DNA of 64,000 bases. Origin: Prochlorococcus sp. AG-363-P01. Lineage in GTDB: Bacteria; Cyanobacteriota; Cyanobacteriia; PCC-6307; Cyanobiaceae. Every line of letters starts with the position of its first letter. Positions within the stretch are counted from its first letter, which is position 1. Shown one piece after another: positions 1 through 64,000 of this stretch. The stretch lies in assembly GCA_003278225.1 (NCBI GenBank), contig QCGC01000005.1, forward strand, positions 23,797 through 87,796, read 5' to 3'. A model generated the notes under the pieces. It ran no database searches. It was not told the DNA's origin and worked only from the letters and a program-made list of their open reading frames with translations. The translations under genes were made by a program, and so were the position numbers.

Positions 1-194
1 CCTATACAATCTTTCCCTAAATTGGCAAAAGGATGCAAATTTGCTCCAGATCCACAGCCAAGCTCCAAAATCGAACCAGGAGAATCAACAAAATAAGTTC
101 TATATCTAAATAGAAACGAAACTATATTCGACCAAGGATAAAGATTTAACTGTTTATTCTGCTCATAAATTATTTCCCAGTATTTAGAATGCAT
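1..194 (-). CDS. SAM-dependent methyltransferase, N-terminal part (runs off the left edge)
   Basis: Manual minus-strand translation from ATG at 194: MHSKYWEIIYEQNKQLNLYPWSNIVSFLFRYRTYFVDSPGSILELGCGSGANLHPFANLGKDCIG. Contains the SAM-binding motif I ILELGCGSG. Absent from the ORF track because it is truncated. Confidence 0.8.
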   Translation of the reverse strand, partial: MHSKYWEIIYEQNKQLNLYPWSNIVSFLFRYRTYFVDSPGSILELGCGSGANLHPFANLGKDCI

Positions 195-297
195 ATCATG
201 CAAATTGAAATATTAGCACATCAATTAAATTTAGAGTATCGCTCAATAAATAGATGTATCTTTTTGAAAGTTTTAAATTAATCATTAGGTATGTTTG

Positions 298-807
298 TTA
301 TTCACTCTCTATATTACGTTGATAAAATAATAAATTCCCTTCACCCTCAATTACATCAATAAAAGTAGCTACTTTAAAAAAGTTTGACTTCTCCAAAAAT
401 TTTATACATGCAAAATTATTGCTTAGAACACGAGCTACTATAAATTTAAAGTCAAGCTCATGCATCAATATCAAAGATTTGTTAAATAATTTTGACATAA
501 AGCCTTTATGCCAACAAGATTTATGTATTGCAAAGCCAATCTCACATCCTTTTTTTAATGATTCTCCTAAATCATGATCTGCAATAAAAATGTAACCTGC
601 CAACTGATCATCAGAATATATAAATAGTACAATTTTCTTGGTTTTTATCTGTTTTTGTATCCATGATTCTGTTTGGTATATATCTTGTTGGGTAAAAGAG
701 TTTATATTCAAATATCTTTGAACGTCCTTCTCATTTCTCATTTCACATAATCGTGAAAGATCATGTTGAGTATATATATCCGAATGAAGTTCCTTAAACT
801 TTATCAA
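298..807 (-). CDS. GNAT-family N-acetyltransferase (RimJ/RimL-like)
   Basis: 169 aa ORF with GNAT-like layout (CEIGFAIHKSCWHKGFMSKLFNKSL ... VLSNNFACIKFLEKSNF). Confidence 0.75.
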   Translation of the reverse strand: MIKFKELHSDIYTQHDLSRLCEMRNEKDVQRYLNINSFTQQDIYQTESWIQKQIKTKKIVLFIYSDDQLAGYIFIADHDLGESLKKGCEIGFAIHKSCWHKGFMSKLFNKSLILMHELDFKFIVARVLSNNFACIKFLEKSNFFKVATFIDVIEGEGNLLFYQRNIESE

Positions 808-827
808 GAACTATGCAAATCAAATGT

Positions 828-932
828 TTATACGCTAATTATAGTACCGTATTTAGAAGCTTGATATGTATCTACTAAATTTTGTTAAAAGGGGTTATAC
901 GCTACTGCGATATTTATATGCTACTGCGATAT
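828..932. repeat. 19-bp tandem repeat TTATA(C/T)GCTACTGCGATAT x2 (895-913, 914-932) plus a half-copy TTATACGCTA (828-837)
   Basis: Read directly; the two 19-mers abut and differ at one base. Confidence 0.9.
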
Positions 933-934
933 GT

Positions 935-940
935 TATAAT
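935..940 (+). promoter_or_regulatory. Putative -10 element TATAAT for the ABC exporter gene
   Basis: TATAAT 20 bp upstream of the ATG at 961, directly after the tandem repeats. No good -35 at 17-18 bp spacing. Confidence 0.5.
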
Positions 941-960
941 ATCTTAAAATAGAGTATATA

Positions 961-2637
961 ATGAAGGATATATTATCTGCAAAGAGGTATATAAGTCTTC
1001 TCTCAAAGAAGCATAGAAGGCAATTTTATGGATTAATTATATGCAATTTAATGCTGGCAGTATGTGATAGCGGAGCTATCGTATCAACTACTTATAAATA
1101 CAATACAAGCACAGAAAGCGCAACCAGTGCTTTGCTTACATTGGTATTAATAATGGTTTTTACAACTATTATTAGATTTATTTCATATGTCTCACTATCT
1201 ATACACGTTAAATCAGTAGGGGAAAGGATATCAAAAGACATCTTTGCTTATATAATTAATTATAATTACGAGCAGTTCATACTTCAAGATAAAGAAGAGA
1301 TAAGAAATACAATTAGCTACAGATTAAATGTTATCGTCCATGGTGTTCACACCAGCATTATATCTCTAATTGTTGGAGCTACTACATTACCTTGCTTTGT
1401 TATAGCCTTAAGTTTTATGTTTGGAATGAAGATATTATTAGTATTAATTCCTGCAGCTAGTTTACTTATTATTTCATACTCACAATATAAAGACTATCTA
1501 ACACACTCAAACAAAATAGCGGACAGATCAAACGGAAGAATATTAGCTATAGTTGAAAATGTTCTCCAAGATCCTAGATCATTAAAGATCTATAGCCTAG
1601 AAGGGATATTCTTAAGAGATTTTGAAGAGAATAATAATCGTCTTAAAAAAACTCAAGCAACAAATATTCTATTCTCAATATTTCCAAGAACGTTTGTAGA
1701 GATTGGGCTGTATGGAACAATGTCATTACTTCTTTTATTTGGACAAAATGGAGCCAGTCAAAACATACTTAGCACAACACCAATCTTATTAATTATAATT
1801 GCAAGAGTAGTTCCAATATTAACCACAATAAATACAAATCTAATAATATTTAGAACCTCTCACGTTGCAATCAATACTGTAGTAAGTTATCTCGGAAAAA
1901 TCAGAAATATGCCTCATGGCGTAGAAAAAAAAGAATTATCTCTAAAGAGTTTTAATAGAGTTATTTATAATAACATTGAATATACATACCCAAATACATC
2001 GAAACAAGTTTTAAAAATAAGCTCTATTATTTTAAAGAAAAATTCACCATTGATAATAACTGGCAAATCTGGAAGTGGAAAGTCAACACTTCTCGATATA
2101 ATTTCTGGTTTACTACCATCTGAAAATATTGATGTAAGCGTAAATGGTGTCAATTATTCAAAGAAAATTCCTTCAACAATAATCAGGAACTACTCAAGCT
2201 ATTGTGGGCAAACCACTTTCCTAATTCCAGGAACATTAAAGAGTAATTTAATCAATAAAGATTCAATGGCTATTAACGACAATGAAATATATTCTCTATT
2301 AGAAGAAATTAATTTAAGCAATATAAATCTTGACCAAATAGTCAATGATGGAAAAGATCTAGTCAGCGGAGGTCAAAAGCAAAGGATTAATATTTTAAGA
2401 TGTCTAATGGAGCTGAGACCCATGCTCTTTATGGATGAACCAACAAGTTCATTAGATTCAGTAAATACTGAGTTAATAATCAAAATGGTTGAAAGAATGT
2501 CATTTAATAGAATACTCACCATTATTAGTCATGAGGCAGATATCTTTTCTCAAATAGAAAACTCCAGATTAATCAATCTGGAAAAGACTAATAAAATCTT
2601 AGAAACATCAAAAAAGGTAATAGTTAAGGTTCCATAA
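961..2637 (+). CDS. ABC exporter, fused permease and ATPase (glycan/lipid flippase-like)
   Basis: N-terminal hydrophobic segments; Walker A GKSGSGKS, Q-loop CGQ, signature VSGGQKQR, Walker B LFMDEPTSSLD, H-loop SHE. Confidence 0.85.
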   Translation: MKDILSAKRYISLLSKKHRRQFYGLIICNLMLAVCDSGAIVSTTYKYNTSTESATSALLTLVLIMVFTTIIRFISYVSLSIHVKSVGERISKDIFAYIINYNYEQFILQDKEEIRNTISYRLNVIVHGVHTSIISLIVGATTLPCFVIALSFMFGMKILLVLIPAASLLIISYSQYKDYLTHSNKIADRSNGRILAIVENVLQDPRSLKIYSLEGIFLRDFEENNNRLKKTQATNILFSIFPRTFVEIGLYGTMSLLLLFGQNGASQNILSTTPILLIIIARVVPILTTINTNLIIFRTSHVAINTVVSYLGKIRNMPHGVEKKELSLKSFNRVIYNNIEYTYPNTSKQVLKISSIILKKNSPLIITGKSGSGKSTLLDIISGLLPSENIDVSVNGVNYSKKIPSTIIRNYSSYCGQTTFLIPGTLKSNLINKDSMAINDNEIYSLLEEINLSNINLDQIVNDGKDLVSGGQKQRINILRCLMELRPMLFMDEPTSSLDSVNTELIIKMVERMSFNRILTIISHEADIFSQIENSRLINLEKTNKILETSKKVIVKVP

Positions 2638-2769
2638 GTCGCAATCTATAGGAGGAGCAGTTCAAGTAAAAAAAATATTAAAAATTTTCGCCAGGTTTTT
2701 TAAAACCAATAAATTGAGATCGTTTTATAAACAAAATACTATCAATGCTAAAAGCTTTATTTTACTAAT

Positions 2770-3357
2770 TCAGGCAGCTTCGAGATTCTGTTTCTGAACA
2801 ATCCTCTGTACCATTGACCTGCTCATACCTAATTCTTTAGCAATAGTGCCATACCCTTGCCCCTGAATTCTTTTCTCCATAATCTTTGCTATCTGAGATT
2901 CATCATAAGTTCTCTTTCGCCCAAACTTTACTCCTCTAGATTGAGCAATTAATCTCCCTTCGAAGGCCTTACTTTTAATATTTTTGAGTTCCATTTCTGC
3001 TACATATCCCATCACTGAAACAATCATCCTGACAATTTCATCAGGCATTAAGGAAGTGTCCAGCCTGCCATCAAGTGTTTTGAGATATGCCCCACGTTCT
3101 ATCAGATCGTTAACTCGAACTAATATCTCAACCATTGATCGACCTAATTTGCCAAGGTCTTCGCAAATAAAGAGATCACTATCCTTCAGCCCTGCAATGC
3201 ATCTAGAAAGTTCAGGTGTTTGCCTTTCTCCATAAAGGGTTGAGCCAACCATTTGATCCCCATAAATCTTTTGGCATGCTGCTTCTTTTAAAGCACGAAC
3301 CTGTCGCTCACCATCTTGTTCACTGGCACTAGTCCGCCAATATCCAATAATTGTCAT
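2770..3357 (-). CDS. Serine recombinase (resolvase/invertase family)
   Basis: N-terminal GYWRTSASEQD catalytic segment, DLGKLGRS motif, C-terminal helix-turn-helix GYGTIAKELGMSRSMVQRIV. Confidence 0.85.
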   Translation of the reverse strand: MTIIGYWRTSASEQDGERQVRALKEAACQKIYGDQMVGSTLYGERQTPELSRCIAGLKDSDLFICEDLGKLGRSMVEILVRVNDLIERGAYLKTLDGRLDTSLMPDEIVRMIVSVMGYVAEMELKNIKSKAFEGRLIAQSRGVKFGRKRTYDESQIAKIMEKRIQGQGYGTIAKELGMSRSMVQRIVQKQNLEAA

Positions 3358-3716
3358 AGCACAAGCATTTTGTTCTTTTTAATATAGTATTTCGATATAG
3401 CAAGACTATTGATATAAAAAAAGTTGATGCTTCTCAGTACTTTTCTATTTTGATACATCCATCTACCGAGAAACATTCCTCGATTGAAATACCGCAGGAT
3501 GATGCCAAAGGAGTTGAGGAGCAAAAAGGAGACTAGTCCTCATCCATTACTTTGAAAGCAAGCGAACGATGTCATTGCAGATTGCAGTGCTCTTCCAAAA
3601 GGCGACACCAAGCAGCGAATAACGACCATATCCAAAACTCCATGGAGGACCACCTGACCAAACACTTGACGAAACTCACTGATAGAGAGTAGTACTAATG
3701 TACTTAGTATAACGCT

Positions 3717-3986
3717 ATGATTAGCTGCTCCGCTAGCGATCCAGAAGGTTGGCTGATGGACCCTAACAACCACTGGTCAATGAGATTCCATAGAGACCAA
3801 AAATCATGGGCTCGATTTCCTTTTGTCTTTTTAGATAAAGGAAGGGCCATGCCTGATGGCTCACCTGCCTTGCTAAAGAGTAGAAGCCACCTACCAAAAT
3901 GTGATGCTGTTGAACTTTGGGATAAATTGAGAGCAGATGGATGGATCAAAGTCGAACCTCAATGGGGAGAGGATTTAGACCCTTAA
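3717..3986 (+). CDS. DUF1651-type picocyanobacterial protein
   Basis: GWLMDPNNHWSMRFHRDQKSWARFPFVFLDKGRAMPDGSPALLKSRSHLPKCDAVELWDKLRADGWIKVEPQWG matches the recalled DUF1651 pattern. Start codon uncertain. Confidence 0.7.
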   Translation: MISCSASDPEGWLMDPNNHWSMRFHRDQKSWARFPFVFLDKGRAMPDGSPALLKSRSHLPKCDAVELWDKLRADGWIKVEPQWGEDLDP

Positions 3987-4079
3987 CTATTAACACTCAT
4001 ACATTCTCCATCTAGAGTTAGTATTTGCAACTTCATATGGATGTTGCTTAGAGTGATTAATCAATAACAAAATATGCAA

Positions 4080-5690
4080 TCATTTCTCAAAAGAAGATGG
4101 CGAAGGAAACTTGCTTTCTAAATAATAATGCATTTGAAGTTTATAAAAAAGATTAGTGGAGGAGCCATCACCATCATTAAAGCATAAATATTTATACTTA
4201 TTGCGATTCCATAGTAAATGCAGAATATTAGATGGGCGCACTAATAGATAGTTTGATTGACTGCTTTTTTCTTCTAAAACTGATTTATTATTAATCAATC
4301 CATAGTAATGAGCTGCGAAAGACATCACATTAATATCATTCCTCGACCTAGATGGACTATTTATTGTTCTTCTAAACTCACTAGAAAACTCTTGCTCAAA
4401 ATCAATAATATTACTTTTTCTATGAGCATAGGGGAGATGTTTATGTAATCTAGTCATACTAATATTATATTTAGAGGCAATTAATTTTCTCGAATTATTG
4501 CTAGCAATTAGATAATCCTTATTCAAAAACTCTGCATAAGCTTGATTGACTACTCCATAGCCTTCTAAACACATTATTGCTCTTCCAAGATTATCAAAAA
4601 AATCGGACTTTTGAACTGGCTCAGTTAATACAAAATCATCATTAAAGTAAATAAAATGTTCTTTCAGGTCAGTAATTTTATATAGAGAAGCTTCGATTGC
4701 ATGAGAACTAAAAGTTGGTAATGCAGTTGGAGTAATAAATTCACTATGGTCCACCCACTCAATCCCATTCATATTCGTTAACCAATCAGGCTTGCGACAA
4801 TTAGATGCAATAAATATTTTTCTATACCAAGGTAAATATTTTTCAATAGATCTAAGACAATATTTTAGTTCTCCACAATCTGAGTATCTATCTGGATCTT
4901 TTTCTATAGAAGAATCTTTTCCGTAACGTTCTTGCCACAACTTCTTCCATTGATTATCCTCTTGATTTACCCATGTAATTACCAAATCAATATCACCTAC
5001 TTTGTTATGATATAATTTAGATAGATCATTAGATTCTGCTCTTGGAAAATAATCATTTAAAGAACCCTCTTGAAATCTACTAGCTAAAATATTATTATTA
5101 TGTTTAATGGAGCATAAACCTTTCTCTGACTTCTTATATACAAGAACTTTCCTGCTATACATTAATTTACTGCCTGGATAGAGAAGATCTATAATGAATA
5201 TTTTTTTACCTCGAATAGCTCTTAATTTCATTCTCAATAAATATTTACTGATATCAGCATGCATATTATTAAAATAATTTTGTTTTTTTCCATGTATTGA
5301 TACTTTAAGTCCATGAAATAAAATCAAAGTTGACAATAGATCTATAAATTCATCCATTTTTGAAGCATCGATAAGCCAAGTATTATCTGCTATTCCATCG
5401 TATACTCCACTGCGAATATTCAATTGACGTGTAATTAATTTAATTAGTTCCTCGCTTTTATTATATCTAGCTAAACATTTTAATTTATTTGATATTGGAT
5501 CATTCATACATATACTTTCAAAGTTTATCTGAGGATTCTTCTTCAGCCTCAGATATTTTTTGACTGCTTTTATTGTATTAGATGCTAAATACATTGACTT
5601 CAATATTTTTTTATTACCTGGAATATAACTTACCAGAAGGTCTACCAACATATGGAATATATGATAGTTGAAAGCTATCATATTATACAT
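4080..5690 (-). CDS. Stealth-family capsular polysaccharide / sugar-phosphate transferase
   Basis: Stealth CR1 (DIDLVITWVNQED) and CR2 (ELKYCLRSIEKYLPWYRKIFI, HFIYFNDDFVL), plus a downstream CR3/CR4-like region. Confidence 0.85.
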   Translation of the reverse strand: MYNMIAFNYHIFHMLVDLLVSYIPGNKKILKSMYLASNTIKAVKKYLRLKKNPQINFESICMNDPISNKLKCLARYNKSEELIKLITRQLNIRSGVYDGIADNTWLIDASKMDEFIDLLSTLILFHGLKVSIHGKKQNYFNNMHADISKYLLRMKLRAIRGKKIFIIDLLYPGSKLMYSRKVLVYKKSEKGLCSIKHNNNILASRFQEGSLNDYFPRAESNDLSKLYHNKVGDIDLVITWVNQEDNQWKKLWQERYGKDSSIEKDPDRYSDCGELKYCLRSIEKYLPWYRKIFIASNCRKPDWLTNMNGIEWVDHSEFITPTALPTFSSHAIEASLYKITDLKEHFIYFNDDFVLTEPVQKSDFFDNLGRAIMCLEGYGVVNQAYAEFLNKDYLIASNNSRKLIASKYNISMTRLHKHLPYAHRKSNIIDFEQEFSSEFRRTINSPSRSRNDINVMSFAAHYYGLINNKSVLEEKSSQSNYLLVRPSNILHLLWNRNKYKYLCFNDGDGSSTNLFYKLQMHYYLESKFPSPSSFEK

Positions 5691-5791
5691 AACTAAGCTC
5701 GATTAGACTTAGATCATAGTCAAATATTACTTTTTAATTAATCATAAGAAACTTGCTTGTCCAAATCAAATGAAACTAGTCAGAGGTTTAA

Positions 5792-6004
5792 TCAGTGAAG
5801 GATTAATCTCTCAACAACGAAAGCCACCAACATCCCCTTACAAAAAATGAGCCAAAGCAGTCCATAATTACTCAGGCCAAGTTTCCTTTGATACCAAGCG
5901 ATAAAACTCTTATGCTTTTCTATCAAATTAATAGATATCGTCCTTCTTTTTAATGGGATTGGAATACGAACATATCTACCTTTCTTATCGACAGGGTAGT
6001 TCAT
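5792..6004 (-). CDS. Small membrane protein, conserved-looking hypothetical
   Basis: 70 aa ORF with C-terminal hydrophobic helix (GLLWLIFCKGMLVAFVVERLI); intergenic position; non-random composition. Confidence 0.5.
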   Translation of the reverse strand: MNYPVDKKGRYVRIPIPLKRRTISINLIEKHKSFIAWYQRKLGLSNYGLLWLIFCKGMLVAFVVERLILH

Positions 6005-6071
6005 GAAACCGCTAATATTTCGTCTATACCATAATCTAATAAATCAATAAGATTGCAAAAATAAGTTAAAA

Positions 6072-6099
6072 GTTTGTCTTGTATTCATACCAGACAAAC
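6072..6099. repeat. Inverted repeat GTTTGTCT-12 nt-AGACAAAC
   Basis: Perfect 8-bp arms upstream of the 5792..6004 gene. Confidence 0.7.
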
Positions 6100-6261
6100 A
6101 ATTCCAATTTGAAATCAAAAAAACAAGATGAATTTGGTCCAGGTCATTCTAAAAAATCAGAACTCCGCGCATGATTTGATAATCTTGAAAGATAATGAGT
6201 TAATAAGTAGAATAATTTTAATTAAAGATGATCTATTCTTGTTGAAAAGGAGATGGTGTAC

Positions 6262-6417
6262 TCATAAAATTCCCTTCTTAGGCTTATCTCTATAAGGCTG
6301 ATCACCAATACTAGGGGGAACTGTTTTGCTTTTTTCAGCTACAACTGCACCCCCCATACCTCTCAATACACTCTTAATCCATCCCTTAAGTTTTTCCATA
6401 GGATTTGGCTCTGCCAT
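6262..6417 (-). CDS. 51-aa hypothetical protein (not in ORF track)
   Basis: Manual translation: MAEPNPMEKLKGWIKSVLRGMGGAVVAEKSKTVPPSIGDQPYRDKPKKGIL*. Preceded by a good predicted promoter. Confidence 0.6.
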   Translation of the reverse strand: MAEPNPMEKLKGWIKSVLRGMGGAVVAEKSKTVPPSIGDQPYRDKPKKGIL

Positions 6418-6476
6418 CTGCTTAACCTCTTAACTAACAAGCTTAAGATAACTCTTTTTCCACGGGTTAGGGTCAA

Positions 6477-6506
6477 AGTATATTATTTTTTCAAGAAAGG
6501 TTGCAA
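6477..6506 (-). promoter_or_regulatory. Putative promoter TTGCAA-18 bp-TATACT for the 51-aa gene
   Basis: Minus strand: TTGCAA (6506-6501), 18-bp spacer, TATACT (6482-6477). Confidence 0.5.
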
Positions 6507-6533
6507 CAATAATTTGCAACTCAATTCCCTCAA

Positions 6534-6617
6534 CTAGAAAAAATATACAATGCCTATTTCTATACAAATCAGCATTAAGAGTGCAAGAAAATAAAGAGTT
6601 GCTTGATTTCTAGTCAT
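6534..6617 (-). CDS. Possible 27-aa single-TM microprotein
   Basis: MTRNQATLYFLALLMLICIEIGIVYFF*; almost entirely hydrophobic. No clear Shine-Dalgarno. Confidence 0.3.
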   Translation of the reverse strand: MTRNQATLYFLALLMLICIEIGIVYFF

Positions 6618-6919
6618 ACTATAGAAAATCTTAAAGGAGTTTAAACGAGGATCAAGCCCATTATCAAAACTAGGGCAGCTGTAGTCTAAGCGATCAGTAA
6701 GTCTATCATTTATTAAAATCTAATTAATTTAGCTGAATTATCTTTGATAAGAAAATCCTTTCCCTACGGCAAATAGGAATCGATACTCTTATGAAGTTGT
6801 ATTCTTATTCATTTTTGATTTGTTGAATACCAAGATTAGGATTAGGTACTAGTGAAAATATATTTGAGAACAAATAATCTGCAACATACATGACTATAGA
6901 TCTTAAAATCAATAAGCAA

Positions 6920-6949
6920 TTGATTATCATTCCATTTAAGTAGTATAAT
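6920..6949 (+). promoter_or_regulatory. Putative promoter TTGATT-18 bp-TATAAT
   Basis: Consensus-like boxes about 20 bp upstream of the GTG at 6971. Confidence 0.5.
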
Positions 6950-6970
6950 TAAAACCGCATTACTTCTATT

Positions 6971-7417
6971 GTGAACCAACCAGTCGAGGAAAAACCAGTC
7001 GAGTTCAGCAAATTTTATAGGATTCTAAATGCAGCTAAAGAAGGGGAAGAGGGCAAAAGTGAAGAGTTAGAATCGATTTTAAAGCAATATGAGGCATCGG
7101 AAGAAAGTGAAAGCCCTTTACACCAACTAGGACAAATTTTCTTATATGTGGGCTTAATGGAACTATATAAATATTCTGGCACTAAAGATATTCAAGCCAT
7201 TGGTCTTCTAGATAAAGAAAGCTGGGATCAATTAGCAGAGCAAAATAAAGCAGATCTACCCCCACTTCTTGCTAACACGATGATACGATATTCACAAACT
7301 AATAAACTTTCCAAAAAAATATCCGCAAAGTGGGGAATAGCAAAAAGAAAGGTTGACAATAATATTATGCAAATGGCTAGATATATTACAGAGGGGATAA
7401 TAGATTCATTAGAATAA
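6971..7417 (+). CDS. Hypothetical protein (GTG start)
   Basis: 148 aa ORF with plausible composition and an upstream promoter. Confidence 0.65.
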   Translation: MNQPVEEKPVEFSKFYRILNAAKEGEEGKSEELESILKQYEASEESESPLHQLGQIFLYVGLMELYKYSGTKDIQAIGLLDKESWDQLAEQNKADLPPLLANTMIRYSQTNKLSKKISAKWGIAKRKVDNNIMQMARYITEGIIDSLE

Positions 7418-7678
7418 AGGTTTGTCTTTATATAATAAATTCGAAATAGAATTTGATCAGTACTTAATAATTTAGGAAAACTTGTTTACTATCATTATAA
7501 AGCCATTTACAATCTATCCTAGACACTTTGCTAAGTTATTCTAAGGGTAAATATTTCTCATCTCAACCAAATATATCAGATCTAAGTAATCCTTAGCATA
7601 GGTCAATTCCGAAGATTCCTTCTTAAGTCATATTTAATTATAAGACTTACTGCCTAAAGAAAGAGAACCTAACATTAA

Positions 7679-7699
7679 ATCGAATTCAAAGAATTCGAT
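7679..7699. terminator. Perfect palindromic hairpin ATCGAATTC-AAA-GAATTCGAT, possible bidirectional terminator
   Basis: Lies between convergent ORFs 6971..7417(+) and 7738..7920(-); T-rich flank. Confidence 0.5.
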
Positions 7700-7737
7700 C
7701 TTTACTTATTCCTTCATAGTATAAACAACTGAGATTT

Positions 7738-7920
7738 CTAATATTCATTATCTGCCACACATCGCCCAATACATTTAGCACTATTAAGCTTGGTTCTTCG
7801 ACAATATTGACAAAGCAATCTATTGCCAGAATCTTTCTGGGGTAGGTTATTAAGTTTTACACTTTTGAGTGACCTGGATTGATTATCAATATCATTTTGC
7901 TCCTCCATAGATGTCAACAA
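7738..7920 (-). CDS. Small cysteine-rich protein (possible zinc ribbon)
   Basis: CQYCRRTKLNSAKCIGRCVADNEY contains CxxC...CxxxC. Confidence 0.55.
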   Translation of the reverse strand: MLTSMEEQNDIDNQSRSLKSVKLNNLPQKDSGNRLLCQYCRRTKLNSAKCIGRCVADNEY

Positions 7921-7947
7921 TATTCTTGAAAATATAAGTAAAGCTAA

Positions 7948-8592
7948 TTAAACAGTTGTTGTATTGGTCAGTTTAGGGTCAGGGCTAACAACTACAGGCA
8001 TGCTGTTAGGAGTTGAACGAATAGGAACAATTTTGACAGGGGGGGTTATTTGAGTTTTAGCTGGGGGCTCTTCTTTAGGTTTATCTTCTTGAGCGCATGC
8101 TTCTAAAGCTTCTCTCAACAGGGAGTCAAATGTTGAACCAGGTAATCTATGCCTAGCAACTTCTAGAAATGTTCTAGGTAAAGATTCTGCAGCTGCACTC
8201 TTGAGTGCAGGGTTATTTCGTCGATATTCCTGCTCATCTTGAATAGCTCTTATAAATCGAAGAGTTACGTCACGCTTAGTAGATGCCTTAATTAAGGTGT
8301 CATTGTCAGCTTGGCCTTGCTCTGAATCTTTCTCTAAATCCCCAAGGCGACGATCAAGACTTTCTAAAACCTCATCTGCTTCATTGCGTATATGTGCTAA
8401 TTGGCCATCTGAAAGATTTGGCAAATCAGCCACATAAACCTTTCCATGGTCCCTAAGAGTTAAAAAAGTCGGTCTAGGGCCCTGACGGTGGAGGTTATTA
8501 CCATCAACCATATTCCCAAGAGGGCGCCTGGGAGGAACAGGTCCTGCTGAGCTACGCCGACGCGTAAGACGCTGAGGATTCTCAAAAGACAT
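7948..8592 (-). CDS. Conserved hypothetical protein (cyanobacterial)
   Basis: 214 aa ORF with coding-like composition between genes on the same strand. Confidence 0.7.
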   Translation of the reverse strand: MSFENPQRLTRRRSSAGPVPPRRPLGNMVDGNNLHRQGPRPTFLTLRDHGKVYVADLPNLSDGQLAHIRNEADEVLESLDRRLGDLEKDSEQGQADNDTLIKASTKRDVTLRFIRAIQDEQEYRRNNPALKSAAAESLPRTFLEVARHRLPGSTFDSLLREALEACAQEDKPKEEPPAKTQITPPVKIVPIRSTPNSMPVVVSPDPKLTNTTTV

Positions 8593-8751
8593 AGAATTTA
8601 AGTTAAAGATCTAACTACGCAGCGGCTAAAAAACTCAGCTTGCATTTAAAAAAATTTTACTAGCGTAGTTACCAGATTTTTTGTAATAGTAAGTCCTTGT
8701 AGGACTCCGAAGCAATACGCCTTTAAAACAGTGGCCAAAAAATAGTATTGA

Positions 8752-9795
8752 TCAAGGCAAGCCACGGATTCTAGTGTTATCAGAATCAGAAGATTCTTCG
8801 ATTCGTCCCATAATCCATGCTTGAAATCCATTATCACAACAAATTTTCATTGAGTCATTTGCAACTTCATCAGGGACAATTAAGCAAAATCCAACACCAA
8901 GATTAAAAGTATTCCAAAGATCAATCTCAGGAATTCTGCCAGCTTCCTGGAGCCAATGAAAAATCTCAGGCCTTTCCCAAGTCTTTCTATCCACAAAAGC
9001 ATTGAGGCCTTTTGGCAAGCATCTAGGAAGGTTCTCAGGTAGTCCTCCGCCAGTAATGTGTGCCATGCCATGTAATGGCACTTTGTTCAGAAGAAGATCT
9101 CTGACCAATCTCACATAAATAGCAGTTGGCTTAAGCAAAGTAGATATCAGAGGTAGCTGCGCTTCTCCAAATCGCGAGCTCTCATTGACTTGAGCATTAG
9201 TTAAAACCTTTCTTACAAGGCTAAACCCATTACTGTGCAATCCATTACTTGAAACAGCAATGATTTGATCACCAGCTTCAATTTTGGTGCCATTAATAAA
9301 ATCTTCTTCTTCAACTACGGCCACACAAAAACCAGCCAAGTCATACCTCCCTTTTGGATAAAAACCTGGCATTTCAGCAGTTTCACCTCCCAAAAGTGCG
9401 CATTCACTAAATCGACATCCATCTGCAATCCCCTCTACGACTTCTGCCATTGCATCTGGACCTAAAGCACCAGTAGCTATGTAATCAAGAAAAAACAGTG
9501 GCTGAGCCCCACTTGTAATGACATCGTTTACACACATTGCAACCAAATCAATCCCTACTCCAAAGTGCGCTTGATATTGCTGTGCTAATTCAAGCTTCGT
9601 GCCTACCCCATCAGTCCCTGCTACCAAAAGAGGACTAGATAGTCCAGTAGGCAAACGAATCACTCCTCCAAACCCACCTAAGCCTCCAATGACACCAGAC
9701 AGATGAGTCGCTTCAACACTTGATCGAATTCGATCAACAAAAGCCCTTCCTGCCTCAACATCAACACCAGCAGTTTTGTAATCCATAATCTTCAA
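8752..9795 (-). CDS. purM: Phosphoribosylformylglycinamidine cyclo-ligase
   Basis: [45 protein letters not shown] motifs. Start may be the ATG at 9786. Confidence 0.95.
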
Positions 9796-9801
9796 TGATT
9801 T

Positions 9802-9903
9802 CTATGTTGACTTTGCTTTGAAGTTTTGCAGTAATTCTCTACCTAGCCAGTATGCAATCAATATTGGAAAGGTATAGACAATCTGATACGAAACAAACCA
9901 CAT
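9802..9903 (-). CDS. Possible 33-aa membrane microprotein upstream of purM
   Basis: MWFVSYQIVYTFPILIAYWLGRELLQNFKAKST*; hydrophobic core, same strand and adjacent to purM. Confidence 0.35.
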   Translation of the reverse strand: MWFVSYQIVYTFPILIAYWLGRELLQNFKAKST

Positions 9904-9921
9904 TATTGCCAAAGCAGTGTA

Positions 9922-11469
9922 ATGAGACTTTCTGTTCTGCGATCGCAAAACGAGCTATTGGAATGGCGCAAGAAACTAACCTCAAAACTTGGTTTAGTTC
10001 CCACTATGGGTGGCTTGCACCCTGGTCATAGTCAATTAATACAATCAGCTAGTAATTCTCATTTCAACGATTCCCCGTCAAGCGTATTAGTCAGCATTTT
10101 TATAAACCCTCTTCAATTCGGACCTGATGAAGACTTCTATGAATATCCAAGAGATCTTGATAGTGATTGCCAGATCGCTGAACAATCAGGTGCTGATGCG
10201 ATATGGGCCCCTTCAATTAGGGAGGTTTTTCCAGGAGGACCAGAAGCAAATTTCAAAATCAATGTTCCTGCTTCGCTCCAGGAATATTTATGTGGCTCAA
10301 TCAGAAAAGGACACTTCGATGGTGTAGCCACTGTGATAATTCATTTGTTAAGACATGTACAACCCAACTTTCTTGTACTTGGAGAAAAAGATTGGCAACA
10401 ATTTGTAATCGTCAGAAAACTAATTCAGGATTTGTGTTTGCCTGTAAAAATGCATGGAGTAGCCACTGTTAGAGATCCCGATGGTTTGGCATACAGTTCA
10501 AGAAACCAATATCTAAGTAAATCAGAACGTGAAAGATCCTTAGCCTTACCTCGATTACTCGCCAAAGCGACTCACGATGCCCAGAAAGGCAAAGCCTTAA
10601 ATCTCAAAGAGCTAAGAGCTGACTTAAAAAGTCATGAGTTAGATGTGGATTATTTAGAAGTAGTTGACCCCCATCAACTACAACCGACTAAACCTGACAA
10701 GCATTTTTCTCTTTTAGCCGCCTCTATTAAATGCGGAACAACTCGTTTAATTGACCACACCTTTCTTATGACTCGCAAGCCAATTGTTGCCATCGATGGA
10801 CCTGCAGGCGTCGGAAAAAGTACAGTTTCGCGCGCATTTGCTAAGAAACTTGGACTACTTTATCTAGATACAGGTGCAATGTATCGAGGGGTCGCTTGGT
10901 TCATCCTTGAAAAAGGAATCAATCCCACTGATCATTTTCAAATCAAAAAAATACTAAAAGATTTCAAGCTTGAATTAGAACTATCTAATAATTGTCAAAA
11001 TGTAATTGTCAATGGGAATAACATTACAAATGCAATCCGATCTCCCAAAGTAACTTCTATTGTCTCCTCAGTAGCTGCTCAACAGCCAGTACGGGAATCA
11101 TTGACTAATCAACAAAAAAAGATAGGCCAATCTGGGGGATTAGTAGCAGAAGGTAGAGATATTGGAACTGCAGTATTTCCAAATGCTGAGCTAAAGATCT
11201 TTCTAACCGCAAGTACAAGAGAACGTGCCCAAAGAAGGAGTCTAGATTTACAGCATCAAGGTTTCTCTGTCCCAAGTTTAGATGTGTTAGAACAAGAAAT
11301 TGCAAAGCGAGATGACATGGATAGGAATAGAGAAATCTCTCCTTTAAAGCTGGCAAAAGATGCAAAAGAAGTAATCACAGATGATATGAATATTCAAGAA
11401 GTCGTTCAGAAAATAGAAGAGCTATTTCGTCTAAAAATTCCTGAGGAAGCTTGGCCTAGCCCATTCTAA
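9922..11469 (+). CDS. panC/cmk: Bifunctional pantothenate synthetase / cytidylate kinase
   Basis: N-terminal PanC (LVPTMGGLHPGHSQLI) and C-terminal CMK (AIDGPAGVGKSTVSRAFA, AEGRDIGTAVFP). Confidence 0.95.
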   Translation: MRLSVLRSQNELLEWRKKLTSKLGLVPTMGGLHPGHSQLIQSASNSHFNDSPSSVLVSIFINPLQFGPDEDFYEYPRDLDSDCQIAEQSGADAIWAPSIREVFPGGPEANFKINVPASLQEYLCGSIRKGHFDGVATVIIHLLRHVQPNFLVLGEKDWQQFVIVRKLIQDLCLPVKMHGVATVRDPDGLAYSSRNQYLSKSERERSLALPRLLAKATHDAQKGKALNLKELRADLKSHELDVDYLEVVDPHQLQPTKPDKHFSLLAASIKCGTTRLIDHTFLMTRKPIVAIDGPAGVGKSTVSRAFAKKLGLLYLDTGAMYRGVAWFILEKGINPTDHFQIKKILKDFKLELELSNNCQNVIVNGNNITNAIRSPKVTSIVSSVAAQQPVRESLTNQQKKIGQSGGLVAEGRDIGTAVFPNAELKIFLTASTRERAQRRSLDLQHQGFSVPSLDVLEQEIAKRDDMDRNREISPLKLAKDAKEVITDDMNIQEVVQKIEELFRLKIPEEAWPSPF

Positions 11470-11935
11470 TCAGTTCCTTAAGGAGTCCTTTACAGCTATC
11501 TTCTAGAAGATCTAAAACATTTTCAAAACCTTGTTCTCCTCCATAATAAGGGTCTGGTACTTCAACCAACTTTGAAGCACTTGCATAGCTAAGAATTGGC
11601 TTTATTTTCTTAGTTAAATTAGAATCTAATTCTTCTGCTAAAGACATAACTGATGATAAATTCTCATTATCCATTGTGAGAATTAAATCAAACTTCTGCA
11701 AATCCTCTCTTGTAATTTGCCTAGCAATACTCTTGATCACAATACCTCTTGTTTTTGCAGCATCCTTCATCCTGGAGTCAGCTTGACTCCCTACATGCCA
11801 GCTCCCTGTACCAGCAGAGTCAACATGATAATAATCTTCTATTCCTTGTTCTTTTATAAGGTGTATAAAAACACTCTCAGCTGCAGGGGACCTACAAATG
11901 TTACCAAGGCAAACAAATAAAATTTGTTTTTGCAT
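11456..11935 (-). CDS. Low-molecular-weight protein tyrosine phosphatase
   Basis: N-terminal VCLGNICRSP P-loop and C-terminal VPDPYYGG. Confidence 0.9.
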   Translation of the reverse strand: MQKQILFVCLGNICRSPAAESVFIHLIKEQGIEDYYHVDSAGTGSWHVGSQADSRMKDAAKTRGIVIKSIARQITREDLQKFDLILTMDNENLSSVMSLAEELDSNLTKKIKPILSYASASKLVEVPDPYYGGEQGFENVLDLLEDSCKGLLKELIRMG

Positions 11936-12029
11936 AAGTAAGTTCCTCTTTCAAAGATGCCTATCCAAACTACCTCATACAACATGGATATAAGGATCAT
12001 AATTTAAAAGAGAATATGCAAATATTCTC

Positions 12030-13561
<1,532 letters not shown>

Positions 13562-13837
13562 TTAGGCCAAGTATTTTCAAGAGTTTTGAGCGATTCCCAG
13601 CCAACTCGAATTGAATATATTGCCTTTTTTTATACATTCAATTTTTTGGATAATCATTCTCTTCTCCATCTTAGCGTTAGTTTCTGTTTGGGTATCTGAA
13701 GAAGTCGTATAAATAACAGACAAGGGAGATTGATTATCACTAGATACTAGAATTATTTTACAAGAAATATATAAATCTATCAAAAATTTGATTATAAAGA
13801 CTGCTTTGTCTATCTCTATCTTAAGTCTAAAAAATCT

Positions 13838-14554
13838 TTAATTCCTATTCTCAGTGCTACCTTTACGTTTCTTCCTTGTGAGATAACCAAAGAGAATTTT
13901 ACCAATAGCAGTAATCAAATTACCTTCCAACTCATTAAAGATTTCCATGTTGCATTTAAATGCCTGATTAGCCTCCTCAACTATCAAGTCAGCAGTTAAT
14001 TGATTAATAGGTAATAAATCAAGAGTTGCACGATATTGCTTTTTGAAAACTTTTTCATCCTTGATTTGTTCGAACTCATAAAAGCGTAATCCATCTTGTT
14101 CTGGAAGATTCATTGCTTTTTGAGCAATATTTTTGAGGATTTGTCCTCCAGACAAGTCACCTATATATCTAGTGTAATGGTGCCCTACAAGCAATTCAGG
14201 TGTCTCCTTAGCAACAGAATGAATCCTGTCGACATAAGCCTTTGCAGAGTTAGTTGGCTGCAAGACAGTTGACCAATCACAACCAAAATAGAAATTCAAA
14301 TCTTGTTCCAGAGATTCACAGCGCTTTAGTTCTGGATAATCAATAAGGCTTACTACAGGGTGGCGATCTAAAGAAAGCCTGCTGATCTCTTCTTCCATCG
14401 CTCGATATACAAAATAAAGATCTGCTACTAGTTTGCGATAGGTGGTTTTATCAACAACACCTTTAAGAAAGCATCGGACAAAGCCGGTATTCTCAGCCAT
14501 CGTGTGAGCCTTTTTCGTCCCTTCTCGGAGTTGGCTCGCTAGCGCTACAGACAT
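13838..14554 (-). CDS. ho1: Heme oxygenase
   Basis: LREGTKKAHTMAENTGFVRCFLKG and HHYTRYIGDLSGGQIL. Confidence 0.95.
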   Translation of the reverse strand: MSVALASQLREGTKKAHTMAENTGFVRCFLKGVVDKTTYRKLVADLYFVYRAMEEEISRLSLDRHPVVSLIDYPELKRCESLEQDLNFYFGCDWSTVLQPTNSAKAYVDRIHSVAKETPELLVGHHYTRYIGDLSGGQILKNIAQKAMNLPEQDGLRFYEFEQIKDEKVFKKQYRATLDLLPINQLTADLIVEEANQAFKCNMEIFNELEGNLITAIGKILFGYLTRKKRKGSTENRN

Positions 14555-14693
14555 TGGGGCGAAGCAATGAAAAAGTTAAAAGAAGCTAAAAGCATTTAGA
14601 GATTTTAAAGGACATCAAAGCAGACTCCTCAATTTGTCTAATCACATTCAGTCATAAGCTCAGTTATAGATCAAATAGTCGCTTAAAAATTTT

Positions 14694-16118
14694 ATGGCTC
14701 AATTTGAAAAGCTGATCCCTCCCAACGAAGGGCAAGCCATTCAATTCCTGAACGGCAGCCCAGTCGTTCCCAACAACCCAATCATTCCATTCATCCGTGG
14801 AGATGGCACAGGTGTAGATATCTGGCCTGCCACCCAAGCCGTATTGGATGCTGCCATCAAAACAGCCTATGGCAATCAGCGTCATATTGAATGGTTCAAA
14901 GTGTATGCCGGCGACGAAGCTTGTGATCTATATGGAACCTATCAATATCTTCCAAAAGATACTCTTGAGGCAATTCGCACTTATGGAGTTGCTATTAAAG
15001 GCCCTTTAACTACTCCTGTAGGTGGAGGAATTCGTTCATTAAATGTTGCATTAAGACAAATCTTCGACCTGTATTCATGTGTTCGACCCTGTCGTTATTA
15101 CGAGGGGACACCAAGCCCACATAAGCGACCTCAAGATTTAGATGTGATCGTTTATCGAGAAAATACTGAAGATATCTATATGGGAATCGAATGGGAGTCT
15201 AGCGATCCAGTATGTATAAACTTAATAAAACAACTTAATGAGAACGTAATTCCTTTAAATGGAAAACTAAAAGAGCGACAGATTCCTCAAGATTCCGCAA
15301 TAGGTATTAAGCCAGTTAGTAAAAAAGGTAGTCAAAGACATATCCGCAAGGCAATCCAACATGCCTCAAGACTTTCAGGAAAGAAACGTCATGTAACCCT
15401 TGTTCATAAGGGAAATATCATGAAATTTACTGAAGGTGCTTTTAGAGATTGGGGGTATGAATTAGCTACTACTGAGTTCCGTGATTTATGTATTACTGAA
15501 AGAGAAATCTGGATTCTAGAAAATGCAATGCATAACTCATCAATAAGTATTGAGGAAAATGCAAAGTTAATTGACCCAGGGTTCTCATCTCTAACTGAAA
15601 AGAAAAAACAAGAAATTTGCAACGAAGTGAAATCAGTTATAGAGACAATTGGCACAAGTCATGGAAATGGTAAATGGCATGAAATGATAAAAGTGGATGA
15701 TCGAATTGCAGACAGCATATTTCAACAAATTCAAACAAGACCTCAAGAATATTCAATACTTGCAACTTTGAACCTTAATGGTGACTATATTTCAGATGCA
15801 GCTGCTGCAATTGTGGGTGGTCTTGGTATGGCACCAGGAGCAAATATAGGTAATGAAGCTGCAATCTTTGAGGCCACACATGGGACTGCTCCTAAGCATG
15901 CTGGGCTGGATAGAATTAACCCAGGATCTGTAATTCTTAGTGGTGTGATGATGTTGGAATTTCTTGGCTGGCAAGAAGCAGCCGACTTAATTTCCAAAGG
16001 AATCAGTCAATCAATTTCAGATCAAAAAGTTACCTACGACCTTGCTCGTCTTCTGAATCCCCCTGTCGAACCTTTAAGTTGTAGTGGATTTGCAAAATCA
16101 ATCATTGATCGATTCTAA
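14694..16118 (+). CDS. icd: NADP-dependent isocitrate dehydrogenase
   Basis: PFIRGDGTGVDIWPA, YRENTEDIYMGIEW, LNGDYISDAAAAIVGGLGMAPGANIG. Confidence 0.95.
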   Translation: MAQFEKLIPPNEGQAIQFLNGSPVVPNNPIIPFIRGDGTGVDIWPATQAVLDAAIKTAYGNQRHIEWFKVYAGDEACDLYGTYQYLPKDTLEAIRTYGVAIKGPLTTPVGGGIRSLNVALRQIFDLYSCVRPCRYYEGTPSPHKRPQDLDVIVYRENTEDIYMGIEWESSDPVCINLIKQLNENVIPLNGKLKERQIPQDSAIGIKPVSKKGSQRHIRKAIQHASRLSGKKRHVTLVHKGNIMKFTEGAFRDWGYELATTEFRDLCITEREIWILENAMHNSSISIEENAKLIDPGFSSLTEKKKQEICNEVKSVIETIGTSHGNGKWHEMIKVDDRIADSIFQQIQTRPQEYSILATLNLNGDYISDAAAAIVGGLGMAPGANIGNEAAIFEATHGTAPKHAGLDRINPGSVILSGVMMLEFLGWQEAADLISKGISQSISDQKVTYDLARLLNPPVEPLSCSGFAKSIIDRF

Positions 16119-16183
16119 TTAAATCAAAAATATTTTCAGATCACTTTCAATTATTACTAAAGATATTTCTTCCTCCAATAATA

Positions 16184-17542
16184 TTAATTTAAACCTTCCA
16201 TTATTCTCCATGCAGATAAAAGTGTTTGCTGATCACCTAAGTTTCCTGGAAAAGTAACTATTGGCAAACCTCTTGCTAATAAGTAACCATCCGCACATAC
16301 AAGAGATAATCCTGGTAATAATTGGCCCTTTAATTGGACTGAATCAAGATTCAAACCCTTTTCTAAAAAAACATTTGTTGTGATACCTCCTTTACTAATA
16401 ATATATCCTAAAGTTGGTGTAATCTTAGCAACAATATTAGCCATAAAGTATGCTATTTTATTACCAAGATTAGTCGTGTCTTTTGAAGATTCGTAGTGAA
16501 GTCCACCACGACTTGAATAAAAAACAGGTGTTTTATTTAAAGCTATAATATGCCTTAGTTTTTCCAATAATTGATTCTCTAAGTCAAAAAGAATCCGTTG
16601 TGTTGATCTGGTCTCAAAAGCATTAGCGATCTCCTGAACTTGGAGCTCAAGGCCAGTGCAGGAGTCTTGCCTAAGTAACATTTTTAGTTGTTGATCAGCA
16701 AGTGCAACATAAGACCCTACCATTACTAATCCAGGCTTCAATTGACCAGATTTAGTCTTAAGCCTGAAAGCAGAAAACTTTTCAGGATGATGAAATTGAA
16801 CAGGAGAATTCGCTAAGCCATTTATGAAGCTTGCAGCAGAGCGAAAAAGAAACCTTTTTTGTCTTTGCAAACTTCTAACTGCCTGTCCTAAAGCAGCCAA
16901 TTGAGAAGGGAGTTCAGCATCAACAACAACTGATTGATTCCCAGAGAGTGCTATCAAGCAATCAACCAGCTTTTTCATCCCAACTGCTGACTGGCCCGCT
17001 TCATCAAGTAATTGAGTCGTGAGGCGAACAACATTTTCAGCAACTATCGCACCCTTGCTCTTTTCCTCTAACCAAAGATCTAAGGCACTAGTGGAATATC
17101 CAAAAGTCTGATCACGTGCAAACTCTGTCTTATGCACTGGGCAACCATGAAGCAAATGCACACCATTAACCGTAGTTCGTCCACCTTCAAAAAAGGCAGG
17201 GATATGGAAAGTGGCATCAAAAGGACCCAAGATTTCATTGATAATTTTTGGTTCTAGAACACCATGTCCACGAAGAGTGGAATCCCCTCGACTAACAAAA
17301 AAAACATCTTCTAGAGAAAAACAAACATCCTTGAGCGCATGATTAATTGATTGACAAGTTTGACGAATTCGATTCTCTGCTGCCTCAGCAGACATTGAAC
17401 GTGTATTAACTAATAAAAATAGCAAAGAAGATGAATGATTAAGAGCATTAATCAAAGCCTGTTGATCCCAACGCAAAAGAAGTGGACAATCACAAACAGT
17501 CTGAGAACCTGTGGGGTCATCATCGAAGATTACAACCTTCAT
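16184..17542 (-). CDS. Four-carbon acid sugar kinase family protein (DUF1537 / OtnK-like)
   Basis: MKVVIFDDDPTGSQTVCDCPLL at the N-terminus, RGDSTLRGH, C-terminal ISKGGITTN. Start placed at MKVV because the longer ORF overlaps the neighbour. Confidence 0.85.
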   Translation of the reverse strand: MKVVIFDDDPTGSQTVCDCPLLLRWDQQALINALNHSSSLLFLLVNTRSMSAEAAENRIRQTCQSINHALKDVCFSLEDVFFVSRGDSTLRGHGVLEPKIINEILGPFDATFHIPAFFEGGRTTVNGVHLLHGCPVHKTEFARDQTFGYSTSALDLWLEEKSKGAIVAENVVRLTTQLLDEAGQSAVGMKKLVDCLIALSGNQSVVVDAELPSQLAALGQAVRSLQRQKRFLFRSAASFINGLANSPVQFHHPEKFSAFRLKTKSGQLKPGLVMVGSYVALADQQLKMLLRQDSCTGLELQVQEIANAFETRSTQRILFDLENQLLEKLRHIIALNKTPVFYSSRGGLHYESSKDTTNLGNKIAYFMANIVAKITPTLGYIISKGGITTNVFLEKGLNLDSVQLKGQLLPGLSLVCADGYLLARGLPIVTFPGNLGDQQTLLSAWRIMEGLN

Positions 17543-17585
17543 AAATAATCTTTTTAATAACCAATTAGCTATTGACCTTTTAAAA

Positions 17586-18764
17586 CTAATACTGCTTCCA
17601 ACTATCAGGAATCCTAACAAAAGAAGAATCTAATTGAGCTATCGATTCGCATCCTAAAAGCTTCATTGTACGGATAATATCTGTTCGAATAATCTCAATG
17701 GCTCTAGCAACACCAGGTCCGCCACCTGCAGCAAGGCCATAAGCATAGGCCCTGCCTATAAGCACACCCTTTGCTCCTAAGCAGATTGCTTTAACAACAT
17801 CACTACCTCTACGAATTCCTCCGTCTAAAAGAACATCTATTCGATCATTTACAGCATCAACAATCTCAGGAAGAACCCTGATTGTAGGCGCAACGCTATC
17901 CAATTGTCTGGCTCCATGATTGGAAACTACTATTGCATCTACACCTAATTCAACTGCTTTTCTTGCATCATCACCTATATGAATTCCCTTAACAATAATT
18001 TTTCCACCCCATGCCTCTCGAATCCATGCCAAATCATCCCAGGTAACAACTGATTGCTCTAACGCTGGTCCTATTTCGGTGTATCCCATTGGTCCATCGT
18101 CTAATTGAACATTTGGAAAACTCATTAACCCTCCATCTCCAAGCCATTGCGACAACCAACAAGGTTTCACTAACATTTGTGAGATATAAGGCAGCATTGT
18201 GATCGGATTCATTGATAACAACTCCTTAGTACCATTCCGAACATCACGTTCTCGCAAACCAGATACTGGCGTATCTATAGTTACAACTATTGCGGAGAAA
18301 CCTGCCGATTTTGCTCTTTCAATAGTTTTTAAAGCAACATCCTTACCTCCAAGAAGGTAAAGCTGATACCAAGCAGGAAAATTTGTTGCTGCTTTTACTT
18401 CCTCTAATCTACAACCAGAAAGAGTTGAGAGTGTATAACCAGTACCTGCACTTCCTGCCTCACGAGCAGCAACAACTTCACCTTTAGGATAAAACATCCT
18501 GCTACTTCCTACTGGTGCAAGAAGGAAGGGAAGTTCAAATTTTTGATCTATAACTTTTATTCCTAAATCACAAGAAGGAGTCGCAACTGCACATCTAGGT
18601 CGAAAATATATGTCGTTATATGCAGTACAGTTTTGCAATAAAGTTTGCTCTCTATCAGCGCCGCTATCTATATAATCAAAAACCATCTGAGGTAGTCGAT
18701 TTTTGGCTAAAACACGTAGATCTCCAACATTTACTACGCTTGGAGCTCCCACATTCCCACCCAT
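17586..18764 (-). CDS. lldD: FMN-dependent alpha-hydroxy acid dehydrogenase/oxidase (LldD / lactate oxidase family)
   Basis: VVSNHGARQLD active-site motif, VLLDGGIRRGSDVVKAICLGAKGVLIGRAYAYGL FMN/phosphate motif. Confidence 0.9.
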   Translation of the reverse strand: MGGNVGAPSVVNVGDLRVLAKNRLPQMVFDYIDSGADREQTLLQNCTAYNDIYFRPRCAVATPSCDLGIKVIDQKFELPFLLAPVGSSRMFYPKGEVVAAREAGSAGTGYTLSTLSGCRLEEVKAATNFPAWYQLYLLGGKDVALKTIERAKSAGFSAIVVTIDTPVSGLRERDVRNGTKELLSMNPITMLPYISQMLVKPCWLSQWLGDGGLMSFPNVQLDDGPMGYTEIGPALEQSVVTWDDLAWIREAWGGKIIVKGIHIGDDARKAVELGVDAIVVSNHGARQLDSVAPTIRVLPEIVDAVNDRIDVLLDGGIRRGSDVVKAICLGAKGVLIGRAYAYGLAAGGGPGVARAIEIIRTDIIRTMKLLGCESIAQLDSSFVRIPDSWKQY

Positions 18765-18877
18765 CGAGATAAATGACGAAATAATATATTCATTCTACGA
18801 GATATCAGCAATCCATGCAGGAAGCTACGCATAAATGAGAAATTTCTCAACTCCAAAAACAAACTGGAAGATTAAAA

Positions 18878-20593
18878 TCACTTATAATACTTTTTTTTAG
18901 ATGTTCTTCCTATACCAGGATTAAAAGTATTAGTGGGGTCTAAGCCACGGTAAAAGTTAATCAAGCATGGATCTGCTTTATATAAATGGCCTACATTGTG
19001 CTCAGCTGGGTATTTTGCATTATTCCTATCTAAAATCTTTAAGATTTGATCTTTCAAGAGATTAGAGTCAACTCCCTTTTTAAGGACAAAATCCCAATGA
19101 AAAACCATACATAAAAAATGACCTAACTGAAAAGTTTCTGCCATTTGAGATATTACTTCAGTTGGAAGCAAGTCATTCCAAGTAGAGCAATTCCTTGGTA
19201 GGGCTATATCTAATGGCAAAAGTTCTCCTACATTAGCTGAATTTAATATACGATATCTAGTCGGCGCCGCTCCTGCGACATATCGATGCAGAAGTGCGTC
19301 ATTTCCTTCAGATTTAGTACATGAAATATACTCATATTGATCCTGATTAGAAGTCACTAACTCCAACAGATTCTGGGTAAGTGAAATAGATTCGTCACTT
19401 GCTAAAATCAACATATAATGTTCATATTTATCACGAAAATTACGTAGCCTAATTGGAAGGTGATCAGGCAAAAGATTCGCTAGAAATTGTAAGGCCTTAT
19501 CAGCGAAGTGTTTTGGTAAGAAAGAAATTTTTTCAGTAATTTGATCCACACGTCTTTTTATAGATAAAAGTCTTGGCAAGAATTTTGTGCCAAAGTATTT
19601 AATAAAAATAAATGTATCTTTGCAATATTTATCTGATCCATCAAAATAACTACGGTGCATGTATTCACCCATATCAGGCAAATGATCAAATCCAGATAAA
19701 ATACTCTTCCTTAGATCGGTCAAATGTTTTGGATCATTTGTGCCAACGAAGTAAACTTGTTCTTTTTTGGGAAGTAAAAAAGTATCAACTCTTACGGCAA
19801 AGACAGCAATTTTACCTGCACAGCCACTTGCCTCATAAAGGCGTCTATTATCAGCGTTGAATCTAGCAGGTGTATTTGCCTGAATATTTCTAACACGCTT
19901 TTTATATTCTTGATCAGATGCCATTTTTGTTGTATTTGGCAAGTTATTTAGCTCAAAATTAGACGATTCCAAATTAGTAAGTATCTCCTCAGGCGTATTG
20001 CCTAAGTTAATTCCAAGATGATTAACTAGTTCTAGACTTCCTTCATCATTTAATCTTGCAAATAAAGATAACTCTGTATAGGCAGGGCCCCGATTAACTA
20101 AGTTCCCGCCAGAATTATTGCACACACCACCAACAATTGAAGCGCCAATACAAGAAGAACCTATTACAGAATGTGGGCCTCTACCTAGTGGTAGTAGTTT
20201 TTCTTCTAACTGATATAAAGTTGAACCCGGAAATGCAATAATTTGAGAGGCATTATTTAGCAAAACCAACTGATCAAGTTGAAGAGTATTGATAATGACA
20301 ATATCACGATCATAATTGTCTCCATCTGGAGTTGAGCCCCCAGTTAAACCAGTATTAGCAGCTTGCATAATAATAACCTTATTAAAAGAGATACATACTT
20401 CTAATGTTTGCCACAATTGCAACAAGTTCTTTGGGAAGAGCACAGCACAGGCTTCTCCACTCCCAACACGAATGCCTGTGCTGTAAAAGCGAATCTTCTC
20501 CTGCTGAGTTAATACTGACTCTTTTTCAAGAATAGTAAATAAAGAATTTTGGAAGTCATCCAACTGATTATTGATCATAGAAAAAAAAGTCAT
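18878..20593 (-). CDS. dld: Quinone-dependent D-lactate dehydrogenase (E. coli Dld-like)
   Basis: AANTGLTGGSTPDGDNYDRDIVIINT, GPHSVIGSSCIGASIVGGVCNNSGGNLVNRGPAYTELSLFAR. Confidence 0.9.
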   Translation of the reverse strand: MTFFSMINNQLDDFQNSLFTILEKESVLTQQEKIRFYSTGIRVGSGEACAVLFPKNLLQLWQTLEVCISFNKVIIMQAANTGLTGGSTPDGDNYDRDIVIINTLQLDQLVLLNNASQIIAFPGSTLYQLEEKLLPLGRGPHSVIGSSCIGASIVGGVCNNSGGNLVNRGPAYTELSLFARLNDEGSLELVNHLGINLGNTPEEILTNLESSNFELNNLPNTTKMASDQEYKKRVRNIQANTPARFNADNRRLYEASGCAGKIAVFAVRVDTFLLPKKEQVYFVGTNDPKHLTDLRKSILSGFDHLPDMGEYMHRSYFDGSDKYCKDTFIFIKYFGTKFLPRLLSIKRRVDQITEKISFLPKHFADKALQFLANLLPDHLPIRLRNFRDKYEHYMLILASDESISLTQNLLELVTSNQDQYEYISCTKSEGNDALLHRYVAGAAPTRYRILNSANVGELLPLDIALPRNCSTWNDLLPTEVISQMAETFQLGHFLCMVFHWDFVLKKGVDSNLLKDQILKILDRNNAKYPAEHNVGHLYKADPCLINFYRGLDPTNTFNPGIGRTSKKKYYK

Positions 20594-20688
20594 CTATAAT
20601 TAAGAGCAGATACCCATAAAATAAACTCAGAAAATCAATCTGCAAGAACCATAATTTTATATTTAAAAAAAAAAATAGCCAAATAAAC

Positions 20689-21546
20689 TTAATCAACTAG
20701 AAATCTACACTGAAGCATTTGTTGAGCTCCCGGCTCTAGTAAAAGTGTACGCTCACCAGTGATCAAAGATTCTCTTGGGCTTGTCCATGCCTCCAAACAA
20801 ACCATCTTTCTAGGAGGATCTGTCCAAACAACAGTTAAGTCCATAGGTTCTTGATGCTGTAAAGAAATGCGCCTTCCGTTCAATAAATCCTGAAGGGTTA
20901 CGACTTTCGAAGGTCCACATATGAAATCAACTCCTTTCATTAAATCTGCCAATTGATTATCAGTATCACTTTCCATACTGTTTAGATGATTAATACAAGT
21001 AGAAGGTAAAGCCAGAATTTCCGTTTTTCCCAAATCCATCACATTAAAATATGGATGCAATCCAAAAGAGAACGGCATCTTTTCTTGGCTACGATTCTCA
21101 ATGTTAATCTTAAAGTCAAGTGCATTTTTTTCTAAAGTAACTTTAATAGCAATATTAAAAAAGTATGGATAAACAGAACGAGTTAATTCAGAATCAAAGA
21201 GACTTAACAAAAAACCATTTTGACCATCAATAAACTTTATTTGCCAATCAGAATCTCTTGCAAATCCATGTTGTTTTAGTATAAAATTTTTATTGGCTAA
21301 TGGTAAGCAATTACCAGGTAAGTTTCCGCAAATAGGGAATAAAATAGGAATTCCACCTCTAACACTTTTTCCTTTCTGAGAAAATCGCTCAAAATCAAAA
21401 TAAAGAATTTCCATTCCATTACATTGCCATTCGGTAATCAAACCACCGCATTCAGGAACGATCCGCAAGCGATTTCCTAAATCAATATCTAATAACTCCC
21501 AATGATTATAAGGTAACTCCTTTTTAGAGAAAATAGTTGCCATCAA
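20689..21546 (-). CDS. Aldose 1-epimerase family protein
   Basis: GGLITEWQCNGMEILYFD, RGGIPILFPICGNL, FGLHPYFNV typical of the galactose mutarotase-like family. Confidence 0.85.
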   Translation of the reverse strand: MMATIFSKKELPYNHWELLDIDLGNRLRIVPECGGLITEWQCNGMEILYFDFERFSQKGKSVRGGIPILFPICGNLPGNCLPLANKNFILKQHGFARDSDWQIKFIDGQNGFLLSLFDSELTRSVYPYFFNIAIKVTLEKNALDFKINIENRSQEKMPFSFGLHPYFNVMDLGKTEILALPSTCINHLNSMESDTDNQLADLMKGVDFICGPSKVVTLQDLLNGRRISLQHQEPMDLTVVWTDPPRKMVCLEAWTSPRESLITGERTLLLEPGAQQMLQCRFLVD

Positions 21547-21587
21547 TAAGTGGTTAAGTAGTTAGCCAAGTTACAAATAAAAACATA

Positions 21588-22592
21588 TTAACTATCTTTT
21601 AACCAATCAATCATTTCTTCATTAACCCGGTCTGGTATCTCATCATGAGGACAGTGACCAGCGTTTAATAACACCTCTTTAACTTCTAAAGAAGCCTTCA
21701 GTGCAAACGTGCGGAATTTATCCTGCTTGGCTTTAGCATTTCTTAGCCAGGGATCGCTATCACCCCAAAGTAATAAAAGTGGAGATTGTAAGTCTTCAAA
21801 TAATTCATCTATAGGCTTGCCTTTTAGTCCTCGGGCCTGAAAAACTTTTTGAAATACTTGAAAAGCTCCTGGATCAAGCGAAGGTCGCCGAATCGATTCA
21901 ATTAAATAATCATCAACATTGGTAGGGTCGATATAAACCTGTTGAAGAGTTTTTTTAATTACACCAGGTCTACGCAAATTTTCAAAAATCAATCTCTGCA
22001 TGAATGGGTAAACAACCCACTTCACAACAAGATCTCTGGAGAGACCAAGCCCAATCATCTGACGCACTCTAGAGCCTAAATCTTTGGGCTTTGAAACAAA
22101 CTTTTCATCACTAAAATAACCAGCGGCATTGAGTAAAACAACACCAGCAGAATCACCTTCAAGAGCTGCTCCTGCAGCTAAAGCTGCATATCCACCAAGA
22201 GAGTTGCCAACAATCACGGTAGGTCTTGCAATTCGCTCTTTGACATACGCAACAACTTGTTCCTTCCACAATTCACCTCCATATTCCAATTCAGAAGGCT
22301 TAGCACTTCGCCCAAAACCAAGTAAGTCAATCGCATGCACTTCATAAGTTTTCGCGAGCTCTGGAATGTTGTGCCTCCAGTGATCTGTTGAAGCCCCAAA
22401 ACCATGCACAAGCAAGACAGCAGGTCCAATTTTGTGGGCTTCGTCCTGAGACAAGTGCGGAGGACTACTACTCACGGAATAAACATCATGACCTAAATAG
22501 TTCCAAGGAGCATTTGGAGTGGCGGCCAAAACAGACATGAAAAATTGACATCTATTGACTAAGGATTGAGATGCTAAACAATTAAGTCTCAA
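21588..22592 (-). CDS. Alpha/beta hydrolase
   Basis: VLLVHGFGASTDHWRHN, VGNSLGGYAALAA nucleophile elbow, NAGHCPHDE. Confidence 0.9.
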   Translation of the reverse strand: MRLNCLASQSLVNRCQFFMSVLAATPNAPWNYLGHDVYSVSSSPPHLSQDEAHKIGPAVLLVHGFGASTDHWRHNIPELAKTYEVHAIDLLGFGRSAKPSELEYGGELWKEQVVAYVKERIARPTVIVGNSLGGYAALAAGAALEGDSAGVVLLNAAGYFSDEKFVSKPKDLGSRVRQMIGLGLSRDLVVKWVVYPFMQRLIFENLRRPGVIKKTLQQVYIDPTNVDDYLIESIRRPSLDPGAFQVFQKVFQARGLKGKPIDELFEDLQSPLLLLWGDSDPWLRNAKAKQDKFRTFALKASLEVKEVLLNAGHCPHDEIPDRVNEEMIDWLKDS

Positions 22593-22667
22593 TAAGTCAG
22601 TTAATTATTTAATTGCTGATGGTTAGCTTCAAACCATCCAAAACCTCAATGGATTGAAACTAGTAAT

Positions 22668-24041
22668 CTAAACAAGTCCTACAGGATTAGCGGCTACCTC
22701 ATCGGGTATCGAATTACCCCCACCAGGGGTTTTATCTTTAAGCACAATTCGGAGTAAAACTGGTGCAAGAAAAGTAGTACCGATAACCATCAATAAAACC
22801 GCAGCTTCTAAAGAAGGTCCCAAAAGACCAGCACTGGTCCCAAGACCTAGGAATATCAAACCAACCTCACCCCGAGGCATCATTCCTAACCCGACAACTA
22901 AGCGATCGGTTGGCTTATCAATTAAGAAGCACCATCCTGCCGCAACCTTTCCAACAATCGCAATAACCAACATAAATCCTGCAACAACCAATGCAGATCG
23001 ACTAGTTGGATCTAATGGATTAATCACTGAAAGATCCATTCCTGCGCCAACAAGAACGAAGAAAATGGTTGCAAAAAGGGAAACAAGAGGCAAAACCGAT
23101 TGCTGAATAGCATGATTATTCTTAGAGCTACTTAATATCAAACCAGCAGCAAAAGCACCTAAAGCTGCTTCTAAACCAATAGCAGTAGCTATAAAACAAC
23201 TCAAAACAAGAATTACGAAAGCAGCCACTACAACTGCCCCAGGCGCCTTAAGCCTCTCGAGTACCCAGTCAAAAGCTGGAGCAGCAGTTCTACTAAGGAC
23301 TATGGCAGCAACAACAAATAAAGTGGCAGCAACAACAAGTTTGATAATCGGAGCAATTTCTAATGAGCCCCCTGTTGCCAAAGCAACCACTACTGCAAGG
23401 ATCACTATGCCCAAGATGTCATCCAGTACTGCTGCACCTATAACAATCTGTCCTTCTCTTGTTTTGAGATAACCAAGCTCTCCAAAAACACTTGCAGTTA
23501 TCCCAATACTGGTAGCCGTCATAGAGGCACCAGCAAATACTGCAGGTATCAAATCCACCTGGAAGATAAACATCAAACCAAGTGTTCCAAAGGCAAATGG
23601 CAAAATCACACCAGCCATAGCAACTGTGAATGCTTGAGCGCCCACCGCAACAAGTTCTTCCAGTTCACTTTCAAGACCAGTGAGAAAAAGTAAGGCATAC
23701 AACCCAAGTGTTGCTACTGCCTGTAGAGACGGGAATGTTTCAAAATACAAATCAGGCACTGCTTCAGGAGGAACCGAAGCCAAAGCACTAATCGCATTTA
23801 TCAAGCCCTGATTCAAATGCGCACCTGTAGTAGGGGGTATAAGAAGATGCAAACCCGAAGCACCTATCAAAACTCCTGCCAAAAGTTCTCCAACAATTGT
23901 TGGCAAGCTCACTCTGACCAAAAACTCAGCCAAAGTCCTGGCAGCAATAAAAATAAGAAGAAAATTAATAACACCAATTAATGTTTCTGCTACCTCGACA
24001 TCGTGCGTACTCAAAACTGACAACAGCTGTGGCAAATACAT
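22668..24041 (-). CDS. Na+/H+ (CPA2/KefB-type) cation:proton antiporter
   Basis: Many TM segments; VGELLAGVLIGASGL, GAAVLDDILGIVILAVV, MMPRGEVGLIFLGLG. Confidence 0.9.
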   Translation of the reverse strand: MYLPQLLSVLSTHDVEVAETLIGVINFLLIFIAARTLAEFLVRVSLPTIVGELLAGVLIGASGLHLLIPPTTGAHLNQGLINAISALASVPPEAVPDLYFETFPSLQAVATLGLYALLFLTGLESELEELVAVGAQAFTVAMAGVILPFAFGTLGLMFIFQVDLIPAVFAGASMTATSIGITASVFGELGYLKTREGQIVIGAAVLDDILGIVILAVVVALATGGSLEIAPIIKLVVAATLFVVAAIVLSRTAAPAFDWVLERLKAPGAVVVAAFVILVLSCFIATAIGLEAALGAFAAGLILSSSKNNHAIQQSVLPLVSLFATIFFVLVGAGMDLSVINPLDPTSRSALVVAGFMLVIAIVGKVAAGWCFLIDKPTDRLVVGLGMMPRGEVGLIFLGLGTSAGLLGPSLEAAVLLMVIGTTFLAPVLLRIVLKDKTPGGGNSIPDEVAANPVGLV

Positions 24042-24270
24042 AACCCAAGTCTTTCGAAATCTTTTTATTGTTGAAACATAGGTGACTGCGAAGCCAATTC
24101 TTGTGATTTTGATTACTAAAAATAATCTTTCTTCGCTCGTGTGGATCTGAAGTTACTAAGTCCCCTAACTGGAAAGTAGAAGCTACTGTCCATCGAGATC
24201 AACGAAAATTCCCGACGTCCATCGGGAGCACTCTTCTAAGGAAAGTTAATCAATCAACTTTTATGTCGTC

Positions 24271-26808
24271 ATGAGCAGCTCCCAGCCACTAGATCTAAAA
24301 CTTCCAACTCCAGGTTGTTACGCCGACCACGAAAGGGCAGGAGTGGGTGCTGATGCTGTTTTCGATGGAATGACCGAGCATTTGTTTTTCACACTTGGAA
24401 AACTAGCTCCAACTGCCAGTTTGCATGACCTCTATATGGCTCTTAGCTATGCAGTGCGTGATCGACTGATGACCCGCTACCTTGCTAGCCAAGAAGCTAT
24501 TCGTGAAAGGCCACAGAAAACAGTGGCTTATTTGTCTGCTGAGTTTTTGATTGGTCCGCAATTAAACAATAACCTTTTAAACCTAGGCATTCAAAAAGAA
24601 GCAGAAATAGCACTAAAAAGATTTGGAATCGAATCTTTGGGACACATTCTTGAGGTAGAAGAAGAGCCTGGGCTTGGTAATGGAGGGTTAGGTCGTCTAG
24701 CAGCTTGTTATATGGAATCTCTAGCAAGCTTACAAATACCAGCCATCGGCTATGGAATTAGATATGAATTTGGCATTTTCAATCAGCTAATCAGAGATGG
24801 TTGGCAAGTTGAAGTAACCGACAAATGGCTCAAAGGTGGTTGGCCTTGGGAACTTCCCCAACCAGATGAAGCTTGCTTTGTTGGATTTGGAGGGAGAACA
24901 GAAAACTATATAGATGAAAAAGGCAACTATCGATCAAGGTGGATACCTGCAGAACATGCAATAGGAATTCCTCACGATGTTCCAGTACTTGGCTACAAAG
25001 TAAACACTTGCAATCGCTTACGTCTTTGGAGAGCTGATGCCACAGAAAGTTTTGATTTTTATGCCTTCAATATTGGTGATTATTACGGGGCAGTGGAAGA
25101 AAAAGTAGCTTCAGAAACTCTCTCAAAAGTGCTTTATCCAAATGATGGAACAGACGAAGGTCGGCGCTTGAGATTGAAACAACAACATTTCTTTGTTAGT
25201 TGTTCACTCCAAGACATGCTTAGAAGTCTTGAAAAAAGAGGTATCGAAATAAGCGAATTCTCAAATCATTGGACAGTTCAACTAAACGATACTCACCCTG
25301 CTATTGCAGTAGCAGAAATGATGAGATTACTTATAGATCATTATCATTTGGAATGGGAAAAAGCCTGGGAAATCACTAATCAATCAGTGGCTTATACCAA
25401 TCACACATTGCTACCTGAGGCTCTTGAGAAATGGGACCTTTCACTATTTAAAAGTTTGCTACCTCGCCATCTTGAGCTGATATATGAAATCAATCGTAGG
25501 TTCCTTCAACAAGTTCGTTTACGCTACCCAGGTAACGATTTAATTCTGAGGAAATTATCAATAATTGATGAAGATGGTGGCAAGGCTGTACGAATGGCAC
25601 ATCTAGCAACGATTGGAGCCCACCATATCAATGGAGTTGCTGCACTGCACTCTGATCTAATCAAGAGGCAACTACTACCAGAGTTTGCAGAATTGTGGCC
25701 AGAGAAATTTACGAATATCACTAATGGAGTCACACCTCGACGTTGGGTTGCATTAGCGAATCCAGAGCTCTCCAAGCTCCTCGAAAATGAAGTTGGTCCT
25801 GACTGGATTACAAATATGGAATTACTAAAAAACCTAGAAAGCAAAGAGTTTGATAAAGAATTTCTAGAGAAATTTGGAGAAACCAAATTGTCTGGGAAAA
25901 GGAAGTTAGCTGGATATATACATCGTCAAACTGGCGTACTTGTAGATCCTTCCAGCATGTTTGATGTGCAAGTAAAAAGAATCCACCAATACAAAAGACA
26001 GCACCTGAATGCACTCCAGATAATTACTCAATATCTACGGATAAAAAATGGATCTGGGCAAGGAATGGCCCCTCGGACCGTGATTTTTGGTGGAAAAGCA
26101 GCACCAGGCTATTTCATGGCAAAACTAATGATTAGGTTTATTAACGGTATTGCCGAAATGGTGAATGCAGATCCAGATATGGAAGGTCGACTAAGAGTTG
26201 TCTTCCTGCCGGATTACAACGTAAAGCTTGGAGAGCAAGTTTATCCAGCTACAGATTTATCAGAACAGATTTCAACCGCAGGAAAAGAGGCGTCTGGAAC
26301 AGGCAATATGAAGTTTGCCATGAATGGTGCATTGACTATTGGCACTCTAGATGGAGCAAATATTGAGCTTCGTGAACAAGTTGGCGCGGAAAATTTCTTC
26401 CTTTTTGGTAACACCGAAAGCGAAATAATGGAATTGCAAAATAACAACTATGATCCCAAGCATTTCATTAATTCTCTTCCAGAGTTAAATGAAGCATTGA
26501 GATTAGTCGACTCAGGTCACTTTAGTAATGGGGATACTGAACTATTCCGACCAATTACAAACAATCTTAGAGGCCATGATCCATTCTTCGTAATGGCTGA
26601 CTTTGCTGATTACTTAAGAGCCCAAGATAATGTTAGCCGTGCTTGGCAAGATCGTGAAGAGTGGAATCGGATGTCATTATTAAATACTGCACGTTCAGGT
26701 TTCTTCTCATCTGATAGATCGATTCGTGATTATTGTCACTCAATATGGAATGTTGAACCATTAGCTGTTGAGATCATTTGCAATACAAGTTTAGTTGGCA
26801 GTCAATAA
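24271..26808 (+). CDS. glgP: Glycogen phosphorylase
   Basis: YLSAEFLIGPQLNNNLLNLG, EEPGLGNGGLGRLAACYMES, EASGTGNMKFAMNGALTIGTLDGAN (PLP site). Confidence 0.97.
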   Translation: MSSSQPLDLKLPTPGCYADHERAGVGADAVFDGMTEHLFFTLGKLAPTASLHDLYMALSYAVRDRLMTRYLASQEAIRERPQKTVAYLSAEFLIGPQLNNNLLNLGIQKEAEIALKRFGIESLGHILEVEEEPGLGNGGLGRLAACYMESLASLQIPAIGYGIRYEFGIFNQLIRDGWQVEVTDKWLKGGWPWELPQPDEACFVGFGGRTENYIDEKGNYRSRWIPAEHAIGIPHDVPVLGYKVNTCNRLRLWRADATESFDFYAFNIGDYYGAVEEKVASETLSKVLYPNDGTDEGRRLRLKQQHFFVSCSLQDMLRSLEKRGIEISEFSNHWTVQLNDTHPAIAVAEMMRLLIDHYHLEWEKAWEITNQSVAYTNHTLLPEALEKWDLSLFKSLLPRHLELIYEINRRFLQQVRLRYPGNDLILRKLSIIDEDGGKAVRMAHLATIGAHHINGVAALHSDLIKRQLLPEFAELWPEKFTNITNGVTPRRWVALANPELSKLLENEVGPDWITNMELLKNLESKEFDKEFLEKFGETKLSGKRKLAGYIHRQTGVLVDPSSMFDVQVKRIHQYKRQHLNALQIITQYLRIKNGSGQGMAPRTVIFGGKAAPGYFMAKLMIRFINGIAEMVNADPDMEGRLRVVFLPDYNVKLGEQVYPATDLSEQISTAGKEASGTGNMKFAMNGALTIGTLDGANIELREQVGAENFFLFGNTESEIMELQNNNYDPKHFINSLPELNEALRLVDSGHFSNGDTELFRPITNNLRGHDPFFVMADFADYLRAQDNVSRAWQDREEWNRMSLLNTARSGFFSSDRSIRDYCHSIWNVEPLAVEIICNTSLVGSQ

Positions 26809-26929
26809 TAAAAAATACAAGATTTAATTCATTATTTAACTGCTCATAGGATCACTCTAAGAAGCTAATTTATTAAAAACTATTTAAAATTATTTAACCT
26901 ACTGTTAACTAGAAAAACTTTTATAAGAT

Positions 26930-27439
26930 TTAACTTCTGTCAGGCAAATCAGGCGTCTGATGAAGAAGCCTGTTTAATCTTAATCTATCTGCATTAAGTG
27001 GATCAGGAGCAATCTCTCCTGCAAGTTCACGAAATTTTTGTTCAACTATTTCAGGAACCTTCACATCAAAGACTCTTTCCATTAAAACTTCTATTGAAAA
27101 AAGATGGGCATTAATATTCTCAAGGTCTGCTATTGCTTGCTGCAAAGCTTCTAATTTTCGCTCTTCATGTCCACCAACATTAATGACAGGTGTAGATGAT
27201 CTTTCCTTATTTAGAGCTGCATATTGCTTTTGCAAATCTTCTAAAACTCGTCCTGAAAGAGTTCTGAAAGACTGCAAAGAAGCCCAGTTCAACTCTTGTT
27301 GCTGTCGCAAAGTGGGGAATTCACGAATTAATCGATCATGTTCTCTATAAAACCTTTGACAATCAGGACATTGACAGGGCTCTTCTGGCACCGCAGTCCC
27401 TCCAGCTCTGTTCCCATCATTACACCTGCTATGACGCAA
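26930..27439 (-). CDS. Conserved hypothetical protein
   Basis: 169 aa, coding-like; overlaps the upstream same-strand gene by about 11 bp. Confidence 0.65.
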   Translation of the reverse strand: MRHSRCNDGNRAGGTAVPEEPCQCPDCQRFYREHDRLIREFPTLRQQQELNWASLQSFRTLSGRVLEDLQKQYAALNKERSSTPVINVGGHEERKLEALQQAIADLENINAHLFSIEVLMERVFDVKVPEIVEQKFRELAGEIAPDPLNADRLRLNRLLHQTPDLPDRS

Positions 27440-27758
27440 ATGGGGGTTCTTCAGGGTGATTGCCCTCTATTTGTTCACCATCAACGCAATCTGGCAGTGG
27501 GATCTCAATGCTCGTAACAACCTGTATTACATCCCTAAGTCGCATTGAATCTGCAAACCAACCCATAGCCTGCTCGGTATCACCGCGCCGCTCTGCATCA
27601 CTAGCTTGATCTTCATGAGCCTCAGCCAAAAGGCTTAACCAACAAAGACATCTAGCCTGAACTACTGAAAGATCTAAATCAGTAGGTTGAGCATTCGCAA
27701 TTTGCTCACTTTCCTGCTGAACAAGTAATCGAAGACGCAGATCGTGAAGCTTGGTCAT
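27429..27758 (-). CDS. Conserved hypothetical protein
   Basis: 109 aa, coding-like, in an apparent operon with the preceding gene. Confidence 0.65.
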   Translation of the reverse strand: MTKLHDLRLRLLVQQESEQIANAQPTDLDLSVVQARCLCWLSLLAEAHEDQASDAERRGDTEQAMGWFADSMRLRDVIQVVTSIEIPLPDCVDGEQIEGNHPEEPPFAS

Positions 27759-27856
27759 GGAGACTGTTTCACTTTTGTCACGCTAGCGGCAGGGGAGGCA
27801 ATTTGCATACCCCACCAGATGTAGCACCGGCCACTAAATACATACTTGCTTCTTAC

Positions 27857-27929
<73 letters not shown>

Positions 27930-27965
27930 ACTGGAATGAATTATGCCTTCCAGGCATTATGGAGT

Positions 27966-28375
27966 TTGAAAGCAGGAGAGGTGATCGCAATCGATACTTA
28001 TTTGCTTAATGCATTCAGTATTCGATTGAGGAAAGTCCGGGCTCCTCAATGGCCAAGCTTGCTGGGTAACGCCCAGTGCGGGAAACCGTGAGGATAGTGC
28101 CACAGAAACACACCGCCGATGGCTTCATATGGGGCATAAGCCTCAAGCACAGGTAAGGGTGCAAAGGTGCGGTAAGAGCGCACCAGCAGCATCGAGAGGT
28201 GCTGGCTAGGTAAACCCCGGCCAGGAGCAAGGTGAAGGGACCAAGAAGGGCCATCTTGACTTGGTTCCATTAAATGAACCGCTAGAGGCTGTCGGTAACG
28301 ACAGTCCCAGATAGATGATCACCCACATCTCTCTAGAGACTGTGAACAGAACCCGGCTTACGACCTGCTTTCACC
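27966..28375 (+). ncRNA. rnpB: RNase P RNA
   Basis: P4 core GAGGAAAGTCCGGGCTCC, GAGGATAGTGCCACAGAAA, terminal CAGAACCCGGCTTA; terminal helix GAAAGCAGG (27968-27976) with CCTGCTTTC (28364-28372). Ends approximate. Confidence 0.95.
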
Positions 28376-28431
28376 CTATTCAATTCACTACCCATAAAAC
28401 TTTCTTCCAAATAACACAAAACAGATAGTAA

Positions 28432-29184
28432 ATGACATCAAGAGCAAAGTACGAAATCCCTATTGATCGTATAAATCAGCTTAAGTCATTGCTGATGAGA
28501 ATAAAAATCAACCCTAATGAGTATTTTGGAGAAAAAATAAGTCATAATTCAGACGCTATTGATGAAGCATTAACCCATACTTCTGCTCAATTACAATATA
28601 ATCATGAAAACTTGGAATTCCTTGGTGATGCTGTTCTAAGACTTGCAGCCTCAGAATTTATTGAGCAAAAATTTCCCAAGATGAGCGTTGGGGATAGGTC
28701 AGCACTTAGATCTGAACTTGTCAGTGATCGCTGGTTAACAAAAGTTGGAAAAAGTATAAAGATTGATGAGGTATTTGTGATTGGGCCAAAAGCCGCAGGG
28801 GATTCCTCTGCTCTTTCAACACTCCAAGCAGAAGCCACAGAGGCACTAATTGGTGCCATATATAAACACTATAAAGATTTGACTCAAATCCACAACTGGC
28901 TTAATCCTTACTGGGAAGAAGAAAGTTTAAATGTTCTAAATGATCCGTATAGAAACAATTCAAAATCAGCTCTGCAGGAATGGAGTCAAAGCAGAGGATT
29001 TAAGCTGCCAAAATATGATATAAAAGAGCTATCAAAGAAGCATGGAGACCCAAAGAGATTCTTCTGCGAGGTTCATCTAAATGGCCAGATTATTGGGGAA
29101 GGATGGGGAAGGTCTCGCAAAGAAGCAGAAAAACAAGGAGCCGCCTTTGCACTCAAGTTCCTTATCAAAGCTAATAATGAATGA
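28432..29184 (+). CDS. rnc: Ribonuclease III
   Basis: NLEFLGDAVLRLAASE signature and C-terminal dsRBD (GEGWGRSRKEAEKQGAAFAL). Confidence 0.95.
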   Translation: MTSRAKYEIPIDRINQLKSLLMRIKINPNEYFGEKISHNSDAIDEALTHTSAQLQYNHENLEFLGDAVLRLAASEFIEQKFPKMSVGDRSALRSELVSDRWLTKVGKSIKIDEVFVIGPKAAGDSSALSTLQAEATEALIGAIYKHYKDLTQIHNWLNPYWEEESLNVLNDPYRNNSKSALQEWSQSRGFKLPKYDIKELSKKHGDPKRFFCEVHLNGQIIGEGWGRSRKEAEKQGAAFALKFLIKANNE

Positions 29185-29218
29185 TTTAAGTTATTTATTA
29201 TTAGCTTTGGTGAGAATG

Positions 29219-29404
29219 TTAAGTCAAGTCAAGATCATCTATAGGGATAGTTATTAATTTGTCCCAATTACCACCTTCAAAAATCACTGCTGCTTTCTTT
29301 CCACTAATCCTTTGAACAAAACCTTTATATCCCTTATAAATAGAAGAAGGATCATTCACTTGAACTGTTGCACCAGGCAAAATTGGTTTAGGGGAATTAG
29401 CCAC
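29219..29404 (-). CDS. ndhS: NAD(P)H dehydrogenase-like complex subunit S
   Basis: ILPGATVQVNDPSSIYKGYKGFVQRISGKKAAVIFEGGNWDKLITIPIDDL matches the recalled NdhS pattern; GTG start at 29404 preferred over the longer ORF. Confidence 0.75.
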   Translation of the reverse strand: MANSPKPILPGATVQVNDPSSIYKGYKGFVQRISGKKAAVIFEGGNWDKLITIPIDDLDLT

Positions 29405-29455
29405 AGATAAAATGAAGAAGCATAAGGTCTGTATCAAAGCATCTAACCATCTCAG

Positions 29456-29989
29456 ATGATTAGCAACGAAACTTGGATGACAGTAGGCAAACTTGTCGCA
29501 CCCCATGGTCTGCGAGGAGAAATCAAAATTAATCCAAGAAGTGATTTCCCAGAACGCTTTACTCAGCCAGGGAAGCGATGGTTACAAAAAACAAAAGAAC
29601 ATGATCCATATGCAATTGAACTACTTTCAGGCAGGCAATTACCAGGGAAAAGAATTTTTGTAGTGCGTTTCGAAGGTGTCAAAAGTCGAACTGAAGCTCA
29701 AGTGCTTATTGGAAATAATCTATTAGTCCCCACTAGTCATCGACCAAAGCTTGCTAAAGGTGAGTTTCATCTCCTTGACCTAGTCGGTTTAGAAGCGAAA
29801 TTAAATCCAGATGAACCTGCTATCGGAAAAGTATCTGATCTGAAAAATGCTGGCAATGACTTGCTTGAAATAGAACTTATAGAAGGTCGAAAAGTATTAA
29901 TTCCATTAGTTGAACAAATCGTACCCTTAATTAAGGTTAAAGAAGGCTGGTTATTACTTACACCTCCAAAGGGACTTCTAGAGTTATAA
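29456..29989 (+). CDS. rimM: 16S rRNA processing protein RimM
   Basis: VGKLVAPHGLRGEIKI N-terminus and PRC-barrel-like C-terminus. Confidence 0.92.
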   Translation: MISNETWMTVGKLVAPHGLRGEIKINPRSDFPERFTQPGKRWLQKTKEHDPYAIELLSGRQLPGKRIFVVRFEGVKSRTEAQVLIGNNLLVPTSHRPKLAKGEFHLLDLVGLEAKLNPDEPAIGKVSDLKNAGNDLLEIELIEGRKVLIPLVEQIVPLIKVKEGWLLLTPPKGLLEL

Positions 29990-30016
29990 ATTAGAATCAA
30001 AATACAATATATATGT

Positions 30017-31921
30017 TTATTCAACTGTCACACTTTTGGCCAAATTACGTGGCTGGTCAACATCTAAACCTCTATTAGCTGCAATATGATAACTCAGCAA
30101 TTGCATTGGTATAACTGAAAATAAAGGACTAATCCATTCACTAACTTCTGGGATAGGCATTAAAACATCAAAAATTTCTGTTACTGGTCCTTCAGGTGCA
30201 ACACCTATGAGTTTTGCATCACGTGCTTTTGCTTCCTGGGCATTACTTAAAACCTTCTCAAAAACAAGTCCAGGAGTCGCGATTGAAATCACAGGAACAT
30301 ATTTCTCTAACATGGCAATTGGACCATGTTTCATCTCCCCAGCGGGGTAACCCTCTGCATGTATATAACTAATTTCTTTCAACTTAAGTGCACCTTCTAA
30401 AGCAATCGGATAGTTAATTCCACGTCCTAGAAAAATAACATTTTGGGTGTCTGAAAACGATGGGGCTAAATTTGCAGCAATCTCATCATGTTGCCGAATC
30501 AAAGCATGTAATTGACTTGGGAAACATCTAAGTTCATCCCTCAATGTAATCAAATCATGAGTTGAGCGGTTCTTTCGTTTAGAAGCAAATGCAATTGCTA
30601 AACCATAAAAAGTCAACAACTGGCCCAAGAAAGTCTTTGTTGCTGCAACTCCTACTTCCAATCCTGCCCCAATATCTAAAATGTATGGAACTTGTCTTGC
30701 AATTGAACTATCTATCCGATTTGTAATACCCAGCTGCTTAGAAGCAAATAAAGCACCGCCATGAAGCTTCCTTCTTTGATCCTCCATTATTAATGCAGAA
30801 AGTGTGTCAGCCGTCTCACCAGATTGAGTAACTCCTATGGTCAAAGTGTTAGGAGTTAATGGCGGCGGTGCATAACGAAATTCACTTGCATAAAAAACCG
30901 TAGTAGGTATTCCAGCGAACTGTTCCAATAGATAAGCTCCAACCATTGCTGCATGACGACTAGTTCCACAAGCCAAAATTTGTATATTCTCAACACCTTT
31001 ATAAAAAGAATCTCTAAAAGGAAAGGCCACAGGGTCTTCTCCTGGTAAGCCCAAGGGAAGATGTCGATCAACCCAGAGACTTGCAATCTCAGATTGCTCA
31101 TAAATTTCCTTCAACATAAAGTGACGAAAATGCCTCTTAGTGGCTTCATCTTCCTGACTTTTTAATAACGAAGGACTTCTTTGTTGACGGTTACCACCAC
31201 TATCAAATAGCTCAATTCCCAAAGGTGATAAAAGCGCAATCTCTCCATCTTCTAAAGGCAAAATAGTCCTTGTAAAACCTGCCAATGCTGGAGTATCACT
31301 TGCACATAAAAATTCTCCTTCTCCAAGTCCAATTAATAATGGAGCTTGTTTTTTAGCTACAACTAAGGCATCTGGAACCTCTTCCCATAAAACTGCCAAT
31401 GCATACGCACCTTTTAACTGCAAAGAAACTTTTCTAACAGCCTCTAAAAGCAATGCGCTATTAGCAGGTTGTCCATCACTTCTGAGCAAACAAAGTTCGC
31501 GAGATATCAAATGAGGAATAACTTCCGTATCAGTATCAGATACAAAATGAACACCTTCTTCCTCAAGACTCTTACGCAAAGATATGTGGTTTTCAACAAT
31601 TCCGTTCTGAACTACAGCCAATCCTCCTGATGAGTCCCTATGAGGATGAGCATTCCGCTCTTCTGGTTTGCCATGAGTTGCCCAACGGGTATGGCCAATT
31701 CCTAAGTAACCAGGAGCCCCTTTCTCATCAACCAAATTCATAAGATTGGCCAACTTTCCATTGGCTCTAAGACATCTTAAAAAACCTTTGGATGATTTAG
31801 AAGATGATTTTATTGTTGCTAGACCAGCTGAGTCATAGCCTCTGTACTCAAGACGCTTTAATCCCTCCAACAGCAGAGGGGCTGCTGGTCTAGAGCCAAT
31901 TACAGCAACAATTCCACACAT
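30017..31921 (-). CDS. glmS: Glucosamine-fructose-6-phosphate aminotransferase (isomerizing)
   Basis: MCGIVAVIGSRPAAPLLLEGLKRLEYRGYDSAG N-terminus, two SIS domains. Confidence 0.97.
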   Translation of the reverse strand: MCGIVAVIGSRPAAPLLLEGLKRLEYRGYDSAGLATIKSSSKSSKGFLRCLRANGKLANLMNLVDEKGAPGYLGIGHTRWATHGKPEERNAHPHRDSSGGLAVVQNGIVENHISLRKSLEEEGVHFVSDTDTEVIPHLISRELCLLRSDGQPANSALLLEAVRKVSLQLKGAYALAVLWEEVPDALVVAKKQAPLLIGLGEGEFLCASDTPALAGFTRTILPLEDGEIALLSPLGIELFDSGGNRQQRSPSLLKSQEDEATKRHFRHFMLKEIYEQSEIASLWVDRHLPLGLPGEDPVAFPFRDSFYKGVENIQILACGTSRHAAMVGAYLLEQFAGIPTTVFYASEFRYAPPPLTPNTLTIGVTQSGETADTLSALIMEDQRRKLHGGALFASKQLGITNRIDSSIARQVPYILDIGAGLEVGVAATKTFLGQLLTFYGLAIAFASKRKNRSTHDLITLRDELRCFPSQLHALIRQHDEIAANLAPSFSDTQNVIFLGRGINYPIALEGALKLKEISYIHAEGYPAGEMKHGPIAMLEKYVPVISIATPGLVFEKVLSNAQEAKARDAKLIGVAPEGPVTEIFDVLMPIPEVSEWISPLFSVIPMQLLSYHIAANRGLDVDQPRNLAKSVTVE

Positions 31922-31926
31922 TGTTA

Positions 31927-31944
31927 AGCCTGTAAAAACAGGCT
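31927..31944 (-). promoter_or_regulatory. Hairpin AGCCTG-TTTTTA-CAGGCT ending 5 nt upstream of the glmS ATG
   Basis: Perfect 6-bp arms read directly; function unknown. Confidence 0.5.
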
Positions 31945-32002
31945 GTGCTTACCCATTTGGTTTATGAAAATAACCGAAAGGGGCGAAAAAGGGAATATCT
32001 GA

Positions 32003-32269
<267 letters not shown>

Positions 32270-32386
32270 CTATAAAAACTTTACTCTGCTTAGTCGAAAT
32301 TAAATACATTCGTGCATCTGCCGTCACTCTTGTTAACTACTTACCATCAACACATAGAATGCAAAGTCTGGTTTTATCAGGTATTT

Positions 32387-32629
32387 ATGGCTCAGGAAGC
32401 GATCCTAGAAAAAGTTCGTTCTATTGTTTCAGAACAACTCAGTGTTGAAGCCGGTGAAGTGAAGCCGGATTCAAATTTCCAAAACGACCTTGGAGCTGAC
32501 TCACTCGACACAGTGGAGCTAGTAATGGCTCTCGAAGAAGCCTTCGACATCGAAATCCCTGACGAAGCTGCTGAAGGCATTGCCACAGTCGGTGATGCTG
32601 TTAAGTACATAGAAGACAAGCAATCTTGA
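32387..32629 (+). CDS. acpP: Acyl carrier protein
   Basis: [29 protein letters not shown]; start at MAQEAILEK rather than the longer ORF. Confidence 0.97.
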
Positions 32630-32636
32630 GGATCTA

Positions 32637-33884
32637 ATGGTGGAGGGTCTTCATCGCGTTGTGGTCACTGGCCTCGGCGCGATTACACCTATTGGCAATA
32701 CCGTCGAGGAATACTGGGACGGTCTTACTGCTGGCCAAAATGGTGTGGCAGGAATAACTCTTTTTGATGCTTCCTCACATGCCTGCAAATTTGCTGCTGA
32801 GGTCAAAGAACTTGACCCAACAGGAATTCTGGAACCGAAAGAATCTAAGAGATGGGATCGGTTCTCAAAATTCGGAGTAATTGCAGCAAAGGAAGCTTTA
32901 TCAAATTCAGGTCTCATAATTGAAGAAAGCAATGCCACACGAATTGGCGTAATCATTGGCTCTGGAGTTGGTGGATTATTGACTATGGAAACTCAATCCC
33001 ATGTCCTAGCTGACAAGGGTCCCTCAAGAGTGAGCCCTTTTACAGTGCCGATGATGATTCCAAATATGGCCACAGGGCTTGCCGCTATTGCACTAGGAAC
33101 AAAAGGTCCTAGCTCAGCAGTGGCTACTGCATGCGCAGCAGGTTCTAATGCAATAGGTGACGCATTTCGTTTACTACAACACGGAAAAGCCGATGCAATG
33201 GTTTGTGGCGGAGCCGAAGCAAGTATCACGCCGTTAGGTGTGGCTGGATTTTCCAGTGCAAAGGCCCTTTCATTTCGCAATGCTGATCATTTAACTGCAA
33301 GTAGACCCTTTGATGCTCAACGAGATGGTTTTGTCATCGGCGAAGGCAGCGGAATGTTAGTTCTGGAAACACTTGAACACGCACAAAAAAGAGATGCAAC
33401 TATTCATGCTGAGGTTGTTGGATATGGAACAACATGTGATGCACATCACATAACTGCTCCATCTCCAGGCGGAATCGGCGGTGCAAATGCCATTCGGCTA
33501 GCACTAGAAGATAGTCAACTTAGTCTCGACAGAATCGATTACATCAATGCCCATGGAACTAGTACACCTGCAAACGACAAAAACGAAACATCCGCAATTA
33601 AATCTGTTTTTGGCCAAAAAGCTTATGAGATCCCTGTTAGTTCTACCAAGTCAATGACTGGACATCTGCTTGGAGGATCAGGGGGAATTGAAGCCGTGGC
33701 TTGTGTTCTATCAATCCAAAATGGAGTAGTGCCTCCAACAATCAATTATTCAAACCCAGATCCTGATTGTGATTTGGATTATGTCCCAAACATAGCCAGA
33801 GATCACCTTGTCAAAGCAGTTCTATCTAACTCTTTTGGATTTGGAGGCCATAACGTTTGCCTGGCTTTCCGGCAGATGATCTAA
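32637..33884 (+). CDS. fabF: 3-oxoacyl-[acyl-carrier-protein] synthase II
   Basis: VVVTGLGAITPIGN, VATACAAGSNAIGDA active site; follows acpP. Confidence 0.97.
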   Translation: MVEGLHRVVVTGLGAITPIGNTVEEYWDGLTAGQNGVAGITLFDASSHACKFAAEVKELDPTGILEPKESKRWDRFSKFGVIAAKEALSNSGLIIEESNATRIGVIIGSGVGGLLTMETQSHVLADKGPSRVSPFTVPMMIPNMATGLAAIALGTKGPSSAVATACAAGSNAIGDAFRLLQHGKADAMVCGGAEASITPLGVAGFSSAKALSFRNADHLTASRPFDAQRDGFVIGEGSGMLVLETLEHAQKRDATIHAEVVGYGTTCDAHHITAPSPGGIGGANAIRLALEDSQLSLDRIDYINAHGTSTPANDKNETSAIKSVFGQKAYEIPVSSTKSMTGHLLGGSGGIEAVACVLSIQNGVVPPTINYSNPDPDCDLDYVPNIARDHLVKAVLSNSFGFGGHNVCLAFRQMI

Positions 33885-33939
33885 AAACCGCTCTGCCTCA
33901 AACTTTTTCATCAACAATCACTAAATCCCAATTTTTAAA

Positions 33940-35949
33940 ATGGTCGCTGCGCCAGCTTCTCTCGACACGCTCTGCATCAACAGCATCAGGATGCTGGCAG
34001 TCGATGCGGTTAACAAATCCAATAGCGGTCACCCTGGTCTCCCAATGGGTTGTGCTCCTATGGGTTATGCACTGTGGGACAAAGTCCTTCGTCATAACCC
34101 CAAAAATCCACAATGGTTCAATAGAGACCGCTTTGTTCTCTCAGCTGGTCATGGCTGCATGTTGCTTTATGCGTTATTACACCTGACTGGATATGACTCT
34201 GTAACCATTGAAGACATCAAACAATTTCGCCAATGGGGAGCTCGCACGCCAGGACATCCTGAAACGTTTGAAACACCTGGTGTAGAAGTGACTGCGGGAC
34301 CCTTAGGAGCAGGTATTTCCAATGCAGTAGGCCTAGCAATTGCAGAAGCCCATTTGGCTGCAAAATTCAATAAGCCAGATTCAAAAATTGTTGATCATTT
34401 CACCTACGTAATCATGGGTGATGGATGTAATCAAGAAGGTGTCTCATCAGAAGCTTGTTCATTAGCGGGACACCTAAAATTAGGCAAGCTTATTGCTCTC
34501 TATGACGACAACCAGATAACCATTGATGGTCGAACAGATGTTTCTTTTACAGAAGATGTGCTTAAGCGCTATGAAGCATACGGCTGGCATGTTCAACATG
34601 TTCCTAACGGCAATACAGATGTAAGTGCCATTGCGACAGCACTGGAGACAGCTAAAGGGGTTACTGATAAGCCATCAATTATCAAAGTCAGCACAACAAT
34701 TGGTTATGGATCACCAAATAAAAGTGATACTGCGGGAATTCATGGAGCACCACTTGGCGAAGAAGAAGCAAGTCTGACTCGTCAACAACTTGAATGGTCA
34801 TATGAGCCTTTTGAAGTCCCCGAAGAGGCCTATAACCAATATCGCAAGGCAATCACAAGAGGGAATCAATTAGAAACTGAATGGAATCAAAACCTTGCTA
34901 ATTACCGCAATAAATATCCTCAAGAATCAGCTGAATTTGAAAGAATGTTGCGTGGTGAACTTCCAAATGGCTGGGAAAAAGATCTACCTACCTACACGGC
35001 TGCAGACAAAGGTCTTGCAACTCGTAAACATTCACAAATCTGCCTTGGGGCTCTAGGTCCAAATCTCCCTGAACTTATAGGAGGATCTGCCGATTTAACT
35101 CACTCCAACTACACCGATATCAAAGGTGAAACAGGTTCTTTCCAACCTGCAACCCCAGAAAAACGTTATTTACACTTTGGTGTACGTGAACACGCAATGG
35201 CCGCGATTCTTAATGGCATCGCATACCACAACAGTGGACTAATTCCTTACGGAGGAACATTTCTAGTCTTTGCAGACTATATGCGTGGATCCATGAGACT
35301 CTCTGCCTTGAGCGAGCTCGGGGTGATTTACGTCCTTACACATGACTCCATTGGTGTTGGTGAAGACGGCCCAACCCACCAGCCCATCGAAACAATTCCT
35401 TCACTCCGAGCAATGCCAAATATGCTGGTATTCCGTCCTGGGGATGGCAATGAAACTAGTGGGGCTTATAAAATTGCCATTCAAAACAGAAAACGTCCAA
35501 GTTCTCTATGCCTAAGTAGACAAGGCATGGTCAATCAACCCAACTCATCTATCGAGAAAGTTGCACTTGGAGGATATGTACTAGAGGATTGCGAAGGTAC
35601 TCCAGAGCTGATTTTTATTGGGACTGGAAGTGAGCTTGATCTCTGCGTACAAGCTGCCAAACAACTTTCCAATGAAGGGCGAAAAGTGCGAGTAGTTTCA
35701 ATGCCATGTGTAGAGTTATTTGAAGAGCAAAGTGATGCATATAAACAAGAAGTATTGCCCACTTCAGTTCGTAAGCGAATAGTCGTTGAAGCTGCAGAAA
35801 CCTTTGGCTGGCATAAGTACATCGGATTAGATGGAACGAGTGTCACAATGAGTCGATTTGGAGCATCTGCTCCAGGTGGCACCTGTATGGAAAAATTTGG
35901 ATTCACAGTTGAAAATGTACTTTCCAAGGCCAATGATTTACTAAATTAA
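33940..35949 (+). CDS. tktA: Transketolase
   Basis: [35 protein letters not shown]. Confidence 0.97.
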
Positions 35950-36006
35950 GAAAATAACTATTTATAGCTTTATTTTAATTAGTCGATAAGAATATATATA
36001 GCTTAG

Positions 36007-36041
36007 ATTCAGAAGGTTTTCTAATAAGAAGCCTTCTGAAT
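36007..36041. terminator. Bidirectional hairpin ATTCAGAAGG...CCTTCTGAAT between tktA and thiC
   Basis: 10-bp perfect arms with further G-U/A-U pairing inside; between convergent genes. Confidence 0.7.
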
Positions 36042-36086
36042 TAAGAGTTAATGATAGATATTTGAATTAGAGTTAATTAGTCAGTC

Positions 36087-37487
<1,401 letters not shown>

Positions 37488-37538
37488 CTAAAAAATAAAA
37501 AAGAGTTTTGGGGCCTCTCAGCAAAGATCACGATTTTT

Positions 37539-37631
37539 CACTTCCCTTTGCCAGAGCAACCCGGATCAGGTTCAGAGGGTGTGATCTCAGCCAATCAACA
37601 AGCTAAAGCTTGCATGGCACCCCTAGTGGTG
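37539..37631 (-). promoter_or_regulatory. TPP riboswitch (THI element)
   Basis: Minus strand CACCACTAGGGGTGCC...GGCTGAGATCACACCCTCTGAACCTGATCCGGGTTGCTCTGGCAAAGGGAAGTG contains CTGAGA and the CCTGATCCGGGT-type conserved blocks. Confidence 0.95.
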
Positions 37632-37813
37632 TATAAAACCTAGCTCTATTTCATTGATCAGGCCGCAATGTATTTACTAAAAAGAATGCTTCACACGCAA
37701 ATCAAGACAAAGTGAAGCTCAAGAAAATAATGAGAAGCAGGAAGGAGAATGTATTAAAAAAACAAATACTCTAAGCAAGTATATTTTTACAATCAATTGT
37801 TAAAGCTTCAAAA

Positions 37814-38032
37814 TTACTCTTCATCTATACTTTGATCACGCAGTGTCAAAAAAAGCTTGTGCCTACGCCTGCGGCGTTTTAAAAAGCCACTAATTATTAG
37901 TCCAGCTCCAGCAAGCAAAGCAGGCAAAGATTGCAACCTTTCACTACCTTCTCTTTGAAATAATCCCATAGCTGCAACAATGATTAAAAGCGGTGCAGCT
38001 AGTGATAGCAATCGATCACCAGAACTCTTCAT
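37814..38032 (-). CDS. Small DUF3188-like membrane protein
   Basis: Two hydrophobic segments followed by a basic RRRRRHK stretch; 4-bp overlap with the upstream gene. Confidence 0.6.
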   Translation of the reverse strand: MKSSGDRLLSLAAPLLIIVAAMGLFQREGSERLQSLPALLAGAGLIISGFLKRRRRRHKLFLTLRDQSIDEE

Positions 38033-39225
38033 AACGAATTAGCACCGCATATGGGATGATCAGTCATCCATTTATAAAGAGTGACTATAAGTACTTCTAT
38101 CGCCACCGAAAGACTCTTCTCATCCAAACAAAACTGCCCATTATGCAAAGGGGCACAACCATTGACGCCGGCCACACCTAAACGAAACATAGTGCCTGGA
38201 ACACCTTGCAATAATTCTGCAAAATCTTCTGCTCCTAAAGAAGGATAATCTAATCTCAATACGTTATTTTTTCCAAGCACAGAAACAGCACTGGTTTCTA
38301 ACAAACTAGTTAAATCAGGATCGTTATAAACAATTGGGGTGATGCATCGATAGTTAACTATTGCTTTTCCACCAAAACTTGAGCAGATTGACTGAACTTT
38401 ACCCTCAATCCATTGTGGTAATTCCGAATGCACAGACTCATCTAAGCAACGAACTGTTCCAACAAGCTTTACTCGATCGGCAATAACATTAAACGCCTTC
38501 CCTCCTTCAATTCTTCCAAAGCTAATTACAACAGGATGCAGAGGGTTTAAAAGGCGACTGATCGACTCCTGCAAACCACCTATGACCTTTGAAGCAATCC
38601 AAATAGCATCGATAGCCTGATGAGGTCTAGCACCATGTCCTCCTTCTCCAAGAATTTCTATTTCCAATTCTCCTGCTGCTGCAGTAAGGCTTCCACTGCG
38701 CACGCCTATTTCACCAACAGACAATTCAGGACATACATGTACACCGAAAAGTGCATGTAAGCCCTCAGTAGCTCCATCTGCACGCATCCAACGTGCGCCT
38801 TCTGCTATTTCTTCTGCAGGCTGAAATAAAATCCGAACACCAGAGAGTAACTGGCTCTGTTCTGCTAATACCCTGGCCACTCCAAGTCCTATACAAGTAT
38901 GCAAGTCATGCCCACAGGCATGCATCAGACCTTGCCGAGTAGATGTATATTCCAAACCAGTTTGCTCTTCAATTGGTAATGCGTCCATATCAACCCTTAA
39001 CCCAACCAAAGGGCCATCGGTAGGACCAAGTTCTGCGACTACACCTGTACGACCTACACCCTCACGCACTCGCCACCCATAACTTCGAAGCTCTCCTGCA
39101 ACTAATGCAGCAGTCTGATATTCACTGCCACTTAACTCAGGATGGGCATGCAAATGTCGTCTTAATTCAATCAACTCTAATAAAAAATGATTGAAACGTT
39201 CATTAGAAATCTTGCAAGGATTCAT
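38029..39225 (-). CDS. M20-family amidohydrolase
   Basis: ALPIEEQTGLEYTSTRQGLMHACGHDLHTCIGLG, LFQPAEEIAEGARWM. Confidence 0.93.
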   Translation of the reverse strand: MNPCKISNERFNHFLLELIELRRHLHAHPELSGSEYQTAALVAGELRSYGWRVREGVGRTGVVAELGPTDGPLVGLRVDMDALPIEEQTGLEYTSTRQGLMHACGHDLHTCIGLGVARVLAEQSQLLSGVRILFQPAEEIAEGARWMRADGATEGLHALFGVHVCPELSVGEIGVRSGSLTAAAGELEIEILGEGGHGARPHQAIDAIWIASKVIGGLQESISRLLNPLHPVVISFGRIEGGKAFNVIADRVKLVGTVRCLDESVHSELPQWIEGKVQSICSSFGGKAIVNYRCITPIVYNDPDLTSLLETSAVSVLGKNNVLRLDYPSLGAEDFAELLQGVPGTMFRLGVAGVNGCAPLHNGQFCLDEKSLSVAIEVLIVTLYKWMTDHPICGANSL

Positions 39226-40022
39226 GAATTCTCCAAAGCTAAAAATGCCAAAAGATCTTTAGTTGGCTCCGGAGGCCAACGACGTATTTTCAATAACCAG
39301 TCTTGCCGCTTATAACGATTATCCAATCCAACCGCGGCAGCCCAATTACTTTTCGCTTCACCCAAAAAACCCTTGTGCCATAAAAGGGCACTAAGAGCAG
39401 CTCTTGCATCCGCAAACATTGGATACTTCTGAACAATTCCTCGAAGCTCTAACTCCGCTTGATCTAAATGGCCAAGCTGATACAACGTTAGAGCTTGATT
39501 GGATAAAGCTAAGAGAAAATCTGACTTAGCCAAAGATGCCCTATTAAAAAATTCTAAGGCTTGTATCCAATTTGCCTTAGAAAGGCTAATGCTCCCAAGG
39601 TTATAAAGAGCATATGGATTCTCAGGATTGCGCTTAAGAATCCAGTTAAATTCAGTTTCAGCATCATCCCATAAATTCAAAGCTGCCGCCGCGAGCCCCC
39701 GATCTAAATGCGACTTAAATTGATATGAGAAAAAACCTGTTGAACTAATTTTATCCGATATTTCTTCCTCAAAGTTTTGAAGTGCAAAAGACCTGAAATA
39801 AGTCTTTGACCCAAATGAATATTGTGGGCAGTCTTCAAATAGTTGTTCCCAATATGACAAAGCTTCTACAAACTCAGCTTTTTTACTAGCTTGATGCGCT
39901 TCTTCAAAAATTGATGAACATTGCATCGCAAACAATGCACCTGGATTGACAATCAACCACAAAATCAAAGAAGTCTTCAAGAGAAAGGAAAAAAGACTTT
40001 TATAAACAGATTCAAATTTCAC
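39222..40022 (-). CDS. TPR-repeat protein with signal or anchor peptide
   Basis: Hydrophobic N-terminus and TPR-like helices ([28 protein letters not shown]). Confidence 0.8.
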
Positions 40023-41110
40023 GAAATCTTCTTCAATCCCATATGCAATCTGCCTGTAGGAGTAACGACTCTGCCTCGAGGTGTTCGCTTCAAAAAACCA
40101 ACTTGCAATAAATAAGGTTCAACAACGGATTCCAAAGTCACTGAATCTTCTCCTAAAGCAGCTGCCAAAGTGTCTAGCCCCACAGGCCCCCCGCTATGCA
40201 CATCAACAATAAATTCCAAAAAGCGTCTATCACTTTCATCCAAGCCCAAGTTATCTACACGATGCAACTTAAGCGCCTCTACAACCAAAGATTTATCAAT
40301 CTCATGAACACTGCCACGAACAGCTGCAAAGTCACGGACTCTTTTTAATAATCTGTTGGCAATTCTGGGTGTTCCTCTAGACCGACGAGCTATCTCAAAA
40401 CAGGCTTCTTCAAAAATCGAAATATCAAGCAATCCCGCTGTTCTTTGAACAATTTCTTGAAGATCTTTGAAATTATAAAATTCCAATCTTTGTGTCAAGC
40501 CAAAGCGATCTCTCAAAGGCGAACTTAAGGCGCCAGCTTTTGTTGTAGCACCAACAAAAGTGAAAGGAGGTAATTCCAAAGACCTCAAACGTGAAGAAAT
40601 GCCTTTCCCAACAGTGAGATCAAGTCGCTTATCTTCCATAGCTGGATATAAAAGCTCTTCAGCCACTCGTGGAAGTCGATGAATCTCATCGATAAAAAGC
40701 AAATCACGTGGATTTAGGTTCATCAATAAACCGACTATGTCCCTAGGTCGTTCCAGTGCTGGTGCACTTGCAATACGACATCTCACGCCCAATTCCTCAG
40801 CCAAAACAAGTGCCATTGTTGTTTTGCCTAATCCAGGAGGTCCATACAACAAAACATGATCCAGAGCTTCTCCTCTACCAATTGCAGCCTTCACAGCAAT
40901 GCCAAGAACTTCTTTCAAAGAAGATTGACCGATATATTCATCTAATCGTTTAGGTCTGAGCCCATCTTCTCTATGAGACTTTTCATCATCCAAAAGAGGG
41001 GATGAGTCCAAAACTCGAGGTTTTCTCTTTGAAGATTTGAAATCGGATTGCCCGAAACCAGAAGAAACAATTGCCATGATGGAAGGGTAACCATCCCTGG
41101 ATATGTTCAA
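40019..41110 (-). CDS. ruvB: Holliday junction DNA helicase RuvB
   Basis: [52 protein letters not shown]. Confidence 0.97.
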
Positions 41111-41127
41111 AGTATCGATAAAGTGAA

Positions 41128-41625
41128 ATGACTAAGACAAAAACAAAAAAGCTAAAAACTGCTGCTCGCCTTGCAGCCAATAAAAGGCTGGCAGAAAATC
41201 GTACGGCTAAACATCATTATGAAATCATAGAAACCCTAGAAACTGGTATTGAGCTATTAGGGACTGAAGTCAAGTCTATAAGAGCAGGAAAAGCAAATTT
41301 AAAAGATGGGTTCTGTTTAATTAGAAAAGGAGAGATCCAACTCCATAATGTACATATTTCCCCTCATAGCCATGCGAGTGGATACTTCAATCACGATCCT
41401 TTACGAGTTAGAAAGCTTTTAGCTCATCGTCGTGAAATCGATAAGTTTCAAGGTCAATTAGATAAAAAAGGCCTCACTCTGATTCCACTCAGTCTTCAAT
41501 TGAAAGGTTCCTGGATAAAACTCATAATTGGGCTTGGGAAAGGTCGCAAGCTTTATGACAAACGCCAAGAGGAAAAGAGAAAACAAGCTGATCGTGACAT
41601 GAAATCAGCCTTAAAGCGCTTCTAG
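41128..41625 (+). CDS. smpB: SsrA-binding protein SmpB
   Basis: [39 protein letters not shown]. Confidence 0.96.
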
Positions 41626-41759
41626 TCCAGTGAATGGAAAAAACAAAATTCTTATCTTTGTCAAGAAATCCTGACCTTGAGCACCTGGTTCTACCAGCAA
41701 AAAATTGCTTCAAAAAACGAACCATCAGTAAGTCTTAAGTGAATCAATCAAGAAAATCC

Positions 41760-42017
41760 TTATGACGAAGGGGGTTGTAAGCTCACATTCTCAGGTGGGG
41801 GAGTTGGATCAGGGTCGGCAATCAGCATGTGCTGAAGAACAATCTCAGGTCTTTCACTATCACGCCATCTAATGCGGTATGCAGGCATTTTTGTGCCTCT
41901 ACTAGTTGTCTGCTCAACAGGTTCCATAACCCAGCCACGTCTAGAACGTCCCTGGGGATTGCGCTTGACCACCGCATCAGTGTGTTTAAAGCGGAAACCT
42001 ACGCGTTCACCACTCAT
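41760..42017 (-). CDS. Conserved hypothetical protein
   Basis: 85 aa with coding-like composition; MSGERVGFRFKHTDAVVKRNPQGRSRRGWV. Confidence 0.6.
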   Translation of the reverse strand: MSGERVGFRFKHTDAVVKRNPQGRSRRGWVMEPVEQTTSRGTKMPAYRIRWRDSERPEIVLQHMLIADPDPTPPPENVSLQPPSS

Positions 42018-42081
42018 CTGAACAGAACCGTGCCATTCGGACTATTATCCACTTTGATGGTACCCAGTAGGAAGGTTTTTC

Positions 42082-43578
42082 TTAAGATTCAGGTCTTAGT
42101 AAAGGGAAAGCAATCACATCACGGATCGAAGGACTATCAGTCAGAAGCATTACTAATCGATCAATCCCTATGCCTAAGCCTCCTGTAGGAGGCATTCCTA
42201 CCTCCAAAGAGTTCAAAAAATCTTCATCTATGTCATTGGCCTCTAAATCACCAGCCTTACGACGAGATTGTTGCTCCTCAAGCCGCTGACGTTGGTCTAT
42301 GGGATCAATCAACTCACTAAAAGCATTAGCAGTTTCACGACCAGCTATAAAAAGTTCAAATCGCTCAACTAAACCTTCTTTACTTCGGTGTTTTCTCGCC
42401 AACGGTGAAATTTCAATTGGATAATCCATTACAAAAGTAGGCTGCACAAGACTCGACTCAACTTTTTGCTCAAAAGCCTCATTAAGCAATCTTCCAATCG
42501 TATCTGCTTTTGCAGGCACCTCAAGACCTGCTTGAACCATTAATAATGCAGCCTCTGATCGATCCTTAACCAGACTGAAATCTATACCAGTTGCCTCTTT
42601 CACCAAATCATGCATTGTGACCTTTTTCCAAGGTGGCTTCAGATCAATTTCTGTTCCCTGATAAGAAACCGTAGTTGAACCCAAAGTCTCAAGACAAATT
42701 GAAGAAATTAACTGTTCTGTCAAGTTCATCATCTCTACATAATCAGCAAAGGCCTGATAAACCTCAACAGATGTGAACTCGGGATTATGACGAGTACTTA
42801 CCCCTTCATTACGAAATATGCGGCCAAGCTCATAGACCCGCTCAAAACCGCCAACAACAAGTCTTTTGAGATGAAGCTCAGTCGCAATCCTTAAGTAGAG
42901 AGGTAAATCCAAAGTATTGTGATGAGTAATAAATGGTCTAGCTTCAGCACCCCCTGCATCAGATTGCAAAACTGGAGTTTCTATTTCTAAAAATTGACGA
43001 TCATCTAACCATCTACGAATAGATCTAATAATTAATGCTCTCCTTCGAAAGGTTTCACGAGATTGAGGAGAAACAATAAGATCCAAGTATCGCTGGCGAT
43101 AACGTTTCTCGACATCTGTCAGGCCATGCCATTTGTCGGGTAATGGTTGTAAAGATTTAGTCAAAATTTGCCATGAATGAACCTTTACAGATAGTTCGCC
43201 TCGGTCAGTTCTACGCAAAATCCCTCTTACGCCTATCCAATCTCCAGAATCAACCAGATCAACTAATTGTGCAAAAGAACTCGAATCATCAGATCCTTCA
43301 GAAAAATTTTCCATTGTGGCTTTCTCTAAAAAAAGCTGAAGAGTGCCTGTTTCATCAGCCAACACAAAAAAAGCAATCTTGCCCATTACTCGTCGAGACA
43401 TCACCCTCCCAGCTACAGCAACATTAATTTTGCGTTCTTGACCATTGGGAAGATCTTTATGGTCAACTTGTAAGGAATGTGCGTGATGTGTAACTTCAAA
43501 TTTCAACGCATAAGGCTCTTGACCTAGAGCCTTCAAGGCTTTCGCCTTTTCCAAACGAATCTCACGGAAGTCAGACAA
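42082..43578 (-). CDS. lysS: Lysyl-tRNA synthetase (class II)
   Basis: [73 protein letters not shown]. Confidence 0.97.
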
Positions 43579-43650
43579 CGAATAATTAGCAGACCGGCGT
43601 CATCTTGCCTCTATATGGCGCACCTTGCACTCTTAAAGCAAGGCTATTGT

Positions 43651-44508
43651 TCAACTAGCGATTGCAGTAGGGAACTCACCCATTCGCTGAGATGCATATC
43701 CAATCCCTCTGACAGTAAGTATTAACTCAGGATTACGAGGATCGGGCTCAAGCTTCCCTCTCAAACGCGCAACGTAAACATCTACTACGCGAAGGTCTGC
43801 GGCTCTTCTGGGAGGGTACCCCCACAATTGCTCCAAAATCTCTGCTCTGGGTACTACCCGTCCAGGTTCACGAAATAAAAGCTCCAGCAAGCTGAATTCT
43901 GTATAAGTCAAACCAATACGGTCACCACCACGACTAACTTGACGCCGATTGGTATCTACCACTAAATCGCCCAAACGAAGAACACCTTGTCCAACGGGTA
44001 TTTCGCGTGTTTCAACAACTGAGACTCCTGGCCCCATCCTTCTAAGAATTGTCGCTATTCGCGTCTCCAACTCCTTAGGACTAAATGGTTTCGAAAGATA
44101 ATCATCTGCACCCAGATCAAGTCCTGCAACTCGCTCAGAAATGGCTTCAAGCGCTGTCAAAAAGATTATGGGGACGCATGATTCCGCCCTGAGACGCCTA
44201 CAAACTGCAAATCCATCAAGCTTTGGAAGCATTACATCTAAAACCACCAAATCAGGTGACTCATTGTGGAAAGCCTCTATAGCCTTTTCTCCATCATCAG
44301 CTGAAATGACTCTATAACCAGCTAGCTGAAGTCTTGTTATTAAAACGCGTAAGACTGCTGGCTCATCATCAACTACCAGGATGGTGGCCTTTGGGTTCAT
44401 TGCATGTGACCTCTTGGGGGACCCATCAATGCTTTTAAGCTCTGATGGACCTCTTCGTGGCATGAGTGATTGCTCATCAAGAAAAGCAACAATAACCTTC
44501 CAACCCAA
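43651..44508 (-). CDS. rpaB: OmpR-family response regulator, RpaB-like
   Basis: Receiver ILVVDDEPAVLRVLI...LDVMLPKLDG...KPFSPKELE, winged helix TYTEFSLLELLFREPGRVV...LRVVDVYVARLRGKLEPDPRNPELILTVRGIGY. Start may be the ATG at the internal MNPKATILVVDDE. Confidence 0.85.
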   Translation of the reverse strand: MGWKVIVAFLDEQSLMPRRGPSELKSIDGSPKRSHAMNPKATILVVDDEPAVLRVLITRLQLAGYRVISADDGEKAIEAFHNESPDLVVLDVMLPKLDGFAVCRRLRAESCVPIIFLTALEAISERVAGLDLGADDYLSKPFSPKELETRIATILRRMGPGVSVVETREIPVGQGVLRLGDLVVDTNRRQVSRGGDRIGLTYTEFSLLELLFREPGRVVPRAEILEQLWGYPPRRAADLRVVDVYVARLRGKLEPDPRNPELILTVRGIGYASQRMGEFPTAIAS

Positions 44509-44648
44509 AGAAACAAAAGGGGGTAAAGCTCTGGACGGAAGAGTTTCCCGCTTTTTTTAAGATTTCAAAAGTATTTATACTCGAGTATTTCTACTCATTT
44601 TTGCCTAATTTGGGCTGTAAAAAAAGATACCTTGTGGGGTAAAGAATC

Positions 44649-44733
44649 ACCTGAGGGAACAGAATCTGCTTCCCTCAGGTTTCAAGCCGCATGGAAAGAT
44701 TTACGAAGAAATATAGAGATACATATTTCTTCG
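44649..44733. repeat. Two consecutive perfect inverted repeats in the rpaB upstream region
   Basis: ACCTGAGGGAA (44649-44659) / TTCCCTCAGGT (44670-44680); CGAAGAAATAT (44704-44714) / ATATTTCTTCG (44723-44733). Confidence 0.85.
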
Positions 44734-44900
44734 CAAGCAAAGAAACCAAATAAATTAAGAAAAATGCAATATAATCCTTACTTTTCTAATTAAATATACC
44801 CAATTAGTTTATACAAACTAGTCTAACTTAAGGGTTAAAAATCTTGGCTTTATGCACTGAAGGCTTATTAAATAAGCTTAAGATAAATTATTTAATAAGA

Positions 44901-45440
44901 TCATAAACTATCTCTAGAAAAATTACTTGAAGGCAGAAACCTATAATTCTTAAAACACATCAAAAGTAGAGAGCAAATTAAAGGAGCCATTAAACCTGTC
45001 AGTATTGACTGAGCCAGGAGGGTGTGAAAGCTCCATAAATTAAATAAAGTGACTGGGCTAACAGTTCCATTTAGAACAAATTGCAACCACAAACCTAAAC
45101 TTACAAAAATACTTCCGATCCACGACAACAATCCAAGACTAAAGCCTCTCTGAAAAAGCAAAGATCTTTTCCCTAAATAACCCCACCAAAGTCCAAGTAT
45201 TGACAAAAAAGGTGCGTAAGTTGCATCACCAAGACTAATAGCATCTAAAGATAAGCCCAATGCAAAGCCACTAAGCAAGCCCGAAACTGGTCCTGCAAAA
45301 AGAGACCAAGGCAATAACCACAAAATTGACCATGATGGCCCTACTCCCATCAAAGTCAGCCAACTAGGGGCTATCAAAGTCAAAAAAGGCACCCCAATAG
45401 CAGATAATCCAACAACTGAACCCAAGCGAAATCTAATCAT
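44901..45440 (-). CDS. mreD: Rod shape-determining protein MreD
   Basis: Hydrophobic protein downstream of mreC; start at MIRFRLG preferred. Confidence 0.8.
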   Translation of the reverse strand: MIRFRLGSVVGLSAIGVPFLTLIAPSWLTLMGVGPSWSILWLLPWSLFAGPVSGLLSGFALGLSLDAISLGDATYAPFLSILGLWWGYLGKRSLLFQRGFSLGLLSWIGSIFVSLGLWLQFVLNGTVSPVTLFNLWSFHTLLAQSILTGLMAPLICSLLLMCFKNYRFLPSSNFSRDSL

Positions 45441-46182
45441 CAAGTCTTTGAACTTGTACCCAATCAATGGCCTCTGGAGATGCAAAAAGTTGCACAGTTG
45501 CATGAGGTGCAGGGACTGCATTTGCATCTATGGATTGAATAACACCTATAGGCAAATTTGGGGGAAGAAGGGTACTTGCTGGTGATGTACTAACAATATC
45601 GCCTTTTATTGCCTGAGAATCTTTATCTAAAAAAGTCAATCTTGGTCGATTAGTTCCCATGCCAAGCAAAAGTCCATGTCGCTTAGTTCTATTAACCCAA
45701 ACACCTATTTGGCTACCAGGAGCTGTAAGCAATCTCACCCTTGAGGTTGTAGGCGTCACACTTTGAACTATCCCTATTAAGCCGCCAGGTCCCATTACTG
45801 CAGAACCATTTTTAATGCCCGCAAATTTACCTTTACCTAATTCTAATTGTTGCCACCATCCATTCGATTTTCGAGATATCACTGGTAATGAGAAAAAATC
45901 ATCTTTCGAGGATTCCTTGAGAGAAAGCATCCTTCTCAATCGCATATTGTCTTGTTCAAGTAAATCCAAGCGAGCCTTCTGTTCTAATTGCGCTCCCTGC
46001 AGAAGCCACTCTTGCTGAGAAGTACCAGGCCAAAATGGTCTGGTTATAAATGCATAAACATCTAATAATCCAGTTCCTTTGCTCCATCGAATAATGAAAA
46101 GGCTCGCAATCAAGAAAATCCAAGGCCAACGTCTACGCCAAAAACGCCATCTTTGAGTCGTTAATTTAGGCCCGCCAGTCAT
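45433..46182 (-). CDS. mreC: Rod shape-determining protein MreC
   Basis: Single N-terminal TM, GPGGLIGIVQSVTPTTSRVRLLTAPGSQIGVWVNRT; adjacent to mreB. Confidence 0.93.
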   Translation of the reverse strand: MTGGPKLTTQRWRFWRRRWPWIFLIASLFIIRWSKGTGLLDVYAFITRPFWPGTSQQEWLLQGAQLEQKARLDLLEQDNMRLRRMLSLKESSKDDFFSLPVISRKSNGWWQQLELGKGKFAGIKNGSAVMGPGGLIGIVQSVTPTTSRVRLLTAPGSQIGVWVNRTKRHGLLLGMGTNRPRLTFLDKDSQAIKGDIVSTSPASTLLPPNLPIGVIQSIDANAVPAPHATVQLFASPEAIDWVQVQRLDD

Positions 46183-46185
46183 ACA

Positions 46186-47238
46186 TCAATCAGTTGATGA
46201 ATTTCTTGCAAACTCAGGTGTATCTAAGACTCTTCTTAAGCGCTTAAAATCTTCCAAAACCTGACCACATCCATTAACAACACAAAGCAAAGGGTCTTCA
46301 GCAACATGCGTAAAAATCCCTGTTTCGTGACTAACAAGATCACTAATTCCTCTAACTAAAGCCCCTCCACCGGCAAGCATGATTCCTCTATCAGCGATAT
46401 CAGCAGCCAACTCAGGAGGAGTTCGCTCCAAAGTACGTTTAACAGCCTCAACAATCTTGCTGAGCGGTTCAGCCATAGCCTCTCTTAAATCACCTGTTTG
46501 TAAATTTATTGATCTTGGAAGGCCCGATAAAAGATGCAAACCACGTACATCCATTGATTTCATATCCTGATCATTATCAGGAAAAGCAGAGCCTATTCGT
46601 ATTTTGATCTCTTCGGCTGTGCGCTCACCAACAACTAAATTGTGCACTTTCTTTAAATAAATAGCAATCGCATCGTTTATTTCATCTCCAGCAACCCTTA
46701 CTGATTCGCTTAAAACTGTGCCTCCTAAACTCAGAACAGCTACTTCAGTAGTCCCTCCGCCTATATCAACAATCATAGTTCCAATTGGCTCAGTCACAGG
46801 TAATGATGCGCCTATAGCAGCTGCAACTGGCTCATCGATTAAATGCACCTCGCGAGCACCAGCCATCCCTGCCTCCCGCACAGCTCGACGTTCCACTCCA
46901 GTCACTCCACTAGGTATTCCCACCACTAAACGAGGAGAAATAATCCCACGACCTTCGTTACATTTTTGTATGAAACTTTTGAGCATCTGCTCAGCTGCAT
47001 CAAAGTCAGCAATAACTCCATCTCTCAGAGGTCGGACAGCTCGAATATTGCCAGGAGTTCTACCAAGCATTAACTTTGCATCATCGCCTACCGCAAGAGG
47101 GACTCCCTCCTCTAAATCCATTGCAACAACAGAAGGTTCTTGAAGAACAATTCCTTTCCCTGATACGTATATCAGAGTATTTGCCGTCCCAAGATCAATA
47201 CCAATATCTCGAGAAAACTTAAATCGATTAAGCAACAC
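46186..47238 (-). CDS. mreB: Rod shape-determining protein MreB
   Basis: SRDIGIDLGTANTLIYVSGKGIVLQEPSVVA; actin-fold motifs. Confidence 0.97.
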   Translation of the reverse strand: MLLNRFKFSRDIGIDLGTANTLIYVSGKGIVLQEPSVVAMDLEEGVPLAVGDDAKLMLGRTPGNIRAVRPLRDGVIADFDAAEQMLKSFIQKCNEGRGIISPRLVVGIPSGVTGVERRAVREAGMAGAREVHLIDEPVAAAIGASLPVTEPIGTMIVDIGGGTTEVAVLSLGGTVLSESVRVAGDEINDAIAIYLKKVHNLVVGERTAEEIKIRIGSAFPDNDQDMKSMDVRGLHLLSGLPRSINLQTGDLREAMAEPLSKIVEAVKRTLERTPPELAADIADRGIMLAGGGALVRGISDLVSHETGIFTHVAEDPLLCVVNGCGQVLEDFKRLRRVLDTPEFARNSSTD

Positions 47239-47377
47239 AGTTTTAATTCAATTCGGCGAATCATAGAGGGCTTAGGCAATTCGTCTTGTTACTTACAAAG
47301 AAGAGTCTTGAAGTCCTTGCATCCATTACCTCCTAACTTGAAGCATTATTAAGAGGCCTCACCATGGCAACAAATAA

Positions 47378-47767
47378 ATGAGCATCAATTCCGTCACATT
47401 GGTAGGTCGAGCTGGAAGAGACCCAGAAGTTCGTTATTTCGAGTCTGGTAGCGTTGTGGCCAATCTTACATTGGCAGTTAATCGTCGTGGTCGTAATGAT
47501 GAGCCTGATTGGTTCAATATCGAAATATGGGGCAAGCAAGCACAAGTAGCAGCAGATTATGTAAAGAAAGGTTCCTTACTAGGCATTACAGGTAGCTTCA
47601 AAGTGGACAGCTGGACAGACAGGAATACAGGTGAGCCACGAAGCAAGCCTGTAGTTCGGGTGGATCGCCTTGAATTGCTTGGTTCAAAACGGGACTCTGA
47701 GTCAAACAGTTTTAATACCGGAAGGTCTAGTGAAGTCTCAACTAATGATGAAGAAATACCCTTCTAA
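47378..47767 (+). CDS. ssb: Single-stranded DNA-binding protein
   Basis: MSINSVTLVGRAGRDPEVRYFESGSVVANLTLAVNRR; acidic tail ending EEIPF. Confidence 0.96.
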   Translation: MSINSVTLVGRAGRDPEVRYFESGSVVANLTLAVNRRGRNDEPDWFNIEIWGKQAQVAADYVKKGSLLGITGSFKVDSWTDRNTGEPRSKPVVRVDRLELLGSKRDSESNSFNTGRSSEVSTNDEEIPF

Positions 47768-47774
47768 AAGTTAT

Positions 47775-48434
47775 TCAATCCTTTACCTTTAACTTTTTAA
47801 GAGTTCTAAGGATTAAAAACAATAAGCCAGATATGATTCCAACAATAATAATAATTTTCACACTTTTGGATAAAGGGCCAACCCAAAACTCCACATTGGT
47901 GTAACTCTCTCCAAGAACTAAACCAGCCAAAGTCAATAATAAAGTCCAAATAAGACTTCCTGCAGTTGTCCAAATTAGAAAAGGTATTAAAGGCATTAAC
48001 TCAATACCCGCGGGTACTGAAATCAAAGTTCTAATCCCTGGTACTAAACGTCCCCAAAAAACTAAAGCTACACCATATCGATTAAACCATCTACGACTTC
48101 GTGCCAATTCCTCAGGATTAATGCCAATCCATCTACCATTATTCTTCAACCATTTCTCAAGTCTTTCTTCATTAACCAAACGTCCTAATCCATACCAAGG
48201 AAATGCACCTAATACAGTTCCCAACAAACCCGCAAAAACAACTGGCAAGAAATGCAATTGACCTTGCTGCACATAAAAACCTCCAAGAGGCATAATTAAC
48301 TCAGAAGGTATAGGTGGAAAAAGGTTTTCCAAAAACATCGCTGCTAAAATCGCGCTGTAACCAATCCATTGATTAGCTTCAACAGCCTTACCAATAAGTT
48401 CAGGCAATTTAGTAATTAGTTCAATTATTTCCAT
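47775..48434 (-). CDS. DedA-family membrane protein
   Basis: MFLENLFPPIPSELIMPLGG, FWGRLVPGIRTLISVPAG. Confidence 0.93.
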   Translation of the reverse strand: MEIIELITKLPELIGKAVEANQWIGYSAILAAMFLENLFPPIPSELIMPLGGFYVQQGQLHFLPVVFAGLLGTVLGAFPWYGLGRLVNEERLEKWLKNNGRWIGINPEELARSRRWFNRYGVALVFWGRLVPGIRTLISVPAGIELMPLIPFLIWTTAGSLIWTLLLTLAGLVLGESYTNVEFWVGPLSKSVKIIIIVGIISGLLFLILRTLKKLKVKD

Positions 48435-48483
48435 AAAATTAATTCTCGAAAAATATTTTCCTTAAATTTTAAATAGAGTTCAA

Positions 48484-49914
48484 TTAATAACGATAATGAT
48501 CTGGTTTATAGGGACCTTCAATTGGAACACTTATATATTCTGCCTGGCTAGGAGTTAACTGAGTTAAATTTGCTCCAATCTTTTCCAAATGCAAACGAGC
48601 AACCATTTCATCTAAATGTTTTGGCAACACATAAACTTGATTGGAATAATGAGAGCCTTTAGTGAATAATTCAATCTGAGCCAAAACTTGATTAGTAAAG
48701 GAATTACTCATCACAAAACTTGGATGCCCTGTAGCACACCCCAAATTAACTAGACGTCCTTCAGCTAAAAGAATAATTTTATGCCCACTAGGTAAAGTTA
48801 TATGGTCTACCTGAGGCTTAATATTTTCCCACTCATATTTTCTTAATGAGGAAACATCAATTTCGTTATCAAAATGACCAATATTGCAGACAATTGCCTC
48901 ATCCTTCATACAAATAAGATGCTCATGTCGAATTACTTGGAAATTCCCAGTTGCAGTAACAAAGATATCTACATCCTGCACAACTTCTTCTAAACGAACA
49001 ACTCGGTAACCCTCCATTGCTGCCTGGAGAGCGCAAATTGGATCGATTTCAGCAATCATTACCGTTGCTCCCAAACCTCTTAATGACTGAGCAGATCCCT
49101 TCCCAACATCTCCATAACCAACAACTAATGCAACCTTGCCAGCCACCATTACATCTGTTGCTCGCTTTATGCCATCTACTAAAGATTCACGACATCCATA
49201 AAGATTGTCAAATTTACTTTTCGTAACTGAATCATTGACATTAATTGCAGGGAAAGGAAGCTCACCGTTTTTTTGCATCTGATAGAGGCGAGCTACACCT
49301 GTTGTAGTTTCTTCAGTAATCCCTTGAATACTTTTCTTGATACGGGAATAAAAACCAGGATCTTTCTGCAACTTGGCTCGAATGGAGGCAAACAAGGAGA
49401 CCTCTTCTTCGTTAGAAGGATTTTTAAGAACTCCCATATCCTTTTCCGCCCTACTGCCAAGCATCACCAAACCTGTTGCATCCCCACCATCATCAAGAAT
49501 CATATTGGGAGCTTCATCATCACCCCATTCAAGAATCCTATGAGTGTATGCCCAATATTCATCTAATGTTTCTCCTTTAACCGCAAAAACAGGTACACCT
49601 GTCGCAGCGATTGCAGCAGCAGCATGATCTTGAGTAGAAAAGATGTTGCATGATGCCCAACGAACTTTTGCACCCAAAGCCACCAAAGTCTCTATAAGTA
49701 CCCCTGTCTGAATGGTCATGTGCAAGCTGCCAGCAATACGAGCACCTTTTAAAGGCTTTTGACTCCCATACTTGGCCCTTAGAGACATCAAGCCCGGCAT
49801 CTCGGTTTCGGCAATCGTCAACTCCTTGCGCCCAAACTCAGCCTGCCCTATATCAAAAACAACATAGTCAGGAGAATCAGTCAAAGTATTTATGGAGGAA
49901 GGTACAGCAACCAT
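48484..49914 (-). CDS. ahcY: Adenosylhomocysteinase
   Basis: [39 protein letters not shown]-terminal KPDHYRY. Confidence 0.97.
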
Positions 49915-50461
49915 GATCAAAAGTTCAATAAAAAAGGGAAAAGAGAATGAGAAACACTACAAAGTGGTCGAAGCTTCTATTGCAAGTAAGTGGCAATCTA
50001 CAGATTCATGTTGGCTAATACAAAACCTGGCAGACACAATGTGTCTCGGGGAGGCCTTTATTCATAGGATTCCTAATCTAAAACTAGTCTTGTTAGAGGG
50101 TCCATTAGGTGCAGGTAAAACCTCATTTGTTAAAGGGATGGCAAAGGCCCTGGCAATTGAAGAACCAATTACTAGTCCCACTTTCCCTCTAGCTCAACAC
50201 TACCTATCTGGAAACACTCCTCTGATTCACTTGGATTTATATCGGTTAGAAGATTACAAAACTGCAAATGAATTATTTTTTCAAGAAGAAGAAGAAGCAA
50301 ATGCATTAGATGGCCTAATAATTGTCGAATGGCCAGAACGTTTGAATTTTTCCCTCCCAGAAGCATGGAAGATAACTATTGAATATCGAAGTTGTGAAGA
50401 ACGATTATTTCACTTATCCCCACCAAAAGTTGCTGACAAGCAGTCTAAAACATCTTTATAA
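49913..50461 (+). CDS. tsaE: tRNA threonylcarbamoyladenosine biosynthesis protein TsaE
   Basis: [42 protein letters not shown]. Start codon uncertain. Confidence 0.88.
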
Positions 50462-51450
50462 GTTGGTTGTGGATCAATTCCACCAGATCCAGTACAAACC
50501 AATGCTCCACATGCAGCAGCAAATTTAACTGCCGCCTCAGCCTCCTGATGCGTGTCTGGTTTGAATGAGTGTCTTAATAGTTGATTGATTAAGCCTGCTG
50601 TAAAAGAATCTCCAGCTCCAGTTGTATCTACAACTACTTTCGGGGAGATAGCATCCGTTTCCCCAGAAAAATCACCAATTAGCCATTTCACAGGATTCGA
50701 TCCATCAGTAATAACTACATCAGGTTGGCAAGGTAATGATCTGGAAATCTGCTTGGGATCTTCAGAGCTAAAGAACCAAATTGCTTCTTCTTTGGCTAGC
50801 TTTAATAAAGAAGCTTTTTCTAAAATAGGTTTAATCTTTTCAAGCTCTTTTTGACTGGGGCCAATATCTGGGGCATTATTTATATCCCAGAAAGTGGGGC
50901 GCCAATTTATATCTAAAGTAATGTGAATTTTACTTTCACAAGCTTTATTAACACACCATGATAAAGCCTCCTCAGAAATTTCATTTGCGAGTAGAAGAGT
51001 ACCTATTAGCAAAGAATTAGTCTTCCTAAGTATTAAGTTAAAATTATCTTGAATACAATTTACAGATAAAGCCTGGTCAGCAAATCCCTCCCCCTTATCT
51101 CCTGAAAAGCCTTGAAAAGATCTTTCTCCAGAAAGGTCACGACGTACCAAAACTATGCGAGAAGGCCTTGATTGATCAAACTGCAACCCTTTGAGATTAA
51201 TGCCACGAGCATTAAACAAATTTTGAAAGCATTCACCAATCGAATCAGTTCCCAAACGTCCAAAGAAGGCTACAGAAGTACCTAATTGGGCTAACCCACA
51301 CGCAACATTCGCAGGAGCACCTCCTAAGCAATCTTCATAGGATTGATCATGTAAAGAGTCGCCCCCCAGAGGGCCTAGACGATCTACCAGTGCCTCTCCA
51401 ATACAAATAACTTGAGGGAAATCACATTTTTTGGATGAATTATCAACCAT
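50410..51450 (-). CDS. PfkB-family carbohydrate kinase (fructokinase-like)
   Basis: GEALVDRLGPLGG, GGAPANVACGLAQLG, DTTGAGDSFTAGLINQLL. Confidence 0.92.
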   Translation of the reverse strand: MVDNSSKKCDFPQVICIGEALVDRLGPLGGDSLHDQSYEDCLGGAPANVACGLAQLGTSVAFFGRLGTDSIGECFQNLFNARGINLKGLQFDQSRPSRIVLVRRDLSGERSFQGFSGDKGEGFADQALSVNCIQDNFNLILRKTNSLLIGTLLLANEISEEALSWCVNKACESKIHITLDINWRPTFWDINNAPDIGPSQKELEKIKPILEKASLLKLAKEEAIWFFSSEDPKQISRSLPCQPDVVITDGSNPVKWLIGDFSGETDAISPKVVVDTTGAGDSFTAGLINQLLRHSFKPDTHQEAEAAVKFAAACGALVCTGSGGIDPQPTYKDVLDCLSATFGGDK

Positions 51451-51461
51451 CTTGCTGATCT

Positions 51462-52685
51462 TTACTGACTAAAACCTAAAGGCAAATCATTAAAATTGCC
51501 TTTCTGAAGAAATTTATGTAAAGCAGAAATCATCTTTGTATTTGCCGCAGGAAAAGGATAATCCATTAGATCACTTGGCTGAACCCAAAGAAATCTTTGA
51601 CTTTCTAAAGGTTTAGGTTCGCCTGAAATCCACTCACAAAGGTGAACAATAAAGGCAAGCTTCTTATGGCTATATTTATGTTCTAATGTAATTAATTGTT
51701 CCCCTACCTTCACTTCAATTGCTAACTCTTCTCTCAATTCTCTTTCAATAGTTTCCTTAATAGTTTCATTGGGTTCCTGCTTGCCTCCTGGAAACTCCCA
51801 CATTCCACCCAAAAAACCTTCATTCAAACGTTGATCTATAAGAACTTGGCCAGCTTGATTAAAAACAATGCCTATTCCTATCACTTGCAAGGGTAAGTTT
51901 TTGCCAGCAGACTTCACAGGAAAATGTGTTACCTGATTTGAAGAGTACACAACGCAATGTCCACTCCAAGGACAATTAGAACAAATTGGGTTTCGTGGTT
52001 TACATACCATTGCACCCAAGTCCATCAACGCTTGATTGAAGCTTCTTGGATTCTGACGATCTAAAAGTTGCTCACTTAAAGCCCACAATTCAACTTGAGA
52101 GTCCTCTTCAGGTTTTGGGTTTGCAGTGAATCTTCCCAATACTCTTTTTACATTTCCATCCAACAAAGCTGCTGGGAAGTCAAATGCAGAAGAAAGAATA
52201 CTTCCAGCAGTAGTGCGGCCTATTCCAGGAAAGCTAATCCATGTTTCTAAATCACGAGGCCAAACCAAAGGATCTAAAGAATCTTTATGTCCTAGCAGCT
52301 CCGACAATTGTCTAGCTGTTTCATGGATTCGACGTGCTCTTGAGTAATAACCAAGTCCTTGCCAAACAAGCAAGACTTCTTTCTCAGATGCATTTGCTAA
52401 ATCAATCACAGTTGGGAACGTCGTCATCCATTTTTTCCAATAAGGCAAAACAACCTTTAATTGAGTCTGCTGAAGCATTACCTCGGCAATCCAAATGCTA
52501 TAAGGACATATCGCTTCTCCAGACTCTGGCGGATTTCCATCTTGTTTAAGTTTCCAAGGAATGTCATGACGCCCATTTTCGGAAAACCAATTCAACAAAC
52601 TACTTCTTAAATCTCTTACTTTTTCTGTTGTCAGAAAACATCCTGATGAAACCACCTTTCTTTTCAGTTTCATTAACTCATCCAA
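51462..52685 (-). CDS. mutY: A/G-specific adenine glycosylase with C-terminal NUDIX domain
   Basis: EVMLQQTQLKVVLPYWKKWM, FPGIGRTTAGSIL, CxnPxCsxCPWSGHC Fe-S motif, GGMWEFPGGKQEPNETIKETIERELREEL Nudix box. Confidence 0.95.
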   Translation of the reverse strand: MDELMKLKRKVVSSGCFLTTEKVRDLRSSLLNWFSENGRHDIPWKLKQDGNPPESGEAICPYSIWIAEVMLQQTQLKVVLPYWKKWMTTFPTVIDLANASEKEVLLVWQGLGYYSRARRIHETARQLSELLGHKDSLDPLVWPRDLETWISFPGIGRTTAGSILSSAFDFPAALLDGNVKRVLGRFTANPKPEEDSQVELWALSEQLLDRQNPRSFNQALMDLGAMVCKPRNPICSNCPWSGHCVVYSSNQVTHFPVKSAGKNLPLQVIGIGIVFNQAGQVLIDQRLNEGFLGGMWEFPGGKQEPNETIKETIERELREELAIEVKVGEQLITLEHKYSHKKLAFIVHLCEWISGEPKPLESQRFLWVQPSDLMDYPFPAANTKMISALHKFLQKGNFNDLPLGFSQ

Positions 52686-52726
52686 GCATCACTTAAGTAC
52701 ATAATTAAATGGAATAAATATGCGTT

Positions 52727-53650
52727 ATGAAGCCATTATCAACTCATAACAAAAACAATATATGGCGCTGGTCCAATTTAGAAATAGCTTGGAATAGTGT
52801 TGGATCAGAGGAAGGTTCAAGCCCTGCAATAGTTCTAATACATGGATTTGGAGCCTGCAAAGAACACTGGCGACATAATCAACCAGTACTGGGAGAAATA
52901 ACAATCTGCTATGCAATAGATTTAATTGGTTTTGGTGACAGCAGCCAGCCTCAAGCGAGATTGCAAGGAGAAAATCCAAAACCAGGTGATTTTAGCTATA
53001 AATTCGATTCTTGGGCCTCCCAAATAAATAATTTTTGCCAAGAAGTGGTCAAAAAACCAGTCATTCTTGTTGGCAATTCTATTGGTGGGGTTATAGCCCT
53101 TCGAGCCTCTCAATTACTCAAAGAAAATTGCATCTCTGTAGTGCTTATCGACTGTGCACAAAGAATGATGGACGACAAGCGATTAAATGAGCAACCAATA
53201 TGGATGCGCTGGACACGCCCTTGGTTGAAAAAACTTGTTAGACAACGCTGGCTAAGTACAAATCTTTTTCGTAATGCAGCCAACCCAACTGTCATCAAAA
53301 AAGTGCTAAAGCAGGCTTATCCCACTAGTGGAAATGTGGATGAAAGCCTAATTAAATTACTTCAAATGCCCAGTCAAAGGGAAGGGGCTCAAGAGGCATT
53401 TAGAGGATTTATAAATCTATTTGATGACTACCTTGCTCCTCAAATACTAAAAGACCTGCAAATTCCTGTTGATTTAATTTGGGGAGAGAAAGATCCCTGG
53501 GAGCCTCTCGGAGAAGCCCAGCATTGGCTTACAACTTATAAATGCATTCGATCACTAAAAATTATTCCAGATTCAGGACATTGCCCACATGATGAATGTC
53601 CTGAACAAGTCAATCAAATCCTTTTAGAATTAATTCAACAAGCCACGTAA
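52727..53650 (+). CDS. Alpha/beta hydrolase
   Basis: IVLIHGFGACKEHWRHN, VGNSIGGVIALRAS, DSGHCPHDE; paralogous to 21588..22592. Confidence 0.9.
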   Translation: MKPLSTHNKNNIWRWSNLEIAWNSVGSEEGSSPAIVLIHGFGACKEHWRHNQPVLGEITICYAIDLIGFGDSSQPQARLQGENPKPGDFSYKFDSWASQINNFCQEVVKKPVILVGNSIGGVIALRASQLLKENCISVVLIDCAQRMMDDKRLNEQPIWMRWTRPWLKKLVRQRWLSTNLFRNAANPTVIKKVLKQAYPTSGNVDESLIKLLQMPSQREGAQEAFRGFINLFDDYLAPQILKDLQIPVDLIWGEKDPWEPLGEAQHWLTTYKCIRSLKIIPDSGHCPHDECPEQVNQILLELIQQAT

Positions 53651-54642
53651 TCTTGTACAGCATTACCTAGTCGACGAAGTCCATTTAAGGCATCTCTTAA
53701 AAGATTACGAACACGGTCCCTACTTATTCCAAGAACACGACCAATCCCAGTCAAGCTCATAGGATCTTCTCCATCTATCCCATAGCGCATTCTGACAACT
53801 CGAGACTGCAGGTCTGGTAACTGTTCAAGCAATGTTTCTAAATCCCCTTTCATGCAATCAAACTCAATCTGCTCATCAGGTAAATCCTTTTCACCAGGGA
53901 GCAAGTCAAGCAACATTGTGTCATCACTGTCTCCCACACTCATTTGCAAACTCAGAGGATTACGGGCACTAGACATCAACTCTTTAACGTCATCTTCTGG
54001 CAGCTCTACAAACTCAGCCAACTCAGTCAAAGTCGGCGTTCTAGCCATTTCCTGACTCAATACTCGCTGCCCCCTCTTCAACTTATTCAATATCTCCGTG
54101 ATATGAATAGGCAAGCGAATTGTTCTGCTTTTCTCTGCAATTGCACGAGTAATTCCTTGCCTAATCCACCAATACGCATATGTGGAAAATTTATATCCAC
54201 GTGTTGGGTCAAATTTCTCTACTCCTCGGACTAATCCAATTGTTCCCTCCTGGATTAAATCCAAAAGCTCCATATTCCGCTTTGTATATTTCTTAGCAAC
54301 ACTGACAACTAATCTCAAATTGGCAGACACCATGCGCTCTTTAGCACGCTGACCATTCTTCATTTTCCTTTTTAACTGGATCATTGTTAATCCAGCAGCA
54401 ACAGCCAAGTCTTCAATACTGGGTTGTTGATCCATATTCGCTTTCAGCTCAGCTTCCAGCGATTCCAAAGACATCAACTCTTGGACTTGACGACCCAAAG
54501 TGATCTCCTCTTCATGCGAAAGCAAAGGTACACGCCCAATATCACGCAAATAGGAACGCACTAAATCAACTTCTATCGGGAAGTCTCTAAGAGGAGCAAC
54601 AATTTCCTGACTTGATGAAGTAAGTCCTTGGAGGGATGCCAT
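53635..54642 (-). CDS. RNA polymerase sigma factor, sigma-70 family (cyanobacterial group 2-like)
   Basis: DLIQEGTIGLVRGVEKFDPTRGYKFSTYAYWWIRQGITRAIAEKSRTIRLP; region 4 MRYGIDGEDPMSLTGIGRVLGISRDRVRNLL. Confidence 0.95.
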   Translation of the reverse strand: MASLQGLTSSSQEIVAPLRDFPIEVDLVRSYLRDIGRVPLLSHEEEITLGRQVQELMSLESLEAELKANMDQQPSIEDLAVAAGLTMIQLKRKMKNGQRAKERMVSANLRLVVSVAKKYTKRNMELLDLIQEGTIGLVRGVEKFDPTRGYKFSTYAYWWIRQGITRAIAEKSRTIRLPIHITEILNKLKRGQRVLSQEMARTPTLTELAEFVELPEDDVKELMSSARNPLSLQMSVGDSDDTMLLDLLPGEKDLPDEQIEFDCMKGDLETLLEQLPDLQSRVVRMRYGIDGEDPMSLTGIGRVLGISRDRVRNLLRDALNGLRRLGNAVQDYVAC

Positions 54643-54734
54643 TAAAGCTGTATTGCGATATGTAAAGCGTACTACTAAGAACTGTAAAGATCTATATCGG
54701 ATAATTAATTGTACTCATAATTGAGTATTTATAC

Positions 54735-56156
54735 CTACAAAGAAGGGGTACCCATGTGTACTAAAAGCCAAGAAGCCGTTTTCAAATAAATCAAAACTCC
54801 TGCCACATCTGTTGCAGTTGTAATAAAAGGTGCAGACATCAAGGCTGGATCTAATCCCATGCGGTCAAAGAGTAAAGGCAGCGCAGCGCCAGCAGTTGCA
54901 GCCAAAGTTGTAATGGCCAGCAAACTAATGCCTACAGCTGCACCGATCAAAGGCCCCTCCCCGCGCCACCAAGCAAATGGAACCACAACAAACAACATCA
55001 ATAAGCCCAACAGTGCACCCGCTATGGCCTCTCTCAGCACGGCTTTCATGACGCCAAGAGATTGAATACTTTGAGTACTTAAACCACGAATTACCACTGT
55101 TGAGCTCTGAGCACCAACATTACCTCCCGTACCAATTAGTAAAGGAATAAATGCGGCAAGCAGAACTACCTGCTTCAAAACCAAATCATTCATAGCTATC
55201 ACTTGTGTTGTTAAGCCATTTGCAAGTACCAAGGCTGAAAGCCAAACAACACGTCTTCTAGCTACAACAAACAAATTGCTTTGAAAATAATCATCTTCAT
55301 CGCCTGCCTGGACCGCACCAGCGGCATAAAGGTCTCGAGTCGCTTCTTGCTCAATGACATCAATCACATCATCGACCGTGACAATGCCAACCAAACGCTT
55401 CTCTAGATCTACGACTGGTAAAGCTAAAAAATCATATCTCTGAATTACTCTTGCAACCTCTTCCTGGTCTGTATCTGTACGAACACTTACGACTTCGCGT
55501 GTCATCACATCGCCTATCCGATCTTGTGGAGCAGCAGTTACTAGATCTCTTAAAGAAAGAATGCCCGTTAAATGTCTTTCCTTATCAGTGACATAAAGGC
55601 TATAGATAGTTTCTGTAAAAGAAGCTTGACGACGAACAATTGTTAAAGCTTGCTCAGCACTTTGAAACTCTTTGAGATCTATAAACTCGGTTGTCATTAA
55701 CCTCCCAGCTGTCTCCGTCTCATAACCCAAAAGTTGTGCGGTAACTCGTCTCTCAGCAGGGCTTAATTCAGAAAGCAATCGACGCACAACTTTCGCAGGC
55801 AATTCATCAAATAATCGAACTCTGTCATCTGGAGACATCTCTTCAACTAATTCGAGCACTTCTCCTGATCTCAACCTGTCTAATAAGCTCTGCTGAACCA
55901 CAGCATCTAGATATTCGTAAACCTCTATAGCTTCATTTTTGTTTAAAAGTCTGAAAGCCAAGGCTTGCAAGATCAAAGGAAGCTTACCTATTGCTTCAGC
56001 GATATCAACAGGCTGAACAGGTTCTAATAAAGCTTTGACTCCGTCATAATTGCCCGCTGACAACATTGCTTCAATTTCATCAGCTACTCCATCTGCTTGG
56101 TGCGGACTATTCACTAACGATGCCATTCCTGCAGGGGCCCTATTTGTCTCATTCAT
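54735..56156 (-). CDS. mgtE: Magnesium transporter MgtE
   Basis: MgtE N-domain, CBS pair, TM region (IPLLIGTGGNVGAQSSTVVIRGL). Confidence 0.95.
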   Translation of the reverse strand: MNETNRAPAGMASLVNSPHQADGVADEIEAMLSAGNYDGVKALLEPVQPVDIAEAIGKLPLILQALAFRLLNKNEAIEVYEYLDAVVQQSLLDRLRSGEVLELVEEMSPDDRVRLFDELPAKVVRRLLSELSPAERRVTAQLLGYETETAGRLMTTEFIDLKEFQSAEQALTIVRRQASFTETIYSLYVTDKERHLTGILSLRDLVTAAPQDRIGDVMTREVVSVRTDTDQEEVARVIQRYDFLALPVVDLEKRLVGIVTVDDVIDVIEQEATRDLYAAGAVQAGDEDDYFQSNLFVVARRRVVWLSALVLANGLTTQVIAMNDLVLKQVVLLAAFIPLLIGTGGNVGAQSSTVVIRGLSTQSIQSLGVMKAVLREAIAGALLGLLMLFVVVPFAWWRGEGPLIGAAVGISLLAITTLAATAGAALPLLFDRMGLDPALMSAPFITTATDVAGVLIYLKTASWLLVHMGTPSL

Positions 56157-56218
56157 CGGAGCACTTGCAGAGCCTTGTTACTTTATGGCTAAGCTCAGAA
56201 ATTATCAGTTTTAAGTAA

Positions 56219-56698
56219 ATGACCGTGAATGTTAATGAAGTCATAGTAATGACTGCAAATGGGACACAAAAATGCCTTGGAGAGTACAAAGGCCAAGTCC
56301 TTCTCATAGTGAATGTTGCTAGCCGCTGTGGTTTTACAAAGCAATATGCAGGATTGCAAGATTTACAAAATACTTATGGCAGCAAAGGATTCCAAGTCCT
56401 TGGTTTCCCTTGCAATGACTTTGGCGCACAAGAGCCAGGAACCATCACAGAGATTCAGACTTTTTGCTCTGGAACCTATCAAGCAACTTTTACTCTTTTC
56501 GACAAAATTCATGCCAAAGGTAAAACTACAGAGCCATATACAACCCTTAACCAAGCTGAACCATCTGGGGACGTAGAGTGGAACTTCGAAAAATTTCTAA
56601 TTGGTAAGGAAGGAAACGTCCTCGAAAGATTTAAAAGTGCAATCGAACCTAATAGCGTCGAAATAAAAACCGCAATAGAAAAGGCATTGAAGAATTAA
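56219..56698 (+). CDS. Glutathione peroxidase-like protein
   Basis: LLIVNVASRCGFTKQYAGLQDLQNTYGSKGFQVLGFPCNDFGAQEPG; Cys rather than Sec at the active site. Confidence 0.93.
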   Translation: MTVNVNEVIVMTANGTQKCLGEYKGQVLLIVNVASRCGFTKQYAGLQDLQNTYGSKGFQVLGFPCNDFGAQEPGTITEIQTFCSGTYQATFTLFDKIHAKGKTTEPYTTLNQAEPSGDVEWNFEKFLIGKEGNVLERFKSAIEPNSVEIKTAIEKALKN

Positions 56699-57053
56699 TA
56701 CTCTTGCCAAGAGCAAATCCAATTGCTGCGGAGGCTAAACCAAAAAAAAATGCAGAACAAATCAAGCCTAATGCCTTAAAAAAAGCACCACTTGAAAGTA
56801 ACTGCGCAACATCAATCATCCAACTGCTAAAAGTTGTTAATGCACCACAAAAACCAACGCCAAAAATCAATTTATATTGATGCTTCAATGGCAAGCTAAT
56901 TAAAAAGCCAAGTATGGTAGAGCCACAAATATTCACTACAAAGTTGTCATCAATTTGCCAGCGTATTAATGCCCCTGGAATAGCCCCTAAAGATATTGCA
57001 ATAAGATGAGTAAATTCTTTTCTTAGCAATAAATAAAAATTAGCCATTAGCAA
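56649..57053 (-). CDS. crcB: Fluoride channel CrcB/Fluc, copy 1
   Basis: GAIPGALIRW, GVGFCGALTTFSSWMID. Confidence 0.88.
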   Translation of the reverse strand: MLMANFYLLLRKEFTHLIAISLGAIPGALIRWQIDDNFVVNICGSTILGFLISLPLKHQYKLIFGVGFCGALTTFSSWMIDVAQLLSSGAFFKALGLICSAFFFGLASAAIGFALGKSINSSMPFLLRFLFRRY

Positions 57054-57441
57054 AAGCTAAGCCAGCTAAGGCTGCCATGAGACCGCCCAGCAAAGAGCAT
57101 AAAGACAGTACAAAGAACTGCTTCCAGTGATGATCTAGTAAAAGACTTAATAAGTCATTTATAAAGGCAGAAAATGTACTTAAACTTCCCAAAAATCCTA
57201 CACAGATAAACAAAGCTAAAGGAGAATTATTATCAAAAGAATTGAGCCCAAAACGAGAGCTAAGTGCCAAAAACAAACCAAGAAGAAATGCAGCCAAAAT
57301 ATTCACAACAAAAGTAGCCCAATGCTTTGCAGAGAAGATGGAGCTAAAGAAACTCGTTAAATATACTCGAATCAAAGAACCAGCAATTGCACCAACTGAA
57401 AGAACTAAAAAAGGTCTATAAGCTTCAAGACTTTTGAACAT
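57040..57441 (-). CDS. crcB: Fluoride channel CrcB/Fluc, copy 2
   Basis: GAIAGSLIRVYL, GFLGSLSTFSAFINDL. Confidence 0.88.
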   Translation of the reverse strand: MFKSLEAYRPFLVLSVGAIAGSLIRVYLTSFFSSIFSAKHWATFVVNILAAFLLGLFLALSSRFGLNSFDNNSPLALFICVGFLGSLSTFSAFINDLLSLLLDHHWKQFFVLSLCSLLGGLMAALAGLAFANG

Positions 57442-57768
57442 TTAGCCAGCCGCGCCTTACAAAAGAATTAAATTCCATTCTTTCATTAGAAACAATTTGA
57501 ACATGGATCCATGCATTTCCATCTTTACCTTGATATCTTCTTAAAACCTGCAATGGTGTACCAAGCTTTAAAGTACGCAAACTAGGAGCATTAACAGAAG
57601 GACTTGCTTTTAAAGCACAAAAATCACTAATGAATAAAGATTTTGAATATTGAGAACGACAATACTCTAATTGTAAGTTTTCAATACCTCCAGCAGGAAG
57701 TGCAACTGGCAAAAATAATGCTATTCCTAAAAACCAGGTCCAGCGAAGCGCAGCAATCATTGCCAGCA

Positions 57769-57769
<1 letters not shown>
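57425..57769 (-). CDS. Small SH3-like domain protein with signal peptide
   Basis: Hydrophobic N-terminus; ALKASPSVNAPSLRTLKLGTPLQVLRRYQGKDGNAWIHVQI. Confidence 0.7.
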
Positions 57770-59754
<1,985 letters not shown>

Positions 59755-59888
59755 TTACAACCAGGAAGGTTTTTTCTAAAAGGTCCCATTGACCAGAAAC
59801 CTCTACCTAGCAGCCACAATTTACCACTCGTTTCACTGAAAGTCTCGATTTTCAAAATGCTTTTGACAATGATTTCTGGCAAGGCAAA

Positions 59889-60803
59889 GTGAATCAAAAA
59901 ACAATGTGCTCAACTAAGCCATTCATAATTGTTCTCTTAGGACCAACAGCCAGCGGCAAAACAGAGCTTGGAATAGATATAGCCGAAGAATTAAATCTAG
60001 ATATTCACAACATAGATTCCCGTCAGCTTTATATAGGCATGAATATCGGTACAGCCAAACCAACCAAGCAACAAATAAAGAGAGTTAAGCACCACCTCAT
60101 AGATCTTAGGGAACCCAGCAATCCCTTAACCTTCAAGGAATTTCAAAAACAAGCTCTAGAAAGTATTGAGCAAAATCTCGAAAAAAATCAAATGGCTTTA
60201 TTAGTTGGAGGAAGTGGTTTATATCTCAAAGCAATAACTTGTGGACTTCAACCTTCAGCAGTGCCACCGATAGCACATCTCCGCACACAACTAACTGAGA
60301 TAGGCCAAAATGAATGCTATAAGCTATTAAAATCTTCTGATCCAAATGCTGCTAGACGTATTGCCTCAGCAGACGCAATACGAACTCAAAGAGCACTAGA
60401 AGTACTTTATGCAACTGGGCAATCAATTACACAACAAGAAGGCTCTAAACCACCGCCCTGGCAAATTTTAGAGTTAGGGTTAGACCCAATAAATCTCCGA
60501 GAAAGAATTTCAGTTCGAACAAAACAGCTATACAGGAATGGACTTATTCCAGAAACGGAGCATCTAAGCAATGTATACAGTTCTGAACTGCCTCTGTTAA
60601 AAACAATTGGCTACTCAGAAGCTTTAAAAGTCATTGAAGGCAGTTTAACAATCAAAAATGCCATAGAAATCACTACTCGTCGCACTCATCAATTTGCAAA
60701 AAGACAACGCACATGGTTTCGTAAGCAACATAATCCCAAATGGTTAAAAGATGAGGAACCACTCAGAGAAGCACTATCCTTGATACATTCCAGTCTAGGG
60801 TGA
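59889..60803 (+). CDS. miaA: tRNA dimethylallyltransferase
   Basis: [49 protein letters not shown]. Confidence 0.95.
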
Positions 60804-60864
60804 GTAAAGCAGACAAAAGCTTTTATTTCCTCCTTTCATCTGCACTGTTCCCTTAACCCACTGA

Positions 60865-61527
60865 ATGCCTCCACGTCCTCGTTTTGATCGTCGCGCTCCA
60901 GTCAGAGAGCTTCCAAATATTAATGATCGAATCAACTATCCAAAGCTCAGGGTGGTTGACTCAGACGGTACACAACTAGGTGTAATCCATAGAGAAGAAG
61001 CCCTTGAAGTGGCTAAAGAGAGAGAGCTAGATCTAGTTTTGGTAAGCGAAAAAGCAGATCCTCCTGTTTGCCGAATTATGGATTACGGCAAATACAAATT
61101 TGAGCAAGAAAAAAAAGCTAAAGAAGCAAAGAAAAAGTCACATCAAACCGAAGTGAAAGAAGTGAAAATGCGCTACAAAATTGACCAGCATGATTACGAT
61201 GTTCGGATTGGACATGCAACTCGTTTCCTCAAAGCAGGGGACAAAGTTAAATGCACAGTTATCTTCAGAGGCCGTGAAATTCAACATACTTCCCTTGCTG
61301 AAACACTTCTAAGGCGCATGGCTAAGGATTTAGAAGAGCAAGCAGAAGTTCAACAAGCTCCCAAACGAGAGGGTCGAAATATGATCATGTTCCTTACCCC
61401 CAGAAAAACCCCTCTGATCAAAAAAGAAAAAAATGGTGCTTCAACTGTTCAAGCAGTACGGACAATTAGTACCCCGATAAGAACTAATAGCTCAAAAGTT
61501 GCAAAAAAAACAGATAGCGCTATCTAG
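60865..61527 (+). CDS. infC: Translation initiation factor IF-3
   Basis: [45 protein letters not shown]. Confidence 0.97.
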
Positions 61528-61622
61528 AAAAATTCTTCTTCGAAATAACTTAAGAGAAATGAGTCAAATCATTCTCAATTTTTGATTTATTGCAAATTGT
61601 TGGATAAAGCCTAATCAAAGGC

Positions 61623-61722
61623 TGTGACAAAGATCTCACAATTGTCACAACCTCTTAGGACACAGAGAGGATTGTCACCAAGGCTACCAGTCTTTAATGT
61701 GGTCACATTGCAACCTGTCACG
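61623..61722. promoter_or_regulatory. Cluster of five GTCAC/GTGAC boxes upstream of plmA
   Basis: TGTGACAA (61623), TTGTCACA (61642), TTGTCACC (61672), TGGTCACA (about 61700), CTGTCACG (61715); the first two form an 8-bp perfect inverted repeat. Confidence 0.5.
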
Positions 61723-61727
61723 AAGGC

Positions 61728-62714
61728 GTGCGATTTCATATACAACAAGAAAGCGACATCCCTGCATCTAGTCAGCTGTATAACCAGATCTGTTTTGCTA
61801 TAGCAGCACGTCACTATCCCCCAGGGCACCGATTGCCTAGCACCCGCCAACTTGCAATGCAGACTGGACTGCATCGCAACACAATCAGTAAGGTTTACCG
61901 CCAACTCGAAAATGATGGAGTTGTAGAAGCAATCGCTGGATCAGGAATATACGTCCGAGATCAGAAAAAACAACGTGAAAGTCGTGTATCGCCTCATGCA
62001 AGGCATCGAGAAGCAAAAGACTTAGACCAGGAAGTTCGAAAATGTGTGGATGGACTACTCAATGCCGGCTGCACATTGCAACAAACAAGAGAATTATTAA
62101 CTCGTGAAATTGATTGGCGACTGAGATGTGGAGCCAGAGTATTAGTCAGCACACCTAGAGAAGATATCGGAGCTTCCATGCTTATTGCTGAAGAACTGGA
62201 GCCAAACTTACAGGTGCCAGTCGAAGTCGTACCCATGGAGGAATTAGAAAGTGTTCTCCAAAGTTCAAACAATGGAACAGTGGTAACAAGTAGATACTTC
62301 CTCAAACCTTTAGAAGAGCTAGCTAAAAAGCATTCAGTAAGAGCTATAGCAGTAGATCTAAGTGACTTCAGAAAAGAGCTGTCAATGCTGAAAGAGTTGC
62401 GTTCTGGGAGTTGTGTTGGATTGGTCAGTATTAGTCCAGGAATCCTTAGAGCAGCTGAGGTAATCCTTCACAGCATGAGAGGGAATGAACTATTACTGAT
62501 GACTGCAACACCTGATGTTGGCAGTAGATTATTAGCCCTGCTTAGAGCTACAAGCCATGTACTTTGCGATAGCCCTAGTCTCCCTTTAGTGGAAAATAGT
62601 CTTCGTCAAAATCGTTCACAGCTAATGCGTATGCCTCAAATACATTGCGCAGAAAATTATCTCAGCGAATCGACTATCGAACAACTTCGCAAAGAAATAG
62701 GTCTACTCTCTTAA
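61728..62714 (+). CDS. plmA: GntR/YtrA-family transcriptional regulator, PlmA-like
   Basis: SQLYNQICFAIAARHYPPGHRLPSTRQLAMQTGLHRNTISKVYRQLENDGVVEAIAGSGIYV, with a long C-terminal domain that is not an aminotransferase. Confidence 0.75.
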   Translation: MRFHIQQESDIPASSQLYNQICFAIAARHYPPGHRLPSTRQLAMQTGLHRNTISKVYRQLENDGVVEAIAGSGIYVRDQKKQRESRVSPHARHREAKDLDQEVRKCVDGLLNAGCTLQQTRELLTREIDWRLRCGARVLVSTPREDIGASMLIAEELEPNLQVPVEVVPMEELESVLQSSNNGTVVTSRYFLKPLEELAKKHSVRAIAVDLSDFRKELSMLKELRSGSCVGLVSISPGILRAAEVILHSMRGNELLLMTATPDVGSRLLALLRATSHVLCDSPSLPLVENSLRQNRSQLMRMPQIHCAENYLSESTIEQLRKEIGLLS

Positions 62715-62740
62715 AATTAGCTTAATAATTTCAGCCGAAG

Positions 62741-63484
62741 ATGTTCAAAACCATCAAGGGCGATTTAGCCATAATTCGCGAAAGAGATCCAGCAGCACGT
62801 GGATTCCTAGAGATTCTGCTTTGCTACCCAGGATTTCAGGCAATTTCATTACACAGAATTAGCCACAGACTCTGGAAACATCGGTTGCCACTAGTGCCAC
62901 GTTTACTAAGTCAAATCACAAGGGCGCTAACTGGTATAGAAATTCATCCTGGCGCCAAAATTGGAACAGGCGTATTTATTGATCATGGTATGGGTGTCGT
63001 AATAGGAGAGACAACAGAGATAGGTAATCGATGTCTGCTCTATCAAGGGGTCACGCTTGGTGGCACAGGAAAGGAAAGTGGAAAGAGGCATCCCACATTG
63101 GCTGAAAATGTTGTAATTGGAGCAGGCGCAAAAATCCTAGGGGCTATTACCGTTGGAGCAAATACAAGGGTTGGTGCTGGTTCAGTGGTAGTTCGCGATG
63201 TTGAAGCAAACAGCACAGTAGTAGGCATTCCAGGCCGTGTTGTGCATCAAAGTGGGGTGAAGGTCAATCCATTAGCTCATTCCGCATTGCCTGATGCAGA
63301 AGCCAATGTTATTCGCAATCTGATGGAACGTATTGATCAACTAGAAAATCAACTTAGTACAATGCAAATATGCCTAGAAAATGTTGCTAAAGTAAAAATT
63401 CCTCAGGAGATTTTATCCGGAGAAGCGCAAAATTTAAAAGACCGTGAAATCATAGAATTTATTGGAGATAATCCCTCAAATTAA
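62741..63484 (+). CDS. cysE: Serine O-acetyltransferase
   Basis: [54 protein letters not shown] hexapeptide repeats. Confidence 0.96.
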
Positions 63485-64000
63485 TTAACTTTCGGTATTT
63501 TCATTATTAGCTGTTTTAGGTGCTGGTTGAAACATAAACATTGAATAAATAACATTACGTCGCATATTTGTCATCATTTCAAGGAACATATCATAGCCTT
63601 CATTTTTATACTCAATTAATGGATCTTTTTGCCCATATCCTCTTAACCCTACTGACTCACGCAACGCATCCATTGATTGCAAATGTTCACGCCAAAGAGT
63701 ATCAATTTGCTGCAAGATAAAAAAGCGTTCAGCTTCTCTCATTAATCCAGGTCTTTCTACCTCTATTTGCCTCTCCTTAATATCATATATATTACGCAGT
63801 TGCTCTTGCAAAAAGGCCTTCAACTCTTCCATATTTAATCCCTTCAAATCATGATGACTTAAGTCATCCAACAAATATATAAATTGCTTTACCTTATCAA
63901 CTAATTGTTCAATGTCCCATTCCTCTGGAGGCAAATCTGGGTTGACATATGCATCAACAATATCATCCATTGTGCGCTCTCCATATCCAATTACTTGCTT
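63485..64000 (-). CDS. secA: Preprotein translocase subunit SecA, C-terminal part (runs off the right edge)
   Basis: Frame continues to the edge as [55 protein letters not shown]. Confidence 0.95.

Follow-up and report, generated by a model that had tools for sequence, protein, structure and literature searches.

Three minus-strand genes lie between icd and galM in Prochlorococcus sp. AG-363-P01, namely dld, an lldD-like FMN gene and the gene of a DUF1537 kinase, and they raise the question of whether they serve one pathway and what occupies the same site in related genomes. The stretch of DNA analysed (the window) is 64,000 nucleotides long, and its genome (G000) is Prochlorococcus-like and 65% complete, the locus nonetheless being intact. 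The coordinates and profile matches bear out the initial annotation, which had placed an E. coli-type Dld, an FMN enzyme and a DUF1537 kinase on one strand, with an aldose epimerase gene (PF01263 match) upstream. The features of the locus are as follows:

14694 to 16118, plus strand: icd, the left flank of the variable cassette, its position kept in nearly all relatives
16119 to 16183, no strand: empty glcF slot, 65 bp separating icd from the kinase gene, where GlcF lies in GlcD-positive relatives
16184 to 17542, minus strand: DUF1537 kinase, 452 aa (PF07005 and PF17042), start set from relatives
17586 to 18764, minus strand: lldD-like FMN 2-hydroxy-acid dehydrogenase, 392 aa (PF01070), occupying the glcE slot
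18878 to 20593, minus strand: dld, E. coli-type FAD respiratory D-lactate dehydrogenase (PF09330, NF008387)
20689 to 21546, minus strand: galM, aldose 1-epimerase-like, the right flank, conserved in both locus states

The kinase start was placed at ATG 17542 and not at TTG 17620, because relatives align from residue 27, and this correction replaces the overlap with lldD by a gap of 43 bp. Translation of Dld probably begins at M6 (about 20578), where its relatives begin. A promoter scan yielded promoter-like sites no more numerous than in shuffled sequences.

Comparison with relatives indicated that the contents of the site vary. The order in GlcD-positive genomes is icd, glcF, kinase (on the opposite strand), glcE and galM, with a GlcF of 450 aa occupying the gap between icd and the kinase gene (e.g. 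L106:8055-9413). LldD-like Prochlorococcus genomes have the order icd, kinase, lldD, (dld) and galM, both glc slots being empty, and five Synechococcus SAGs/MAGs have the order icd, dld, lldD, kinase (on the opposite strand) and galM. In these five genomes dld-lldD sits in the glcF slot, glcE is missing and GlcD is absent; two Synechococcus lineages acquired dld-lldD at this slot, and the dld-lldD order is the same in both insertion layouts. The kinase alone is left at the site in high-light-type genomes, and the g40 genomes (G039, G078) carry dld away from the site, adjoining lexA. Marine picocyanobacteria have two alternative cassettes for the fixed icd-galM site, kinase-lldD-dld being one and glcF-kinase-glcE the other, and the swap is seen in low-light Prochlorococcus and some Synechococcus.

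The distribution of the two systems is complementary across 151 family genomes. The LldD-like gene was found in 33 genomes, from all of which true GlcD (about 500 bits) and GlcF (found in 99/151) are absent; weak LldD-like matches in two further genomes (G114 and G144) were unrelated and were left out of the 33. Among 94 near-complete genomes, 14 carry the LldD-like gene, 74 carry GlcD, none carries both and six carry neither, the last being G025 and five g18 genomes, the latter presumably high-light Prochlorococcus. GlcD and GlcF are absent as well from G052, a complete congener of the window genome. The GlcD gene is located elsewhere on the chromosome, unlinked to the icd-galM site, and GlcD2-like proteins (weak TIGR00387 matches of about 450 aa) remain in most LldD-like genomes. 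Full-scoring Dld matches were found in 25/151 genomes, 24 of which also carry the LldD-like gene, and nine LldD-like genomes are without Dld. Because one genome (G120) has Dld elsewhere and retains GlcDEF, Dld does not exclude GlcDEF. Co-occurrence of the cluster across genomes, put forward by the initial annotation as a check, is conserved in dozens of genomes, far beyond chance. That annotation had overlooked the presence of glcE and glcF in the same slot of non-LldD genomes, as well as the genome-wide exclusion.

Trees of linked and unlinked genes were used to count the exchanges. The two states interleave, with 8 changes, on a tree from six flanking genes; on the rpoB-rpoC1-rpoC2 tree, which is unlinked to the locus, the LldD-like gene and GlcD each require at least 9 changes with three incomplete genomes set aside, the number of events being approximate since many nodes of the species trees are weak. 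A single ancient replacement was rejected by the interleaving on both trees, many of whose nodes are weak. Of the informative independent pairs with strong branch support, 5/5 were reciprocal (p=0.0625, which is the floor of a sign test with five pairs and puts p<0.05 out of reach). When independent evolution was simulated at fitted rates on the rpo tree, zero co-occurrence arose in 1/423 accepted runs. The repeated exchange and the mutual exclusion of the two versions suggest that they do the same job.

The kinase gene follows the cassette in Prochlorococcus, its tree separating the cassette types by a single change, versus 4 changes for icd, 4 for ho1, 5 for galM, 6 for abh, 7 for nhe and 3 for glgP (about 7.5 in shuffles), and therefore the cassette moves as a unit that includes the kinase. 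The decay of linkage at the flanks is as expected from homologous recombination. LldD-like Synechococcus genomes retain the Synechococcus-type kinase and a single clade of all LldD-linked kinases was rejected (AU p=0.0005), which indicates a separate insertion in Synechococcus.

Dld scored 845 bits against the NCBIfam D-lactate dehydrogenase model NF008387 (cut-off 391) and 388 bits against PF09330, with PF01565 at 26.0, just below its cut-off of 26.4. It aligns end to end with E. coli Dld (1F0X, E=1.7e-199), and these matches assign it to the same respiratory family, which is FAD/quinone-linked and lactate-oxidising. Unlike its E. coli counterpart, it resides in a cyanobacterial host and is linked to lldD and the kinase gene.

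The LldD-like protein matches PF01070 (FMN_dh) at 415 bits and is, judged by its sequence, a member of the FMN 2-hydroxy-acid oxidoreductase superfamily, sharing its fold, catalytic residues and FMN_dh domain with E. coli LldD, (S)-mandelate dehydrogenase, plant glycolate oxidase (GOX) and bacterial lactate oxidase (LOX). Tyr24, Tyr129, Asp157, Arg164, Lys230, His254 and Arg257 (GOX numbers) are invariant among 73 sequences of the LldD-like family, Tyr24 in the 71/73 rows that cover it. Its scores of 319 bits for LldD, 202 for LOX and 310 for MftD are each below the equivalog cut-off, and every L-lactate equivalog was missed (NF008398, 319 versus 376; NF033901, 286 versus 550). The plant-type pocket residues Trp108 and Thr78 are not present in the 73 sequences, GOX W108 being replaced by Leu (Leu115) in 73/73 and T78 by Val (Val85) in 72/73, and GOX L161 is replaced by Ser. 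The motif PVGSSR and the Leu in place of Trp108 set the protein apart from LldD, LOX and GOX as a subfamily of its own. It has the long hydrophobic loop of the membrane-bound dehydrogenases, and the highest query TM-score of its model is 0.85, to membrane (S)-mandelate dehydrogenase (6bfg), while by E-value glycolate oxidases are the nearest structures. The picocyanobacterial LldD-like proteins form a single clade (support 100), and the nearest outgroups found, in a search reaching close relatives only, were Eremiobacterota and Acidobacteria MAGs at 56-63%. Two Acidobacteria relatives adjoin a rhamnose transporter and/or a rhamnosidase-size gene; in the gp2 relative (L229) the LldD-like gene is flanked by rhamnose transport and rhamnosidase genes.

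The kinase contains both DUF1537 domains (PF07005 at 147 bits and PF17042 at 88 bits, above cut-offs), and on this domain content (SBD_N and NBD_C) is a member of the DUF1537 family, with whose kinases (OtnK, DtnK and the D-threonate/erythronate kinases) it shares both domains and the fold. Its AlphaFold model matches solely DUF1537 structures (3dqq, 5dmh, 1yzy and 4xgj), from which it is very divergent (15-21%), and it scores 69 bits against the D-threonate kinase equivalog, whose cut-off is 450. Unlike known DUF1537 kinases, it has no adjacent PdxA or aldolase and is a core gene of the family, present in 140/151 genomes, including those with neither oxidase. This near-universality led us to reject it as a gene specific to the swap, though its alleles follow the cassette, and the kinase may be a resident core enzyme that is passively carried along. 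Its candidacy as a missing glycerate kinase (GLYK) was also rejected: the family has no class II GLYK, and a class III, plant-type candidate is present (L162:644-1705, with GLYKs as its best PDB matches), so that the kinase is not needed there.

The reading we prefer, at a probability of roughly 60%, is that the Fe-S/FAD enzyme GlcDEF has repeatedly been replaced by an FMN enzyme free of iron and probably linked to quinone, with Dld covering D-lactate. GlcDEF, a three-subunit FAD/Fe-S enzyme, and the LldD-like enzyme, a single FMN protein of unrelated fold, would share the role of oxidising 2-hydroxy acids into the respiratory chain. The substrates of GlcDEF-type enzymes are glycolate and D-lactate, and those of the FMN 2-hydroxy-acid family are glycolate and L-2-hydroxy acids. 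Glycolate, which is achiral, is the natural substrate common to both enzyme types, from which we infer support for glycolate oxidation. Glycolate arising when Rubisco acts as an oxygenase, and probably L-lactate too, would be oxidised by the LldD-like enzyme, which would hand electrons to the membrane quinone; Dld would take over D-lactate, the other GlcDEF-type substrate, so that GlcDEF would correspond in outline to the LldD-like enzyme plus Dld. The cassette could have spread by homologous recombination through its flanks, with subsequent loss of the unlinked glcD. An enzyme acting on both L-lactate and glycolate would best fit all of the evidence on LldD-like function.

An appreciably less probable alternative, though the only serious contender, is that dld-lldD is a plain module for oxidising D- and L-lactate with no glycolate equivalence, the lactate coming from methylglyoxal detoxification, fermentation or neighbours. 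The incoming cassette would have overwritten glcE and glcF, after which the orphan glcD decayed, and the mutual exclusion could be a mechanical result of the one common site. Several observations that speak for this alternative count against replacement of GlcDEF. The pocket residues are unlike those of plant GOX, which argues against glycolate oxidation by the LldD-like enzyme and points towards L-lactate. Rhamnose breakdown yields L-lactate, and the rhamnose-linked Acidobacteria relatives fit that substrate. High-light-type genomes, and also G025, manage without either system. A further point against replacement is that the GlcD2-like proteins of LldD-like genomes could take glycolate or D-lactate. 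The tight pairing of Dld with the LldD-like gene and the travel of kinase alleles with the cassette favour the lactate module, while the nine LldD-like genomes without Dld weigh against replacement. The lactate module, however, needs overwriting to have been repeated many times, and the LldD-like gene was found at another site beside GlcDEF in 0/151 genomes, whereas Dld does occur elsewhere beside GlcDEF (G120). Moreover, the Synechococcus genomes have lost glcE and glcD as well, although the insertion there occupies the glcF slot.

The initial annotation had itself proposed mixotrophy by an uptake-linked route, the kinase acting on four-carbon acids that the oxidoreductases supply. Conserved adjacency and strand, together with the DUF1537 identity of the kinase, are in its favour, but the kinase is present even in genomes with none of the oxidases and lacks a PdxA or aldolase neighbour, and a lactate permease of the LldP/GlcA type (PF02652) was found in none of the 37 family genomes searched, complete ones included, which makes this route very improbable. 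The enzyme types and the conserved clustering are supported, and its more general proposal, a route from 2-hydroxy acids into the quinone pool, is likely. Least credible of all is NAD+ regeneration by fermentative lactate dehydrogenases during glucose use, the published reading for SS120 based on an about 5-fold rise of the dld transcript and an about 9-fold rise of L-lactate dehydrogenase protein with glucose (PMC2565063, PMC10100731), since primers published for dld fit the E. coli-type Dld gene in G010 without a mismatch and neither the FAD/quinone-linked, lactate-oxidising Dld family nor the FMN enzyme encoded by lldD uses NAD+.

The exact primer match therefore identifies SS120 dld as the lactate-oxidising respiratory type, which corrects the published reading: the dld of 'lactic fermentation' is respiratory and unable to regenerate NAD+. 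That glucose raises both the dld transcript and the L-lactate dehydrogenase protein would fit co-regulation of the dld-lldD pair. In an earlier study, which discusses glcD2, MIT9211 and NATL2A were the only strains for which GOX/LOX candidates were noted (PMC9723591); these candidates are very likely the same lldD gene, but reciprocal loss of GlcDEF, a common site or repeated exchange are not part of that study. No report of a swap between GlcDEF and the LldD-like enzyme was found in the literature searched, although an earlier mention in Hackenberg 2011 or Eisenhut 2008 is possible, and neither glycolate nor lactate is mentioned in PMC10119275 and PMC7522525.

GlcF carries Fe-S clusters and the LldD-like enzyme does not, which leads to the idea, at present speculation, that sparing iron was the motive for the swap. 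More tentatively than the replacement itself, a recombining cassette may repeatedly switch marine picocyanobacteria over from the Fe-S glycolate dehydrogenase of bacteria to a glycolate-oxidising FMN enzyme that is free of iron and was recruited from the L-lactate dehydrogenases. Plants meet photorespiration with GOX, and this switch would be a parallel to it; scarce iron, in iron-poor waters and in the lower part of the photic zone, could be the driver. Glycolate ranks among the main products of marine photosynthesis, and its handling by Prochlorococcus is poorly understood. The genome-wide either/or of two unrelated enzymes, repeatedly swapped at one site, lets the genotype directly predict the lineages in which glycolate is oxidised, and the iron cost of doing so.

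In the g40 group of genomes, lexA was found to be the neighbour of dld, the gene for the E. coli-type respiratory D-lactate dehydrogenase, with lldD lying at a distance, and the Dld proteins of this group formed a separate long branch in the Dld tree. The dld genes concerned are:

L119, 8738-10438: dld adjoining lexA, g40 genome
L121, 8282-10006: dld adjoining lexA, g40 genome

Dld and the three-subunit glycolate dehydrogenase GlcDEF were found together in G120 (L128, 8760-10460), the sole such case among the sampled genomes. The near-complete, Synechococcus-like genome G025 (locus L102) has lost glcD, glcE and glcF without gaining lldD, and galM is likewise absent from it.

The DUF1537 kinase gene is broken into two frames at locus L207 of G042 (AG-404-P15), which reflects either a sequencing error or a gene in decay. 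No class II glycerate kinase (PF02595) was detected in the family genomes searched; candidates for a class III (plant-type) D-glycerate 3-kinase in picocyanobacteria are:

L162, 644-1705: class III candidate, genome G052
L163, 491-1567: class III candidate, genome G004

Elsewhere in the window, the 515 aa ORF at 9922-11469 reads, from its sequence, as a PanC-cytidylate kinase fusion. Genes pebA and pebB and a heme oxygenase gene lie close to this ORF.

Among the outgroups, the relative of the LldD-like protein adjoins a 798 aa gene in two Acidobacteria loci (L229 and L234), and at L229 the product of this neighbour is predicted to be an alpha-L-rhamnosidase, while the LldD-like relative is flanked on its opposite side by an L-rhamnose transporter gene. 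In the Eremiobacterota locus L224, a KatG-like peroxidase is encoded close to the LldD-like relative.
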